A DNA stretch of 64,000 nt, from the NCBI GenBank assembly GCA_944383765.1, contig CALWQT010000002.1, positions 124,001 through 188,000 on the forward strand, given 5' to 3'. A program made the position numbers and the translations under genes. Positions 1 through 64,000 of the stretch are shown in pieces. Position 1 is the first letter of the stretch, and each line of letters opens with the position of its first letter. The DNA is from an uncultured Lachnospiraceae bacterium (GTDB lineage: Bacteria; Bacillota; Clostridia; Lachnospirales; Lachnospiraceae). The notes beneath the pieces were generated by a model. The model was given only the letters and a program-made list of their open reading frames with translations, was not told the DNA's origin and did no database searches.

Positions 1-899
1 ACTTGATACCTAGTAGTATATTTAAAACTGTATTTGGGTTAAACTTAAGAAATTTTATAAAACCATACATAACGGTTATCAAAGACTATACCCAGGAAAA
101 AGTATTTGATAATGCATTGGTCAAGTCCTCAATTATGGTATTAGATAAGCAAAGACAACAAGGTGTATTACACTATAGGGATATGACTTTAGAAAAAGAA
201 ATAAATATTCCGGTAAATCAATTGACAGATAAATGGTTTTTTACAGAGAATTTAGCAAATGGAATGCATCGATTTGGAGATTATTTCAAGGTGTCTCATG
301 TGGTGGCAACATTGTTGAACGAAGCTTATGTAATCAAAGAAGAAGATTATCAAGAAACAGAGCAAGGATTTCTTTGTAAAGGGCATAATATAGAAAGAGA
401 TATGGTGAGAGATACAGCAACTCCTAGATCCTTACGGTATCAGAAGAATGAAAAAATCATATTTCCGTATATGTATGATGATGGACATTTAGTAAGATTT
501 GAAGAAGGAGAATTCGAAACAAATTATCCAGAAGCAGCGGCGTATTTGAATGATTTTCGAGATGATTTGGACGAGCGTCAAAGTGATACTAGTGCAAAAT
601 GGTATGAATATGGGAGGTCACAGGCACTTGCTGGATTGGACAGTGATAAATTACTTATCTCAACAGTTATTACTGAGAATGTAGCTGTGTATAGACTTAC
701 CAGAGAATGTATTCCGTATGCGGGAATGTATATTGTTAGATGTGAAGGCAATAATGAATATACATTGGAGGATGCAATACGTATTTTAGAAAGTAGAGAT
801 TTTAGGCAATATGTGTTGGATGTAGGAATACATATTAGTGGAAGTTCTTTAAGAATAACATCAAAGGATGTTGAAGATTACAGATTTGAGGAGGAATAG
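1..899 (+). CDS. DNA methyltransferase C-terminal part (Eco57I/TaqI-like), cut by window edge
   Basis: The frame is open to the left edge, so only the last ~298 residues are visible. They begin in the end of an N6-adenine methyltransferase fold: the stretch IPSSIF...LR.FI followed by KVFDNALVKSSIMVLDK matches the segment after the catalytic NPPY motif in this family. A target-recognition region follows, containing VVATLLNEAYVI and KWYEYGRSQAL, the latter typical of TaqI/Eco57I-like specificity domains. The catalytic motif itself lies outside the window. The gene ends 1 nt before the ATG of the GHKL ATPase gene, so the two are co-transcribed. It probably modifies host DNA for the adjacent restriction-like system. 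It could be a stand-alone methylase, a type IIG enzyme or a PglX-like protein; the missing N-terminus decides this. The family call is from motif recognition, not a database search. Confidence 0.68.
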   Translation, partial: LIPSSIFKTVFGLNLRNFIKPYITVIKDYTQEKVFDNALVKSSIMVLDKQRQQGVLHYRDMTLEKEINIPVNQLTDKWFFTENLANGMHRFGDYFKVSHVVATLLNEAYVIKEEDYQETEQGFLCKGHNIERDMVRDTATPRSLRYQKNEKIIFPYMYDDGHLVRFEEGEFETNYPEAAAYLNDFRDDLDERQSDTSAKWYEYGRSQALAGLDSDKLLISTVITENVAVYRLTRECIPYAGMYIVRCEGNNEYTLEDAIRILESRDFRQYVLDVGIHISGSSLRITSKDVEDYRFEEE

Positions 900-900
900 T

Positions 901-3168
901 ATGGCTAGAATACCATTTAATGTTAGTGCAAAAACTGCTAGGCTTATTGGACGTGAAAATGTATCTAATTTAGAGGGCGCATTAATCGAGTTGATAAAAA
1001 ATACATATGATGCAGATGCAAAAAAATGCGTAGTTTATTATGAGAGTTCAACAGACAGATTATTCATAATTGATAATGGAATTGGAATGAATAAAGATGT
1101 CATTATAAATAATTGGATGACAATCGGGAATTCGACTAAAAAAGAAAGTGTATTCACAAAGTCAGGTCGAGTAAATACAGGTGAAAAAGGTATTGGAAGA
1201 TTTGCATTAGACCGTATATCTGAGAAATGTACAATGCTAACTGTGAGTAAAGATGAAAGATTTGAATGGTTGGTTAATTGGGAGAATTTTGATTCATCAG
1301 AAATGATAACAGACACATATGCTGAGTTAAATGATATTTCGGAGAATATCCCAGAGTTTTTGAGTGACTTAGGCAATGAATTTTTATGTGATATGCTAAA
1401 AAGTGACTTCACAGGAACTGGTACTTGTTTTGTATTAGAAAATCTTAGAGATCAGTGGAATGAAGTAGTAATCGAAAGAGTAAAAAGTAGCTTACAGAAG
1501 TTGCTTCCGCCTATGGAAAATAATGTTTTTGAATTATTCTTTTTTTTACAAGGTACAAAGACAAAAGATGCCAGAATTTTGCCGGATTTACTAAATGAAT
1601 ATGATTACAAATTACATTTTGAAGTTGATGACTTTGGTGAGTGTACTATTCAGATTCATAGAAATGAATTCTTTTTTGGCGCACAGTTTGAAAAAATCAT
1701 GAAAAAAGCGGATTTTTCGGATGAAGATAGGGAATATTTTAATGACAAGTTAATAATAAAAGAGGGTAGTATTTATGATTTCCTTCCTGGTGTAGAGGAG
1801 AAAATAAATATTGGGCCTTTTTCGGGAGATATTTATTTTTATAAGTTGGTATTACAATCGGATAACCAAGAAAAATATTATTATAAAAATTTTGTTACAA
1901 AGCGTACAAATTTTAAAGAATTGAGTGGAATAAAAATATATAGGGATGATTTTTTAGTTCGTCCATATGGAATATATGGAACTACAGGGTACGATTGGTT
2001 GGATTTATCAACAAGGAAGGCTGAATCGCCAGCAGCAGTGTCACATAAATCGGGTAGTTGGCGAGTGCAAGCAAATCAAATATGTGGACAAATAAGAATA
2101 TCTAGATTGAATGATAATTTGCCAGATAAATCGAGTAGAGAAGGAATTGTAGAAACAAAAGAGTTTAAATTATTTAGAGAATTAGTTGTGAATTTCATTG
2201 AAAAATTGGAGGAAGATAGACAGTATGTAATAAGAAAATTAGACCAACTATATAAAAGTACAGCAAAAGGTGAACAGGCGTTAAAGATTGCAAAAGAGGA
2301 ATTAAATAAATATAAAAAAGAAGAGGGCGAAAAAGAACGGAATAATAAAGATAATGAGGCTGATAGTGAAAAAAAGCAGAGTTATGAAAATTTTCATAAA
2401 GCGATAAGTTATCAAGAAGAGCGTATCCAAGATTTACAAGAAGAAATGGGGCTTTTGAGAACCTTGGCTACAACAGGAATAGTTGTAAATACTTATATTC
2501 ATGAAATAAAGGCATTAACAACGCAATTAAATGTTGGTGTAAAAGAGGCTTATGCATGTCTTGAAGAGGATAATGATATCATCTCGGCAAAAGAAGAGTT
2601 AAAAAAGCTAAGAGTTTTGAAAGAGAAATTCAATTCTTGGTTTAAAGTGACAATAGATGCTGTTGAAATGGACAAGAGAAAAAGAAAAAAGGAAAATATA
2701 GGAAATATAATACAAAATAGCATTAGTAAATGGAAAAGTGTTCAAAATAATAAAATAGATTATGTATATGTCGAGAACGAGGAAATTGATATACGTTGTT
2801 TCCCTTTTGACTTTGAGACAATTATAAGTAATTTAGTAACAAATAGTAGTACAATATTTAAGAATCATAAAGTTGAAAAACCTACGATAAAAATAGAGAT
2901 AGGTAGAAAGGATGACAAGTTTTATATAAAATATAGTGATAATGGTCCTGGATTGTGTGAGGCTTTTAAAAGGGAACCACAAAAAATTCTTAAGCATGGT
3001 GTTACTGATAGAAGAAATGCAAATGGTGAAGTAGTAGGAACAGGAATGGGACTTTGGATTGTTGACAGCATAATTCAGAATTATAAAGGGTATATAGATT
3101 TAAGGAAAAACATTGAAAAAGAGAATGGCTTTTTTATGGATTTATTTTTTGAAGGAAGGGAGAATTAA
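901..3168 (+). CDS. MORC-like GHKL ATPase fused to a histidine-kinase core
   Basis: The ATG at 901 was chosen because GAGGAGG lies 6 nt upstream and the Hsp90-like fold begins at once. An in-frame TTG at 868 lies inside the previous gene. The 755-residue protein has two nucleotide-binding folds. The N-terminal one is MORC/MutL/Hsp90-like (LIELIKNTYDADA, DNGIGM, GEKGIGRFALD). A central region of about 370 residues follows, then a Lys/Glu-rich coiled coil near residues 465-520. A histidine-kinase core ends the protein: an H-box with YIHEIKAL (His534), an N-box with NLVTNSS, then DNGPGL and GTGMGLWIVD. No membrane segment is seen, so it is cytoplasmic. MORC-like GHKL ATPases are known in prokaryotic restriction-type operons. 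The second kinase domain and the receiver encoded immediately downstream suggest signalling by phosphotransfer. That role is inferred. Confidence 0.8.
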   Translation: MARIPFNVSAKTARLIGRENVSNLEGALIELIKNTYDADAKKCVVYYESSTDRLFIIDNGIGMNKDVIINNWMTIGNSTKKESVFTKSGRVNTGEKGIGRFALDRISEKCTMLTVSKDERFEWLVNWENFDSSEMITDTYAELNDISENIPEFLSDLGNEFLCDMLKSDFTGTGTCFVLENLRDQWNEVVIERVKSSLQKLLPPMENNVFELFFFLQGTKTKDARILPDLLNEYDYKLHFEVDDFGECTIQIHRNEFFFGAQFEKIMKKADFSDEDREYFNDKLIIKEGSIYDFLPGVEEKINIGPFSGDIYFYKLVLQSDNQEKYYYKNFVTKRTNFKELSGIKIYRDDFLVRPYGIYGTTGYDWLDLSTRKAESPAAVSHKSGSWRVQANQICGQIRISRLNDNLPDKSSREGIVETKEFKLFRELVVNFIEKLEEDRQYVIRKLDQLYKSTAKGEQALKIAKEELNKYKKEEGEKERNNKDNEADSEKKQSYENFHKAISYQEERIQDLQEEMGLLRTLATTGIVVNTYIHEIKALTTQLNVGVKEAYACLEEDNDIISAKEELKKLRVLKEKFNSWFKVTIDAVEMDKRKRKKENIGNIIQNSISKWKSVQNNKIDYVYVENEEIDIRCFPFDFETIISNLVTNSSTIFKNHKVEKPTIKIEIGRKDDKFYIKYSDNGPGLCEAFKREPQKILKHGVTDRRNANGEVVGTGMGLWIVDSIIQNYKGYIDLRKNIEKENGFFMDLFFEGREN

Positions 3169-3171
3169 TTG

Positions 3172-3810
3172 ATGAGAATTGGTTATTTGGATGATGAATA
3201 TGATATCTTAAAAAGTGCAATTCGTAGTTTGAAGAAATATGACATAGAAATAGTTGCGTTAAAGAATATTGATGATGTGACAAATATTACTATGTTAACA
3301 GATGCCATTATTTCTGATTCATTAGAATGTTTACTGGTAGATTATGATTTAATGAAGTTAGAATCTAAAGTGTATGGTACGCAAATTATTAAAGATATTA
3401 ATGAGATTTTACCAGATTTTACATGTTTTTTGCTAACTAACTTTACAGAACAGGGTATAAACGAAAAGATTGTGCAAAAAGTTTTCGTACAAGATAAGGC
3501 TATATTTGCGGAAGAGGATGATTCGCAAGAGTTTTGCAATTTTGTTAATAAAATAAAGAATAGTGTCGAGTGTTTTCGAAAAAGATTAGAGGTAACAAAG
3601 TTGGAATATGAGAAGTTGGTTGAAAAGAAAAAAGAAAGGCAAATTTCAGCAAGTGAAGAGGATAAGTTTATATATCTGTATAAAGTTTTGTCATCATATG
3701 ATTATGTAGATAAAATGCCTGATATTTTAGTCAGAAACAGTACTCAGGATACTTTAGAGGATATGTTAGCGACATTAAAAGAGTTTAAGCAGTGTTTACG
3801 AAAGGAGTAA
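3172..3810 (+). CDS. receiver-only response regulator
   Basis: A 212-residue protein starting at ATG 3172, with an in-frame TTG at 3169 and GGAAGGGAG upstream. It starts 3 nt after the kinase stop, so the two are translationally linked. The first ~120 residues form a CheY-like receiver: the acidic pair D7-D8 in YLDDE, the phospho-acceptor D57 in LLVDYDL, the Thr in LLTNF and the Lys in VQDKAIF. The remaining ~95 residues are charged and helical and carry no recognisable DNA-binding or enzymatic output domain. It is therefore likely to pass phosphate or a conformational signal to a partner, plausibly the HNH nuclease next door. The pairing with the upstream kinase rests on adjacency and intact phosphorelay residues. 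Confidence 0.78.
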   Translation: MRIGYLDDEYDILKSAIRSLKKYDIEIVALKNIDDVTNITMLTDAIISDSLECLLVDYDLMKLESKVYGTQIIKDINEILPDFTCFLLTNFTEQGINEKIVQKVFVQDKAIFAEEDDSQEFCNFVNKIKNSVECFRKRLEVTKLEYEKLVEKKKERQISASEEDKFIYLYKVLSSYDYVDKMPDILVRNSTQDTLEDMLATLKEFKQCLRKE

Positions 3811-3814
3811 AACA

Positions 3815-4420
3815 GTGTATAGAGTACATGGTGATAAAGTAATAAGAAGAAGAACGAATTATCGTGAAGAAAATGATATACAGAAATATACAAAGATACT
3901 CAAAGAAGATTTTGGAAATATGTGTGGATATTGTGGGAAAGATTTTAATATAATTAAATGTCCATATCAGAAGGATCATCTAATTCCAGAAGATATTGCA
4001 AAAAAGGTTGGAAGATTGGATTTGTTGACTGATTATAATAATCTAGTTTATACATGTCGTGTTTGCAACAGAAATAAGTGGAACAATTGGCCATTTGATA
4101 ATGTTGATAAGATACATGATGATAAGGTAGGATTTGTTGATCCGGCAACAGACGAATTTGATGAACATATGATGAGAGATGAAACTGGTAGAATTGTGCC
4201 TAAAACCCAAGTGGGAAATTATATGTACAAAATTTTTAATTTTTCTAATCGATTAACAGAGGTATGGTGGAAACTATCAGTCATATCAAAAGAAATAAAT
4301 GAAATAGATAGTATATTAGAAAAAGAGGAAACTGTAGATGGATTAAAACAGTATTGGAGATTACATAGACAATTTGATAGTTTCATTGAAAGCTTAAAGA
4401 AAGCAAATGAAAGTATTTAA
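3815..4420 (+). CDS. HNH endonuclease
   Basis: A GTG start at 3815 is supported by AAAGGAG at 3801-3807. The gene follows the receiver gene by 4 nt. The 201-residue product has a zinc-type HNH module in its first half: CGYCGKDF, then KDHLIPE with the catalytic Asp-His, then NNLVYTCRVCNRNKW with the Asn and the second Cys pair. The C-terminal ~90 residues are helical and unassigned. It is the last gene of the AT-rich four-gene cluster and the only clear nuclease, so it is probably the DNA-cutting effector. Directly downstream the base composition changes and insertion-sequence debris begins. Confidence 0.8.
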   Translation: MYRVHGDKVIRRRTNYREENDIQKYTKILKEDFGNMCGYCGKDFNIIKCPYQKDHLIPEDIAKKVGRLDLLTDYNNLVYTCRVCNRNKWNNWPFDNVDKIHDDKVGFVDPATDEFDEHMMRDETGRIVPKTQVGNYMYKIFNFSNRLTEVWWKLSVISKEINEIDSILEKEETVDGLKQYWRLHRQFDSFIESLKKANESI

Positions 4421-4432
4421 ATGATATTGATT

Positions 4433-4522
4433 ATTCCGGGGCTCTCTGAGCCATCTGTCCGGACTTTGAGAGCCACCATTCCGGAGAATGAGAGCCATAT
4501 ATTCCGGTAATTCAGAGCCACC
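4433..4522 (+). repeat. IS21-type terminal tandem repeats, four 22-23 bp units
   Basis: Four imperfect head-to-tail copies lie at 4433-4454, 4455-4477, 4478-4500 and 4501-4522. Each has the pattern ATTCCGG, a variable centre, then GAGAGCCA. They sit just before a truncated istA gene. Multiple terminal repeats that bind transposase are a feature of IS21-family ends, so this is read as the left end of that element. Confidence 0.72.
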
Positions 4523-4605
4523 TTATTGGGCTCTACTACATATATTTCCTTTATACTGTAAATACACATCTTTGATGTGAATACAGATAAAGGAGGTCGT
4601 AAGTT

Positions 4606-4869
4606 ATGACCAAGTATCGTGAAATCCTACGCTTGAAAAGCTTAGGGTTCAGTGAGAGGAACATCGCACAAAGTTGCGGTGTATCCAGAAACACAGTCGC
4701 CAAGGTTTTGAAAAAGGCAGCGGAAATCAATCTTTCATGGCCGCTGGATTTTGACATGACCGACAGCGCACTAGAGGAGCTGATGTTTCCCAAGGATAAG
4801 TCGGCAACGAATAAACGTATGCCGAACTTTGACTACATCCGCAAAGAACTTCTGCGGAACGGCGGGTAG
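4606..4869 (+). pseudogene. istA: IS21-family transposase IstA, N-terminal fragment
   Basis: The 87-residue frame starts with a strong AAAGGAGG site and a helix-turn-helix (EILRLKSLGFSERNIAQSCG then VSRNTVAKVLKKA) typical of IstA N-termini. It continues through the conserved PNFDYIRKELLRNG segment and stops. Full IstA proteins are about 400-500 residues and carry a DDE catalytic core, which is absent here, as is istB. The break coincides with the left end of the following IS3-type element near 4866. A dead remnant. Confidence 0.8.
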
Positions 4870-4920
4870 GGGGGTGCGGACAAAAAGTTGGACTGAATAG
4901 CATGTCAGGGAGGATGAATC

Positions 4921-6000
4921 ATGTATTCAGAAGAACAATATCGCAAAGCCCTTGAAGTTTATGAACAAACAAAATCTGTAACACAAACAATAACTATTTT
5001 AGGATATCCAGCGTGCAGACAAACTTTGTATAACTGGATCAATCGAAAACGAAGGCTTCCGGAAGAATGGTCTACTTTCCGCGGCTATAATACGAAGGAG
5101 CACCCCAGGCATCCATCTCTTAATTTAAAACTTGAGGCACTTCATCGTTGCTTTGAATTAGGAGAAGATGTACAATCAGTATCAAATGAAATAGGATATA
5201 GTACGGCAAGTATTTATACCTGGCGGAAAAAATATATTCAGAAAGGTACGGCTGGGTTAATGAGATCATCAAAAGAAAGGTCCAGAGGAAGTCTGCAGGA
5301 AGGTGTTCCAGCCTCTTTTAAGGAAGTTGAAGAGTTAAAGTCTAAAATGCAGGAGATGCAGCTGGAGATAGATATCTTAAAAGAAACGATCGATGTACTA
5401 AAAAAAGACCCAGGCATCAGCAAAATCCCTTTAAACAACAGGGAAAAGGCAGTGATTGTTGATGCTTTAAAAAGAAAATACACACTGCCTTTATTGCTGA
5501 AAAAACTTACACTGGCCAAAAGCAGTTATTACTATCAAAAGAAACGGTTAAGTTTTACTGCAAAACACGAGAACGATTACAAGTTCATTGTATCTGCATT
5601 TTATGAAAACAAACAGAGATATGGTTATCGCCGTATTAAAGTATTACTTGACAGAAAAGGTCATCCTATATCTAAAAAAGTAATTCGCTGTATTATGCAT
5701 GAAAACAGCATGATTGTAAGGTGCAGGAATGCAAGAAAATATAGTTCTTATCGGGGTGAAATCAGCCCTGATGTTCCAAACGTCATAAAGAGGAACTTTC
5801 GAGCCAATAAGCCAAATCAGAAATGTCTTAGGGGTGTGACAGAATTCTCCATTCCTGCAGGAAAAGTATATTTATCGCCAATGATAGATTGCTATGATGG
5901 AATGCCAGTTGCATGGAATATAAACAGCACCCCTGATGCCGCATTGGTAAATGCCATGCTTGATCAGGCAATACACTGTCTGAATATACCAGTGCGCTGA
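4921..6000 (+). pseudogene. IS3-family transposase, C-terminally truncated
   Basis: A single 359-residue frame with GGGAGG upstream of the ATG. It contains helix-turn-helix segments (around residues 25-50 and 60-115), a leucine-zipper-like heptad region (VEELKSKMQEMQLEIDILKE), the HTH_21-like segment YGYRRIKVLLDRKGHPISKK, and the start of the rve integrase core. Two defects are visible. The first catalytic Asp, normally in a TDVTEF-like motif, is Gly (RGVTEF). The protein also ends before the second Asp (HSDxGxQY) and the Glu. The last residues come from the IS256 junction. Inactive. The orfA and orfB parts lie in one frame here, without the usual frameshift. Confidence 0.82.
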
Positions 6001-6171
6001 AGAGACCGTTTCAGGTTTTGTGTAAATTCAAAAAAACTGATATAAGATATGTCATTAGTTATTCTGGGCAGAGCCGATTTTTTGAGGTTCTGCCCTTGCT
6101 TGTATTATAATGCAGTTTCCGGACATGTCAAGCAGGGCTGGCTCTGCCAGCCCTGTCAGGCCAGAAACAGC

Positions 6172-6757
6172 TTATAATCCAGATAATCGTTCTTCGAAAA
6201 ATATCTCCAGCTGCGAATGGATCTGCCCCCAATCCTGCCGGTGTCCAGTCCATTTTTTTGTGATATCCATCATGGCCAGATACAGCATTTTCAGAAGACT
6301 GTCATCAGAAGGAAATACCGTTTTGGATTTGGTGACCTTTCGGAGCTGACGGTTAAATCCTTCGATGGCATTGGTAGTATAGATCAGACGCCGGACCGCT
6401 TCGGGATACTTGAAATACGTTGAAAGTTTCGCCCAGTTGTCCTTCCATGATTTTGCGATTTTGGGATATTTCCCGCTCCATTTCTCATCAAAGCCATCCA
6501 GTTCAGCCAGTGCGATTTCTTCTGTTGGGGCTGCATATACACGTTTCAGATCAGCCATCAGCGGTTTAAGCTCCTTGTAGGAAACAAACTTTGTTGTATT
6601 CCGGATCTGGTGGATAATGCATTGCTGGATCTCTGTATCCGGAAAAACAGCTTCAATTGCCTGGGGAAATCCGGTCAGCCCGTCCACACACGCGATCAGG
6701 ATATCCTCCACGCCACGATTCTTTAATCCATTCAGGATGGAGAGCCAGAATTTCGGG
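6172..6757 (-). pseudogene. IS256-family (mutator-type) transposase, C-terminal half
   Basis: The fragment of about 195 residues reads from KFWLSILNGLKNRGVEDILI through ACVDGLTGFPQAIEAVFP, the CIIHQIRNTTKF motif and IYTTNAIEGFNRQLRKVTK to a natural C-terminus. It contains the second catalytic Asp region (CVDGL) and the Glu region (NAIEGFNR) of the DDE core. The N-terminal ~190 residues, including the DNA-binding domain and first Asp, are missing. A terminal sequence (ACCGTTTCAGGTTTTGTGT) at 6004-6022 matches an IS256-type end, and an exact inverted repeat (CAGGGCTGGC/GCCAGCCCTG) lies at 6133-6155 just past the stop. Inactive. Confidence 0.82.
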
Positions 6758-6837
6758 AATATCCCAAAAAATGTCCGCACCCCCTTGTGTCAAGATTTTT
6801 TCGCAAAAGTAAAATTTAGCCGTTTGGTAGTCGGCAG

Positions 6838-7545
6838 TCAACCGGCTATGATATCAGACAACAGATCCTCCTCTTCTTTGAACAGATGATCCATGTTCAT
6901 GTAGCGTCTGGCTCCCCAGCTGGTTGCTGCTACATGACGCAGTCTGGCACATACGAGCATCAGAGCACTCTGCCCATCGGGAAAAGCGCCGATTGCTTTT
7001 GTCCGGCGTTTGATCTCACGATTGAGACGCTCAATGGTATTGTTTGTCCGGATTCGGGTCCAGTGCTGTGTAGGAAAGTCCATATAGGTTAAAGCTTCTT
7101 TTATGCCATCTTCAACCTTTTATGTAGCTTTCCCCAGTTTCATGGCCTTAAGCATAAGAGCTACGGATTTCATCTTGTTTCGGGGTGTAACAGAAAAAAT
7201 GTTCCTGTAAAAATGTACCGTGCAACGCTGATATCTAGCCTCCGGAAAGACTTCCGGGATGGTTTCCAGCATATCGAGACTTTTATCGCCGATGATCAGA
7301 CGTACGCCAGTAAGCCCACGTTCTTTCAGCCATACAAAAAAACAACGCCAGCTCTCATGATCATCTTTCATGCCTTCAGCAGCACCAGGGATTTCACGTC
7401 ATCTATCCTGGCTGATACCGATTGCAACCAGGACGGAAACATTCTGAATCTCACCACCCCAGCTGTGTTTCAAGTAGACGCCATCTATATAAACATAGGG
7501 ATATTCCCCGGAAAGAGGACGGGTACGCCATGTTCCAATTTATTA
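6838..7545 (-). pseudogene. second IS256-family transposase, internally broken
   Basis: Read on the minus strand, the remnant runs RPLSGEYPYVYIDGVYLKHS, an in-frame stop near 7401, KDDHESWRCFFVWLKERGL, RLIIGDKSLDML, QRCTVHFYRNIFS, a deletion, an in-frame TAA near 7119, then HWTRIRTNNTIERLNREIKR and a natural C-terminus. The catalytic segments IDGVYL, GDKS and NNTIERLNR are recognisable, and the sequence clearly differs from the IS256-type remnant to its left. The N-terminus is absent. Two nonsense codons and a shortened middle make it a pseudogene. Confidence 0.8.
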
Positions 7546-7565
7546 CAGTCGCATCAAAATCTTTG

Positions 7566-9004
7566 TTATTCTTTGGAAACTGGATTAAATGCAAGAATAG
7601 TATTATACATTCTATCAAAATTTTCGTCTTTCTGATTAGCTGAGTAAATGAAACTTTCCAATAATAACAGCAATTTCTCCTCATTTGCTTTGAGTAATTG
7701 ATTAAAGGTTTCTGACAGGATATCAATATCTATAGGACCGAATGAATGTTGAAATAAATGCCGGTACAGATCTTCGTCATCTTTATCACCATCTGACTCT
7801 GGAATAGGGTGTTCTCCGAGAAGATGAAAAGACATTTCACAAAGTGATTGGAAACAAACATCATCTTTAATCGTAAACAAACTTGTTGAAAGATTTACGA
7901 TTTTCCTCAATATTTCACCAGAACGGATATGGTATAACATTAACCGAAAACGGTCAAAAGCACCAGGAAATTTATTTTGAGAAAGATTATTCCGGATATT
8001 ATCCAACAAGTTTATGTCATTTAGTTTGCTTTCCTGGTACTCCATCTCCTCATCTTGCTGTTTCTCGAACTCTGGCAATATAGAAATCCTGGACAAGTAA
8101 ACAGATACTATATTTTTTTGAACTTCTTCTATGTTCCTGATACAACAATTCAATTCGTTTATGTGTTTATCCGTATATGTCCGATTTTCTCGTTCATAGT
8201 CTCTGCGGACGCTGGTTAATTGTTTCATAAGCTCTTCAGAGGGGATAATAAACTGTTGATAGACTCTGCAAAGATTAATCATTTGCTTTGAAAATGGAAA
8301 GGGTGACCTAATATTCTTATCCTGTTTCTTCATTTCGCTTTCTATGGCAGGGCTTTTCTCTTCCTGTTGTGTCTTTATTTTACAGATTTTGCTCAACTCG
8401 GTAAGTATTTCGTGAAAAAAGGTCTGTCGATCACCGTTAAAGCGGATACTGGTTAAAGAATGGTATTTATGGGATAGCCAAAAAAAAGGAATCTGTTTTT
8501 CTGTATCGCAACCAGAAGCATTGATTACATTGACGCTGTACAAAAGTGCAATATTTAATAATAAAGGCCAACTGTCAGATTGACGTAAGTTATCCTTAAA
8601 TGTTGTGAGTCCTGTGGTTTCTTCAATTTCTTTCAAAATTGATTCTCCAAAGTATTTTATAATATTTTTGTCGCTGCAAACATTGAAATTTAAAACATGA
8701 CAGATGCATTTGATCACAAGATCAGAAGAAATGGGAGTTGAAAAATTAACTTTAGTGCTTTTCTCCAGTTCTTCTGCTTTTTCAGAAGACAGTTTTTCAA
8801 AACCACTCAGAAAAGCCCGCTCATAAGACTCAATAGCATGAAGGGTATCATTGTCTTGAAACAGGCTGTGTGAAAAAAATCAGTGGATTGCCAGGCTATT
8901 CCCTGACTTACCGTTGAAATTTCCTTTAAGTCTCCGGGATACTCAGCAGTTGCATATTCATTGATCTGTATCTTTTCTCTTTTTGTTTCTTTGTTTGCTG
9001 ACAT
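7566..9004 (-). pseudogene. unknown ~480-residue protein, frameshifted at an A7/T7 run
   Basis: The start at 9004 has a strong AAGGAG site 5 nt away on the minus strand. The first frame encodes about 44 residues (MSANKETKREKIQINEY...) and then leaves frame at seven T (plus-strand A7, 8872-8878). One extra T restores a continuous reading (SHSLFQDNDTLHAIESYERA...) into the long downstream frame, which ends at 7566 with AFNPVSKE. The restored protein is hydrophilic and helical, with no signal peptide or membrane segment. I do not recognise the family. It is annotated as broken, but a phase-variable or slippery site, or a sequencing error, would look the same. Its 3' end lies about 20 nt from IS debris, so the C-terminus may also be altered. 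Confidence 0.6.
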
Positions 9005-9058
9005 ATTTTCTCCTTCGAAATCCCAACTCAGTTTTTGAAAATAAATTCGAACTACCCA

Positions 9059-9088
9059 CAGTGCACGGTTCGTTGTACACTGATTATA
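9059..9088 (-). promoter_or_regulatory. extended -10 promoter with overlapping inverted repeat for the 9004 gene
   Basis: On the minus strand the sequence TGATATAAT forms an extended -10 (TATAAT at 9088-9083). Just downstream, where transcription would start, lies an inverted repeat CAGTGCAC/GTACACTG (9059-9066 and 9075-9082, 7 of 8 pairs, 8-nt spacer). The gene start is about 55 nt further on. The layout fits repression by a dimeric regulator; the regulator is unknown. Confidence 0.5.
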
Positions 9089-9129
9089 TCATACCACAGG
9101 AAAGTGAGAAAGGAGAAAGGAAAAACGAA

Positions 9130-9303
9130 ATGAGAATGATAAATTTTACCAACTTTATGATTATTCTTGCGATTTTTGCTTTTAAATTTGGAAATGAGAT
9201 GGGCTTAGAGCGGGAAGATGAGGATTCTGCAAGAATGCGGAAGAAAAAAATTCTTCGCCAAAGAACTTTGCAAGGCTGTAGTGCCTGTTATAGGAAAAAA
9301 TGA
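9130..9303 (+). CDS. small putative membrane protein
   Basis: A 57-residue frame from ATG 9130, preceded by AAGGAGAAAGG. It has one hydrophobic segment (FTNFMIILAIFAF) and then a charged Arg/Lys-rich tail with two Cys (CSAC). Its stop abuts the start of the metallophosphoesterase gene, so the two are probably co-transcribed. No family is recognised. The short length makes this a tentative call; a longer reading from 8983 would overlap the divergent gene and is not supported by a ribosome site. Confidence 0.35.
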   Translation: MRMINFTNFMIILAIFAFKFGNEMGLEREDEDSARMRKKKILRQRTLQGCSACYRKK

Positions 9304-9858
9304 ATGGAGATGATGTATTTGAATTTCTACATCAGTGATCTCCATTTTGGACATGAACAGGTGATTGAACATGATAAAAGACCGTTTTCTGGCACAGAGG
9401 AAATGGATCTTGCGATGGTTAACTTGTGGAATTCCAGAGTGTCGGATGGAGATCATGTGTACATTGTGGGAGACTTTTGCTTTCGCAGTGAAAATCCTGC
9501 AGATTGGTATTTAACGAAATTGAAGGGGCGTAAATATCTCATCATTGGGAATCACGACAAAAAAACGCTGAAGAATGAAAAGGCAGTGCAGTATTTTGAA
9601 TCTGTGGAAAAGATGATGCATGTTTCAGATGGGAGACATCAGATATGCCTGTGCCATTTTCCGATTGCCGAATGGAACGGTTTTAAAAAAGGGCATTGGC
9701 ATATCTATGGTCATATTCATGCAAGATTGGATGATACCTACTATTTTATGAAAAATAGAGAACGGGCATTGAATGCTGCAGCCTGCATAAATGGTTACAT
9801 GCCAGTATCCATGGATGAATTGATCAGAAATAACAATAAATTCAGGAAGGAAAATTGA
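9304..9858 (+). CDS. calcineurin-like metallophosphoesterase
   Basis: The 184-residue protein has all the metal-binding motifs of the family in order: SDLHFGH, GDFC, GNHDK, the CHFP segment and GHIHAR. It is short and cytoplasmic, like predicted phosphoesterases of the COG4186 type. Likely substrates are phosphodiesters or nucleotides, but nothing in the sequence fixes them. Start choice is uncertain: ATG at 9304, 9310 and 9313 compete with a TTG at 9319 that has GGAGA 8 nt upstream and would place the protein start right before the FYISDLH strand. It leads the accessory cassette 9130-12448. Confidence 0.82.
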   Translation: MEMMYLNFYISDLHFGHEQVIEHDKRPFSGTEEMDLAMVNLWNSRVSDGDHVYIVGDFCFRSENPADWYLTKLKGRKYLIIGNHDKKTLKNEKAVQYFESVEKMMHVSDGRHQICLCHFPIAEWNGFKKGHWHIYGHIHARLDDTYYFMKNRERALNAAACINGYMPVSMDELIRNNNKFRKEN

Positions 9859-9897
9859 CGTCTTGACTATATGAAATAGATCATGGGAGGATTTGAT

Positions 9898-10614
9898 ATG
9901 TGGAGGGATAAGGATAATATGAAAAATGTAAACGAAATTTTACCAGAATTGGGCGTGTACTTAAAGGCAATTGAGCCAATTTGTAAATTTTTTCCTGTTT
10001 GTTGTCAGGAGAGCAGTGTCATTTTATACATATGGCTGAAAAAGTGCGGGATTGATTGCGAAATAGTAGGGGGAGATATTGAAGATCCTGCAATAGGCGG
10101 TGATTCAGTTCATTTCTGGATAGAAACCGAAAACCTAATCATAGATGGAACGTCAGTACAGTTTTTGTTATCGAGTTATGAAAACCTACCAAAAAAATAT
10201 TCGGAAATTGAAGATTCAATTTATCAAGTGTCGTTTTTATTGAATAAAGGAAATGGCTTGTATAAAAACAGGGTACGAGCGTACATTGATAACTGGTTGA
10301 AAAATTTCATAGCGTATTTAATAGATGGTACAAGCAATACATTTGACAAATTTATCGTTGAAATCAAAGAATATTTTGATCTGTATGGAAATAAAGTTGC
10401 CGAATCAAACCAACTTATGATGTTTTCCACGTTGTGCGTAAATAATATTTTTTATTATAATCGGACTTTGAAGGAATTTATAAATAGATGCATTCGCTAC
10501 AAGTGCAATTTCTGCGTAGATTTTATTGACATGGACTGGGTTATTAAAGAACTGGAACTCCTCGAAAGAACAAAGATTGGAGGCGGGTTGCGTGAGGAAG
10601 ATTATCATAAATAA
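9898..10614 (+). CDS. putative transglutaminase-like protein
   Basis: The ATG at 9898 is chosen because GGGAGG lies 7 nt upstream; the in-frame ATG at 9883 has none. The 238-residue product contains a Cys-His-Asp pattern in the order and spacing of transglutaminase-like or arylamine N-acetyltransferase-like folds: CCQESSVILYIWL (Cys36), DSVHFWIE (His72) and NLIIDGTSVQF (Asp83). A helical C-terminal half of unknown role follows. The enzyme could cleave or form amide bonds, but the substrate is unknown. It lies between two metallophosphoesterase genes. The fold is inferred from motif spacing only. Confidence 0.45.
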   Translation: MWRDKDNMKNVNEILPELGVYLKAIEPICKFFPVCCQESSVILYIWLKKCGIDCEIVGGDIEDPAIGGDSVHFWIETENLIIDGTSVQFLLSSYENLPKKYSEIEDSIYQVSFLLNKGNGLYKNRVRAYIDNWLKNFIAYLIDGTSNTFDKFIVEIKEYFDLYGNKVAESNQLMMFSTLCVNNIFYYNRTLKEFINRCIRYKCNFCVDFIDMDWVIKELELLERTKIGGGLREEDYHK

Positions 10615-10774
10615 GATCCGATGTAAAAAGTGCGGTGATGAAATAGAAAGTACGTATTGCCATGATTTTAAATTTTGCAAATGTGGTGCGGTAGCTGTAG
10701 ATGGTGGCAAAGATTATCTGCGTCGCGGCGGAAATCGTGAGGATTGGGAAGAACTGAGCGAATGTTCTGATTGA
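10592..10774 (+). CDS. zinc-ribbon miniprotein (DUF7695-like)
   Basis: A 60-residue protein from GTG 10592, with GGAGGCGGG just upstream, overlapping the previous gene by 23 nt, so it is translationally coupled. Four Cys in two pairs (CKKCG and CKCGA) frame a HDFKFCKCG segment, followed by a conserved-looking DGGKDYLRRGG. I recognise this as the DUF7695 type of small protein from Firmicutes and their phages. It probably folds around one zinc ion. Function unknown. Confidence 0.65.
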   Translation: MRKIIINKIRCKKCGDEIESTYCHDFKFCKCGAVAVDGGKDYLRRGGNREDWEELSECSD

Positions 10775-10833
10775 AATCTTAGACTGAGCCATTTTTATTG
10801 TAAACGCTGTTTTGACATAGAGGGAGTGATAAG

Positions 10834-11589
10834 ATGATCTATATAACTGGTGACTGCCATCAGAATTTTGAGAGATTTAATGTGGACATTTTTCTTGAGC
10901 AGAAAGAAATGACGAAGGATGATTTTGTTATTATCTGTGGGGATTTTGGTGGAGTCTGGAATAAAGTTGACGAAAGTGAAAAAGAAACCATGTTGATGGA
11001 CAGGCTGGATTGTAAATCCTTCACCACATTATTTGTGGATGGCAACCATGAGAATTTTGACAGACTGTATGCTTATCCGGTAGAGGAATGGCATGGTGGT
11101 AAGGTTCATAAAATCAGACCTTCTGTCATTCATTTGATGAGAGGCCAGGTGTTTGAAATTGACGGGAAAAGTATATTTACATTTGGTGGAGCAAGCAGTC
11201 ATGATATTGATGGAGGAATTCTTGACCTGGATGATCCTGACTATAAGAAAAAGAAGAAGGAACTGGATCAGGGATGGCTTCCATACCGAATTAATCATGT
11301 GAGTTGGTGGAAGCAGGAACTTCCATCTGTAGAAGAGATGGAGGAGGGGCGTAAGAATCTGGCAGAACATGGCAATAAAGTCGATTTTATTGTTACGCAT
11401 TGCTGTTCTTCAAGTACCCAGATGCTGTTTGGTGGCAGCATATATAAGCCTGATATAGAGACTGCTTATCTTGAGGAGATACGTCAGACTACCAGCTTTA
11501 AGAAGTGGTTTTTCGGACATTATCACGACAATCGAAATGTGAATGCAAAGGAAATTTTGCTTTATGAGCAGATTATAAGAATTTCGTAG
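10834..11589 (+). CDS. calcineurin-like metallophosphoesterase
   Basis: A 251-residue protein with AGGGAGTGATAAG before the ATG. The metal-site motifs are present in order: TGDCHQN (in place of the usual GDxHG), CGDFGG, DGNHENF, VTHCC and FFGHYHDN. It is longer than the 9304 enzyme, with an insertion between the third and fourth motifs, and belongs to a different subfamily that is common in Clostridia. Likely a phosphodiesterase or phosphatase acting in the cytoplasm. Its gene leads directly into the PARG-like gene, 16 nt downstream. Confidence 0.82.
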   Translation: MIYITGDCHQNFERFNVDIFLEQKEMTKDDFVIICGDFGGVWNKVDESEKETMLMDRLDCKSFTTLFVDGNHENFDRLYAYPVEEWHGGKVHKIRPSVIHLMRGQVFEIDGKSIFTFGGASSHDIDGGILDLDDPDYKKKKKELDQGWLPYRINHVSWWKQELPSVEEMEEGRKNLAEHGNKVDFIVTHCCSSSTQMLFGGSIYKPDIETAYLEEIRQTTSFKKWFFGHYHDNRNVNAKEILLYEQIIRIS

Positions 11590-11605
11590 ATACAAGGAAA
11601 TAGAT

Positions 11606-12448
11606 ATGTTTGATAGAAGAAGCAAAAATGTTGAGATTTTTGAAGACTCAATGAAATGGATCAAGGAAAATGAAAAACTGCAAAAGGCAGTTGCTCAGTC
11701 TATGGCAGATCAGAAAGTATATTTAGAAAATGAAAATGTGGAGATAAATATTCCCGTTTCCAGGGAATCAGAGCCCAGGGTATTTGTTTCGAAGAAAAGA
11801 AGCTTTGAAGCTGCCAGTGAATATGCCAGGGCTGGTAAGAAAGTGTGCGTACTCAATTTTGCATCAGCGACCAATCCAGGAGGTGGCGTTACTCGCGGAA
11901 GTTCTGCACAGGAAGAAGCTTTGTGTAGATGCAGCACATTATATCCTTGCTTGAATATAAAGAAATTCTGGGATAATTTCTATGGACCACATAGAAAAGC
12001 GAACAGTCTGTTGTACAACGATGACTGTATCTATACCCCGAGAGTTATGGTGTTTAAAAGCGATATTGCATTTCCGGAGAGAATGAAGGAAAAAGATTGG
12101 TATAGTGTAGATATCATTACATGTGCAGCTCCTAATCTTCGCGCGCGTTCGGGTAATTTAATGAATCCGAATGCAGGCTCTCTTGCAGTTAAGGTAACAA
12201 GAGCTGAGCTATTAGATCTGCTTGAGAAACGAATTGAGAAGATTTTTGCGATTGCAGCAACAAAACAAGTTGAGATACTGATTCTTGGGGCATTCGGGTG
12301 TGGAGCATTCTGTAATCCGCCTGAAATTGTGGCTAAGGCATTTGCTGCTGTACAAAAAAATATTCAGGATGCTTTGAGGCGATTGAATATGCAATTTACT
12401 GCAGAAAGGATGAAACAGCAAATTATGATGCATTCTACGCTGCTTTGA
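11606..12448 (+). CDS. bacterial-type poly(ADP-ribose) glycohydrolase (TIGR02452 family)
   Basis: The 280-residue protein carries the macrodomain-type PARG signature: NFASATNPGGGVTRGSSAQ followed by EEALCRCSTLY, with the catalytic Glu in the QEE motif. It also has the C-terminal GAFGCGAFCNPPEIVAKAF segment that closes the ADP-ribose pocket. Enzymes of this family remove ADP-ribose from proteins or nucleic acids in the cytoplasm. The length is normal for the family. No ADP-ribosyltransferase gene (for example DarT) is visible in the window, so the substrate is either made by a distant gene or brought in by a phage or competitor. It ends the accessory cassette. Confidence 0.85.
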   Translation: MFDRRSKNVEIFEDSMKWIKENEKLQKAVAQSMADQKVYLENENVEINIPVSRESEPRVFVSKKRSFEAASEYARAGKKVCVLNFASATNPGGGVTRGSSAQEEALCRCSTLYPCLNIKKFWDNFYGPHRKANSLLYNDDCIYTPRVMVFKSDIAFPERMKEKDWYSVDIITCAAPNLRARSGNLMNPNAGSLAVKVTRAELLDLLEKRIEKIFAIAATKQVEILILGAFGCGAFCNPPEIVAKAFAAVQKNIQDALRRLNMQFTAERMKQQIMMHSTLL

Positions 12449-12838
12449 ATAGGAATAGAGCGTATTAGTATAGGTAAGAGTTGTGTGTTATATGGACAAT
12501 GGGAAAAATAAGCGGGTAACAATAAAGACCGAACGGTTTGCCCTTTTCTCTTACAAAAGTTAATAAGGCATTATAGAGCGTCAGCCCATGATCATTACGA
12601 TTATGGAGCAGGCGCTTTTGTTTTACCCGAAGCCAGTAGCAGGATGACAATCTAAACTTCAAATAATCACTGTTCAGCTAGTATTAACATTACGTGAACA
12701 TGAATATTGATTACTTCTATGAAGAAGTGGGTGTAAGTTTATCAGAGAGTTTTTTTGGACAATAAATCTGTTAAACTCATTTACTGAAAAATCTTTGATT
12801 TTGTGATAGCAAAAAGTCAGTTTATAGAAAGGAGTGAT
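12449..12838. other. gene-poor stretch after the accessory cassette
   Basis: About 390 bases with no convincing gene. Apart from the hairpin at 12578-12624 and the ribosome-binding site at its right end (AAAGGAG, which serves the broken reading frame at 12843), nothing is identified. Base composition is AT-rich like the cassette on its left. Confidence 0.5.
12578..12624 (+). terminator. probable intrinsic terminator of the PARG-containing cassette
   Basis: A long imperfect hairpin (12578-12615), with arms beginning GCGTC and ending GGCGC and pairing through the centre with a few bulges, is followed by TTTTGTTTT. It lies about 130 nt after the PARG gene and is the first stem with a T-run downstream of it. 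Confidence 0.5.
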
Positions 12839-12842
12839 ACCT

Positions 12843-13128
12843 GTGATCAAAAAAATTGATAAGTAAAATAAGTACATATCCATATTTGGCCCGGATACTC
12901 ATGAAGATTTTGAAGAGATCCTTGTTGTCTGTAGGGAATATGATGTACTCCCCGATTTTATCACTAGCGGAAGTAGTCAGTGAGCATTTCAGCAGGTATA
13001 CAACAGGAGCTTTGCGGTACCGAATCCCAACACTCTGACTAAAGAACTGCGCAGATGCAAAGTATGTTATAAAAAACGGTACCAACTGGCGTGGGAACCT
13101 CATGACGGAGATATCGAGGGAATGGTGG
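12843..13128 (+). pseudogene. remnant of an unidentified gene with two in-frame stops
   Basis: A good ribosome site (AAAGGAG) precedes GTG 12843, but the frame stops after 7 codons (TAA 12864). It then continues as a protein-like reading (KYISIFGPDTHEDFEEIL, then REYDVLPDFITSGSS), stops again at 12981, and remains open as QQVYNRSFAVPNPNTLTKEL and KVCYKKRYQLAW until it runs into the clpP-like sequence. The preserved frame across two nonsense codons indicates a decayed gene cut by the clpP fragment. I cannot name the family. Confidence 0.45.
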
Positions 13129-13560
13129 AAAAAGGAAGGAACGGAAGATATCTATCTGTATATCAATAGTCCGGGAGGTTCTGTAAGCGCAGGTCTGGCG
13201 ATTTATGATACCATACAATCTTTACGCAGCGATGTAGTAACCATATGCCTGGGACATGCGGCAAGTATGGGGGCTGTGATCTTATCAGGAGGAACCAGAG
13301 GGAAACGGTGGATTCTGCCCCATGGTGAGGTGATGATCCATCAGCCATTAGGAGGAATGGAAGGTCAGGCGTCAGAAATCATGATTGCTGCTGAGCATAT
13401 ACGGCAGACGAAACAGACATTAAATGAGATTTTGGCGGTTAACTGTGGCCGTAGTATGGATGATGTGGAAAAGGATACGGACAGAGACTACTGGATGAAA
13501 GCTGCGGAAGCACTGGAATATGGCATTGTAGACTGGATCATGCCGCCGAAAAAGAGCTAA
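13102..13560 (+). pseudogene. ClpP-like protease, N-terminally truncated
   Basis: The 152 residues match ClpP from its YLYINSPGGSV strand to the C-terminus. The catalytic residues are all visible: Ser in GHAASMGA, His in MIHQPLGG and Asp in the EKDTDRDYW region. The first ~50-60 residues of normal ClpP (about 195 residues long) are missing. Those form the N-terminal loops that dock ClpX/ClpA and line the entry pore. Upstream homology ends near 13128 and is replaced by debris of another gene. No good ribosome site precedes the ATG at 13102. It is most likely a dead fragment of an extra ClpP paralogue, although the catalytic core is intact. Confidence 0.7.
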
Positions 13561-13561
13561 A

Positions 13562-13621
13562 GTAAAAAGGGAGTTTTTTTCTTATGAATTCTTAATTTCA
13601 TCAAAAAATGACTCCTTTTTT
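13562..13621 (+). terminator. terminator after the clpP-like fragment
   Basis: An imperfect inverted repeat, AAAAAGGGAGT at 13563-13574 against ACTCCTTTTTT at 13611-13621, is followed by T-rich sequence. It lies directly after the clpP-like stop codon and isolates the accessory region from the adhesin promoter. Confidence 0.6.
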
Positions 13622-13722
13622 GTATGATAGATCATCCGTGTCCGATACTAGAGTTGTTAGACACTTTTAACTTCATATGTATAAAAAAAGGGTAAATAAA
13701 TGACATATCTTGGCAAAAATGG

Positions 13723-13752
13723 TTGACAATACCTAGGGTGAGAATTTATAAT
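13723..13752 (+). promoter_or_regulatory. sigma-A promoter of the giant adhesin operon
   Basis: A consensus -35 TTGACA (13723-13728) and a consensus -10 TATAAT (13747-13752) are separated by 18 bp. Both hexamers are perfect. Transcription would start near 13759, giving a leader of about 140 nt before the ATG at 13902. No other promoter of this quality lies between here and the gene. Confidence 0.82.
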
Positions 13753-13806
13753 ATCAACATAATAATAGGAATAGATATTGATGTCAAAATAAATAGGAAT
13801 CATAAG

Positions 13807-13879
13807 GCTGCTGAGAAGCGTAGCTTTTTTTTTGAAAAAAATACGAAAAGAAGACCACTTGTCTGTTAGATGTAACAGA
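13807..13879 (+). promoter_or_regulatory. structured leader: attenuator-like hairpin plus hairpin before the ribosome site
   Basis: Inside the untranslated leader are two elements. The first is a GC-containing hairpin (13807-13824, GCTGCT against AGCGTAGC with a GAGA loop) followed by nine T (13825-13833), the form of an intrinsic terminator lying before the gene. The second is a perfect 7-bp hairpin TCTGTTA/TAACAGA with a GATG loop (13862-13879), ending just before the purine-rich ribosome site GGGGAGAAGAG. Together they suggest transcript attenuation or binding by an RNA-binding protein. No known riboswitch class is recognised. Confidence 0.5.
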
Positions 13880-13901
13880 TAGGGAAGAAGGGGAGAAGAG
13901 T

Positions 13902-16900
13902 ATGAAGAGTTGGAATATGATCTGGAAAGTCAGGAGACAGTTGGCAGGTGCCCTTGTATTATCCATGTTATTGCAGGATATGAGTGCATTTGCAGCCTCT
14001 ACTAATATAAATTATCCATGGAGTGGGGAAAAGGCAACTCAAAGTGAGACGAAGCCGGTGGTGCTGGATAGTAATGAAAATACGGCACCTCAGATCGATG
14101 CAGAATTTGGTAATATGCAGGGCGGTCAGGCTGCGGTAGATGGAATGCCGAATGCTATCACCATGAATAAGAAGGCAATGGCTACAGGCCCTATCAGAAT
14201 CAATACCCAGATAAGTAATATTGCATATCTGGATGAAGTAGCCCTTCATGTAGACTTACCTTATATTGTAGAAGATGGGGAAGGGAATATCCTATCCTAT
14301 TATGGAAAAAGGAATGAGATTGAAGCATCCGGATATACGCTGTTAGGTGGTCTGGAAATCAGTTTTGATGCAGCTAATCCATTTGTTCAATATGATCCGG
14401 CTCAGTCGGATAGCTATTGGGAAGCAAATAAACCAGCTGGTGTAGATCTGGCAGAGTATCGTGTCAATAATGAGGAAGAAGATGCTTCTGTGGATGCAAA
14501 TATAGGAACAGAAGGAAATAGTCATAATAATCAGCATGGGGGGGGGGGCAAAATACTGAAAATTCAGAACAACAGGAAGAAGATACAGAAAATAATACAA
14601 ATGAAGAAAATCAGAATAACTCAGAAAGCACTGATGAAGAGAAGGATCAGGATTCTGATGGCGGTATAACTCAGGAAGAGGTAAATACAGACGGTACAGG
14701 CAAAGAGGACTCGTCTGGCGCGGATGGCGACCAGGGATCTGAAGAAGAGAATAAGGAAACTGAGGATTCTGCGGATTCTGAAAATGGAGAAACAGGTGAA
14801 ACTGGCATTGATGGAGAGAACCATCCATTAGCCTTTTCGGAGAATAAAACCAATCGGGTTATGCTTCAGGGAAAAAGTATAACATCTGGGCAGAATCTTT
14901 TGATGGAGGAAGAAGGAGAATGGATTCCTGAGGAAGGCAGTGAAGGAGATTCGACGGCCACAGGAAGTGAGGTATCGGGTGAGAATAAAGAGGATTCCGC
15001 AAAAAGAAAATATGATTTTGGTACTTCTACTGTAGTAGTCGGTGAAGATACGGATCTTTACGGACTAGGTATGGTTGCTCCGGAAGATATTTCCAGCGGA
15101 ATTACTTCTGCTGACGAGATTCCGGAGGAGGAGCTGATTGAAGAGGAAGCGGAAGAGGAGTCTCGCTCTTTCTTCAGCCTGTTCCGTTTCTGGGAAAAAG
15201 ATACCGATCCGGTTGCCAGTGATTCGGAAACGGGAAATGGAGAAGACGTTTCTGATGATGGAGGAAACCAGAAGGTAGCCAGACTTTCAGTGGTGGATAA
15301 CAATCTGGACCCGGCAACTTACCTCTGGCCGAACGAGGAGCAGATGGTAAAAGGAAATGTGTCTCAGGGCAAGCAATACTGGCGTGGGAATACATTGCTT
15401 CTTTATGAAGGGAAGCTGAATCCGAATAACAATGTGTCGGTGAATGTGAATTTCAAGTTCTGGACTGTAGAAGGAGAAAATATTCCGGAAGGTACACCGG
15501 CAACCGTATATGCATGGGTACAGTATGGAAAATATCAGCTGACAGGCGGCACTGATCATGATGCAACTTTGGAAGGGCGTTGGGCTTACTATCCGGAAAG
15601 GATCTGGACTTCCGATGCATCCTATACGTTTATTTATACGAATCTGGATTGGAAATACAGTTTTGATACGGGGAAAGGTACGGAAGATGCCCCGGTCATC
15701 ACCTGGCAGAAGAATAACTACAGTTCCCATAAATTGGTGGTAGAGAATACGTCCGGTCTGATTCCCAATGAGTCAGGAGACGGCGGGTATTATCTTCCTG
15801 ATGATGAGGAAGCCTGGGCGCAGGATGATGCGGTTCTTCATGATATTTATTTTGCGCTGGATAATCTGGCGAACACCCAGTTGTATAACTTGAATCGTTA
15901 CTTTTATGAAGATGCTTATACTGCATCTCCTTCCATTATTCCCAATGAGGATTATGCAGGAGCTGAGACGGCTACAGATGGGCATTACACCGGTGTGTGG
16001 GGAGATAATGCCCTGCAGAATTTTAATTATGATCCGGCTATGTATGATACTACAGGCGGTGCCCTGATTCTGGATGTGACAGGTCTGGAACCGGAGATTC
16101 AGGATTGTGAAGATCCGGAAGTGATGCTGGAAGCAGGAGCGAGAAGACTGCCCTATCATATTTCCGGAAGAAATGAGATTTATCTTTATGATTTTGATGT
16201 GGAGATCCAGCCTCCTCATTTGGATCCTGCTTGGAATGAGCAGGCAGGGGGAGAGCCAGGTTCCTCCAGAAAGGTTTACCGGATTTTTATCCCCCACTCT
16301 GTATCGGTAACCCAGGATACCAATCCCATCAATATCTATACCACCGGCATTTTGTATTTTGGTCCGGATAACGAGGAGGATATGGAGGGGCATAATATTG
16401 GCTTGTACCGTTGGAGCCTGCGTGATAATGATAAGAATGAAGTGTATTATTACAGCCCCAGCTATGATGTCCATGCTACGAAACAGGTATCCAGTGAAGA
16501 AGGGTATGTGGGGAAAGAAATCAGCTATACCATCTCTACAGATTTTGCACCGGGGACAGCAGTGACAGATCCCAATGATCCGGATTATCCAAAGCAGGAA
16601 TTTCCGTATGGGATTGAAGCTTTACCTCCATTGTATCGTCCTCATGTGGACGATACCCTGCCGGAGCACTTTGACCTTACGTCTCTGGATATCAGGGTAA
16701 AGGCGGATTCTCCGGATGCGGCTTTGGAGCCGGAGGAATTTGTAAAAAAATGGTTTGGCGGGGAAGACCCGCTGATGGGTCATGGAATCTTGGCAGACGA
16801 AGAATTCCGGCCGACTTATACAGTTCTTCAATATTTGAATGATGCTGGGGTATGGACAGATATTCCGGATCCTCAGGCGGAACGGCTGGAAGAAGATGGC

Positions 16901-19900
16901 GAAGTCATCTATCGTCTCGATTATACCAAAACGATGGAAAGACTTTCGGATTATGCCAAGAACCATAAAGTAAGGATCAATTACAAATATTATATGGGAG
17001 TTTCCGATGAGTTCCCGGATAAGTTTGTGATCAATGGAAAATCCAGAGTGGCAGGAAACCGTGTCAATGTGGCGGAATGTGAATGGATCCAGCTGATCTA
17101 TGATGAAAAGGGAGACCCGGACAGATTGGGAGACCGAATCGGTCAGTTCCCGATTTATAGAAAGGAATATCCTGACCGTTATCTGGATGACGAGGATCAG
17201 GTAGATAAGGATTTTACAAAATCAGAGGTAAAGGGCGAACTCTGGGCAAAATATGTAGATGATTATGAACAGGAAATTGTACTGGATCCTGATGAATTGC
17301 GGGTATTCACCATGTCCGATAAAGGAAGCTACCTGTATTATCTGAAGAATTACAATGATGGTGAAGCCTATAACGTGACTTCTGATGTCACGCTGCCAGG
17401 GAAAATATCAGGAGACCTTGACGGTTTTGTGGCCAGAGGTTTCTTTGTCAACGAGGATATCCTGAATATGGGTGATCCCCAGTATAAAAGGGACGAAAAC
17501 GGAGCCATTATCTATGACCCGGAGACGGATATGCCCATAGAACTTCCCATGTTTACTATTCGGGGAGAGAAACCAGTTCTGGACGAGGAAGGGAATCCGA
17601 CGGGAGAGTATGAGACAATCGAATACTCTTTTACCAGAACGGAAATCCTGGAAGGCCTGGATGTGGACCCGGATGACCCGGAGGATCCGAAAAAGGGACT
17701 GGATGCTTGTATTTACCGGGATGGAAGCCATACGGAATTCGGAAGAGAAGGAATCTTTTTTATGCTGCAGGATAGCAGCGGAAAGAAAACCCTGTTAGGA
17801 GAAAAACTGGGAAAACTCACTGGTTTTACGCTGGAATTTGGCTCTATCTATGGCAGGAATGTTCTGGAAGATGGAAAGACAGAAGGTCTGACACCGGAAG
17901 AAATCGAACAGGCAAAAGCACAGAATTCCCAGTGCATTGAAATCGTGGGAACTTCCATGTATGATTCCAGGAATACTTCCACCGTGACCACAAAAGTAGA
18001 TGGCTGGACAGACCGTTTCTTTAACGACCCGAAGGAAGAGGCTCAGTATAAGTACGAGAATCAAGATGACGCGACTCTGGTTTATGGATTGGCTCAAAGT
18101 GTGCAGGCAACTCTGGATTCCAAGCGGATCAGCGATGGAGTAGTAACTACGGATCCCAAGTCTTTGGAAGTACCGATCGTAGACCCGAATGGATGGCTTC
18201 TTTATATTAAGAATACGGAGAATGATGAAAACTACAATGTAAACATTCATCTGGACATTCCGGATAAGGCGCCCAGTGAGGAAGATGCTGTTGAGGGCGA
18301 GCAATATGAGGAACAGGACGCGTTTATTACCGAAGGTCTTTACGTTGCACCGAAGATTTTTGAGATCGGATATACCGATCCGGATTTCTTCGTACTGACA
18401 GGAAGCAACGGGGCAGACCATGCTGTGACCATCAGCGCTGAAGATCTGAAGGCAGGCATAGCCGGAGAGGGAGAGAATGCGGTTTATAATGATGACATTA
18501 TTTCTCCTGATGAAGATGGTTATCCGGGAGAAGAGAACCGGGTAGAAGGTGTTTACATAAAACTTCTTGATGAGGATGGAAATCCTACGGCTCTGGGAGA
18601 AAAAATCGGGAAACTGATGTCTGTTGACCTGAATTACGCCAGAGTGTTTGAGAAACGTGTTCTGGAGGAAGATGGTCAGGAGCAGAACAACCAGGTGATT
18701 GAGATCGTGGGAACCTCCTATTACCAGCATTCCGTTACCAGTACGGTAGGCACAACGGTCAGGGGCTTTGCTCTTCCATCTGCCAGCAGGGAAGGGAAAA
18801 ATCTGTTCAATCTGTTTGGACTTCTGGGAAATCAGAGCAGCCTGTATGCGCCGCTTGCCGATGGGAAAAAGGCTTATTTTACAGATGATGCTACATTGGT
18901 ATATAAAAACATCAAATCGGTTCAGGGTGAACTCCGTTCCAAGAGGATCAGGACGGACAGCCTGACAGGAGAGACCAGTGTTCTGATCGATCCCACTTTG
19001 CTGGAAGTGCCTATTGTACAGTGGCACAGCTATCTCTTCTATGCCAAAAATACAGAAGACAGTATCAACCGGAATGTTCAGTTTGATATTGATATTCCAT
19101 ATACCAATCGGAGTCTGGAAGAAGGACAGGGCGGAAAACAGGTGGACGGTTTTACCACCAGAGGCCTGTACCTGACGGATGAACTGATCCGCAGAGGAGA
19201 AAAGGGAGAGGAATTCCTGGTATTAAAGGGAACCAGGAAAAATGATGAGGGTGGATTTACCTATCCGGAGATCATCATTTCCTGGGATAGCCTGGAGGCA
19301 GGAAAAGCAGGAGCCGGACAGGAAGCATATGATGAAGATATTATCCTGCCTGGAGAATCTTCCTATCCAAAGGATACCAACCGGGAGGAAGGAATCTACG
19401 TAAGGCTTCTGGATGATGGAGGCAATCCTACAGAACTGGGAAAAGCCCTTGGAAGACTGACCGGTCTGGAGATCAATTATGAAACCTTTGAGAGGAAGAG
19501 CGTGCTGGAGAAAGATGCGGATGAAGAATCTATCACAAACGGCACGGCTCAGGACCAGGTGCTGGTGGAGATCGTGGGAACTGCTTATGACCCATCAGAA
19601 GCTACCAGTACGGTAGATACCAGAACCCTTGGTTTTATCGGCAGAGAAAATGCCTACAAGATGCCGCCTCACCATACGGATAAGGCAACCCTCCGATTTT
19701 CCCTGGCAACTCCCCATGCAGATGTGCTGGTGGGATATTACCATACGGAAGAAGGTCCAGATCAGGGAAAAGAAACCCTTTCCCACAGGGAGAATGTACC
19801 TCACTCCGACCGGTTCTTCTATGAAGCCCGTCTGGGAAATGCTTCTGATATGCTGATGGAAGATGGAAGAATGAACCTTGCTTTTGACCTGCTTTATGAA

Positions 19901-22900
19901 AAGGAACGGGCAAAAGACGGAGAACTCCCGGAAGCATGGACCGGATTTATGGCAGATTCCCTGGAGATTGACCTGAACAGTTTCCGGAATGCAGACGGAA
20001 GCCAGAAAGCCCGTCTGGCAGGTGTGGATATCTTCACTGTGGATCAGCATGATGATACTTATCCAGTAAAGACCATACCGACGGATGAGGTAAAGCCGAA
20101 GCTGACGCTGACAGCAGAAGAGCTGGAAGCATATCAGACGCCTGATGACAGTAAGATCATCCTGCCGTTTACCGGCCTGGCTGAGTTACAGGATGTGGAT
20201 GGAAATCTGATTCCCGTATCCAGTGTCCGGGTAAGGCTTGTAGATGTGATCAATAATCTGGGCAAGGATGAAACATGTCCCAACAATTCCAGCCAGACAC
20301 CTGGTTTGGTACAGGCATCTCCCGATACAGAGCGCATCCGGTTCCGGGTATACGGAACGTCCAACGTCTATGAGAGAAACCTGGAGGCCATCAACCGGTT
20401 TGATGTGTATTCTCCTCAGATGCCGGATGGCGGATACCGGAAAAAGACAACTACAGATAAAGGGGATCAGGTCACAATTCCAAAAGATTACAATGGAACG
20501 AACGAGACTATTTATGTGTGGTCCGGAGTCAAGATGATCTTTGTGGATGCCTTCCCGGAACTGACCATGAACATGACGGCGGTGAGAAACGAACTGGTCT
20601 CCAGCTTCCATGGTTATAATCCACGGTATAGCAATGATTATTTCTCCATCTATTATCCTTATGGCGGTGCCATGCCTGACTATCCAAATGGATATTCAAA
20701 ACCATATACCCATATGGAAAATGGGGATGTGAAAATGGCGGTCAGCCTGGTGACGGAGAAACTGAAATCTTATGAGGGGAAAGAAGACCCGAATCCTTCG
20801 AAAGAAGTATCGGATATGACCCCGGCTGTCTTTAAGATGACCACTGATGCCAGATACAATCAGGAAACAGGGAATCCGGAAGGATTTATCCTGGACAGGC
20901 TGCTGATACCGGTAAACACCGGAGACTTTAAAGACCAGTACGGAACCATCACAGAAATCCGCCTGATTGGCCCTGGAACGGACGGGCAGGAAAAGACGCT
21001 GAAACTGACAAGGGATCAGCTGTTTGGAGACGGTTCCAATGGCCCGCTTAAGGAGGTTACGGAAAATGACTCCACATATGACAGTACGGGCAGACCGGTT
21101 CCAGGCAGCATAAAGGAACGGTCCAAATATCAGCTGGAACTGAAAGACCTGGTTCTGTATTCGGATCTGCCGGCAGTGATCACTTCTGTGGAAGTCCATT
21201 TTGACCGGCTGAAGCGGAATCTTTCAGAAGCAGAGTTATTTAATATCGACCATTACGGCCATATGACCTTCGGCGGCAGCTATCAGTTCCGTACAGAACT
21301 GTTTACCGACCGGATCCGGAGAGTTGCCATTAACAATGGGTATGATGATGCGGGAGTTCACTATCTGGGACACAATGAACAGACCCTTTATGGTCGCAGT
21401 CATACAAATGATTGGCCCAGGTATCGTTCCGTGTATGGGGACAGGGTTGTAGAGAAAACCTATATGGCCCATAACCAGGAGTATAAAGGCTACAACATCC
21501 TGGATCCTCTGATCAATGTGGATGCAGATGCCTATTATCTGTATGCAGATGCGGCATCTGAAGAAGCAGCGGGAATCAACCAGCATGCGGATACCATCTA
21601 TACGCCTTATAACTCAGCTGAAAAAAGCTGGCATGTAAGGCTGGGAAGTTCCAGTGGTCAGGCTCATGTCATCACCGGTGACGTCCAGTTTGAGATGCCG
21701 GTGGAAATGGCGGTGAAACAGGGAGAGATAGAAGAATCCCCCAAAGGATGGCTGTTTGACGATCTGGTAATTACCAAAGAGAATTTTGATAAGCTTCTGT
21801 TCCAGTTTGAAAAAGAAGAAGGAATGGACGGATTCTCCCGTATCGATTACATGGAGTTTTATGATACCAGCGCTCCTGCAGGGATGGCGCCAGGGGAAGA
21901 GATTACCGGAGGAAATAAGGTATCTCTGACTTCTGATCAGATTTTTGCAAACGATGGTTCCAATCAGCCAGGTTCCCCGTATGGAGAAAGCGGAGATGAC
22001 AAACTGTCTGACTATCTGGATGGAGAAAGAAATCTGAAGATCAGTCTGGAACAGCTGCGGGAGATCAAGCCGAACTTTGGTGAACTGAGGTATATCCGCA
22101 TCCGTCTGCATGGGTTGCAGAAGGAAACTTACTTTGATGATGAGAAGGTTAATGAAAATAAGCCGAATACCGTAGAGAGTGCGAAAGATGAAGTGCCTGG
22201 GCAGACACCTCCGGATCTTGCGGAAACGGAGAAAGCGTTTGCCTTGGAACTGAACGGAACCACCAACTGTTATACCTCGAAGGAAAAGCCGCTGACCTTA
22301 AAGGTACAGGCTTCCAGGCCGTCCCATTGGGATTTTAAAACTAAGGCGGAAACAGGAGTGGTATTAAATCCGACGGTTGCCAATGCGTCTATTCATATTC
22401 TGCCTGCAGCTCCCAATGCAGGGATTACAGCTCAGTTTGTGGATGAAAGACTGATCAAAGATAAGAAGCTGGAAACGGGAAGTCAAAATTATTCCATCGC
22501 ATATAATGCGTATAGAAGACAAATGCCTCTGGGCAATCTTCATGACCTGTCGTATTATGACCGGTATATGCAGGATTACAAGGTGACACTGGGACACCAT
22601 TATGGCTATTATGACACGATTATGTCTCTGTCAGACCTGAATGGTTCTTATTATAAGATCATTCCATCTGAACTGGCAGGCAATAAGGCCTTCATGGTCA
22701 CGGATTTAGGGGTATCCGAAGGACTTCTTACTTACGGAGAAGGGGTATCGGTCAAGATTTTTTATACCGATGGCTCTGAGAAGAGTTATAGCACAGAAGA
22801 AATCCAGGAGGCGGTTACAGCGGCAGGAACTGGCAATACAGCCTATCTGTCAGTAGATACCAATATGGAAGATGGTATCTGGGCGAAAGAAATCCGTATC

Positions 22901-25900
22901 ACCTATAAAAAGATTGTCGGCGATGTGTCAAAAGAGGAGTATAAAGAGTTATTTAACTATACAGATTCTTCTTATGGAATGACCGGTGGAAGCAGTCTGG
23001 TTTCCGTGGTGATCCAGGGAATTTCGCCTACTTACAATGACAGTGATGACACGGCAAGCACCACGAATCCGGGACAGGCAATCAGTGCAACGGTTCAGGG
23101 AAGAGTGGAGAACTGGGATCCGTTCCTTCCTGTTTATCAGGAAGGGAATCCGGAAACGCAGGGCAACCTGATTGCTACAGGTGTCAGAAGCGCATCTCTG
23201 ACTCCTTATAAACCTTATCCTTATATTACTGTATTTGCCCAGAGCGGCCTTGGAAACCCAAGTGGTGATAAGGGCACTGTGGAGAGCGGTATGGGAAGCG
23301 ATGCTTCTTTCATCGTAACAGTAGGGAATGGTGATGGCACACAAAATACAGTAGCTTCTGTTACGGATTTTGCCAACGGCCACAGCCGCATGTATGATGC
23401 CTATATGAATGCGGAGATTCCGGTTGACGAAAGTCCTACCAATAATGTAGGCGGTTTCCAGCTTACCGGGATTACTTCCGATGACTTCTTTATTGACCGG
23501 ATCACCAGATTTTATCCGGCGGCATCAGGGGCAGCGGAAGATGTAACCAGAAGGATTGAACTGGAGAGCATCTGGCTGAGAGGATTTAAAGATACCAGGT
23601 CAGAGGGAATCCCGGAGGTTCTGATCCAGAGGAAGAAGGACGATGATGGAGAGCCGATCTATCCAAATGATGCAGAGCATCTGAATGGTCTGATTGCAGA
23701 ATATGAACTGATCTATACAGCCCCTGACGGAACAAAAGATTCGCCGAGAGACCTGAAGGTAGAAGATATGTTCCTGATTTCAGAGGAAGGTGGCAATGAT
23801 CAGTATCCGTATACCATTACCCTGAATCTTTCTTCTGACCTGTGGAAGGACCTGGGGGCTACGGAGCTTCTCCATCCGGACCGGATTTCTGTGAGAACAG
23901 AGTATTATGATTCCTACAAAGAGGGAATTTACTACGATTCTGATGCAGAGGCAAAGAAGAACAGGGGAATCCTGTACCTGAACGGAACACCGGATGGCTA
24001 TCTGTATGCAGAGGACGGCCAGACGATCAACACTCTTACGTTAGAGTCCGAGTGGCTGGAAAATTATGAGCCGGTAGACGATACGGAACTGAAGTTCCAT
24101 ACTGTGAAAACAGACAGCTATGCATCTTTGAAACTCAGTCCGTCTGATCCGACTTTGTCCATGACGGCTGTCAAGACCTATGATGAGGAACTGGCTTCCG
24201 GTACAGAGGAAAATGTGGCGGCAAGTCAGGATGCGGTAGAACATGATGATAAGGTAACCCTTCCTTATGAGAATAAGAAAAATACCTTCTTCCGCCTGAA
24301 ACTGGGCAACCAGTCAGAATCTGGTATGAGTACCCCAAGGCTTTCTGTGAAGCTGCCTATGAATTCCAAGAATCCGGAGACGGACATCAATGAGGAAAGA
24401 CATTCCGGGTTTGAACTCTATGGAATCTATCTGGATGCCAGATTGATCGGTGAAGACGGTCTTACCACCCTGACTCAGATCACCATCACAGACAGACGTC
24501 TGACAGAAGACGGAGGTACAGCAGAAGAGTATCAGTACACCATAGAAGGGGAAGAACTGGCAGAGATTCTGAAAGAAGGAAAGCAGTCAGACGGCTCCAT
24601 CTATGTGGATTATCAGGCATGGTGGAAAGGTGAAGGAGCGGTACCGGAAATCCGTTATCCTTCCAATATTGAATTCCGGTTTGAAGGTTTCCCTGGTTCC
24701 GTGGGAACGGAAGGCGGACTGGAAGAAGGAGAAATCCGTCTGTACGGTAATCTGAAACGTTACGGAGACCGGGAAACCCATCAGGAGATTTTCAATTCAC
24801 CAGCGATCAACAATTCGGAAAATACAGTGACCATTCCTGGAAGGAATGGAGCGAATACCACAGAAACAAAGCCAGGAAACGGTTTCTGGGCAGATGCATC
24901 GTTTATCGATTATGTAGCAGGAACAGATAACAAAGTTACTTCCAAAGATACCATTGAGGCATGGGACAATGCCGGTTTTGAGGTAGAGGAGCCGAAACCG
25001 CTGCTGAATGCTACTACCCAGTATTACAACCGGGCGGTTACAAAGAGCGCCAACGCCTATGTGGCCAGTGACCTGTGGCCGGTAGCAGAGGGAGAAGAGC
25101 CGCCGGAGGAAAGTATAGCAGTCTCCTCGGACGGAACCATGGACCATACGGTGGTGCCATACGCCAGAGAGTATGTGACTGCCATTGGTTTCACCAACGA
25201 CAGCATTTCCCGTATGGAAAACTTCCGGGTGGAAGTGGATATCCAGATGTCAGGAAAAGATACCCAGCCGGTGGAGGAAAGCCACAGAGGTCTCCACACC
25301 ATGGACTTTATCCTGCGGAACGATATTTTTGAGGAGGCAGTGATCGACCGGATCACCATGACCGATGTGGATGACCCGGATAAGACCATTGTGCTGGAGA
25401 GAGTGGGAGCTCCCATTGCAGGTTCTGAGTATGTGAATAAGCCTTATGAGTATGCCACTCCGTCCACCGCTTACCGGGAAGATCCCGGAAAGATCAATGA
25501 GAATGTGGAATTTAAGCTTTCCATTAATGGAGTTGAGCAGGAAGGCACCATAAAACGGGAGACGGTAGAGAGTGAGGGAACGTCCTTAAAACCTGGCGTA
25601 TACCAGGTGCACAAAGGGGACCTGTTCCTGAGCCGGGACGTGATCATTGAAGAGGCTGGCATGAGAAATATCGCCAGTATCCTGATTGAAGGTTCTGACT
25701 TCCTGCCTATGAGACAGCCGGTGGCAATTTCGGAGAACAGCGAGGGAGAAGCTTATACTCCGAATCCGGTGGCAACCGAGGAGAATCCTCTGGAAGAATC
25801 CCTGGTGCTGGTAGGTATCACAGACATTGACCCGGATGATGATACCCTGGACAATAACCTGGCAGTCACTGCCAAGAGAAATACAATTGTAGACGCCAGG

Positions 25901-28900
25901 ATGAAAGCCTTCTTATATGGCCACACCTATGAGGAAGTCATGGCAGGGGAAGAAAAAGGAGAAGAGCCGAACCTGAAGCATCAGCGGATGGATAAGGACC
26001 GGACCTTTGTCTCCACGCCGAAACTGTTCTTTGATACCACCATCAGTGCGGTTTATAAAGATGATGTTTATGATGTGGGTACGTATCTCTACGACAGTGT
26101 AAGCCCCATCAGTCCGGTGGGGGATAATGTACTCCGGTTTACTGATGAAACCGTAGGCATGAATGTGAACCGTACTGGCAAAATCTGGAATAAAGATCCC
26201 CATGATGAAGCTGGAAGCGATCATGATCATAATGCTAAAAATCATTATCTGGAAAATTCCGTGATGACCCTGGGCTACAAGTCCATGGCTGCTTTCACCG
26301 TGGATTTCCGTCAGTATCTGAAGCAGGCAATGTGGAAACCAGACGTGATGGGCTCAGAACCGATTTATTCCAATGCTACGATTATACAGGATTACAATGC
26401 GGCGGCTGTGGTGGAGATGACCCTGGATATTCCTCAGGACAAGTTTGACGCCTACTATATCAAGCTGAGGGCGGCGTTAAAGCCTTATGTACGGGAACTG
26501 GAGATTACCTATGCCGACGGCACTACAAAAGAGGTTCCTGTGTCCAACTGGACCGGAAACGCCTCTCATACCGTAAACATCGGAGAACTGGGAGAACAGA
26601 GGGGAGAGGACTCCGCCAAGTCTTACAGTATTCCGGCAGACCAGACGGCAGAGGCAGGAGATGAATGGTGGAGAATCAATCTGGTAGATACCAAAGATGA
26701 GGATATTGCAGATCCAGACAGCGAATATTACACCACTCCACGTATGGAAGATGTAAATGAAGCTTATGACGCCAGAGATTTTGTAGGAACCAGTTCCGAA
26801 CTGAGACGGAATGCCTACTACAAATCCCCATCTGTAGTCAGTGAGGGGGCAACTCCGGATAAACTGGATAAGATCAAGATTACCCTGGAAGTGAACGAGG
26901 ACCCGGCAGCGGAAAATTCCGCATCCAAGCTGTATGAGATCATTACTGCTGATGAAGGTTCCTGGTATAAAGAACCGACCATCTCGGAAGTAATGGGACA
27001 TAACGATACCGATACAGCAGAACTCTGGGAAAAGAGGAACTATAGCCAGCAGGAGCAGAATGAGCGTCACCGCAGGAACATGGAGACCAGACATTCCATT
27101 GAAATTGCTGGTCGTATGATCGGGCTGGGCACGGCGGAGGCTTCCGTGACCACCAATGTGGAACTGGGAAATCAGTTTATGATCGTACCCTCCCGGGATG
27201 TAAAGCAGGCAGATATAGCCCTCCAGAACGATCCGCCGCCAGCGTTAAAAAATCAGGTGACGGAACTGAGAAAAGAGTACGGTACTCCTGACAACCGGGA
27301 AAGCCGCTGGTCCTATATGGACTGGTATCGTCATTATACTTGCTATCATGGATATACGACCGCGGGTGACTTTTATCATGGTATTAATCGTCACTATGAG
27401 AAATGGCATGCTGGCCATATTTATGACACCGCCCAGATTGAGACCCTGCCGCCCCTTGCCTTTGTGGATAAGGGTATTGGTTATGCGGAAACAACAGAGG
27501 GAGAATTCTTTGTTCCCCTGGCGGATGCCAAAGGCCATATTGGTAAGGACCTGGCGGATGCCGTTACTGGCGGCTACAGTGTGCCTTCCTATGGTTCCTT
27601 ACGGGCCTATACCATGGGAATCAATCAGGAGAACTTCAATAAAGAGGAAGAGTACAGTGCGGATTATAGGCACTGGGATCCTACCACAATCAATGAATTG
27701 GATGGGGAATGGCATTATCCCAGAATCACCCATGTGGATGATATTGTGATCAAAGACACCCTTCCGGAAATCTCCAGGGAGGACGGCTGGTACAAAGGCT
27801 TCTTCTCCCGGTATATTGAAGTGGACCCGTTGATGTATCCTTATCTGGCGGAAGTCCGCATCAAGATCAAGAAGCATGAGACCTATGAGGCAGATGTGCT
27901 GGAAGGAGGAGAAGGTTCTGACGACAACGTCATTTACGGAGACGGCAGGATCGAACATGCGGAAGGAGATGTGAAACCTTACCACGGTCCCGGATGGGTC
28001 ATGGATGGGGAAGAAAAAGCGGAAACCGACGAGACCGGAGTCAGGGAAATCGTGCTGCCTTACTATGAGGTGGCAAGGGAGAATCTGACAGGCCATGAGG
28101 ACAACAATGGCAGGATCATCTTCAAGTATGACAATGTGACAGGCGATACCGCCATTGGAAAAGAAGACGCCAATGGAGAAATGAACGATGACAGCCTGAC
28201 AGATCATCTGAATGAGAATTCGGCATTTGAATATACTAATGGCCAGTATATTGTCCATCTGGATCGGAACGAATATCCCTTTGAAGTGGAATTTGAGGTA
28301 GTGAACCTGAAAGGAAACGGGGATATGACCGATGAATGGACCGGCGTCTACCCCAATGACGACCAGAAGGAAAATACCAATCCGGATTTCTATATCTTTG
28401 GAAATGTGGAAGATGTGCTGGAGCCGGAACTGACGGCCACAGATGCCCTGAATAAGACTCCAGAGCGGGTAAATCGTCAGCAGTCCAGACTGTACTATCA
28501 TTTTGACGAGAATGAGTTTGAACCACCTCATGTGGATGGAGCTCTGTCCCTTCCAGTGAAGACGGATGCAGAAGAAGCTCATAAAGAGGCATTTTATGTG
28601 GAACAGGATGGAGAACAGATATTTACTCTGAATAATAAAAACGCTTATAATACGCCGAAATATCCAGAACTGGGATTCCTGACAGGAGAGTATCCGGGAG
28701 CATTAGGTTCTCAGTATGCTTACCTGTATGCGAAGAACATTGAGCCCAAAGCCAGGATCCAGGTGGAGACAGTGGAGAAGACTCCTAACGGCACCAATGA
28801 GGAGAAGCCAAATGGTCCTTACAGCGATGTATACGACTATGAGGCGGATAACCGGACTCCGAATTCCTATACCTTCCGGATTTGGGCGACCAATGAAACC

Positions 28901-31900
28901 AAATCAAAAGGAAAGGCAGATGACGGCAGTGTTCTGGAACGGGAGCCGACCAATAATATTCCGGAACCGGAAGCGGTATACTATGACGAACTGGATTATG
29001 ACAACACCATGCCGGAAGGCTTCCGGATGCGGAAGCTGCGGATCCCGGTGGAATTTATCAATTCCCAGGTTAACAGCGGACAGTTAAGCGCCGGTTCGGA
29101 AGAACTGAAGGTACTTGGAAAGAACAAGTTTGTGCTGGATACCTTTACGGTGGATGTGGCAAAGACCCCATATCTGACGCCGGAGAAGCTGGAAGAAGCT
29201 TTGAAGGAAAATCCGGATTCCAAGGAGGACCTGGTAAAGACTGTAGACCTGATGGATATGTTCCTGGAGAACATGATTCAGAACGGGGATAAACCTTCCG
29301 GAGAGAAAGCTGAGTTTGCCAAGTATGTGAACTACCTGGACAGAAGCGGAGCTGTGACATCAGATAAGGACCAGGCTGCGTACTATGAGATCGACATTGA
29401 GAAACTTTTCCTTGACTGTCGTCTGACACCGGTGGAGGTGGCAGCCACCACTCCGGCAGTGGAAGATGAGATGGAACATGATTTCACAGGGGATATTTAC
29501 CTGCAGATGAACATCTTAAGCTTCCAGGCAGGACTGACGGTGAACACAGACTGGCGTACCGACTTTAATGAGAACAAGTACCGGTACTTTGGTCCAAACG
29601 AAGCAGGAAATGCCACCCTCACCGGACTCCGGAATGAGGATGGAAGTTATAAGATTCTTCCGGCAGACTTTATTATGGAAGGAATCTTTGTGGACTTCCG
29701 TATTCCGGCAGAAGCAAAAGGAAATCTGAATTCTGACGTGGATATGGAAAAAACATACTGGAACCTGGATTCCAAGCCTTCCGTGGAGACGGATGCCTTC
29801 AGCCTGAAAAAATCCTATCTGGAAGATGGAATCAAGCTCCATCTCCATACGGCGAATGTGGATTCCTGGAGAACCACCGGGGATGCGGAACCGTCAGCGC
29901 CTTCCAGAGACTTTACCATTCAGAACTTCAAACGTCTGGATTTCTACAACCGGGCGGCGAAGATCAACGTGGCAGTCAACCGTATGCCTTATGAGGCTCT
30001 GGGGGATGACGGAAACTATCTGTTAAATCCGAATCCGGATAATGGAGCGGATGATTACACTCCGCTTGCCATCAACTATGGCGGGAACGATTTTGACAAA
30101 GCAGACCCGGAAAGCTATCTGACCAGTGGTTCCGAGAAAGAACTGGTGGATATTACCAAGCTGGTACCTGGAGACCGTATCGTGACCTATGTGACAGCGG
30201 TCAATGAAAGAGAAACCACTCCGGAAGCAGGAGGCGAGGTAAGGCAGTCCGGTTCCTGGAACAAACCAGCGGTGCGGTTTGACGCGCCGGAAGGCACCAG
30301 GATTGCCAGATGGTACTATATGCCGGAAGGTTTCTCCATGGGAGAACTGCCGAAAGTTGATTATCGGACAGGAAAATATCTGACAGCAGATGGCAGTGAG
30401 ACAGATGATGTAACGCAGGCAGCCATGGGACCGGTAGCCATCAATAAGACTACAGGAAACGAAGCAGCCGCAATATTGAGAGAAAATGTAACAGCATATG
30501 ACCCGGATCCGGCTCATATGCAGAATGGGAAATACACCCAGCTGCCTCATGATCAGGAACTGACGGATGTGTATTCCGGTATTGAACTGGAGAATCCTAC
30601 CATGTTTCGCCGTATCACCAATTTCTTTGGCTTTACGGAACCGGAACTTCCGGATACTGCCGTAAGAAGCATGGTATGGCAGGTGGACGGAGAAGTACCG
30701 GTGAACCGTGGCTTCCGTATCATGGTAGTCCTGGAGGTGGAAAACCCAGAGGACAACCAGTACCGGGACGACTTCGGGGAAGAAGAAAGTGAACAGAATG
30801 GAAACGGTAATGCCCTGGCAGCCCATGATATTGACAATACGGACGCTCTGGTGGGAGCTTACCGTATGGTCCATGGTCATTCTCCTTATTACTTTACCAA
30901 TGCCTATGAGGGCAACACGGTCTCTGCGAACGTAACCACCACAAAGTACGGAGAAGAGCATGGAAATGGAATTGAGTATACGGACATGGCTCTTTCCGAA
31001 CGGGGTGAGGACAGTGCAAGGCAGGAGAAAATCGATGCCAACAAGGATAAGAGAAAAGAAGATACCGTATTCTATTATAAGTGGAAGCCGTTAGGGTCTT
31101 CCACGGGACAGCCGGGAGCGAAGCAGGATGATAACTTCCTGATGGGAACCCCGGATGGTACCAAGGCTACCGTGGAATCCATCGGTCCTGATTACTTTGA
31201 GATCCAGGAACCGCCGTCCATGCAGATTTACATGGCAGACAACCTGGATGGAAACGAAGCTGTACTGACCATCGGCAAGACCTATGAGGCTACCGTAGAC
31301 GGAAAGAAAGTACAGAAGGGAGCCATTATCAATGAACTGGGCAGAAACGTGTCCCGCATGGTTCTGGAGGTGGATTTCCTAAGCCTGAATACGAAGGATA
31401 AGAATCCGGGTATTGAGACAGACGACCTCCTTTCCCTTCAGGGATTCTATCTGAATGCTCTGCCTACGAAAGAAGAGATGAGCTATTCCCAGACTGGCTA
31501 CTATGCAACTCCGTCAGATGCCAACAGAGATATGACGGCATCCATCTGGGTACAGTTAAGGGAAGACCTGAATCCGGACGGAACGTTGACGGATGAGGCA
31601 GAAGCGAGAAATGAAGCTTATGACCCTGCGATGCCCAATAAGATCCGGGAGCAGAAAGATGGTTACCGCCTCATCCATTATTCAGAGACGGACGAGGAGA
31701 AGACTGCTTATCCGAATGGCTATTACATGGAGAATGGACAGAAGAAGGCAGTGGAACCAAGGCAGATCGCCAGGATGCAGTTTGAGTACGGAATGCTGGC
31801 AGCCCACGATTCCCAGAAAGGAAATCTGCTGACAGATGACCGGACTCTGGTACTGCCGATGATCAATCTGAGCGGTATCAGCCGGTATGCGGATATTAAG

Positions 31901-34900
31901 CTGGATACCAATGAAGCTACCAGGCCATATGCTTACACGTATCGTGTCAGCCTGACCCAGAAGTATTATTACGATGCTTCTTATAGCGATAACTTCACCA
32001 CTCTTCCGCCTGGAACACCTACGGAAGATGTGAAGGACCAGACGGCCAGTGATTCAGAACTCCAGTTCCAGGATAAGAATGGAATCACCCAGACTACAGA
32101 GGAGGATGATGCCAATTCCACAGCGATCGAGAAAGATACCTATCTGTATACGGTAGATAACAGTATTGCCTATGCGGTAAGACGAAGGATCCCGAAAGTG
32201 GCCATTGACAATGATGCCTTTGCTTCCATGGAAGATGCCATGGAGGGAGCAGATTCCAAAGCCCTTCAGGGATACCGTCCGGACCAGCTGCTGTGGACCA
32301 GACTCAGTGTGGAAAGCAGTACCAAAGATCCGGAAGAACATATGGTGTTCTCCAATGGGGCTGCAGGCAGCTCTGAGGGAGATGGAAATACTGCCTATAA
32401 TGCGGCAGAATGGTCCATTGGTACCGGAAGGGTATACCGTCCGGTGATCGTGGACAAAGTTCCGGTGGATTATGTGACTCTTCCAGACAGCATGTATCCG
32501 GAAGGCGGAGAAACGGCAGTGACAGCGACTCCGTCGGAGATCCCTATGCCGGAGGATGTGACCATTATCTGGGAAACCAGAGACAAGTATGGAAGAAAAC
32601 TGATCCGCGAGATCAGGAACGGAAGTGCAGTCGCCCGGTATGAAGATGGGACGATTGCTTCTGATGCAGTCACTGAAGCATACTTAAATGAGAAGTTTAC
32701 TCCTTATGTGACCGTCTACAAAACTTCCGAACTGGATATCGGAGGTATGCAGGACTTTGACAAAGAAACCATAGATTATCTTTCTGTCAGCCCTTATAAG
32801 AAAGGCGATATCCTGCCTTCTGAGGCAGCGAAAGGTTCCGAACTGACAGAGGCAAAAGAGACGGAGTATTTTATCTATACGTATACGTTTAAGAACGATA
32901 CGGAGACACTGGCTTTGGAGCCGGGAGATAAGCTTTCCGTGATCTATCCGATGACAGCGAAAACAGATAACCTGCCGATGAACCGTTATATCGCTAAAGA
33001 ACCGGAGAATACAGGACTTGCAGGAATCGTGGAACAGATCACCAGTTTCCTTACCGGTAGCAGCAGAAGCTATGTATCCCTTCCGGGAGATGGAAAGAAT
33101 ATCTATCTGCCTGGTATCGGGGAGTATGGATATGACTATCAGGGTAAAGAAGCAGCCATTGACCGTGGCTATGTGGAAAACCATATCATGGATATGGATA
33201 ACCTGCTCCATGACACCGGATTTACCGGCCTCCGGGAAGGAAAAGAGAAGGCCTGGAAGCTGACTATCCGGGAAGAGAAAGTGGAGATTGAGGTAGGAGA
33301 AGGTGACGATAAAGAAACTACCACGGTTATCGAATATAATCCGGAATTTACTTTGATCACCAGACCTGGTACCAATGGAGAACCGCTTCTCTATGAAGCT
33401 TCCACAGGACAGCGCCGGGCGGAATTCCTCTCCGGCAGCATCGCAGAGACGGAAGGACCGGATGAAGTGAAAAAGCTGTCTGATGCACAGCAGCCGACAG
33501 CAGGCAATGGAATCTACTTTGACCGGACTATGAGTTCCGGTGAGGAATATGATAAGGAATACGTGGCCAATGGAAATCTGGGAGCCGACAGAGTGCTGGA
33601 GCTGATTTCCAAACATAGATGGCAAGTGACGGATATCTTCAATGACCGGTACCAGTACCAGATCCGGGAAAGAACCTACAACCGGACGGCAGCCCAGCTG
33701 GGGACCAAAGAGAATGCTTCCGACCTGGGTGTGAAGGCCAGGGACGGCATTGCCGACGGAAATGAGAATATTCTCTGGACGGAAAATGCCCTTCATCTGA
33801 TGAAGGCATGGCTCAGTGCGGAATCCAGGTTTATCACGGAAAATTCCTTTACCGGAGAGATGGGTGTGAACAACACCACTTCAACAACCAATCCTGAAAC
33901 CCCTGGAAATACGCCGGGAATCCAGTACGGTGATGAGTTTACCGCAGAACTGACCGCTATGAACTATGGCGACTGGGGACTGGACGGCGTGACCTTCACC
34001 TATGTTCTTCCCAAGTATGTGATGCCGAAGCTGGCAACCCCAAGCACCGCGGAGAACCTGATGGTGGAACTGGAAGAGATCCAGATCTATTACAAAGGAA
34101 TGGATGCAGCAGGACGGAGCGCCAGTGGCGAACCGGTACCGGATTATGAAGCCATGAAGATAGAAATTGACCCTGCTGATTATGAGGTGAAGATCATTCA
34201 GACCCCATATGACGGTACAGAGGGAGAGACGGATTATCATTCTCCTGGAATGGCAATTGCTGACCCGAGATATTACAGCCTCCACAAGAGCTATTATCAG
34301 GGCGAGATTGAAAATGGAGAGACCTACGACCAGCCGTTTGTTTATGAGGGCGACCGGGCATGGGTGGTAGAGATCACGGTGAAGAAGCCTCTGGAAAGAT
34401 GGTGGAACCGGAATAGCTCCTATGGAGATAACATCACTCCATCTGGTGAGAAATACCGGATGGTAGTGGAACTGCCGCTGGTAGTTTACGGCCAGCCGGA
34501 GAGCGAAAAATATTTTGATACTCTCTATGTATCTCCTTACGACGATGGAAAACACCTGACGGAAGGAACTGATGGTACCGGTGAGAGAAAGACAGACATG
34601 GAGAATTCCGAACTGTACTGTCAGATTTATGACCATACAGGACGGAGAGGAAGCCACAGTCTGGCAGAAAACAATCTCCATACGAATCAGTATTGGACCA
34701 GCTATTTCCACGAGCCGCTTACCGGTCGGGATGATACCTATCTGAAATCCTACCTGACGGCGGACACCTTCGTTCAGGGAGAGGCCTATGCCAATGTGAC
34801 TACAGACCTGACCGTGAGAGAAGACGGAAAGACAACCGCAGGCGCCGATACGGATGGAGACGGTAAGGAGGACAACCTGTCCTTTGCAAGGACCGGAACC

Positions 34901-37900
34901 CAGGCAAGGCTCTTGAAGCCGGTGATCCGGCACTGGGCTGAGGTATCCGATGAGGAATCCCAGACGGGAAAAGACATCGCGGCGGAAACGAAGTTTGACG
35001 AGTTCTTCCAGGAGATGGAGACGCCGTTTACCGTAAGGCTGATCGCGGAAAACCAGATTGTAATGGCAAACCAGACCACAGACTCCCTGTTTGGAGGAGC
35101 GCTTCATTATGAGAAGCTGGGGCTGGGAAGAGAGCCGGAGAACCTGTATGACTACTATGTATATAACTACGGAGAAGGAGCTTCCGGACAGCGGAATCCT
35201 TATCCGAATAAGAACTGGCTGGGAGGCAACAATGCCAAATATCCGCTGCCAGTGCTGTCTGCCCTGCTTCCTGAGGGTATGATCCCGGTATTAAAAGACG
35301 GGGAAGTGTTTATTGCGGAAAATGAAAGCCAGGATATGGAAGATTTGGATTCCAGACTGGATTTCACCATGCGGACCTTCAAAGTAAGCACCCTGTCTTC
35401 CGGAGCAATGGAGGAAACCACTGCTTCCGGCGGGTTTGCCCAGGAGAAGCTGGAGGAAAATTATAAGGCCCAGATCAGCTATCTGTCTGATATCGGCAGA
35501 TATATGATACGTCTGGTGCCTACCGCCTCCATAGCACCTAAGGATTATGAGGAGATGGAGAGCGTCCTGAATGCTCCGAGGCTTGGTTATAATGAGATGC
35601 TGATGGCAGAAGTGAAGGTACTGCCTATCGACGTGCCGGACCACAGTCTGGCAGATGGCAGTGAAGATACAGAACTTCTGGAACGCTGGCAGCAGCTTCG
35701 TTCTTTCGCCTCCAGTACGGTAACATCCTTTAAATTCTTTACGGATGATGCTTCCGGAGAGGGAGACAACGAATTCAGCATGATGAAAGACAATACCCCG
35801 TACTCAGTGGGAGCGCCTTACCTTGGCAATTATATGAGGGAGCTGGTAACCAAAGCCACGGAGAACAACGGAATCACGAATTCAGGAAATTATAACTGGT
35901 ACAAGCCGTACTGCCTGTTTAACTGGTACAGCGGACAGTCCTATACCAATGTCCATAAAGGTCATGTGTTTGAGGATAAGCGGCTGGATGCCACCGGACC
36001 GTATGGAAGGATTCTTTCCTACGGAAAAGATGCAGAGAATCCGAATAAAGCTCCGGATGAGAATCTGCTGAAGCCGGACAGCGACAGCAAATTTATCGGT
36101 GATATGCTCCGCGGTGCAGAGGATACTTCCGTTAACGTGGAAGATTACGCAGATGTGAGAGAAGAGAAGCTGGTTTCCTATGAGGAACTGGATATCAATG
36201 GAAATGGAGTTATGAACCATACTGAGTCCGGTGTGGAGATTACAGATAGCTTTGTATCCAATACCCTGAAGATCTACGTGAAGAATCCGAATCTGATGCT
36301 GGATAAACGGGTGACGGAAGATGTGGCTGAAAAAGGATACGGAGATGACAACGGATCTCCGGATTACAAGGGAAGGGATTCCCATACCGGTCTCCAGGAG
36401 GAGCCGGCTCAGCCCCATGATCCATACTGCGGTCATGACTACTTTGAAAATGACAATCTGGATTATGAGGATATCCTGAAACTGTCCCATAACCAGAAGA
36501 TCTGGTACAGCATTACAGTGAAGAACCAGCCATCCCGGTCGGTGAAATTGGATGAGAATGGAAACCCAATTCCGGATGAGGAACATGAAGGCTACTATGA
36601 GAGCTGGGATCAGAATAATGAACTTCTGAGAAATGACGAAGAAAAGCTTTCAGCAACTCCTCTGGTAGACCGGTATGAAAAAGCCGGTGATATCGGACTG
36701 GAGACCAGGCTTCCGGAGTGGAGAGGGGAACTTTCCACCAGGGAAATGAAAGACAGAGAAGCCGGAGCTGTGGCTCATAGTGCGTTTGTATTTTCTGATT
36801 ACCTGCCGGGTGTCCTTGCTTATGACAGGGAGATCATGATCGAGACCTACCATGAGGACGGAACCGTAAAGGCTCTGATGACGAAAGAAGAGGCGGAAGC
36901 GGCAGGCTGGACCATCCTGGACAACACCAGGAAACCGGCAGCAGGCGAGAATGATTCCGAGACCTTCGTGAGCATCACCGTGATCCCGCCGGCCAAAGAT
37001 GCAGACGGAAACGAACTGGCCACCGGATCGGAACTGTTTGACGGGAAAGAAGAAGCTTATGAAAATATTGTCAAAGGAAACCGTCCGGCAGGCTATCTGG
37101 CTTCCGGAGACAAATTTACCCTGAAGTTCCGGGCAAGAGTGGACCGTCTGATTGAAGAAGGCGGAAGCGGAGAGGCGGATGAGAACGGCTACTCCAAGAA
37201 AAATTATTTCAATTATGTATTCCTGAACCTGGATAACCTGGATGGTGATTATGCGGATCTTGCAGATAATGAAGGAAAGAAACCGGAAGCTGGAAGCACC
37301 GTGTTCCATGACCAGGAGAAGGATACCATCCGTTACTACAGCGGAACCGATGGCTATACGGAAGAAAGACTGGTGATCCAGGATGGAGAACCGATCAATG
37401 ATGTCCTGATTCCTGGAACTCTGGAACTGAATTCTCATTATGAGAACTGGAACCAGAAGGCTAAGGGAGAGGAAACCGACCGTTATGCCATTGACAGTTC
37501 CTTCCCGATCAAGACCGAACTTCCCAGAGGTTATGTGAAATATGTAACTGACCGTCCGGAAGAGGCTACCATGGGTGGAAACATCGACCCTGGATACAAA
37601 TCCACAGAGTTGATGGATGTCTACCTGGGAGAAGGAAACCTGGTAGCGGGAAGTACGTCAGCCATGTACTTTATCGACAATGTGCCGCTGTACGGAAGTA
37701 CGACAGATACCAGCCGTCCGGATATTGATGCTTCCAATAAGGACCAGTATGCAGGATCTATCGTGGCTCTGCGGAACAACCTGAAATTTATCCGTACCGG
37801 TGTATGGGCGATACCGGAAGAGTATGAGATTTATGAAAATCTTCTCGGTACTACCGACAAAGATGAGATTGACCAGTATAAACGGGAACTGGAGGATAAC

Positions 37901-40900
37901 CTGAAGATCCATATCTTCTACAACAACCGCCAGGATACCGGCGAACTCAGACAGAATCTTCAGGTGAATGACCGGATGAGGCCGGATGAGGAAATCTGGA
38001 CAGAATTTATTCCTAAGGGAGAAGATCTGGATACCTGGAAAGGTTTTGGACTGAAAGAGAACCGTCTGATCGATCTGGAAGCGGAAGGTTATGAAGGCGG
38101 AGGAATCCTGACAGCAAACCAGATCATCTGGGCAGTTTATGCGGAAGATTTTGCAAGTTATGCGATCCCGAAAGGATTTCGGGTGGATGTGGACCATGAT
38201 TATGACATGGCTGGAAAACAGGAGATGCATGAACTGCTGAATCCTGTGAGAAACGGTATTGTAACCGGACAGTATCCGTCCCATTTGGAGGTATTCCCGA
38301 CAGCATCGCCTTCGGAACTGAACGATGATGTCCATACCCAGGCACCGAAGCTTGGCTTCTATACCCAGTCGGATTACCAGGGTACGGTTTATACCGCTCA
38401 TTACAGCGAGATTTACGCCTATATCGGAGGAGGGGCAGTGGCGAAGCTGGCCGGCTCCCTGCCATTAAAAGATGGGGAACAGGAAAACAGCGGATTGCGT
38501 CTGAATTCTCCGGAAAATGACGTGAAGTTCAAACGTTCCGGTGTGCGTATTATCAACAAGCAGCCGATTGCGGATATGACCATTGAAGACTGGTATTTCT
38601 ACCGGGTAAATCAGGAGGATCCTGATACGGGAGAAATCAAGAGTCAGTTCCAGTGGATCCCGGATGTAACTTTAAGTCCGACATCCAGGCTGCTGAAATA
38701 TGATGTAAGCCTGAACAATTATGACAATGCTTACATTAAGAAGTATTCGGTGAATCCAAACCTGATCGAAGATAACTTTACGGATCCTACGGTTACCATC
38801 AAGATTCCGAGGATTCTGGGTATTGATTCCAAGATGGCGTATATCCCTTATGAGGATATGGAAGATCCGATGAACTTTAATCCTCTGCGGGATGATTACA
38901 GCAGGAGTACGGCATATCCGGATAATGCATCTCTGTACTGGACCTATACCATTGTTCATCCGGTGTATGATGAATATGGTCAGGTAATCGGTTATGAGGA
39001 ACCTCGTCCGGATACCACAGCGAAACTGATCACGTCCTACGGAGAAAACCAGGATGGAGCGGAAGTAACGGGTGATTACAAAAACGGAGACCAGCTGTTG
39101 AAATTCCGGTTTGAAGGAGAACTGGCTCCTGGCGATACCATCCTGTTTAAATTCATGATCCGTGCCATTACCACAGATGAGAATGATGCGCTGGCCCAGG
39201 GTATCCAGAGCCGGATTACCACAGCATACGCTACGGATGTGGTAGGAACCCCGCAATGGATCATCAAAGAGTTCCAGTCGGAAGAGGAGAAATCCCAGGG
39301 CCACAAGGAGAAGGACCAGAATGACTATGATACGGATAAGAATACCGGCGACTTTAACATTTTTGTACAGTCGGCAATCATCGGCTTCATGTCCGCACAG
39401 GCATTCCCAAGATCCAAGTATGCCCAGTCCATACTGGCTCAGGATAATACGTCCAAGGGAGGTCCGATCCCGGTTCTCCAGGATGAGCATTACACCTACA
39501 ACCTGACCTGGCAGAATAAAGTAAGTTTCTCAGAAGAGAACTGGCTGAATGATTCTATCCGGAACAGTTTTGCTTATGATATCACTCCTTATGTGGGAGA
39601 TATCAACCTGACGGAGGATACCCAGAGGAATACCCGTTGGACCCCATTCCCGGATCTGGAAAGAGGGCGGTTCAATCTGATCGCATCCAACCCCAATCCG
39701 ACTGTGCAGGAGTGGCAGGAAGAAGGAAGGGTAAAGAACCAGATCGGTGTGATTCCGGAGTCCGATTATGAAGTATGGGTAGGGCCGGTGAACGTCACAA
39801 GAGATGGAGACGGCAATATCACAGAGCTGAAGCCGGAAAAGGGAAGCCTGAACAACATTATATCCCTGGAAGACAGAAAGCATGTCCTGGCAAGTCCGGG
39901 AGATCCGTATCTTGGATTTGGAAGCTTTTACAATAACCTGGTAAAGACTTCCTATACTTACAGCCACCGGGGAGACAGCAGTTATACGTCGGGAACTATC
40001 TATTATGATGCGGATCAGAAGCTGCTGAACAACAATGTGACCATTGATGAGTTAGCAGAATGGAAGAAGAGCCATACGGCAGAGGAATACGAGACCCTGA
40101 GAAGAGGAATCCGTCAGATATTCGTAAGCTTTAAGGATCCGAATCATCTGATCCTTCCTCAGACATCCATGAATCTGAAGTGGAAATCCGAGGTACCGTT
40201 AAACATCCCGGTATACCGGGGACCGAATGACCTGAGTGAGGAGGAACTGCTTCTTACCATTAACCGGTACCAGGCAGTGAACACCTTTATCACCGGTTCC
40301 GATACCAGCAACGCGGTTCCGTCCAATGAGGCGATCGTATATGTATACAACCGTCCGGAGCGGGGAGAAATCGGGGATTATGTATGGCTGGATACCAATA
40401 TGGATGGCCTTCAGAATGAAGTGAAATATGAGGTCATGCCGGAAACCCAGAACATCCTGAAGAAACTGCTTCCTAAGAGGAAGAAAGTGACGGATGAGTA
40501 TGGCAACATTACCTATGAGCCTGACTGGGGAACGGATGCGGAAGGAAATCTGCTTCCGGATCCTGGAATCAACGGCGTGAAGGTAGAACTTCTGGATATC
40601 TATGGAAATAATGTCAATATGGACGGAATTCCGGTTTCTCTGGAACCTCAGTACATCACCACAGAAGAAGGTCTGGTGGAAGAGAGATATCTGAGACTGA
40701 ACAATGACGGAACCCTGTATGAAGATGCGGCCGGCAATCCGGAGTTAGTGACAGCGCCGCCGTTAGTGACTTACACCAAGGATGATTACTATGGCAACCA
40801 TGGCTATTATATCTTCCCCAACATTCTGCTGACGGAGACGTATGAGGATGAAAACGGAGAGATCAGGGAACGGAACAAGGAATACCGGATCCGTTTCACC

Positions 40901-43900
40901 GTGCCGGACGAATATGAGTATTACGGCCTGACGACTCCATTCATCGGACCGGATGATAGAAGGTCTGAGATGACCACTGTAGAGAAGGGCGAGAATGTGA
41001 ACAAGGTGAATCCGGAAAGAGGAGAAGTGGCGGCAGAACATCTGACGTTTATTACGAAAGATACGATCAAGCCAAGACTGGAAGACGATCCGGATACAGA
41101 CCGAGTTTCTTATGATATTGGTCTGGGCCTGGGTGTCAGCTACGGAGGGCTGGGCTTCATTGACCTGAGAAGTGATGAAACAGCATCTTCTTCAGAAGCA
41201 CAGTATGAGGATACGGATTTCAACGGTCATTATGAAAACAGGGAAAACCCGAATGAGGAACACCGGACAGCTCCGGGAGAGAAGGAAGAGCCCCGTTTCA
41301 CACTGGTAAATCCAGACGGAAGTGAAGAAGGTCTGAAGGTAATCGGAGTGAGGGCTGACAATGCCTTTGATGAATACGGCAATCCGATCCCTGCCGTGAA
41401 TATGCACGGAAAAGAACTGGTAGCAGAAACCCTGACCACCTATGAAGCAGTGAAAAAGGCTGTGGAAGAGTACAATGCAGGGCTGGAGGATGAGAAGCAG
41501 CACATTGACATTACCAAGATTCCTGAAAATATTAACCGGTATACAGATCTGACTGCTCTGACAGTCGGTGGGAAACAGCTGCCGGCAGCAGTAGCAGAGA
41601 ACGCCGGAAGGCTGATCGGAACCTATCGGTTCGATTATATGATTCCTGGAAAGGACTATATTTTCTATACGATGATACCGGGAACCGGAAGTGAGGACGA
41701 TTACCGTCCGACCCTCCATGTGATCGATCAGGATCCGGTGGACCACAAGCATGTGAATGACCTGCTGCAGACAGGAATGACCCGCAGCTTTACCGCAGAG
41801 ATTCCGGTAGATGATATGGGCAACTTTATCTTTGAGGATAACGGCAGAAGATACGCTTATGTAGATAAGATTGATTTCGGTCTGATCTGGAAGGAACCAG
41901 TGGTTCTGTCCGGTGTGATCTGGGATGACAATTCTGATGCGATCCAGCTGCCTGACGGAACCTATGCGAAAGCAGATGGTATCCGGGAAGAAACGGCCTC
42001 TGGCTACCGCGGTGTAGGAGGTGTAAAGGTTGCACTTTATACCTATATCTGGATGCCGGCTGATAATGAATTCCATGTGGAAGAGGGCTGGTATGAAGCG
42101 GTATACAGCAATGAAACCTACAAATTTGTAGGAGCTGACGGAAAGCTTTATGATACGCCTCCTACAGGAGATAATTACAGACCGGAACTTTACAGTGACC
42201 CGGATTACCTCTATGATTTCAGTACGGTAGGTACAGAAAATGAAGGCGGTGTGAAGGGCGTAAGGTTTACGGAAACCAGTGCATCCGGTCAGTACCTCTT
42301 CAAGATCTCCCCGAACTTCTATTACAAGAGTGCGGAAGATGGAGGAGAGGGAAGGACTTACCCAACTGCCATGAGGCTGAAGGTACTGGAACTGCCGGAG
42401 GGCTATACGATCACCATCATGCATGCGGATTCTGATAGATATCCGGGAGAAGCGGTTTACCGTGTGGATTCCAACTTGGATCAGAGCCTGGAGCTCTACC
42501 TGAGAAATGGAAGCAGTCTGGAAAAACCGGATTATAGCTTTAAGCCATCCCAGTTTGATAATGCAGGTATGATCTATCCGTATGAACGGACTGACCAGTC
42601 TGATCCTTACAGCTATAATATCAGTGCAAAACGTTCCATTACAGACATTGATGGCGGTATCATCAACTATGAGAGAGGTTCTTTCTACGGAATCGTATGG
42701 AATGACCTGGAGGAAGATGGAAGCTATGACGGTCTGTATGAGCCGGATTACGAAGGAGTCCGTGATGTGGAAGTGACCCTTCAGTTCCGGGAAGCAGCCG
42801 GAAGGGAAGAACTGTACCCCACGGGAGAGGATGAGACAGCGACCCGTTCTGAAGTGGGAATGCTGGATCCTCAGCCGGGAGATGAGGATATCTACCGGAC
42901 CGTATTTGAAAAGAATCCTTCCTGGACACCGGATGAAGCTCTGAAGAAGGTTCTGGAAGAAGAGTGCCTGATCATTGGCAATTATATCTTCCCGCTGACC
43001 GATGAAGCAGAAGATGCTCTGATGGTTCCGGCAATGGAGAACCGGAAAGCAAGAGATGAGTGGAAAAAACTGGCAGAAGATGCACAGGCCCAGATCATTG
43101 TGCTGGAAGGGGAACTGGCTATTGCCAAAGGAAATATGGACAGCATGCTGGCAGAAATCGAAGAACTGCGGCAGAAATATCAGGAGACGTTTAAGGAATA
43201 TGAAAGACTTCTGGAAGAACAGACTGATATTGTGGACCGTCAGGAACTGTTAAAACAGAGACTGGAGGTAACCAAGACTGCCATTTCCCAACTGGAGAAG
43301 GAGATTGCCGCTCTGGAAGCAGAACTGGCAGCTGAAGAAGGCAAGCCGGAAGGCGACCGGGACGAAGCTTTGATCCAGCAGCTGAAAGAACAGATTGCAG
43401 AAAAGAATAGTGAACTGTCTGAACGGAAGACCAGCCAGAGTGAGATGGAACAGGAACAGAAGGAACTGGATCGTCAGGCATTGGAAGTGTACCGGAAGAT
43501 CAATGAGGCACACACAGCTTACCAGGAATACGACAGACAGATTCGGGAGAAAGAAGCTCTGCTGCCGGGCCTGAATGAAGAAGTGGGAAGGATTGAAGGA
43601 GAGATCCAGACCCAGAAAGACCGGTATGAGTACTATATGGGACTGTATACGGTACCGGGGCTGACAACTGCCACAGTTGTGACAGGAGATGACGGAAAGT
43701 ATGCCTTTACCGGAATTCCGCTGTTTAATGAACAGAAGGATCCGGAAGGAGCCGATACCATGCCGTTTATCTACCGGGCAGTGGTAGAAGCGGAGATCAA
43801 TGCGGCGTTTACCATCTCTAATGTGGATGGGAATACCCATGATGAAAATGACTCCGATGCAGGACTTTTAGATGACCAGCATTTTGAACAGTCGGGAATC

Positions 43901-45172
43901 GAAGAGGTCTATGCAGGCAATCCGGCATTTATGAGAAAAGTACTGGGAGTAACGGATGGAGCTTACATTGCGAAACTGAAGCCTGCACCATCCGATCAGG
44001 AAGGAGTGCTTGACTTCACCGGAAAAGAAGGATATTTCGCGGTGAAAGATGCCGGCCTTCTGATGCAGGATAAACTGGCAGAGATCGGAACATATGTATG
44101 GGCCGATATTGACGGTGACGGAATCCGCGAGAAGACAGAACCTTTTGTAAAGGGAGCAAAGGTGACTCTGTACCGGTATGATGAAGATGCTGAGTATGAG
44201 TATTATGACTATGAGATTCTGGGAACCGCCACACCAAGTGAGACTGGAGAACCAGGATGGAAGATCAGACCGGGAACCCGTCATACCGGAAAAGGTAAAT
44301 GGGTACCGGCAGCGGATGCAGATGGCAAGATGACGGTGATCACAGGAGCCGATGGAAGTTATCGGTTCAAAGTACCGGTAACCGATATGGAACAGCTGAA
44401 TGAACTTTATCGGTACCGTGTGACAGTAGAACAGCCTGACGGCTGGACCTATGAATGGTCACCTTATATGAATCCTGCAACGGATATCAGTCATGATTCC
44501 AATGTACTGGGAGTTTCCGAGTTTATGCATCTGGAAGCAGCAGCAGTAGATGCTCTGGAAAAGGACAGCGAAGGGGCTGTAACGGTATATGGCCGCTATG
44601 ATACCTTTAATGTGGCAACAGAGAGTGAAATCTCGCCAATCGGTAAAGTATCCGGTCTGACCGGTCTCTATGGAAACATAGCAGTTTCAGATGAATTTGA
44701 CATTTATCATGAAGCATCCACCGACAGCAGACAGGAATCAGCACAGACAGAAGAAGTGATTGATTTCTCACGGATTCAGGACGACCTGACCAGAGATGCA
44801 GGTATCTATGCTTTTGATGAAGAACCGGTAGACCCAGATCCAGATCCAGATCCAGACCCGGATCCAGATCCAGATCCAGACCCGGATCCAGATCCAGATC
44901 CAGACCCGGATCCAGACCCAGATCCAGATCCAGGCGATCCGGATAATCCGAACAAGCCGAATCCGCCAGATGAGATCATCATACCGCCATTCCCGGAACC
45001 TGAGAAGGAAGGGAAACCGGCAGACGGTCAGATCATTCCTATCCCGAAGACGGGAGACAGCCTGATCCTGTGGTTCGCCATAGGGGCTGTGTTCCTGGGA
45101 GTGATCGGAATCATATGGACGGGAAAAGGAAAGAAAAAGAAGGAATCCGAAGAAGAGGAACAGGATAAGTAA
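13902..45172 (+). CDS. giant phase-variable sortase-anchored surface adhesin (assembled allele OFF)
   Basis: Codons 1-212 encode a signal peptide (positive start, hydrophobic core, cleavage near SAFA-AS) and a short N-terminal domain. An 11-G run (14538-14548) then throws translation into a frame that stops at 14669. With 9 or 12 G the reading continues (HGGGGQNTENSEQQEEDTEN...) into the frame open to 45172, giving about 10,420 residues. Order in the ON form: acidic Ser/Glu/Asn linker; many beta-rich extracellular domains, including three related units at 17220-19690; SdrD_B/Cna-B-like stalk domains starting near 40364, 41895, 42680 and 44083, with motifs such as IGDYVWLDTNMDG and IGTYVWADIDGDG; a coiled coil; (Asp-Pro)17; IPKTGD sorting signal, membrane helix and Lys-rich tail. 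Cys is rare. An ATG at 14861 lacks a signal peptide and is not a likely start. Function is inferred as adhesion or a long surface fibre. Confidence 0.85.
14538..14548 (+). repeat. poly-G tract (11 G), candidate phase-variation switch
   Basis: Eleven consecutive G lie in codons 213-216 of the adhesin, after the signal peptide and first domain. The frame before the tract dies 40 codons later. The frame after the tract is open for more than 30 kb without a stop. Adding one G or removing two joins them, while removing one gives a stop within a few codons. Slipped-strand mispairing at G runs of this length is the classic mechanism of contingency loci. Confidence 0.85.
17220..19690 (+). repeat. three related extracellular units of ~255-290 residues
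   Basis: Three consecutive protein segments share a common plan. Each has a YLYYLKNYND/LLYIKNTEND/YLFYAKNTED strand, a GFVARGFFV/AFITEGLYV/GFTTRGLYL strand, a GEKLGKLTGFTLEFG-like segment and an ending of the form EIVGTSxYxxxxTSTV. The endings lie near 17935, 18700 and 19564. DNA identity is moderate, so these are old duplications and not freshly amplified repeats. Confidence 0.65.
43020..43640 (+). other. coiled-coil insertion within an SdrD_B-like domain of the adhesin
   Basis: About 205 residues rich in Glu, Lys, Gln and Leu with clear heptads (EIEELRQKYQETFKEYERLL, then QELLKQRLEVTKTAISQLEK and more) lie between the first half of an SdrD_B-like domain (YGIVWNDLEEDGSYDGLYEP...) and its closing strands (TTATVVTGDDGKYAFTGIPL). 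A break around EGKPEGDRDEAL in the middle would allow two helices to fold back on each other as a hairpin projecting from the stalk. Confidence 0.65.
44831..44932 (+). repeat. 17 Asp-Pro codon pairs, 24-bp higher-order repeat
   Basis: The tract encodes (Asp-Pro)17 just before the sorting signal. At DNA level it is built of ~24-bp units in which three GATCCA pairs are followed by a GACCCG pair. It would form a stiff, extended spacer across the cell wall. The high identity between units makes length change by recombination or slippage likely, always in multiples of 3 or 6 nt, so the frame is kept. Confidence 0.85.
45041..45172 (+). other. cell-wall sorting signal of the adhesin (IPKTG)
   Basis: The C-terminus has the three parts of a sortase signal: IPKTGD at 45041-45058, a hydrophobic segment (LILWFAIGAVFLGVIGIIW), and a basic tail (GKGKKKK) followed by acidic residues. 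Isoleucine replaces the usual leucine of LPXTG. The class B sortase encoded at 46999 is the likely enzyme. Confidence 0.88.
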
Positions 45173-45192
45173 ACAGAACTGAGGGTTTCATA

Positions 45193-45230
45193 CCCCGCAG
45201 AGGGCTCATAACCTTCTGCGGGGATTTTAA
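45193..45230 (+). terminator. hairpin after the adhesin gene, probably a partial terminator
   Basis: A 12-bp stem (CCCCGCAGAGGG at 45193-45204 with CCTTCTGCGGGG at 45212-45223, one G-U pair, loop CTCATAA) lies 20 nt after the adhesin stop. It is followed only by ATTTTAAT, a poor T-tract, so some transcription probably reads into the downstream genes. Confidence 0.65.
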
Positions 45231-45259
45231 TCATAAAATATGAAAAATGGAGAGAAGCG

Positions 45260-46975
45260 ATGATGAAGAAAAAGAAATATCTTGCTGTGACTGCAGCTGC
45301 GGTTGTAATAGGAGTAGTTGCGGTTTCTGTTATGGTCACGTTGTTCAGCAGGGACAAAAATATTCTTCTTCCGAAACTATATGAAGGAGGAAGGATTTCC
45401 TATGAGAAAACAGAAGAAAGAAAACAGGAGTTGAAAGTGGCAACCACGGATCTTCTGGGATTATTTAATCCTGCGTTCAGTGAGAATCGGGGAGACCGGA
45501 TCGTGACCTCTTTTGTGTTTGAGCCATTTATGAAAAAGGATGGTCTTGGAAATTATCAGCCCTGTACCGTCAGGGAGGCAACGGTTTCGGAGGACGGAAT
45601 GAGCATGAATATAGTCCTGGAGACAGGTCTGACTTTTTCTGACGGTTCTCAGGTGACTTCTTTTGATGCAGCAGCTTCTGTCATTGCCATGGCTTTGTCG
45701 GAAACGGAAGAAATCCGGGAAATATACGACGGGATTAAAGGAATGGAAGATTTCAGAAATGGAAAGACGTCTTTCCCGGAAGGAGTCCAGCTGGAAGATG
45801 AAACATCTCTGACCATTACATTTTCCAGCGCCTCTCCGGATAATCTCCGGATCCTGGATACCCTGCTTCAGAAAGGAAGCTTTGTGGAACAGACAGAGGA
45901 AGGAACTCCAGACGCTTCCGGTGCAAAAGAATTATTAAATGGCATGAGCCGAAGCGGTATGGGAACAGGCGCTTACCAGCTGGCAGAAACAGAAGAGCCT
46001 GGGTATGTGGTAGAATTATTCAGAAACGAGCAGTACAGAGGAAAAAAGGGAGACATTGAAACCATAACTGTTTCTCACACCACATATTCCGATATTGCTC
46101 AGGGGCTGGAAGCAGAAGAAGCCGGATATGATATCTATTGCTGGGAAGAATCCCCAGCTCTGTTATCGGCTACGGAACAGAATAACGGGTATGATATTTA
46201 TATGAAACCTGGAAACAGCGTGTATGGTCTGTTTTTTAATGAAGATAACTCTGACTTTACCGATGTAAGGCTGCGTCAGGCGATGGCGTTAGTTGCCAAG
46301 GAAAACACAGAAAAAGGAAACCTGGTTTCGGAGGAATACTCTGATTTTATGATTCCGGCTGGAGGTTTTGATGTATATCAGTTGTGTGAGGAGGGCGGCA
46401 GACAGGGAGTTCGTTTTGCTGTTACGGGGCAGGAAGCTTTTTCTGTTCCCAGGGAGGCCAAGAATCTGATAAAAGAACTGACATCGGAAGGAGGTTTTCG
46501 CCTTTCTTATGATCTGCCAGTCATTGAAGATAACGAGGTACAGACCGGATTGGCTTATAGCCTGGCAGCTGCTTTGGAATCATGTGGAATCCAGATCAAT
46601 GTGATCCCAAAGAGCCAGAAAGATTATCAGGCAGACTGTATTATGGGAAGAGGATATGACCTCCTTTTGAGTTCTCTGACCCTGGCAGAAGATGCAGGGG
46701 ATATGCGGGAACTGTATGAAATGCCCGGCAGCGTGGCCAGAATGTTCCGTTCAGAAAAACAGATGCAGGCATTGGCAGACTATGAAAATTCGTATGGAGC
46801 AGAGGAGATAAAAACGGCAAAAAAAGCGCTTTTCCAGGTGTTGGAGGAAGAAGTGCCGTTCGTACCTTTGGGAAGGAAAACGGAATTGATTGCTGTTTCT
46901 ACGGATTTACAGGGCTTTTCTCTTTCAGAAGATGAGGAACTGGTGGGAAATGTGAACCAGGTCAAGGTAAAATAA
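45260..46975 (+). CDS. membrane-anchored family-5 solute-binding protein (OppA-like)
   Basis: The 571-residue protein starts with a basic N-terminus and one hydrophobic segment (YLAVTAAAVVIGVVAVSVMV) without a lipobox Cys, so it is held by an uncleaved helix. The rest follows the SBP_bac_5 plan for oligopeptide or nickel binding: LKVATTDLLGLFNPAF near the start, FEPFMKKDG, a GMSMNIVLETGLTFSDGSQV strand, GTGAYQL, and the domain-2 segment GLFFNEDNSDFTDVRLRQAM. No ABC permease or ATPase gene is nearby, so it is an orphan binding protein. Its place between the adhesin and sortase genes is unusual; it might act as a surface receptor or chaperone. SD: GGAGAG before ATG 45260/45263. Confidence 0.78.
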   Translation: MMKKKKYLAVTAAAVVIGVVAVSVMVTLFSRDKNILLPKLYEGGRISYEKTEERKQELKVATTDLLGLFNPAFSENRGDRIVTSFVFEPFMKKDGLGNYQPCTVREATVSEDGMSMNIVLETGLTFSDGSQVTSFDAAASVIAMALSETEEIREIYDGIKGMEDFRNGKTSFPEGVQLEDETSLTITFSSASPDNLRILDTLLQKGSFVEQTEEGTPDASGAKELLNGMSRSGMGTGAYQLAETEEPGYVVELFRNEQYRGKKGDIETITVSHTTYSDIAQGLEAEEAGYDIYCWEESPALLSATEQNNGYDIYMKPGNSVYGLFFNEDNSDFTDVRLRQAMALVAKENTEKGNLVSEEYSDFMIPAGGFDVYQLCEEGGRQGVRFAVTGQEAFSVPREAKNLIKELTSEGGFRLSYDLPVIEDNEVQTGLAYSLAAALESCGIQINVIPKSQKDYQADCIMGRGYDLLLSSLTLAEDAGDMRELYEMPGSVARMFRSEKQMQALADYENSYGAEEIKTAKKALFQVLEEEVPFVPLGRKTELIAVSTDLQGFSLSEDEELVGNVNQVKVK

Positions 46976-46998
46976 CAGACAGAGAGGATACAGAAAAC

Positions 46999-47775
46999 AT
47001 GGCATGGATCAGAAAAGCAGTCAGGGCAGTGAGCGTGCTGCTGCTTCTGGGAGGACTTGGATATGTAGGAAAATATGGTCTTGCCTGGTATACAAACGAG
47101 AGGATGTACAGTCAGATCTTTGATCAGAAAGAATTGCAGGTTACCACAGATTCTGCAGTGGACCTGGATGGAATCGGATGGGAATTCTGGAATGATTCTG
47201 TTCTGTCTGCGTTTCAAAGGGAAAATCCCCAATGCGCAGCTGTCGTTTGTATTCCAGATACAGCGCTCCATTATCCAGTCGTGCAGACGGAGGAAGAAGG
47301 AGGAACTTATTATCTGTACCGGGATTTTAACAGGAAGAAAAATGTAAACGGGACCATATTTCTGGATTACCGCTGCAGCCTGGAAACTCCGTTCAATCTG
47401 ATCCTGTATGGACACAATATGCGGAACGGGTCTATGTTCGGAACCTTGAAGAAGTATGTGGAGCAGGAATTTTTCCAGGCTCATCCTTCCGTATATCTGA
47501 ATTATGGTCAGACATATAAGAAATATGATATCTGCAGTGTGATCACTTTAAGTGCAAATCTGCAGGCGGATCAGGAACTGTTCCGTGTTTATGACAATCC
47601 GACAGAAGAAGAACGGAAAGATTTTGTGGAACTGATTTCCAAGAGAAGTATTTATGATACAGGAGTGGAAGCTGGCACAGAGGATGAGTTCCTTATGCTT
47701 TCCACCTGTTATTATGGAAAGAGCAATGGAAGAATGCTGATTGTGGCAAGGCAGGATAAAACATTTGATTTATAA
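46999..47775 (+). CDS. class B sortase
   Basis: The 258-residue protein has an N-terminal membrane anchor (VLLLLGGLGYVGKYGLAW) and a class B sortase domain: HYPVVQ, YLYRDFN, GTIFLDYRC, the catalytic His in ILYGHNM, the catalytic Cys in LSTCYY and the Arg in NGRMLIVA. It cleaves a sorting motif and links the protein to the peptidoglycan cross-bridge on the outer face of the membrane. Clostridial class B sortases are known that use PXTG-type motifs in place of NPQTN, which agrees with the IPKTG of the giant adhesin 2 kb upstream. It ends the operon; a strong terminator follows. Confidence 0.9.
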   Translation: MAWIRKAVRAVSVLLLLGGLGYVGKYGLAWYTNERMYSQIFDQKELQVTTDSAVDLDGIGWEFWNDSVLSAFQRENPQCAAVVCIPDTALHYPVVQTEEEGGTYYLYRDFNRKKNVNGTIFLDYRCSLETPFNLILYGHNMRNGSMFGTLKKYVEQEFFQAHPSVYLNYGQTYKKYDICSVITLSANLQADQELFRVYDNPTEEERKDFVELISKRSIYDTGVEAGTEDEFLMLSTCYYGKSNGRMLIVARQDKTFDL

Positions 47776-47785
47776 TCATAGAAAG

Positions 47786-47834
47786 GTCAATATTTGCTGC
47801 TTTTGAAAGAGGAGAGCCAAATATTGACTTTTTT
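47786..47834 (+). terminator. intrinsic terminator of the adhesin-sortase operon
   Basis: A perfect 11-bp stem (GTCAATATTTG at 47786-47796 with CAAATATTGAC at 47818-47828) is followed by seven T. It lies 11 nt after the sortase stop codon. Confidence 0.85.
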
Positions 47835-47899
47835 ATCATTAAAATTTACGATACATACAGGAAAAGATAGAAGAGACCGGTAATATAGGGGGAAATGGT

Positions 47900-49138
47900 A
47901 TGGCTTGTAGAGAAAGCGGACAATTAGAAAGTCAGAAAACAGGAAAAGTATTGGCAGCTATAGCTGCAGCAGGGATAGGAGCTGTGATCATACTTGCAAT
48001 GATTGTAACGGTTGTGAACCGGACGCCTACAATCAACCTGAATGATTATCTCTATTTTGAAACAGAGGGATACGACGGATATGGAAGTGTGACAGCAGAG
48101 ATAGACTGGGATTCCATAAAAGAGAAGTACCGCAATAAAATATCCGACACAAGAGAGGGGGATCCTGTGGATATGCTGGATGCTTACATAGGAATCAATC
48201 TGGAAATTGACGGGGATAAGCAGGGCAGATTCTCCAACGGAGATGAGATTTCTTATACCTGGGATATGGGAGCGACCCAGCTGAATCAGATAAAATGTAA
48301 ATTTGAATATACAGATGGTACTTATCGGGTATCGGGTCTGCAGGAACTGGGCAGTTTTGATCCGTTTGAGGATATAGAACTGGTATTCTCAGGAGTAGAG
48401 TCTGAGGGAAATGTGGAGCTTGTCCTGAATGGGGAAAAGATTCCGGAAACCTATATTTCCTGTGACAGAGAAGATGGATTGAGTAATGGAGACAGGGTAA
48501 AAGTGATGATCCATGAAGATGGAGTGGATTATGCCGCACAGCATCATGGCATGATACCGGACCCCTTGGAAAAAGAATATGAAGTAAGAGGACTGGATTC
48601 CTATGTGACCTCCGCTGCTCAGATCAGCCGGGAGGATATGAAAGCCCTGAGAGAAAAAGCAGATAGTATCTGCAGAGAGCAGGTTGCTGATAGCTGGGAG
48701 GAAGGAGAACAGCTGGAGAGTTTTACGTATATTGGAAATTATCTTCTGTCCAGGAAAGAAGGTGAGCAGAGGGGCACAGACAAGAACCAGTTATGGATGA
48801 TCTATAGAGTGAACGTGAGAAATCAGTATGCCAATGATACCAGCTTTTATGATGATACCAATACTTTTTATTTCTATGTCCGCTTTTGTGACCTGGTTGT
48901 AACGGATGATGGAACCTTGAATGTCGATATGGACCAGTGGAACATTCCAAAAGATCAGGTTGAAGTCAGAGTAAGTGCCTTGAACAAGTCCTGGTATTAT
49001 TATGGATATGTAACATTGGAAACGTTGTATCAGGATGGTATTCAAAACAGCCTGGAAGCCTATAACTGTGAAAATAACGTGGATGAGACATCCGGACAGC
49101 CAGAGATAACCGGTGATGCTCCGGAAACGGATATCTGA
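47900..49138 (+). CDS. membrane-anchored extracellular protein of unknown function
   Basis: The 412-residue protein has a short cytoplasmic start, one transmembrane segment (residues ~18-41, VLAAIAAAGIGAVIILAMIV) and a large outside domain beginning with INLNDYLYFETEGYDGYGSV. The NLNDY...GYDGYG pattern recurs in Firmicute membrane proteins that often carry an N-terminal zinc ribbon, which is absent here. The C-terminus is acidic and low-complexity. It has its own ribosome site (GGGGGAAATGGT) and lies between a terminator and the biotin operator, so it is probably transcribed alone. No function can be assigned. Confidence 0.7.
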   Translation: MACRESGQLESQKTGKVLAAIAAAGIGAVIILAMIVTVVNRTPTINLNDYLYFETEGYDGYGSVTAEIDWDSIKEKYRNKISDTREGDPVDMLDAYIGINLEIDGDKQGRFSNGDEISYTWDMGATQLNQIKCKFEYTDGTYRVSGLQELGSFDPFEDIELVFSGVESEGNVELVLNGEKIPETYISCDREDGLSNGDRVKVMIHEDGVDYAAQHHGMIPDPLEKEYEVRGLDSYVTSAAQISREDMKALREKADSICREQVADSWEEGEQLESFTYIGNYLLSRKEGEQRGTDKNQLWMIYRVNVRNQYANDTSFYDDTNTFYFYVRFCDLVVTDDGTLNVDMDQWNIPKDQVEVRVSALNKSWYYYGYVTLETLYQDGIQNSLEAYNCENNVDETSGQPEITGDAPETDI

Positions 49139-49172
49139 TGGCAATTGATGCGGGACACCAGAAAAAGAATCG

Positions 49173-49228
49173 ATTGTAAACTTATTGAAAGAATAAAGTT
49201 TACAATTGGTTCTTTTTTATGTTATAGT
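49173..49228 (+). promoter_or_regulatory. BirA operator overlapping the biotin operon promoter
   Basis: TTGTAAAC (49174-49181) and GTTTACAA (49198-49205) form a perfect 8-bp inverted repeat with a 16-bp spacer, the known BirA site of Firmicutes. The -35 box TTTACA (49199-49204) lies inside the right half-site, with a -10 TATAGT (49223-49228) 18 bp on. Binding of BirA loaded with biotinyl-AMP would block RNA polymerase, so the operon should be off when biotin is plentiful. Confidence 0.9.
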
Positions 49229-49253
49229 AACAGAGTAAGTGAGGTGAAAGCGT

Positions 49254-50243
49254 GTGACAACGAAAGAAAAAGTACGGGACTTATTTGAAGAAAACAGAGG
49301 TGTGTATTTTTCCGGAGAGGAGATGGCGCAAAGGTTATCCATATCCAGGGCTGCTGTCTGGAAAGCGGTAAATGCTTTGAAAAAAGAAGGATATGTGATC
49401 CATGCGGTTACCAATAAGGGGTATTGCCTGTCCGGACAGACGGATGTGCTGTCTGCCCAGGGAATCCGGAAATATCTGAGCCTGGGGATTGCAGATATGG
49501 AGATTTCGGTATTTCCTGCGGTTTCTTCCACCAATACAGTGATGCGGGAAAAGGCATTGGAGGGAGCCGCTGACCGGTACCTGATCCTTTCTAATGAACA
49601 GACGGCCGGGCGGGGAAGATCAGGAAGAAATTTTTATTCACCGGGAGACACAGGAGTGTATCTCAGTATTCTTCTCCGACCTGGTGAATATCTGGCAGGG
49701 CATGCAGTGAACATTACCACCATGGCAGCAGTAGCGATGTGTGAGGCTATAGAATCTGTTTCCGGAGAAAAGGCAGAAATTAAATGGGTAAATGATATTT
49801 TTGTACGGGGGAAAAAGGTTTGCGGTATCCTGACGGAAGGTTCTTTCAGTCTGGAAAATGGTATGCTGGAATATGCCATACTGGGGATTGGAATGAATCT
49901 GTATGATCCAAAAGACGGATTTCCCGGGGAGCTGGAAGGAATAGCGGGAACGATTTTCCAGACCCGTCAGGATGATGGGAAAAACCGGTTGGTAGCAGAA
50001 TTCTTAAATCGTTTTTATGCCTGTTATCAGTCTCCGCTCCCTTGGGATTATGTGAAAAAGTACCGGGAACGGAGTATGGTGATCGGCAGGCAGATTACCA
50101 TTGGAATCGGGGAAGAAATCAAGAGGGGAAGAGCGTTGGCTATTGATGACCAGTGCCGCCTGCTGGTGGAATATGAGGATGGAAGGCAGGAATGTTATTC
50201 TTCGGGAGAAGTGAGCATTTCCTGGGACAGGGAGAAAAGATGA
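49254..50243 (+). CDS. birA: bifunctional biotin-protein ligase / biotin repressor
   Basis: The GTG at 49254 follows GAGGTGAAA. The 329-residue protein has a winged-helix domain (residues ~1-62, MAQRLSISRAAVWKAVNALK), the ligase core with the biotinyl-AMP loop GRGRSGRNFYSPGD and the KWVNDIFV motif, and the small C-terminal SH3-like domain. It attaches biotin to carboxylase carrier proteins and, with biotinyl-AMP bound, represses through the operator just upstream, so it regulates its own operon. Full length and normal. Confidence 0.95.
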   Translation: MTTKEKVRDLFEENRGVYFSGEEMAQRLSISRAAVWKAVNALKKEGYVIHAVTNKGYCLSGQTDVLSAQGIRKYLSLGIADMEISVFPAVSSTNTVMREKALEGAADRYLILSNEQTAGRGRSGRNFYSPGDTGVYLSILLRPGEYLAGHAVNITTMAAVAMCEAIESVSGEKAEIKWVNDIFVRGKKVCGILTEGSFSLENGMLEYAILGIGMNLYDPKDGFPGELEGIAGTIFQTRQDDGKNRLVAEFLNRFYACYQSPLPWDYVKKYRERSMVIGRQITIGIGEEIKRGRALAIDDQCRLLVEYEDGRQECYSSGEVSISWDREKR

Positions 50244-50794
50244 GAAAAGAAAAAACGAAAAACATGGTCTTATGTGCCATGTTTGTATCGCTGATTTCTG
50301 CCGGAGCATGGATACGGATTCCTGTTCCTGTGGTGCCATTTACTCTGCAGTTTCTTTTTACCACACTGGCAGGTCTTTTGCTGGGAGGAGAACGAGGGGC
50401 GATGGCAGTAGGAATTTATATGATAATGGGATTACTGGGGCTTCCGGTCTTTGCAGAAGGAGGAGGACCGGGATATCTGCTAAGACCCAGTTTTGGTTAT
50501 CTGATCGGATTTGGAGTGGGTGCATATGTTACGGGAAAAATAGCCAATCAGGTGTCCAGGCCTGGATATAAAAGGCTGCTGGCAGCCAACTTTGCAGGGT
50601 TGGGAATCGTTTATTTCTTTGGTATGCTGTACTATTATCTGATCAGTAAGTTATACCTGGGAAGCCCCATTGGGCTATGGCCTTTGTTTCTGTATGGTTT
50701 TATCCTGGCGGTGCCAGGGGATATGGTACTGTGTCTGGCAGGAGCAGTTTTGGGGAAGCGGCTGATTCCCCTGATCAAAAGTAATAGGATGTGA
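50240..50794 (+). CDS. bioY: biotin ECF transporter S component BioY
   Basis: The ATG at 50240 overlaps the birA stop by 4 nt (ATGA), with GGGAG upstream. The 184-residue protein is very hydrophobic, with about six membrane segments, and has the BioY signature around PVVPFTLQFLFTTLAGLLLG and GGERGAMAVGIYMIMGLLG, then FAEGGGPGYLLRPSFGYLIG. It binds biotin at the membrane and works with the shared EcfA/A'/T module, which is not in this window. Its place in the BirA-controlled operon confirms the substrate. Confidence 0.93.
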   Translation: MRKEKTKNMVLCAMFVSLISAGAWIRIPVPVVPFTLQFLFTTLAGLLLGGERGAMAVGIYMIMGLLGLPVFAEGGGPGYLLRPSFGYLIGFGVGAYVTGKIANQVSRPGYKRLLAANFAGLGIVYFFGMLYYYLISKLYLGSPIGLWPLFLYGFILAVPGDMVLCLAGAVLGKRLIPLIKSNRM

Positions 50795-50800
50795 GCGAAA

Positions 50801-51763
50801 ATGGAAAAAATAACAGAATTGATGGAACAGGTACTGCAGGGAAAGCAGATTACCAGAGAGGAGGCTCTCGATCTGTACGGCCAGCCCCTTCCTTCTTTGT
50901 GTGAAAGCGCTGACCGTATCCGGAAAGAGTTTTGTGGGAACCGGTTTGATATTTGTGCGATTATCAATGGAAAAAGCGGACGCTGTTCAGAAAACTGCCG
51001 GTTTTGTGCCCAGTCAGCTTATTATCACACGCCTGCGGCGGAGTATCCGCTCCTTTCGGCAGAGGAAATCTTAGCACAGGCAAAAGAGAATTATGAAAAG
51101 GGCATACTGCGCTATTCCATTGTGACATCAGGAAAATGTCTGTCCGACCAAGAGGTAGATAAAATGTGTGAAGTGATCCGCAGGATCCGGAAAGAAGTGG
51201 GAATCTCGGTTTGTGTATCATTTGGATTGCTGGATGAAGAGCAGTTCCGTAAATTAAAGACTGCAGGGGTGACCAGAGTACATAATAACCTGGAAACTTC
51301 ATCCAGAAATTTCCCTAATGTATGTACGACCCATACCTTTGAAGATAAGGTAAGGACCATCCGGGCAGCCCAGGCGGCAGGACTTTCCGTATGCAGCGGC
51401 GGTATCATAGGTATGGGGGAGACGGTGGAAGACAGGATCGATATGGCGTTTACCCTGCGGGAACTGGGAATCCGGAGCGTACCGGTCAATCTGCTCAATC
51501 CGATTTCCGGAACGCCTTATGAAGATCGCCATATTCTGACGGAAGAAGATATGCGCCGGACGGTAGCTGTATACCGTTTCATCCTTCCTTCTGCATTCAT
51601 CAGGCTTGCGGGAGGAAGAGGACTTTTGGCTGATAAAGGAAAGGGATGTTTCCAGTCGGGAGCTAATGCATCGATTTCCGGTGATATGCTGACCACTGCC
51701 GGTATTACGGTAGAGACAGATATGCAGCTTTTGAGGGAATTGGGATACGAGGTGAGGTTGTAA
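50801..51763 (+). CDS. bioB: biotin synthase
   Basis: The 320-residue radical-SAM enzyme has the CSENCRFC motif for the [4Fe-4S] cluster, preceded by ICAIINGKSGR. Later come the conserved YSIVTSGKCLS, VHNNLETSSRNFP and GGIIGMGET segments, and GCFQSGANASISGDMLTT near the end. It inserts sulfur into dethiobiotin, using the [2Fe-2S] cluster as donor. It begins 6 nt after bioY. Confidence 0.95.
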   Translation: MEKITELMEQVLQGKQITREEALDLYGQPLPSLCESADRIRKEFCGNRFDICAIINGKSGRCSENCRFCAQSAYYHTPAAEYPLLSAEEILAQAKENYEKGILRYSIVTSGKCLSDQEVDKMCEVIRRIRKEVGISVCVSFGLLDEEQFRKLKTAGVTRVHNNLETSSRNFPNVCTTHTFEDKVRTIRAAQAAGLSVCSGGIIGMGETVEDRIDMAFTLRELGIRSVPVNLLNPISGTPYEDRHILTEEDMRRTVAVYRFILPSAFIRLAGGRGLLADKGKGCFQSGANASISGDMLTTAGITVETDMQLLRELGYEVRL

Positions 51764-51764
51764 G

Positions 51765-52469
51765 ATGAGTAGGAATCTGTTTATTACAGGAACCGGAACA
51801 GATATGGGAAAAACATATGTGACTGCCCTGATCGTAAAAAAACTGAGAGAAGAAGGGGGGCGTGCTGCTTATTATAAGGCGGCAATGAGCGGGAACCGGA
51901 AAGGAGACGATGGGCGTCTGATTCCCGGAGATTCCTGGTATGTGAAACACATTTCAGGAATCAGCCAGCCTTTGGAAGAAATGTGTTCTTATGTATATGA
52001 GGCGGCGGTTTCTCCTCACCTGGCAGCCTGCATGGAGGGGAATCCGGTGGAAATGGACCAGGTGCTTAAAGATTTTGATGCCGTATGCGGCAGATATAAC
52101 TATGTGACGGTGGAAGGCTCCGGCGGTATCCTGTGTCCCCTGCGTTTTGATAGGCAGAAGATACTGCTGGAAGATTTTATCCGGGCAAGAAACTTAAACT
52201 GCCTGATCGTGGCAGATGCCGGGCTGGGAACGATTAATTCCGTAGTCCTGACGGCAGAGTATATGAAATCCCGGGGAATAACCGTGAGGGGAATCATACT
52301 GAATCATTATGAAACAGGGAACAGGCTTCATGAAGATAATGCTTTTATGTGCAGGACATTGACAGGACTGGATGTGGTGGCTTATGTGAAAGATGGAGAC
52401 ACCGATCTGGATATTCCGGTGGAGCGCCTGAAGGCTTTGTATGAAGAGAATGGAGGAAAGAAACCGTGA
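51765..52469 (+). CDS. bioD: dethiobiotin synthetase
   Basis: A 234-residue protein with the P-loop FITGTGTDMGKTYVT at its start and the conserved VEGSGGILCPL segment in the middle. It carboxylates and closes the ureido ring of 7,8-diaminopelargonate in an ATP-dependent reaction. It starts 1 nt after the bioB stop, and its own stop overlaps the bioA GTG by 4 nt. Confidence 0.94.
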   Translation: MSRNLFITGTGTDMGKTYVTALIVKKLREEGGRAAYYKAAMSGNRKGDDGRLIPGDSWYVKHISGISQPLEEMCSYVYEAAVSPHLAACMEGNPVEMDQVLKDFDAVCGRYNYVTVEGSGGILCPLRFDRQKILLEDFIRARNLNCLIVADAGLGTINSVVLTAEYMKSRGITVRGIILNHYETGNRLHEDNAFMCRTLTGLDVVAYVKDGDTDLDIPVERLKALYEENGGKKP

Positions 52470-53680
52470 TCTGGTATCCATATGAACAGATGAAAACCAT
52501 GAAAGAACCGTATTCTATTATAGATGCGGAAGGGGTGTACCTTTATACAGAAGATCAGAAGCTGATCGATTCCATATCTTCCTGGTGGAGCGTGATCCAC
52601 GGCTATAAGCATCCGGAACTGAATGAGGCGGTGGAAAATCAGCTGAAACAGTTTTCCCATGTGATGCTGGGAGGACTTACCCATGAACCGGTACGTAGGC
52701 TGTCAGATAAGCTGGAACAGTGGCTCCCAGGAGATCTGGATTACTGCTTTTTTTCCGATTCCGGAAGTGTTGCCGTAGAGGTAGCATTAAAAATGGCTTT
52801 GCAGTATTATATGAATAGAGAGGAAACAGACCGTACCATGGTGCTGGCGCTGGAGCATGGATATCACGGAGACACGTTTAAGACCATGGAAGTAGGAGAT
52901 GATGAAGACTATCATTTTGTGCTGAAGGCATATGGAGCCAGCAGGAATGTGATACATATTCCTACCACAATAGAGGCTTTGGAACAGGCATTTTCCAGGT
53001 ATCATAAAAAGCTGAACAGTATGTTAGTGGAACCTTTGCTTCAGGGTGCAGGGGGGATGCGGATGTATGACAGTTCTTTTCTGAAACGGGCCAGGGAGCT
53101 TTGTGACCGGTATGGCGTACTCCTTATTTTTGATGAAGTGGCTACCGGATTTGGACGTACCGGAAACCGGTTTGTTGCGGACCTGGTATTGCCGGATATC
53201 CTGGTTCTGGGAAAAGCCCTGACCGGCGGATATATGGGACATGCAGTAACTGTTGCCAATCATAAAGTGTATGAAGGATTTTATGATGACGATCCGGCTC
53301 ACGCCCTGATGCATGGTCCTACCTTTATGGGAAATCCACTGGCCTGCAGCGTGACGTTAAAATCCATTGAATTGTTTGAGAAACAGGACTATATGTCAAA
53401 AATTCAGAAGATTGCAGAGCTCACCAGACGGGAGATGGCAGATTTTTCCCATCCGGCAGTGAAAGAGGTGCGTATGATGGGGGCTTGTATCTGCATAGAA
53501 GTGTATGACCCGGAAACATTAAAGGGCTATCAGCAGTTTGCCTATGAACGGGGCGTGTTCAGCCGTCCTTTCTTACGTTATCTGTATGCCATGGTGCCTT
53601 ATGTGATAGAAGAGGCAGAACTGGTAAAAGTTCTGAATACCATGAAAGAATGGTTTGATCAAAGGAGCGGAAAAAAATGA
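52466..53680 (+). CDS. bioA: adenosylmethionine-8-amino-7-oxononanoate aminotransferase
   Basis: A GTG start overlaps the bioD stop (GTGA). The 404-residue PLP enzyme of the class III aminotransferase family begins IWYPYEQMK, has SSWWSVIHGYKHPEL, the FFSDSGSVAVEVALKMA cofactor-phosphate region, HGYHGDTFKTMEVG, the IFDEVATGFGRTG Asp region and the Schiff-base Lys in LGKALTGGYMG. It turns 7-keto-8-aminopelargonate into 7,8-diaminopelargonate. bioF and the pimeloyl genes (bioC/bioH/bioW) are not in the window. Confidence 0.94.
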   Translation: MIWYPYEQMKTMKEPYSIIDAEGVYLYTEDQKLIDSISSWWSVIHGYKHPELNEAVENQLKQFSHVMLGGLTHEPVRRLSDKLEQWLPGDLDYCFFSDSGSVAVEVALKMALQYYMNREETDRTMVLALEHGYHGDTFKTMEVGDDEDYHFVLKAYGASRNVIHIPTTIEALEQAFSRYHKKLNSMLVEPLLQGAGGMRMYDSSFLKRARELCDRYGVLLIFDEVATGFGRTGNRFVADLVLPDILVLGKALTGGYMGHAVTVANHKVYEGFYDDDPAHALMHGPTFMGNPLACSVTLKSIELFEKQDYMSKIQKIAELTRREMADFSHPAVKEVRMMGACICIEVYDPETLKGYQQFAYERGVFSRPFLRYLYAMVPYVIEEAELVKVLNTMKEWFDQRSGKK

Positions 53681-54828
53681 AATTTTTCCATTTATCGGAT
53701 TTACATATTGGGTTTAAGTTGTGGAATCAGGACCTTTCGGAAGATCAGTCCTATATATTTGACCAGGTTATCCGGGCTGCCGGAAAGGAAAAACCGGATG
53801 CGGTGGTGATAGCCGGAGATATTTATGACAAGGCAGTGCCGTCGGCAGAATCCGTGGAGATGTTTGACCAGTTTATATCCGGTCTGACGGAAGCATCCCC
53901 GGATACGGAAATCATGATGATCAGCGGCAACCATGACAGTCCATCCCGGCTGAATGTGTACCGGAGCGTGCTGGAACGGCAGAAAATCCATATGATCGGG
54001 ACACCGCCCCGTCTTCCCGGTGAGAAGATAGAAAGAGTGACCCTTCAGGACCAGTATGGAGAAGTGGATTTTTATCTGCTGCCGTTTGTAAAGCCGTCTA
54101 TGGTGAAAGTGATTGTGGGTACCGATGAGAATGGGAACAATTTGTCCTATAGCGATACGGTACACAGGCTGATAGAGAGGGAACAGATTGACGGTTTCAG
54201 GCGGAATGTGCTGGTAAGCCACCAGTTTTATATTCCGCCGGGAGGAGATTCCAGTGATGTGGAACGTATGGATTCCGAGGTGGTAACGGTGGGAAATATC
54301 GACTCTGTCCAGGGGGATATCCTGCAGCAGTTTGATTACGGGGCTTTGGGGCATATTCACAAACCCATGAAGGTGGGGGGCGAATGTTTCCGGTACTGCG
54401 GAACTCCTTTGGCTTGTTCGGTCAGCGAAGCAGGGCAGGAAAAAGGGATTCTCATGGTAGAGATGGGAGAAAAAGGAAATGTGGGAATTTCTGTAATCCC
54501 GCTGGTGCCTCTGCGCCAGGTGAAGGTGGTCAAAGGCAGCCTGGAAGAAGTGCTGGCTCAGGCTTGTGATGATTATGTTACCGTGATCCTGACAGACCAG
54601 ATTGACCTGGATGTGATCGATACATCAGACAGAATCCGCCACAGTTTTCCCCATTTGCTGGAGATACGCCGGGAAATTCTGAGAAAAGCAGAATATGAGC
54701 AGGCATACCGGATGGAGGCGGAAACCAGCCCCTTTGAGTTGTGCTGTTCTTTCCTGGGAGACCTGGATAACAGGGAACAGGAAATTCTCCGTGATGTGAT
54801 CAATACGGTACAGGAGGTGAAGGAATGA
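53677..54828 (+). CDS. sbcD: SbcCD nuclease, SbcD (Mre11-type) subunit
   Basis: The 383-residue protein has the Mre11 phosphoesterase motifs in order: HLSDLHIGF, AGDIYDKAVPS, SGNHDSPSRL, VSHQFY and ALGHIHKP, followed by the C-terminal capping domain. With SbcC it opens hairpins and trims protein-blocked DNA ends. The ATG overlaps the bioA stop by 4 nt, so this repair gene pair is translationally coupled to the biotin operon, and its own stop overlaps sbcC in the same way. Confidence 0.93.
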   Translation: MKFFHLSDLHIGFKLWNQDLSEDQSYIFDQVIRAAGKEKPDAVVIAGDIYDKAVPSAESVEMFDQFISGLTEASPDTEIMMISGNHDSPSRLNVYRSVLERQKIHMIGTPPRLPGEKIERVTLQDQYGEVDFYLLPFVKPSMVKVIVGTDENGNNLSYSDTVHRLIEREQIDGFRRNVLVSHQFYIPPGGDSSDVERMDSEVVTVGNIDSVQGDILQQFDYGALGHIHKPMKVGGECFRYCGTPLACSVSEAGQEKGILMVEMGEKGNVGISVIPLVPLRQVKVVKGSLEEVLAQACDDYVTVILTDQIDLDVIDTSDRIRHSFPHLLEIRREILRKAEYEQAYRMEAETSPFELCCSFLGDLDNREQEILRDVINTVQEVKE

Positions 54829-57800
54829 GACCGGTTCAGCTTACGTTACAGGCATTTGGTTCTTATGGAACGAAAACCGTGATCGATTTTACAAGGCCAA
54901 ACCAGAATTTATTTCTGGTGACCGGGGCTACAGGTTCCGGAAAAACCACGATCTTTGATGGGATCGTATTTGCCCTGTATGGAGAAGCCAGTTCCGGCAG
55001 CAACCGGAAGGACGGCACGGAACTCCAGAGCCAGTATGTGGATTATGGGGTGAAACCGTATGTGGAACTGGTCTTTTCCGAGTACAGCGGCGGGGAGGAG
55101 AAAATTTATACGGTCCAGAGGGTCCCCAGGCATATCCGGCTGTTGAAAAAAGGTTCCGGAACGAAAGAAGAAAGGGAAAGCGTGTCCTTGACCATGCCGG
55201 ACGGTATGGAATATTCCCAGAACCAGAAAGAAACAGATAAAAAACTGGAAGAGATCGTAGGGCTGACGAAAAGTCAGTTTATGCAGATTGCCATGATTGC
55301 CCAGGGAGAATTTATGGAGCTTTTGCGGGCAGATTCCAACAGAAAAAAGGAAATTTTCCGGAAATTATTCCACACAGAGCGTTATCAGAAGATTGTGGAA
55401 ACACTGAAAGACCGCAGAGATACCAGACAGGCGGAAATGATGGATATCCACCGGGCATGTCAGGGGGAAGTCAGCCGTATTTTGATTCCGGAAACTTATG
55501 AAAACGGAGAAAAACTGGCGGAGTTAAAGCAGAGGATAACCGTTTCGGACAGGCTGAATGTGGCAGATATGGACCTTCTGATGGAGGAACTGGAACAGAT
55601 AGGCCAGATCATAGGTGAACAGATGGAAAAAGAGCAGGAAGCTTATGAGCGGGCAATGAGGATACGGGATCAGAAAAGAGATGCCTGCCACAGCGCTCAG
55701 GTCCTTCTGGACAGTTACCACCAGTTGGAAGAGGCAGAACGGGAACTGGAAACGTGCAGGGAAGAAGAAACAGAGATCGGGGAAGCTCATCGCCTGATGG
55801 TGGGAATCCAGGCGGCTTATGAGGTTCAGGCAGCTTATGAGAGATTTTCAGATGCAGACAAAAGGGTGGCAGATGGAGAAAAGAGCCTGAACATCCAGCA
55901 GGATTGTCTGCCAGGACTGGAAGAAAGAGAGAAAAAGGCCAGGCAGGCGGCTGATGATGCCAGGGCGGAGCGGGAACTCCAAATAGAGCGTTTCACAAAG
56001 ATTTCGGAGAAAGTGAGAAAAAATCTGGAGATTGCAAAAAAAATCCGGGATGGGGAGCAGACTCTGGAGAGCAGGAAGAACCTGGTGGTGTCCGCAGAGA
56101 AGGCGGTCCGGGAGAGCAGGAAAGCTCTGGAAGACTTTGAAATCCAGGAGGCCGGATGGCAGAAACAGGTGAGAGAACTGGCTGAGGCAGAAGCCAGATA
56201 TATACAATGGGAAAGCAGAAACAGGGAAGCGGACAGTGTGGAAGAAGAGGTTTCTTCTGCGGCAGGATTACAGGCAGACGTGGAAAATCAGAGAAGTCAG
56301 GCTGAGAGAGCAGGAATAGAATATGTCAGGGCCAGGGAGGCTTTTGAGAAGGCGAACCGGGAATTTCTGGAGAAGCAAAATGCTTTTTTTGATGCACAGG
56401 CAGGATTTCTGGCCAGAGAAAAACTGGTACCGGGAGAACCCTGCCCGGTCTGCGGTTCCAGGGAACATCCCAGTCCCTGCAGGTTATCGGAGGAACACAG
56501 GGAACTGACCAGGGAGCGGATCGATGAGCTTTCGGCCGCAGCGGCAAACTGTCAAAAAGAGCAGACAAAAAAGTCAGCGGAAGCAGGGGCCGCAGCCAGA
56601 CTTCTGAAGGAAAAGGAAGAACAGTTTGCCCAGGCCGCAGCCAGACTCCGGGAGCGGATAGAAAAAAATCTTTCCGGGATTCCAGATCCTTTTAGTATTC
56701 ACCAGGCAGAACAGATGGTGGAAGAGTGGAAAGAAAAGCTGAAGGAAGAGAAAAGAGAACTCCGGCATGACAGGGAACTGTTCCAAAAAGTGAAATCAGC
56801 TCTGGAACAGGCGGATGGAGAAAAACAGCGTTTGAAAGATCAGGCGGACAGGAAAGCGGGGCAGCTATCGGATGCCAGGACAGCGTTTGCGGCAGCAGAA
56901 GAAGCTTTGAGAGGACTGCAGGAGCAGCGGGATTATACCAATGAGGAAGAAGCCAGGGCAGTGCTTCAGGAGGCAGAGAAAGAAAAAGAAAAAAAAGAGG
57001 AAGCTTACCGGAAAGCGGACAGACAGTTCCAGGAAGCAAAATCAGAACTGGAACAGGCCAGAACCCTGATCTGGAAGTTTCAGGAAGAACTTCCGGGACA
57101 GCGGGAGATAAAAGAACAGAGAGGCGCTGTTTACCAGGTTGTAATGGAAAAACATTCCCTGCCAGAATACCAGTGGCAGGATATGGTGAACAATCATACG
57201 AAGGAAGAAGCGGTATCTCTGTCGGAGAAGATCAATCGCCATAAAGTAAGGGAGGCAGCTGCCAGAGGAGCCTGGAATACGGCAAAACAGGCCATTGGGG
57301 ACAGAGAAAAGCCAGTCCTGGAAGAGGTGAAGGCAGCCAGTGACCAGGCGGAGTCATCTCTGAAAGAGTCCCAGGGACGTCTGGAGGCTCTCAGGGAAGT
57401 GTATCGTTCCAATGAAGCTGTATACAGAGCTCTTTCGCCGAAACTGGAAGAACGCAGACAGCTGATGGAAGAGTTTTCCAGAGTGGACAGCCTGTATCAC
57501 CGGTTATCCGGGAAGATCACAGGGGCAAGGATGGACATAGAGACTTTTGTTCAGAGATATTATATGCAGAGAGTGCTGTATGGAGCCAATATCAGGTTCC
57601 GGGATATGTCGGCAGGACAGTATGAACTGCGGATGACCGAAGAAGCCCAAGCAGGAGAAGGAAAGAACAGGGGGCTGGATCTGATGGTCTATTCCATGGT
57701 TACAGGGAAGGAGAGAGAAGTGCGTACCCTGTCAGGCGGGGAATCTTTTATGGCTGCTTTATCCCTTGCCCTGGGCATGGCGGACCAGATCCAGGAACAT

Positions 57801-58022
57801 TCCGCAGCTGTGAATCTGGATATTATGTTTATTGACGAAGGCTTTGGTTCTTTAGATGACCATTCCAGAAATCAGGCAGTGAAAGTGCTTAGGCAGATGG
57901 CAGGAGGTACGAAGCTGATCGGGATCATTTCTCATGTATCGGAACTGAAACAGGAGATTGAAAATCAGCTGCAGGTGAGCAAAGATGAAACAGGAAGCCA
58001 CGTTTGCTGGCAGATCAGCTGA
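54825..58022 (+). CDS. sbcC: SbcCD nuclease, SbcC (Rad50-type) ATPase subunit
   Basis: The 1065-residue protein has the SMC-like layout: Walker A (VTGATGSGKTTIFDG, residues ~33-47), the Q-loop region SQFMQIAMIAQGEFMELL, two long Glu/Lys/Arg coiled coils around a zinc hook (EPCPVCGSREHP near 56440), then the signature RTLSGGESFMAALSLALG and Walker B (LDIMFIDEGFGSLD) at the C-terminus. It clamps DNA and drives the SbcD nuclease by ATP hydrolysis. Length is normal. Confidence 0.94.
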   Translation: MRPVQLTLQAFGSYGTKTVIDFTRPNQNLFLVTGATGSGKTTIFDGIVFALYGEASSGSNRKDGTELQSQYVDYGVKPYVELVFSEYSGGEEKIYTVQRVPRHIRLLKKGSGTKEERESVSLTMPDGMEYSQNQKETDKKLEEIVGLTKSQFMQIAMIAQGEFMELLRADSNRKKEIFRKLFHTERYQKIVETLKDRRDTRQAEMMDIHRACQGEVSRILIPETYENGEKLAELKQRITVSDRLNVADMDLLMEELEQIGQIIGEQMEKEQEAYERAMRIRDQKRDACHSAQVLLDSYHQLEEAERELETCREEETEIGEAHRLMVGIQAAYEVQAAYERFSDADKRVADGEKSLNIQQDCLPGLEEREKKARQAADDARAERELQIERFTKISEKVRKNLEIAKKIRDGEQTLESRKNLVVSAEKAVRESRKALEDFEIQEAGWQKQVRELAEAEARYIQWESRNREADSVEEEVSSAAGLQADVENQRSQAERAGIEYVRAREAFEKANREFLEKQNAFFDAQAGFLAREKLVPGEPCPVCGSREHPSPCRLSEEHRELTRERIDELSAAAANCQKEQTKKSAEAGAAARLLKEKEEQFAQAAARLRERIEKNLSGIPDPFSIHQAEQMVEEWKEKLKEEKRELRHDRELFQKVKSALEQADGEKQRLKDQADRKAGQLSDARTAFAAAEEALRGLQEQRDYTNEEEARAVLQEAEKEKEKKEEAYRKADRQFQEAKSELEQARTLIWKFQEELPGQREIKEQRGAVYQVVMEKHSLPEYQWQDMVNNHTKEEAVSLSEKINRHKVREAAARGAWNTAKQAIGDREKPVLEEVKAASDQAESSLKESQGRLEALREVYRSNEAVYRALSPKLEERRQLMEEFSRVDSLYHRLSGKITGARMDIETFVQRYYMQRVLYGANIRFRDMSAGQYELRMTEEAQAGEGKNRGLDLMVYSMVTGKEREVRTLSGGESFMAALSLALGMADQIQEHSAAVNLDIMFIDEGFGSLDDHSRNQAVKVLRQMAGGTKLIGIISHVSELKQEIENQLQVSKDETGSHVCWQIS

Positions 58023-58044
58023 GATAAAAATTTGATAAGGGAAC

Positions 58045-58112
58045 TTGACAGGAAAACAGATATCCGTTATTATGAAATAATAACAATTACTAATATTATA
58101 TTTCTTACTAAT
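58045..58112 (+). promoter_or_regulatory. hydrogenase promoter covered by a palindrome, with a downstream direct repeat
   Basis: TTGACA (58045-58050) and TATTAT (58068-58073) are spaced by 17 bp. A perfect inverted repeat GTTATTAT/ATAATAAC with a 3-nt centre (58066-58084) covers the -10 and the likely start site. Just after it, TTACTAAT occurs twice (58087-58094 and 58105-58112), 18 bp apart. The layout points to a repressor acting on the hydrogenase gene. It does not match the Rex consensus. Confidence 0.65.
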
Positions 58113-58138
58113 GAGGGGTAAGAGGAAGAGAGGAAACT

Positions 58139-59512
58139 ATGAGCAGACATATGGATCTGAGTGTCCGGGTTCCCATTGAGCAGGATAATCCTTCCATTAT
58201 CAGAGAGGAAGAACTGTGTATCAAATGTGGAATGTGCCGGAATGTATGCCAGGAAAAAATCGGAGTACATGGAACATACACACTGGAGGAAACAGGAGAC
58301 AGAGCAATCTGTATCCATTGCGGTCAATGTGCGAATGTATGTCCGGTAAACAGCATTCATGAACGCTATGAGTATGGGAACGTGCGGGAAGCAATTCAGG
58401 ATCCGGAAAAAGTGGTGATCGTTTCCACCTCACCGTCGGTGAGAGCGGCTTTGGGCGAAGCCTTTGGCATGCCGGAAGGAAGTTTTGTAGAAGGAAAAAT
58501 GGTAGCCCTGCTGAGAAAACTGGGATTTGACTATGTACTGGATACGAATTTTGCAGCAGACCTTACGATCATGGAAGAGGCAGCAGAATTGATCGAAAGG
58601 CTGAAAGCAGGAGAAAGACTGCCTCAGTTCACCAGCTGCTGCCCTGCATGGGTAGAATACGTGGAAACTTATTATCCGGAACTGATGGGACACCTGTCTA
58701 CAGCCAAAAGCCCTATATCCATGCAGGGACCGACTATTAAAACTTATTTTGCCGGACAGAAAGAGATCAGACCGGAAACCATAGTCAATGTGGCTCTTAC
58801 TCCCTGTACAGCCAAGAAGTATGAGATACGGCGGGAGGAACTTCACGGAGCTGCCGATTATCTGCAGAATCCGGAGATTCGTGACATGGACTATGTGATC
58901 ACCACCAGAGAACTGGCAAAGTGGGCGAAAGAAGAGGGAATTGGTTTCGCTGCTCTGGAAGATGGGAATTATGACGATCTGATGTCAGAAGCATCCGGAG
59001 GAGGCGTGCTGTTCGGAAACAGCGGCGGTGTTATGGAAGCGGCATTGAGGACTGCTTATTATATGCTTACCGGAGAAAATCCGCCGGCTGATCTTTTGGA
59101 GTATGAACCGGTACGGGGCACGGAAGGAGTAAAAACAGGTACGGTTACCATAGGGGAACAGACGCTGAAGGTGGCTGCTGTTTATGGGACTGCCAATGCC
59201 AAGAAACTGATAGAATCCTGGAAACAGGGAGATGTCCATTATGATTTTATAGAAGTGATGACATGTCCGTGCGGTTGCATCGGAGGAGGCGGACAGCCAA
59301 AAGAATATCTGATGATGTCAGGAACCCTGCATGAAAACCGGATGAAGGCATTGTACCGGAAAGAATCAGGGACCAAACTGAGATCCAGTTATGAAAATCC
59401 GGAAATCATAGAACTTTATCAGAAATTTTACGGAGCTCCTCTTCATGAATTATCAGAAAAAATGCTCCATACCCATTATAGAGACAGAAGCGGAGATCTG
59501 GGGAAAAAATAA
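58139..59512 (+). CDS. monomeric [FeFe]-hydrogenase
   Basis: The 457-residue protein has two N-terminal 4Fe-4S motifs (CIKCGMCRNVC and CIHCGQCANVC) and the H-cluster domain with its three signatures: L1 TSCCPAW, L2 TPCTAKKYE and L3 MTCPCGCIGGGGQP. In L2 the usual Met before PC is Thr, and in L3 the segment has an extra Cys. It lacks the extra N-terminal Fe-S domains of the larger fermentative enzymes, so it probably uses ferredoxin as partner. It could evolve hydrogen during fermentation, or sense or dispose of electrons; the sequence does not decide. No maturation genes (hydEFG) are nearby. It has its own promoter. Confidence 0.88.
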   Translation: MSRHMDLSVRVPIEQDNPSIIREEELCIKCGMCRNVCQEKIGVHGTYTLEETGDRAICIHCGQCANVCPVNSIHERYEYGNVREAIQDPEKVVIVSTSPSVRAALGEAFGMPEGSFVEGKMVALLRKLGFDYVLDTNFAADLTIMEEAAELIERLKAGERLPQFTSCCPAWVEYVETYYPELMGHLSTAKSPISMQGPTIKTYFAGQKEIRPETIVNVALTPCTAKKYEIRREELHGAADYLQNPEIRDMDYVITTRELAKWAKEEGIGFAALEDGNYDDLMSEASGGGVLFGNSGGVMEAALRTAYYMLTGENPPADLLEYEPVRGTEGVKTGTVTIGEQTLKVAAVYGTANAKKLIESWKQGDVHYDFIEVMTCPCGCIGGGGQPKEYLMMSGTLHENRMKALYRKESGTKLRSSYENPEIIELYQKFYGAPLHELSEKMLHTHYRDRSGDLGKK

Positions 59513-59556
59513 AAAAACATAGAGCCGGACAGAAGACCGGGAGGGGGTGACGGGAA

Positions 59557-60123
59557 ATGAAGGAACCCTATGAGATCCAGATCATAAGGAGCGGCCGGAA
59601 GACCATAGGAATCCAGATTACCTGGGATTTCCGTGTCATTGTCCGGGCACCGTACAAGGTAACCAGAACGCAGGTCATGGAAATCCTCCGGGAACGGTCA
59701 GAGTGGATTGAAAAAAATCTGGAAAGAATGAGAAATCTGCAGATTCAGAGGGAGAGCGGCGGGGAAAAACTGACGGAAGCAAGGATACGGGATCTTTCCC
59801 GGGAGGCTTCCGTCAGGATTCCAGAACGGGTAGCCCATTATGCTTCGATCGTGGGAGTGACTTATGGAAAGATTACCATCCGCCATCAGAAGACCAGATG
59901 GGGCAGCTGCAGTGGAACAGGTAATCTGAATTTTAACTGCCTGCTGATGCTGGTACCGGAGCAGGTGCTGGATTATGTGGTAGTCCATGAACTGTGCCAC
60001 CGGAAAGAAATGAACCATTCCCCCAGGTTCTGGAAAGAAGTGGAAGCCATTTTCCCTGAGTACCGTGAGGCAAGGAAGTGGCTGAAAGACCATGGTGGCA
60101 GCCTGATCTGCCTGCTTCCATAA
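59557..60123 (+). CDS. YgjP-type (SprT-like) metallopeptidase domain protein
   Basis: The 188-residue protein starts after GGGAGGGGG. It has the family plan: a beta-rich N-terminus (KTIGIQITWDFRVIVRAP), KTRWGSCSGTGNLNFN, and the zinc motif VVHELCHRKEMNHSPRFW, with the HExxH-type site and a downstream His. Members are often found near restriction or repair genes and are predicted zinc proteases; the substrate is unknown. It lies 44 nt after the hydrogenase gene and may be co-transcribed with it. Confidence 0.85.
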   Translation: MKEPYEIQIIRSGRKTIGIQITWDFRVIVRAPYKVTRTQVMEILRERSEWIEKNLERMRNLQIQRESGGEKLTEARIRDLSREASVRIPERVAHYASIVGVTYGKITIRHQKTRWGSCSGTGNLNFNCLLMLVPEQVLDYVVVHELCHRKEMNHSPRFWKEVEAIFPEYREARKWLKDHGGSLICLLP

Positions 60124-60154
60124 AAAGAAAAAAGTCCTTGACTTTTTTCTTTTT
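60122..60154 (+). terminator. A/T-rich perfect hairpin ending the metallopeptidase gene
   Basis: A perfect 15-bp inverted repeat (60122-60136 and 60140-60154, loop CTT) starts in the stop codon of the metallopeptidase gene, and its second arm is the T-rich tract. It is weak in GC but could end the upstream transcript. It contains the -35 box of the next promoter. Confidence 0.5.
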
Positions 60155-60179
60155 TGGTATATACTTGATTAAGTCAAGT
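60138..60179 (+). promoter_or_regulatory. promoter and palindromic operator of the bilQRS operon
   Basis: TTGACT (60138-60143) and TATACT (60160-60165) are spaced by 16 bp. The palindrome ACTTGA-TTAAG-TCAAGT (60163-60179) overlaps the -10 and start site. Palindromes of this size are the usual targets of MarR-family dimers, and a MarR-type gene starts 20 nt downstream, so autorepression is likely. Confidence 0.72.
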
Positions 60180-60198
60180 AACAAAAAGAGGTGATCAT

Positions 60199-60618
60199 AT
60201 GGACAGGACGGGTTATCTGTCAGGATATGCGACATGGTTTTATAAGGATTTTGCCGCTTATACAGCTTCCAGGCTTCAGGAAGTGGGGCTTAATTTTGGC
60301 TTTTTGTATCAGATCTTATATGTGGGAAAACACCCGGATTGTTCTCAGGGAAAACTGAAAGAAGCGCTGAAGATGGACTGGGGGTATTGCCAGAGGAGTG
60401 TGGAGAGGCTGGTAAAGGACGGTTTTTTGAAAAAAGAAAAAAGTGAGGGAGACCGGAACTGGCATTTAAGGCTGAGTGAAAAAGGAGAACAGGCATTTGA
60501 AATCAGCCGCCGGACCTTTGAAGAGTGGGATCAGAAAAAGCTGGCCGGGCTTTCTCTGGATGAGAAAGAAAGCCTGTTTGCCCTCCTTCGGAAAATAGGG
60601 TCGGCACCGCAAAGCTGA
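60199..60618 (+). CDS. bilQ: MarR-family regulator, BilQ-like
   Basis: The 139-residue winged-helix protein has the MarR layout: an N-terminal dimer helix (TGYLSGYATWFYKDFAAYTA), a helix-turn-helix (KLKEALKMDWGYCQRSVERL), a wing (KKEKSEGDRNWHLRLSEKG) and a C-terminal helix. It opens an operon with an old-yellow-enzyme-type reductase and a flavodoxin-like protein. This is the gene set known as bilQ-bilR-bilS in bilirubin-reducing gut bacteria. It probably represses the operon through the palindrome over its promoter and responds to a bile pigment or related ligand. Confidence 0.75.
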   Translation: MDRTGYLSGYATWFYKDFAAYTASRLQEVGLNFGFLYQILYVGKHPDCSQGKLKEALKMDWGYCQRSVERLVKDGFLKKEKSEGDRNWHLRLSEKGEQAFEISRRTFEEWDQKKLAGLSLDEKESLFALLRKIGSAPQS

Positions 60619-60640
60619 GCAGGGAAAGGAGAACCGATTC

Positions 60641-61747
60641 ATGTATGAAAAAATAAAAACCCCGGTCGATTATGGCGGGATTGAACTGAAAAATCCGATT
60701 ATATTTGCTCCCACATCCATGGGACTGCCGGAAGCAGAATTGCTGGAACGATACAGGAAACTTGCAGCAGGCGGCTGCAGTATGATCATCATTGGCGATG
60801 TACCGGTGAAAAAAAGCAGATTTGTTCCTTCCCTGCAGACTGCAAAAGGCTTTGCTTTTTATCAGAAACTGGCAGAGACAGTCCACCAGGAAGGCTGCAG
60901 GATATGCGCCCAGCTTCATCAGTCAGATTCTAACCTGAAAGCCATGGTGAGATACATACCCGGCCTGCTGACCAAAAAGATCAGCCAGGATGACTTGAGA
61001 AATCTTCTGAATCAGGAGGTTGGTCCTTATATTACCAATCTGCCGGTCAAAAAAATCCAGGATATCATACGAGGGTTTGAAGAGACAGCAGTGCTGGCCA
61101 AGAAAGCCGGATTTGATATGATCCAGGTCCATGGAGACCGGATGTGCGGCAGCTTCAGTTCTACGGTGTTTAATCACAGGACCGACCAGTATGGGGGAAG
61201 TCCGGAGAACCGGGCGAGATTTGCCTGCGAGGCGGTTGCGGCTGTGCGAAAGGCAGTTCCTGATATGCCGATTGATTACAAGCTGGCTGTGAGACAGGAG
61301 GATCCTCATTATGGGAATGCGGGAGTGCTTGTGGAGGAACTGGGGATTTTTCTTCCTTTGCTGGAACGGGCAGGAGTGACTAGCTTTCATGTGACGCTGG
61401 CAGATCATGGAGATCTGAATGATACCATACCCACTGCCAGACATCCGTATTTTGGAACGGAAGGCTGTTTCCTGAAATATTGCGATCAGGTGCGGATTCA
61501 CACCAAACTTCCTATCTGCGGAGTAGGCGGTCTGTCTGATCCGGATTTTATAGAACAGCAGCTGGAGACAGGAAGAATCCAGTGCGCGGCCATGAGCCGT
61601 CAGCTGATCGCTGACCCGGAATGGGTGAATCAGGTGATGAAAGGGCGAGAAAAAGAAATCCATTCATGTGTCCGCTGCAATAAAGACTGTCTGGGAGGTA
61701 TGATGGCCCATAAAGGTGTTCATTGTATTTATGAAAGGAGAGGGTAA
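60641..61747 (+). CDS. bilR: bilirubin reductase BilR-like (old yellow enzyme family)
   Basis: The 368-residue protein is a flavin-dependent TIM-barrel enzyme of the NADH:flavin oxidoreductase family: ELKNPIIFAPTSMGL at the start, RICAQLHQ, RTDQYGGSPENRARFACE and CGVGGLSDPDF. It keeps the Cys-rich CVRCNKDC...C cluster motif but lacks the C-terminal FAD/NAD domains of 2,4-dienoyl-CoA reductases. In place of the usual HxxHGYL active-site stretch it has HGDR (His164-Gly-Asp166-Arg167), the motif reported as characteristic of BilR. With the MarR gene before it and the flavodoxin gene after it, this supports reduction of bilirubin to urobilinogen in the gut. Confidence 0.82.
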   Translation: MYEKIKTPVDYGGIELKNPIIFAPTSMGLPEAELLERYRKLAAGGCSMIIIGDVPVKKSRFVPSLQTAKGFAFYQKLAETVHQEGCRICAQLHQSDSNLKAMVRYIPGLLTKKISQDDLRNLLNQEVGPYITNLPVKKIQDIIRGFEETAVLAKKAGFDMIQVHGDRMCGSFSSTVFNHRTDQYGGSPENRARFACEAVAAVRKAVPDMPIDYKLAVRQEDPHYGNAGVLVEELGIFLPLLERAGVTSFHVTLADHGDLNDTIPTARHPYFGTEGCFLKYCDQVRIHTKLPICGVGGLSDPDFIEQQLETGRIQCAAMSRQLIADPEWVNQVMKGREKEIHSCVRCNKDCLGGMMAHKGVHCIYERRG

Positions 61748-61748
61748 T

Positions 61749-62276
61749 ATGAATTATGCAGTGATCTACAGCAGCAGAACAGGAAATACAAGATTATTGG
61801 CAGAAACCGTGAGAGAGAGTATGGCGGAAGGAAACTGCGTTTATTTTGGGGAAACATCAGGGATAGACGACCAGGTACTCAGGGAAGCTCAGCTGGTTTT
61901 TGTAGGATTCTGGACAGATAAAGGAAGCTGTGATGCCTCCGCTGCGGAAGTGCTGAAAAAAATGGACTATAAGGATGTGTTCCTGTTCGGAACTGCAGGA
62001 TTTGGAGGGGCTCCGGCTTATTTTGATCAGATATTAAGCCGGGCAGAAAAAAATCTTCCTTCAACAGCGAGGATTGCAGGAACCTATATGTGTCAGGGGA
62101 AAATGCCTGTGGCAGTTCGGGAACGGTACATGAAGATGAAAGAAGAGGGAAATGCGTCAGCTCAAATTGACAGCATGATTGAAAATTTTGACCGGGCAAT
62201 GAGCCATCCGGATCAGCAGGACATGGAGAAATTAAAGGAAACGGTACATGAGAGCCTGCAGAAGCAGAGTGAATAG
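61749..62276 (+). CDS. bilS: flavodoxin-like protein BilS
   Basis: The ATG at 61749 is chosen for its GGAGAGGG site; an upstream in-frame ATG lies inside bilR. The 175-residue protein has the flavodoxin FMN loop YSSRTGNTRLLAE, VFVGFWTDKGSCD in the middle and the LFGTAGFGGAP loop. It is read as the electron-transfer partner of the BilR-like reductase, whose stop lies 1 nt before it. Confidence 0.8.
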   Translation: MNYAVIYSSRTGNTRLLAETVRESMAEGNCVYFGETSGIDDQVLREAQLVFVGFWTDKGSCDASAAEVLKKMDYKDVFLFGTAGFGGAPAYFDQILSRAEKNLPSTARIAGTYMCQGKMPVAVRERYMKMKEEGNASAQIDSMIENFDRAMSHPDQQDMEKLKETVHESLQKQSE

Positions 62277-62298
62277 AAAAGATAGAGGAGAGATAAAA

Positions 62299-62628
62299 AT
62301 GACAAAAGGAACGAAAATCTGGTTGTGGTTTGCATTGGTATTAGGGCTGGCTACCACAGGGATCAATGCATCTTATGGAAGATGGATTTCGGTAGCCATA
62401 TCCCTGGCTGCCATGGCAGGGCTGGCAGTATTGCTGTTCCAGAAACGGAAAGCAGGATATGTATTTATGTGCGGCTGCTATGTGCTGTCTTTTGTCAGCG
62501 GTGTGATGCAGGGAGTAACCGGCGGAACCGGTCTGATCGTATCCGTAGTCATGTCCCTGATCGGTTCTATGGTGATACCAGGGATTACATGGCTGTTTAT
62601 CAGAAAAAAATGGAAATTTTTAAATTGA
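62299..62628 (+). CDS. small four-helix membrane protein
   Basis: The 109-residue protein begins after AGAGGAGAG, 22 nt downstream of bilS, so it is probably the last gene of that operon. It has about four hydrophobic segments (WLWFALVLGLATTG, SVAISLAAMAGLAVLLF, YVFMCGCYVLSFVSG, LIVSVVMSLIGSMVIPGIT) and short basic loops. No family is recognised. A role in pigment uptake or export would be speculation. Confidence 0.7.
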   Translation: MTKGTKIWLWFALVLGLATTGINASYGRWISVAISLAAMAGLAVLLFQKRKAGYVFMCGCYVLSFVSGVMQGVTGGTGLIVSVVMSLIGSMVIPGITWLFIRKKWKFLN

Positions 62629-62674
62629 ATGAAATAGAAGCGGGTCGTTTTAAGGACAGGGATTCTTCAGATGT

Positions 62675-63364
62675 TCAGGAGATACCCGTCCCTTTTTGTT
62701 GCACCATTTCCAGAAGTTTTTCTTTATTTTCGATAACAAGATACCCGTCCTTTCGGTCAATGATACCCTGATTTTTCAGCTTTTTTGCAATTCTGCTTAC
62801 AGTAACCGGATGGATTCCAAGAAATTTGGCAATCTCGGAAAAGGTAAAGGCTTTAGGGATCACACAGAGTCCTTTCCTGCATACGCAGCAGTTTAACAGC
62901 CATTCGCAGAATAAAATATCTTTGCCTACATCATGGGAATGCTGGACTTTATTGATCACTTCCAGATAATTGATAGTCAGGCTTCCAAGGACTGCATTCA
63001 TAAATGCAGGCATTTCATCAAGCAGATGATTAAAAATAGATTCTTCCATAGCATAAACGACGCAGGGAGTTTTTGCTGTGATCCAGAAAGCAGAAGGGGC
63101 GGCTAACAGGTTCATAGGCTGGTTGGATATATATTTCTGGGCCAGTATCTGGGAAAATCCGATCATCCGCTGTTCGCCAAAATAAAGATATACCTGTTCT
63201 TCTCCATTCGCTCCGATACAGTTGAGAGCAGCGATTCCCTGGTCGAGAAAATAGGCTTCCCCTTTGGGCTGTCCCAGGGTGGGATCGTAAATAGGCTGAT
63301 TTTTCTTTTTTTCCCGCCGGGTTCCGTATGTAATGAATAATTCTCTGATTTCCTGTGTTTCCAT
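62675..63364 (-). CDS. Crp/Fnr-family regulator with a Cys cluster
   Basis: The 229-residue protein has a cyclic-nucleotide-binding-like beta barrel at the N-terminus, a long dimer helix (LTINYLEVINKVQHS) and a C-terminal helix-turn-helix (FSEIAKFLGIHPVTVSRIAK). Four Cys lie within ten residues (LLNCCVCRKGLC) just before the DNA-binding domain, and two more are in the barrel. The cluster could hold an Fe-S centre or sense redox state; this is inference. It is read toward the bil operon and away from the transporter gene, whose promoter region it shares and may control. Confidence 0.85.
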   Translation of the reverse strand: METQEIRELFITYGTRREKKKNQPIYDPTLGQPKGEAYFLDQGIAALNCIGANGEEQVYLYFGEQRMIGFSQILAQKYISNQPMNLLAAPSAFWITAKTPCVVYAMEESIFNHLLDEMPAFMNAVLGSLTINYLEVINKVQHSHDVGKDILFCEWLLNCCVCRKGLCVIPKAFTFSEIAKFLGIHPVTVSRIAKKLKNQGIIDRKDGYLVIENKEKLLEMVQQKGTGIS

Positions 63365-63460
63365 AAGGAATATCCCCCTCTGTCTGCCGTAAACTCATTT
63401 TTTACTATATCATAATTTATTCCTTTTTTCTACAAAATCCAGAATCCTTAACCGCTGCTA

Positions 63461-63512
63461 TTGGTATTTAAAAAATAGCATGTTAATATTATAACAAATT
63501 ACGCGTGGGAGG
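63461..63512 (+). promoter_or_regulatory. promoter and ribosome site of the transporter gene
   Basis: TTGGTA (63461-63466) and an extended -10, TGT-TAATAT (63481-63489), are spaced by 17 bp. The ribosome site GGGAGG lies at 63507-63512. The AT-rich 150-bp region is shared with the divergent Crp/Fnr gene. Confidence 0.55.
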
Positions 63513-63523
63513 TTATGATTATT

Positions 63524-64000
63524 ATGCCGAAAAAGAAAGTAAATATGGTGTATATCCATTGCCTCATAGGCCTGGGGATTATGTTTCTGATCCGTTACCT
63601 GCCTGTGAGCCTGCCGGAAATTACACCGGTAGGAAAGCAGATTCTTGGGATTTTTGTGGGAACTCTGTATCTTTGGACTACGGTAGACCCAATCTGGTCC
63701 AGTCTGTTGTGTATTTTTATGGTGGGAATATCAGATTATGCACCTATGGGCAGTGTCCTGAGTACGACTTTTGGAAATCCGACAGTAGTCCAGATGTTCT
63801 TTCTGATGATTATTATGAACAGCCTTCAGGTGAACCGGTTAAGTGCATATATCGGACGGTTTTTCCTGACAAGAAAGATTATCATCGGAAGACCGTGGGT
63901 GTTTACTGCAGTACTGTTTGTGGGATCTGTACTGATTGCTGCTTTTGTTGGCTGCTTTGCCCCCATCTTTTTGTTCTGGCCGATCCTGTATGATATTTTT
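63524..64000 (+). CDS. SLC13/DASS-type anion transporter, N-terminal part
   Basis: The frame from ATG 63524 (an in-frame ATG at 63515 sits only 2 nt from the GGAGG site) stays open to the window end and gives 159 residues: MPKKKVNMVYIHCLIGLGIM, then LPEITPVGKQILGIFVGTLY, TTVDPIWSSLLCIFMVGIS and TFGNPTVVQMFFLMIIMNSL. The hydrophobic segments and the order of motifs fit the start of the divalent-anion/sodium symporter (SLC13) family, which imports di- and tricarboxylates or sulfate. The substrate cannot be told from this part. Confidence 0.65.
   Translation, partial: MPKKKVNMVYIHCLIGLGIMFLIRYLPVSLPEITPVGKQILGIFVGTLYLWTTVDPIWSSLLCIFMVGISDYAPMGSVLSTTFGNPTVVQMFFLMIIMNSLQVNRLSAYIGRFFLTRKIIIGRPWVFTAVLFVGSVLIAAFVGCFAPIFLFWPILYDIF

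Follow-up and report, generated by a model that had tools for sequence, protein, structure and literature searches.

The stretch of DNA analysed here (64,000 nucleotides from an uncultured Lachnospiraceae bacterium, referred to as the window) contains a tight series of four open reading frames on the + strand – bilQ, bilR, bilS, and a gene for a 109-residue membrane protein that we refer to as MemP – separated by gaps of 22, 1, and 22 bases (Table 1). A longer GTG start for bilS at position 61716, included in the list of open reading frames, overlaps bilR and is not required. Identities of the first three genes were assigned with the NCBI (NCBIfam) curated equivalog cut-offs – the BilR model being of the equivalog-domain type – and all three products score above them, such that one operon holds bilQ, bilR, and bilS equivalogs. 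These scores bear out a preliminary description of the locus, in which a bilQRS-like operon was recognized from the order of a MarR-type regulator, an old yellow enzyme (OYE), and a flavodoxin. Judged from its sequence, the operon is a further example of the published bilQRS type, a sound and ordinary assignment. The monomeric [FeFe] hydrogenase encoded two genes upstream was considered as a bil partner and rejected, as it is not found near the bil genes in relatives.

Table 1. Features of the bil locus and its flanks (positions are those of the window).
Feature	Position	Strand	Description
Monomeric [FeFe] hydrogenase gene	58139-59512		Two genes upstream; ferredoxin-type clusters, H-cluster domain, small-subunit domain
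YgjP-like metallopeptidase gene	59557-60123		5′ flank of the bil series
Inverted repeat AAAAAGAAAAAAGTC-CTT-GACTTTTTTCTTTTT	60122-60154	.	Perfect 15+3+15, A/T-rich, spans the -35
Upstream predicted BilQ operator copy	60136-60142	+	Left half-site cCTTGAC only; holds the start of the -35; 8/14
Sigma-70 type promoter	60138-60165	+	TTGACT-16-TATACT; 10/12 consensus matches; same layout in relatives
Downstream predicted BilQ operator copy ACTTGATTAAGTCAAGT	60163-60179	.	ACTTGA-TTAAG-TCAAGT palindrome overlapping the -10 TATACT; 13/14
bilQ	60199-60618	+	139 aa; MarR-family regulator, winged helix; NF045593, 145.7 bits (cut-off 125)
bilR	60641-61747	+	368 aa; short-form OYE bilirubin reductase; NF045592, 553.1 bits (cut-off 425)
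bilS	61749-62276	+	175 aa; flavodoxin-like electron carrier; NF045594, 221.4 bits (cut-off 155)
MemP gene (name given here)	62299-62628	+	109 aa; small membrane protein with four TM helices; no Pfam or NCBIfam match
Crp-type (Crp/FNR-type) regulator gene	62675-63364	-	3′ flank; convergent with the bil operon

The HGDR motif of BilR, placed at residues 164-167 in the preliminary description, lies at exactly that position. In a tree of 37 OYE proteins, in which the Clostridium symbiosum BilR is not placed by name, the window enzyme is nested in a clade of 19 short-BilR rows (100/99 support), and this clade is sister to Clostridioides difficile BilR; the phylogeny proposed earlier as a check on the assignment thus groups it with the short BilRs and not among other OYE groups. 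It is barely credible that this is an HGDR-containing OYE from a neighboring clade, acting on an unrelated enone and set within a bil-like gene order by chance. OYEs are promiscuous enzymes, and lower-scoring HGDR relatives (384-390 bits, below the 425 cut-off) are present in the same genus, but the window BilR reaches 553 bits, lies inside the short-BilR clade, and is adjoined by BilQ and BilS equivalogs. The lower-scoring proteins, from three congeners (L045, L046, and L047), are encoded near an aldo/keto-reductase-like gene, with neither bilQ nor bilS in their 4-kb loci, and are possibly a sister enzyme.

Four cysteines of BilR (C343-x2-C346-N-x2-C350-x11-C362) are invariant across 17 aligned BilRs, fit the CX2CX3CX11-13C motif of Fe-S flavoenzymes (PMC11574389), and align with the cysteines of 1PS9. 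The closest solved folds are those of the Fe-S OYEs 2,4-dienoyl-CoA reductase and 2-naphthoyl-CoA reductase, and the AlphaFold model (pLDDT 87), for which 1PS9 is the best match, is of low quality across residues 348-368, a segment that contains two of the Fe-S cysteines. BilR has the OYE barrel and the aligned four-cysteine [4Fe-4S] motif in common with 1PS9, but its chain ends just past that motif, with no FAD/NAD(P)H domains; BilS is likely to stand in for these. The FMN-phosphate loop of flavodoxins (SSRTGNT) is retained in BilS, as seen by alignment, and the electron route that we infer would pass from the BilS flavodoxin to the CX2CX3CX11C [4Fe-4S] site of BilR, then to the BilR FMN, and then to the pigment, with BilR adding hydride and proton (Asp166/Arg167) to both methine bridges (C5 and C15).

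What a short-form BilR makes is disputed, because urobilin was reported from bilRS alone in a 2024 paper (PMC10769871), whereas in a 2026 preprint the action of BilR by itself is confined to the two methine bridges and gives divinyl products (PMC13252198). BilV is itself an OYE, and bilV accompanies 0.4% of bilR-short species (PMC13252198). The genome studied here (2.58 Mb, 99.55% complete, in 29 contigs) has no second OYE – the window BilR is its single PF00724 protein – and the complete bilirubin-to-urobilinogen pathway of BilR plus BilV is not encoded, although it is unlikely but possible that a bilV was overlooked because the genome is in 29 contigs. Because BilV is missing, the vinyl groups are expected to be retained, and the predicted product of the strain is probably divinyl-urobilinogen, one step short of true urobilinogen. 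The preliminary description had predicted reduction of bilirubin to urobilinogen, and this needs amending for the product while holding for the operon; a failure to form urobilinogen would therefore not count against the bilQRS assignment. The zinc-fluorescence assay is positive for urobilinogen and divinyl-urobilinogen alike (PMC13252198), and mass spectrometry alone thus tells the two apart.

The substrate also bears consideration. In birds, whose excreted pigment is biliverdin, BilR-short is the predominant form, and the C. difficile BilR-S acts on biliverdin with the same divinyl compounds as products (PMC13252198). It is possible, if not probable, that this is a true BilR-type system that naturally acts on biliverdin or a different linear tetrapyrrole instead of bilirubin. 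Against this, the short-form bilRS pairs of C. symbiosum and C. difficile are active in reducing bilirubin – in the case of C. difficile when expressed in E. coli (PMC10769871) – and the substrates are not mutually exclusive.

The earlier observation of a palindrome on the promoter is correct in that the 60163-60179 palindrome overlaps the -10, but there are two inverted repeats, and these had not been told apart. The second (60122-60154) has a predicted RNA fold of -13.9 kcal/mol (z -5.6), far better than shuffles, and possibly forms the hairpin at the end of the ygjP-like gene that precedes it. It has maybe taken the place of the right half of the upstream operator copy, which in the window consists of a left half followed by a pyrimidine tract, at 27-bp spacing to the downstream copy; the same position scores 12-14/14 in most relatives. 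The 13/14 of the downstream copy was never reached in 200 shuffles of the window promoter, and elsewhere in the 64-kb window every site scores below 11/14.

The operator is well represented elsewhere. Two copies of aCTTGAC-NNN-GTCAAGt, 27-29 bp apart and both scoring at least 12/14, are present in 14 of 19 bil promoters, drawn from Lachnospiraceae, Oscillospirales-type, Erysipelotrichaceae, and Peptostreptococcaceae genomes, and the pair precedes bilQ or, in cases with bilQ elsewhere or outside the locus, bilR. In most two-copy promoters, copy 1 contains the TTGAC of the -35, and copy 2 starts within the -10 TATACT, at its final three bases. The consensus was derived from the promoters that it scores, and the weight of the comparison rests on shuffles, with the pairs scoring higher than all 300 dinucleotide shuffles except for rows L009 and L014, and on genome-wide confinement, with 14 of the 16 exact copies in 16 bil-bearing genomes located at bil promoters. 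The remaining two, both from the 15 bil genomes other than the present one, are inside unrelated coding genes (one for an ABC transporter, the other in a flagellar gene region). We found no published description of the operator; in the literature searched, BilQ appears by name in the 2024 paper alone (PMC10769871), where neither of its two mentions comes with an operator.

The simplest reading predicts that BilQ represses its own operon alone, through this conserved candidate operator. As a MarR-type dimer, BilQ would sit on the two palindromes over the -35 and -10 and hold the operon off, and a bile pigment (bilirubin or biliverdin, we infer) would release it. Autoregulation had been suggested earlier, and as a prediction it gains support from an operator that recurs in several orders and, genome-wide, is found almost nowhere but at bil promoters. 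Binding of the palindromes by some other regulator, such as the Crp/FNR-type product of the gene at 62675-63364, is very unlikely; this gene adjoins the operon, convergently, but a homologue was not found in the other operator-carrying bil loci. Moreover, L007 has neither bilQ nor the operator, and in L013 the operator is before bilR with bilQ behind bilR. A BilQ regulon extending beyond the bil operon was also considered and rejected, as the window genome has two exact CTTGA-N5-TCAAG matches and the other one is inside a coding gene; that gene reads as a sulfite-reductase-type redox operon.

MemP has four predicted TM helices and is modeled as a four-helix membrane bundle (pLDDT 80), with no significant match to Pfam, NCBIfam, or PDB folds. 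Among 397 family genomes the best matches, and the only close pair, are the window protein and a Hungatella hathewayi WAL-18680 homologue (L005:7123-7452) that is 56% identical and encoded 21 bp behind bilR. The two occupy the same place at the end of a bil operon, but the Hungatella operon (bilQ-bilR-MemP, L005:5571-7452) is without bilS, which is absent from the 13-kb locus; the short BilR there must therefore receive electrons from a different donor or from a BilS whose gene is located outside that locus. Conservation of the membrane gene next to bilS, raised as a check in the preliminary description, is thus seen in part, with the gene next to bil genes in one other genome but with bilS absent there.

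The suggestion that this gene encodes an undescribed partner is possible in that it adjoins a second bil operon, but is weak in that MemP is present in 2 of about 22 bil operons. For MemP to be a working bil component – for instance by anchoring BilS/BilR to the membrane or feeding them electrons, or as an accessory of a pigment transporter – seems unlikely. Its gene is on the same strand, 22 bp past bilS, with its own Shine-Dalgarno, and its closest relative among the 397 family genomes is directly behind H. hathewayi bilR, but it is missing from about 20 other bil operons, there is no fold match, and bilRS taken from other species is functional in E. coli in its absence (PMC10769871). Nor do the reductases track it, with Hungatella BilR pairing with that of L010, whose operon lacks a MemP gene, and the window and Hungatella BilRs not being sisters. 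The wider MemP family is found beside butyrate genes, an aminopeptidase gene, uvrB, miaB, and rpoB (named by reading the sequences), and these distant relatives in unrelated contexts do not make for a bil-specific family. A more elaborate proposal, that MemP is a partner specific to short BilR, would couple its electron supply or pigment uptake to the membrane, and could substitute for BilS, as in H. hathewayi, under a pigment-responsive two-site BilQ switch, is more doubtful still. The likeliest reading of MemP is a passenger, co-transcribed with the bil genes and belonging to a dispersed family of small membrane proteins.

Small four-TM proteins without Pfam matches (L079:1501-1821, L080:1501-1821, and L104-L111) are scattered through the Lachnospirales beside unrelated genes, and have a conserved KGxKxWLW start and an LLLF-k-k-GF middle. 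Their locations include the interval between the crotonase and 3-hydroxybutyryl-CoA dehydrogenase genes of the butyrate operon.

A close short bilR is present in 7 of the 397 family genomes (10 at a looser 1e-60 threshold) and, within the genus, in only one of nine genomes at scores above the cut-off. This patchy occurrence suggests horizontal spread. A genome of the family (G156) has the same bil locus as the H. hathewayi record, which points to the family being Lachnospiraceae. The base composition of the operon is not foreign (GC 0.46-0.50, not distinct from the upstream flank), and does not mark it as a recent arrival. Carriage of bilR by phages was rejected, with no relative in a scan of viral contigs, as was definition of an insertion site by synteny within the genus, where the eight congeners have ygjP homologues of only about 50% identity that lie in another context, such that no empty site is definable. 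A BilR-like protein (34% identical, with HGDR and the four cysteines) is encoded at L140:3001-4110, in a 93.6-kb Subdoligranulum variabile record (OY725841.1) labeled as a plasmid.

Taken as a whole, the locus is very probably a bilQRS operon in which BilQ would repress from two palindromes, BilR would reduce the methine bridges to give divinyl-urobilinogen, and the fourth gene is most likely a passenger. The gene identities, motifs, clade, operator conservation, and the absence of a second OYE come directly from the analysis; the electron route, inducer, and product are proposed. The operon adds a gut lineage to the bilirubin reducers, as a predicted bilR-only maker of divinyl-urobilinogen, and a predicted divinyl producer bears on the dispute over what short BilR makes. 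The operator offers a testable model for bile-pigment sensing by gut bacteria, and a DNA signature with which to find bil operons and compare their regulation across hosts.

The bilQRS type of operon was already known, and what is added here is the conserved two-site promoter operator and the amended product prediction. The window operon has the same three genes, short BilR, and HGDR at residues 164-167 as the bilQRS operons of C. difficile CD3 and C. symbiosum (PMC10769871), but has in addition the small membrane gene after bilS and a degenerate upstream operator copy, and its BilR is only 46% identical to that of C. difficile. The long-form BilR of Ruminococcus gnavus and the bilR-bilV operons (PMC13252198) share with it a homologous catalytic TIM barrel with HGDR, whereas the window BilR is without the fused flavodoxin/NAD(P)H domains, and BilV was not found in the genome.
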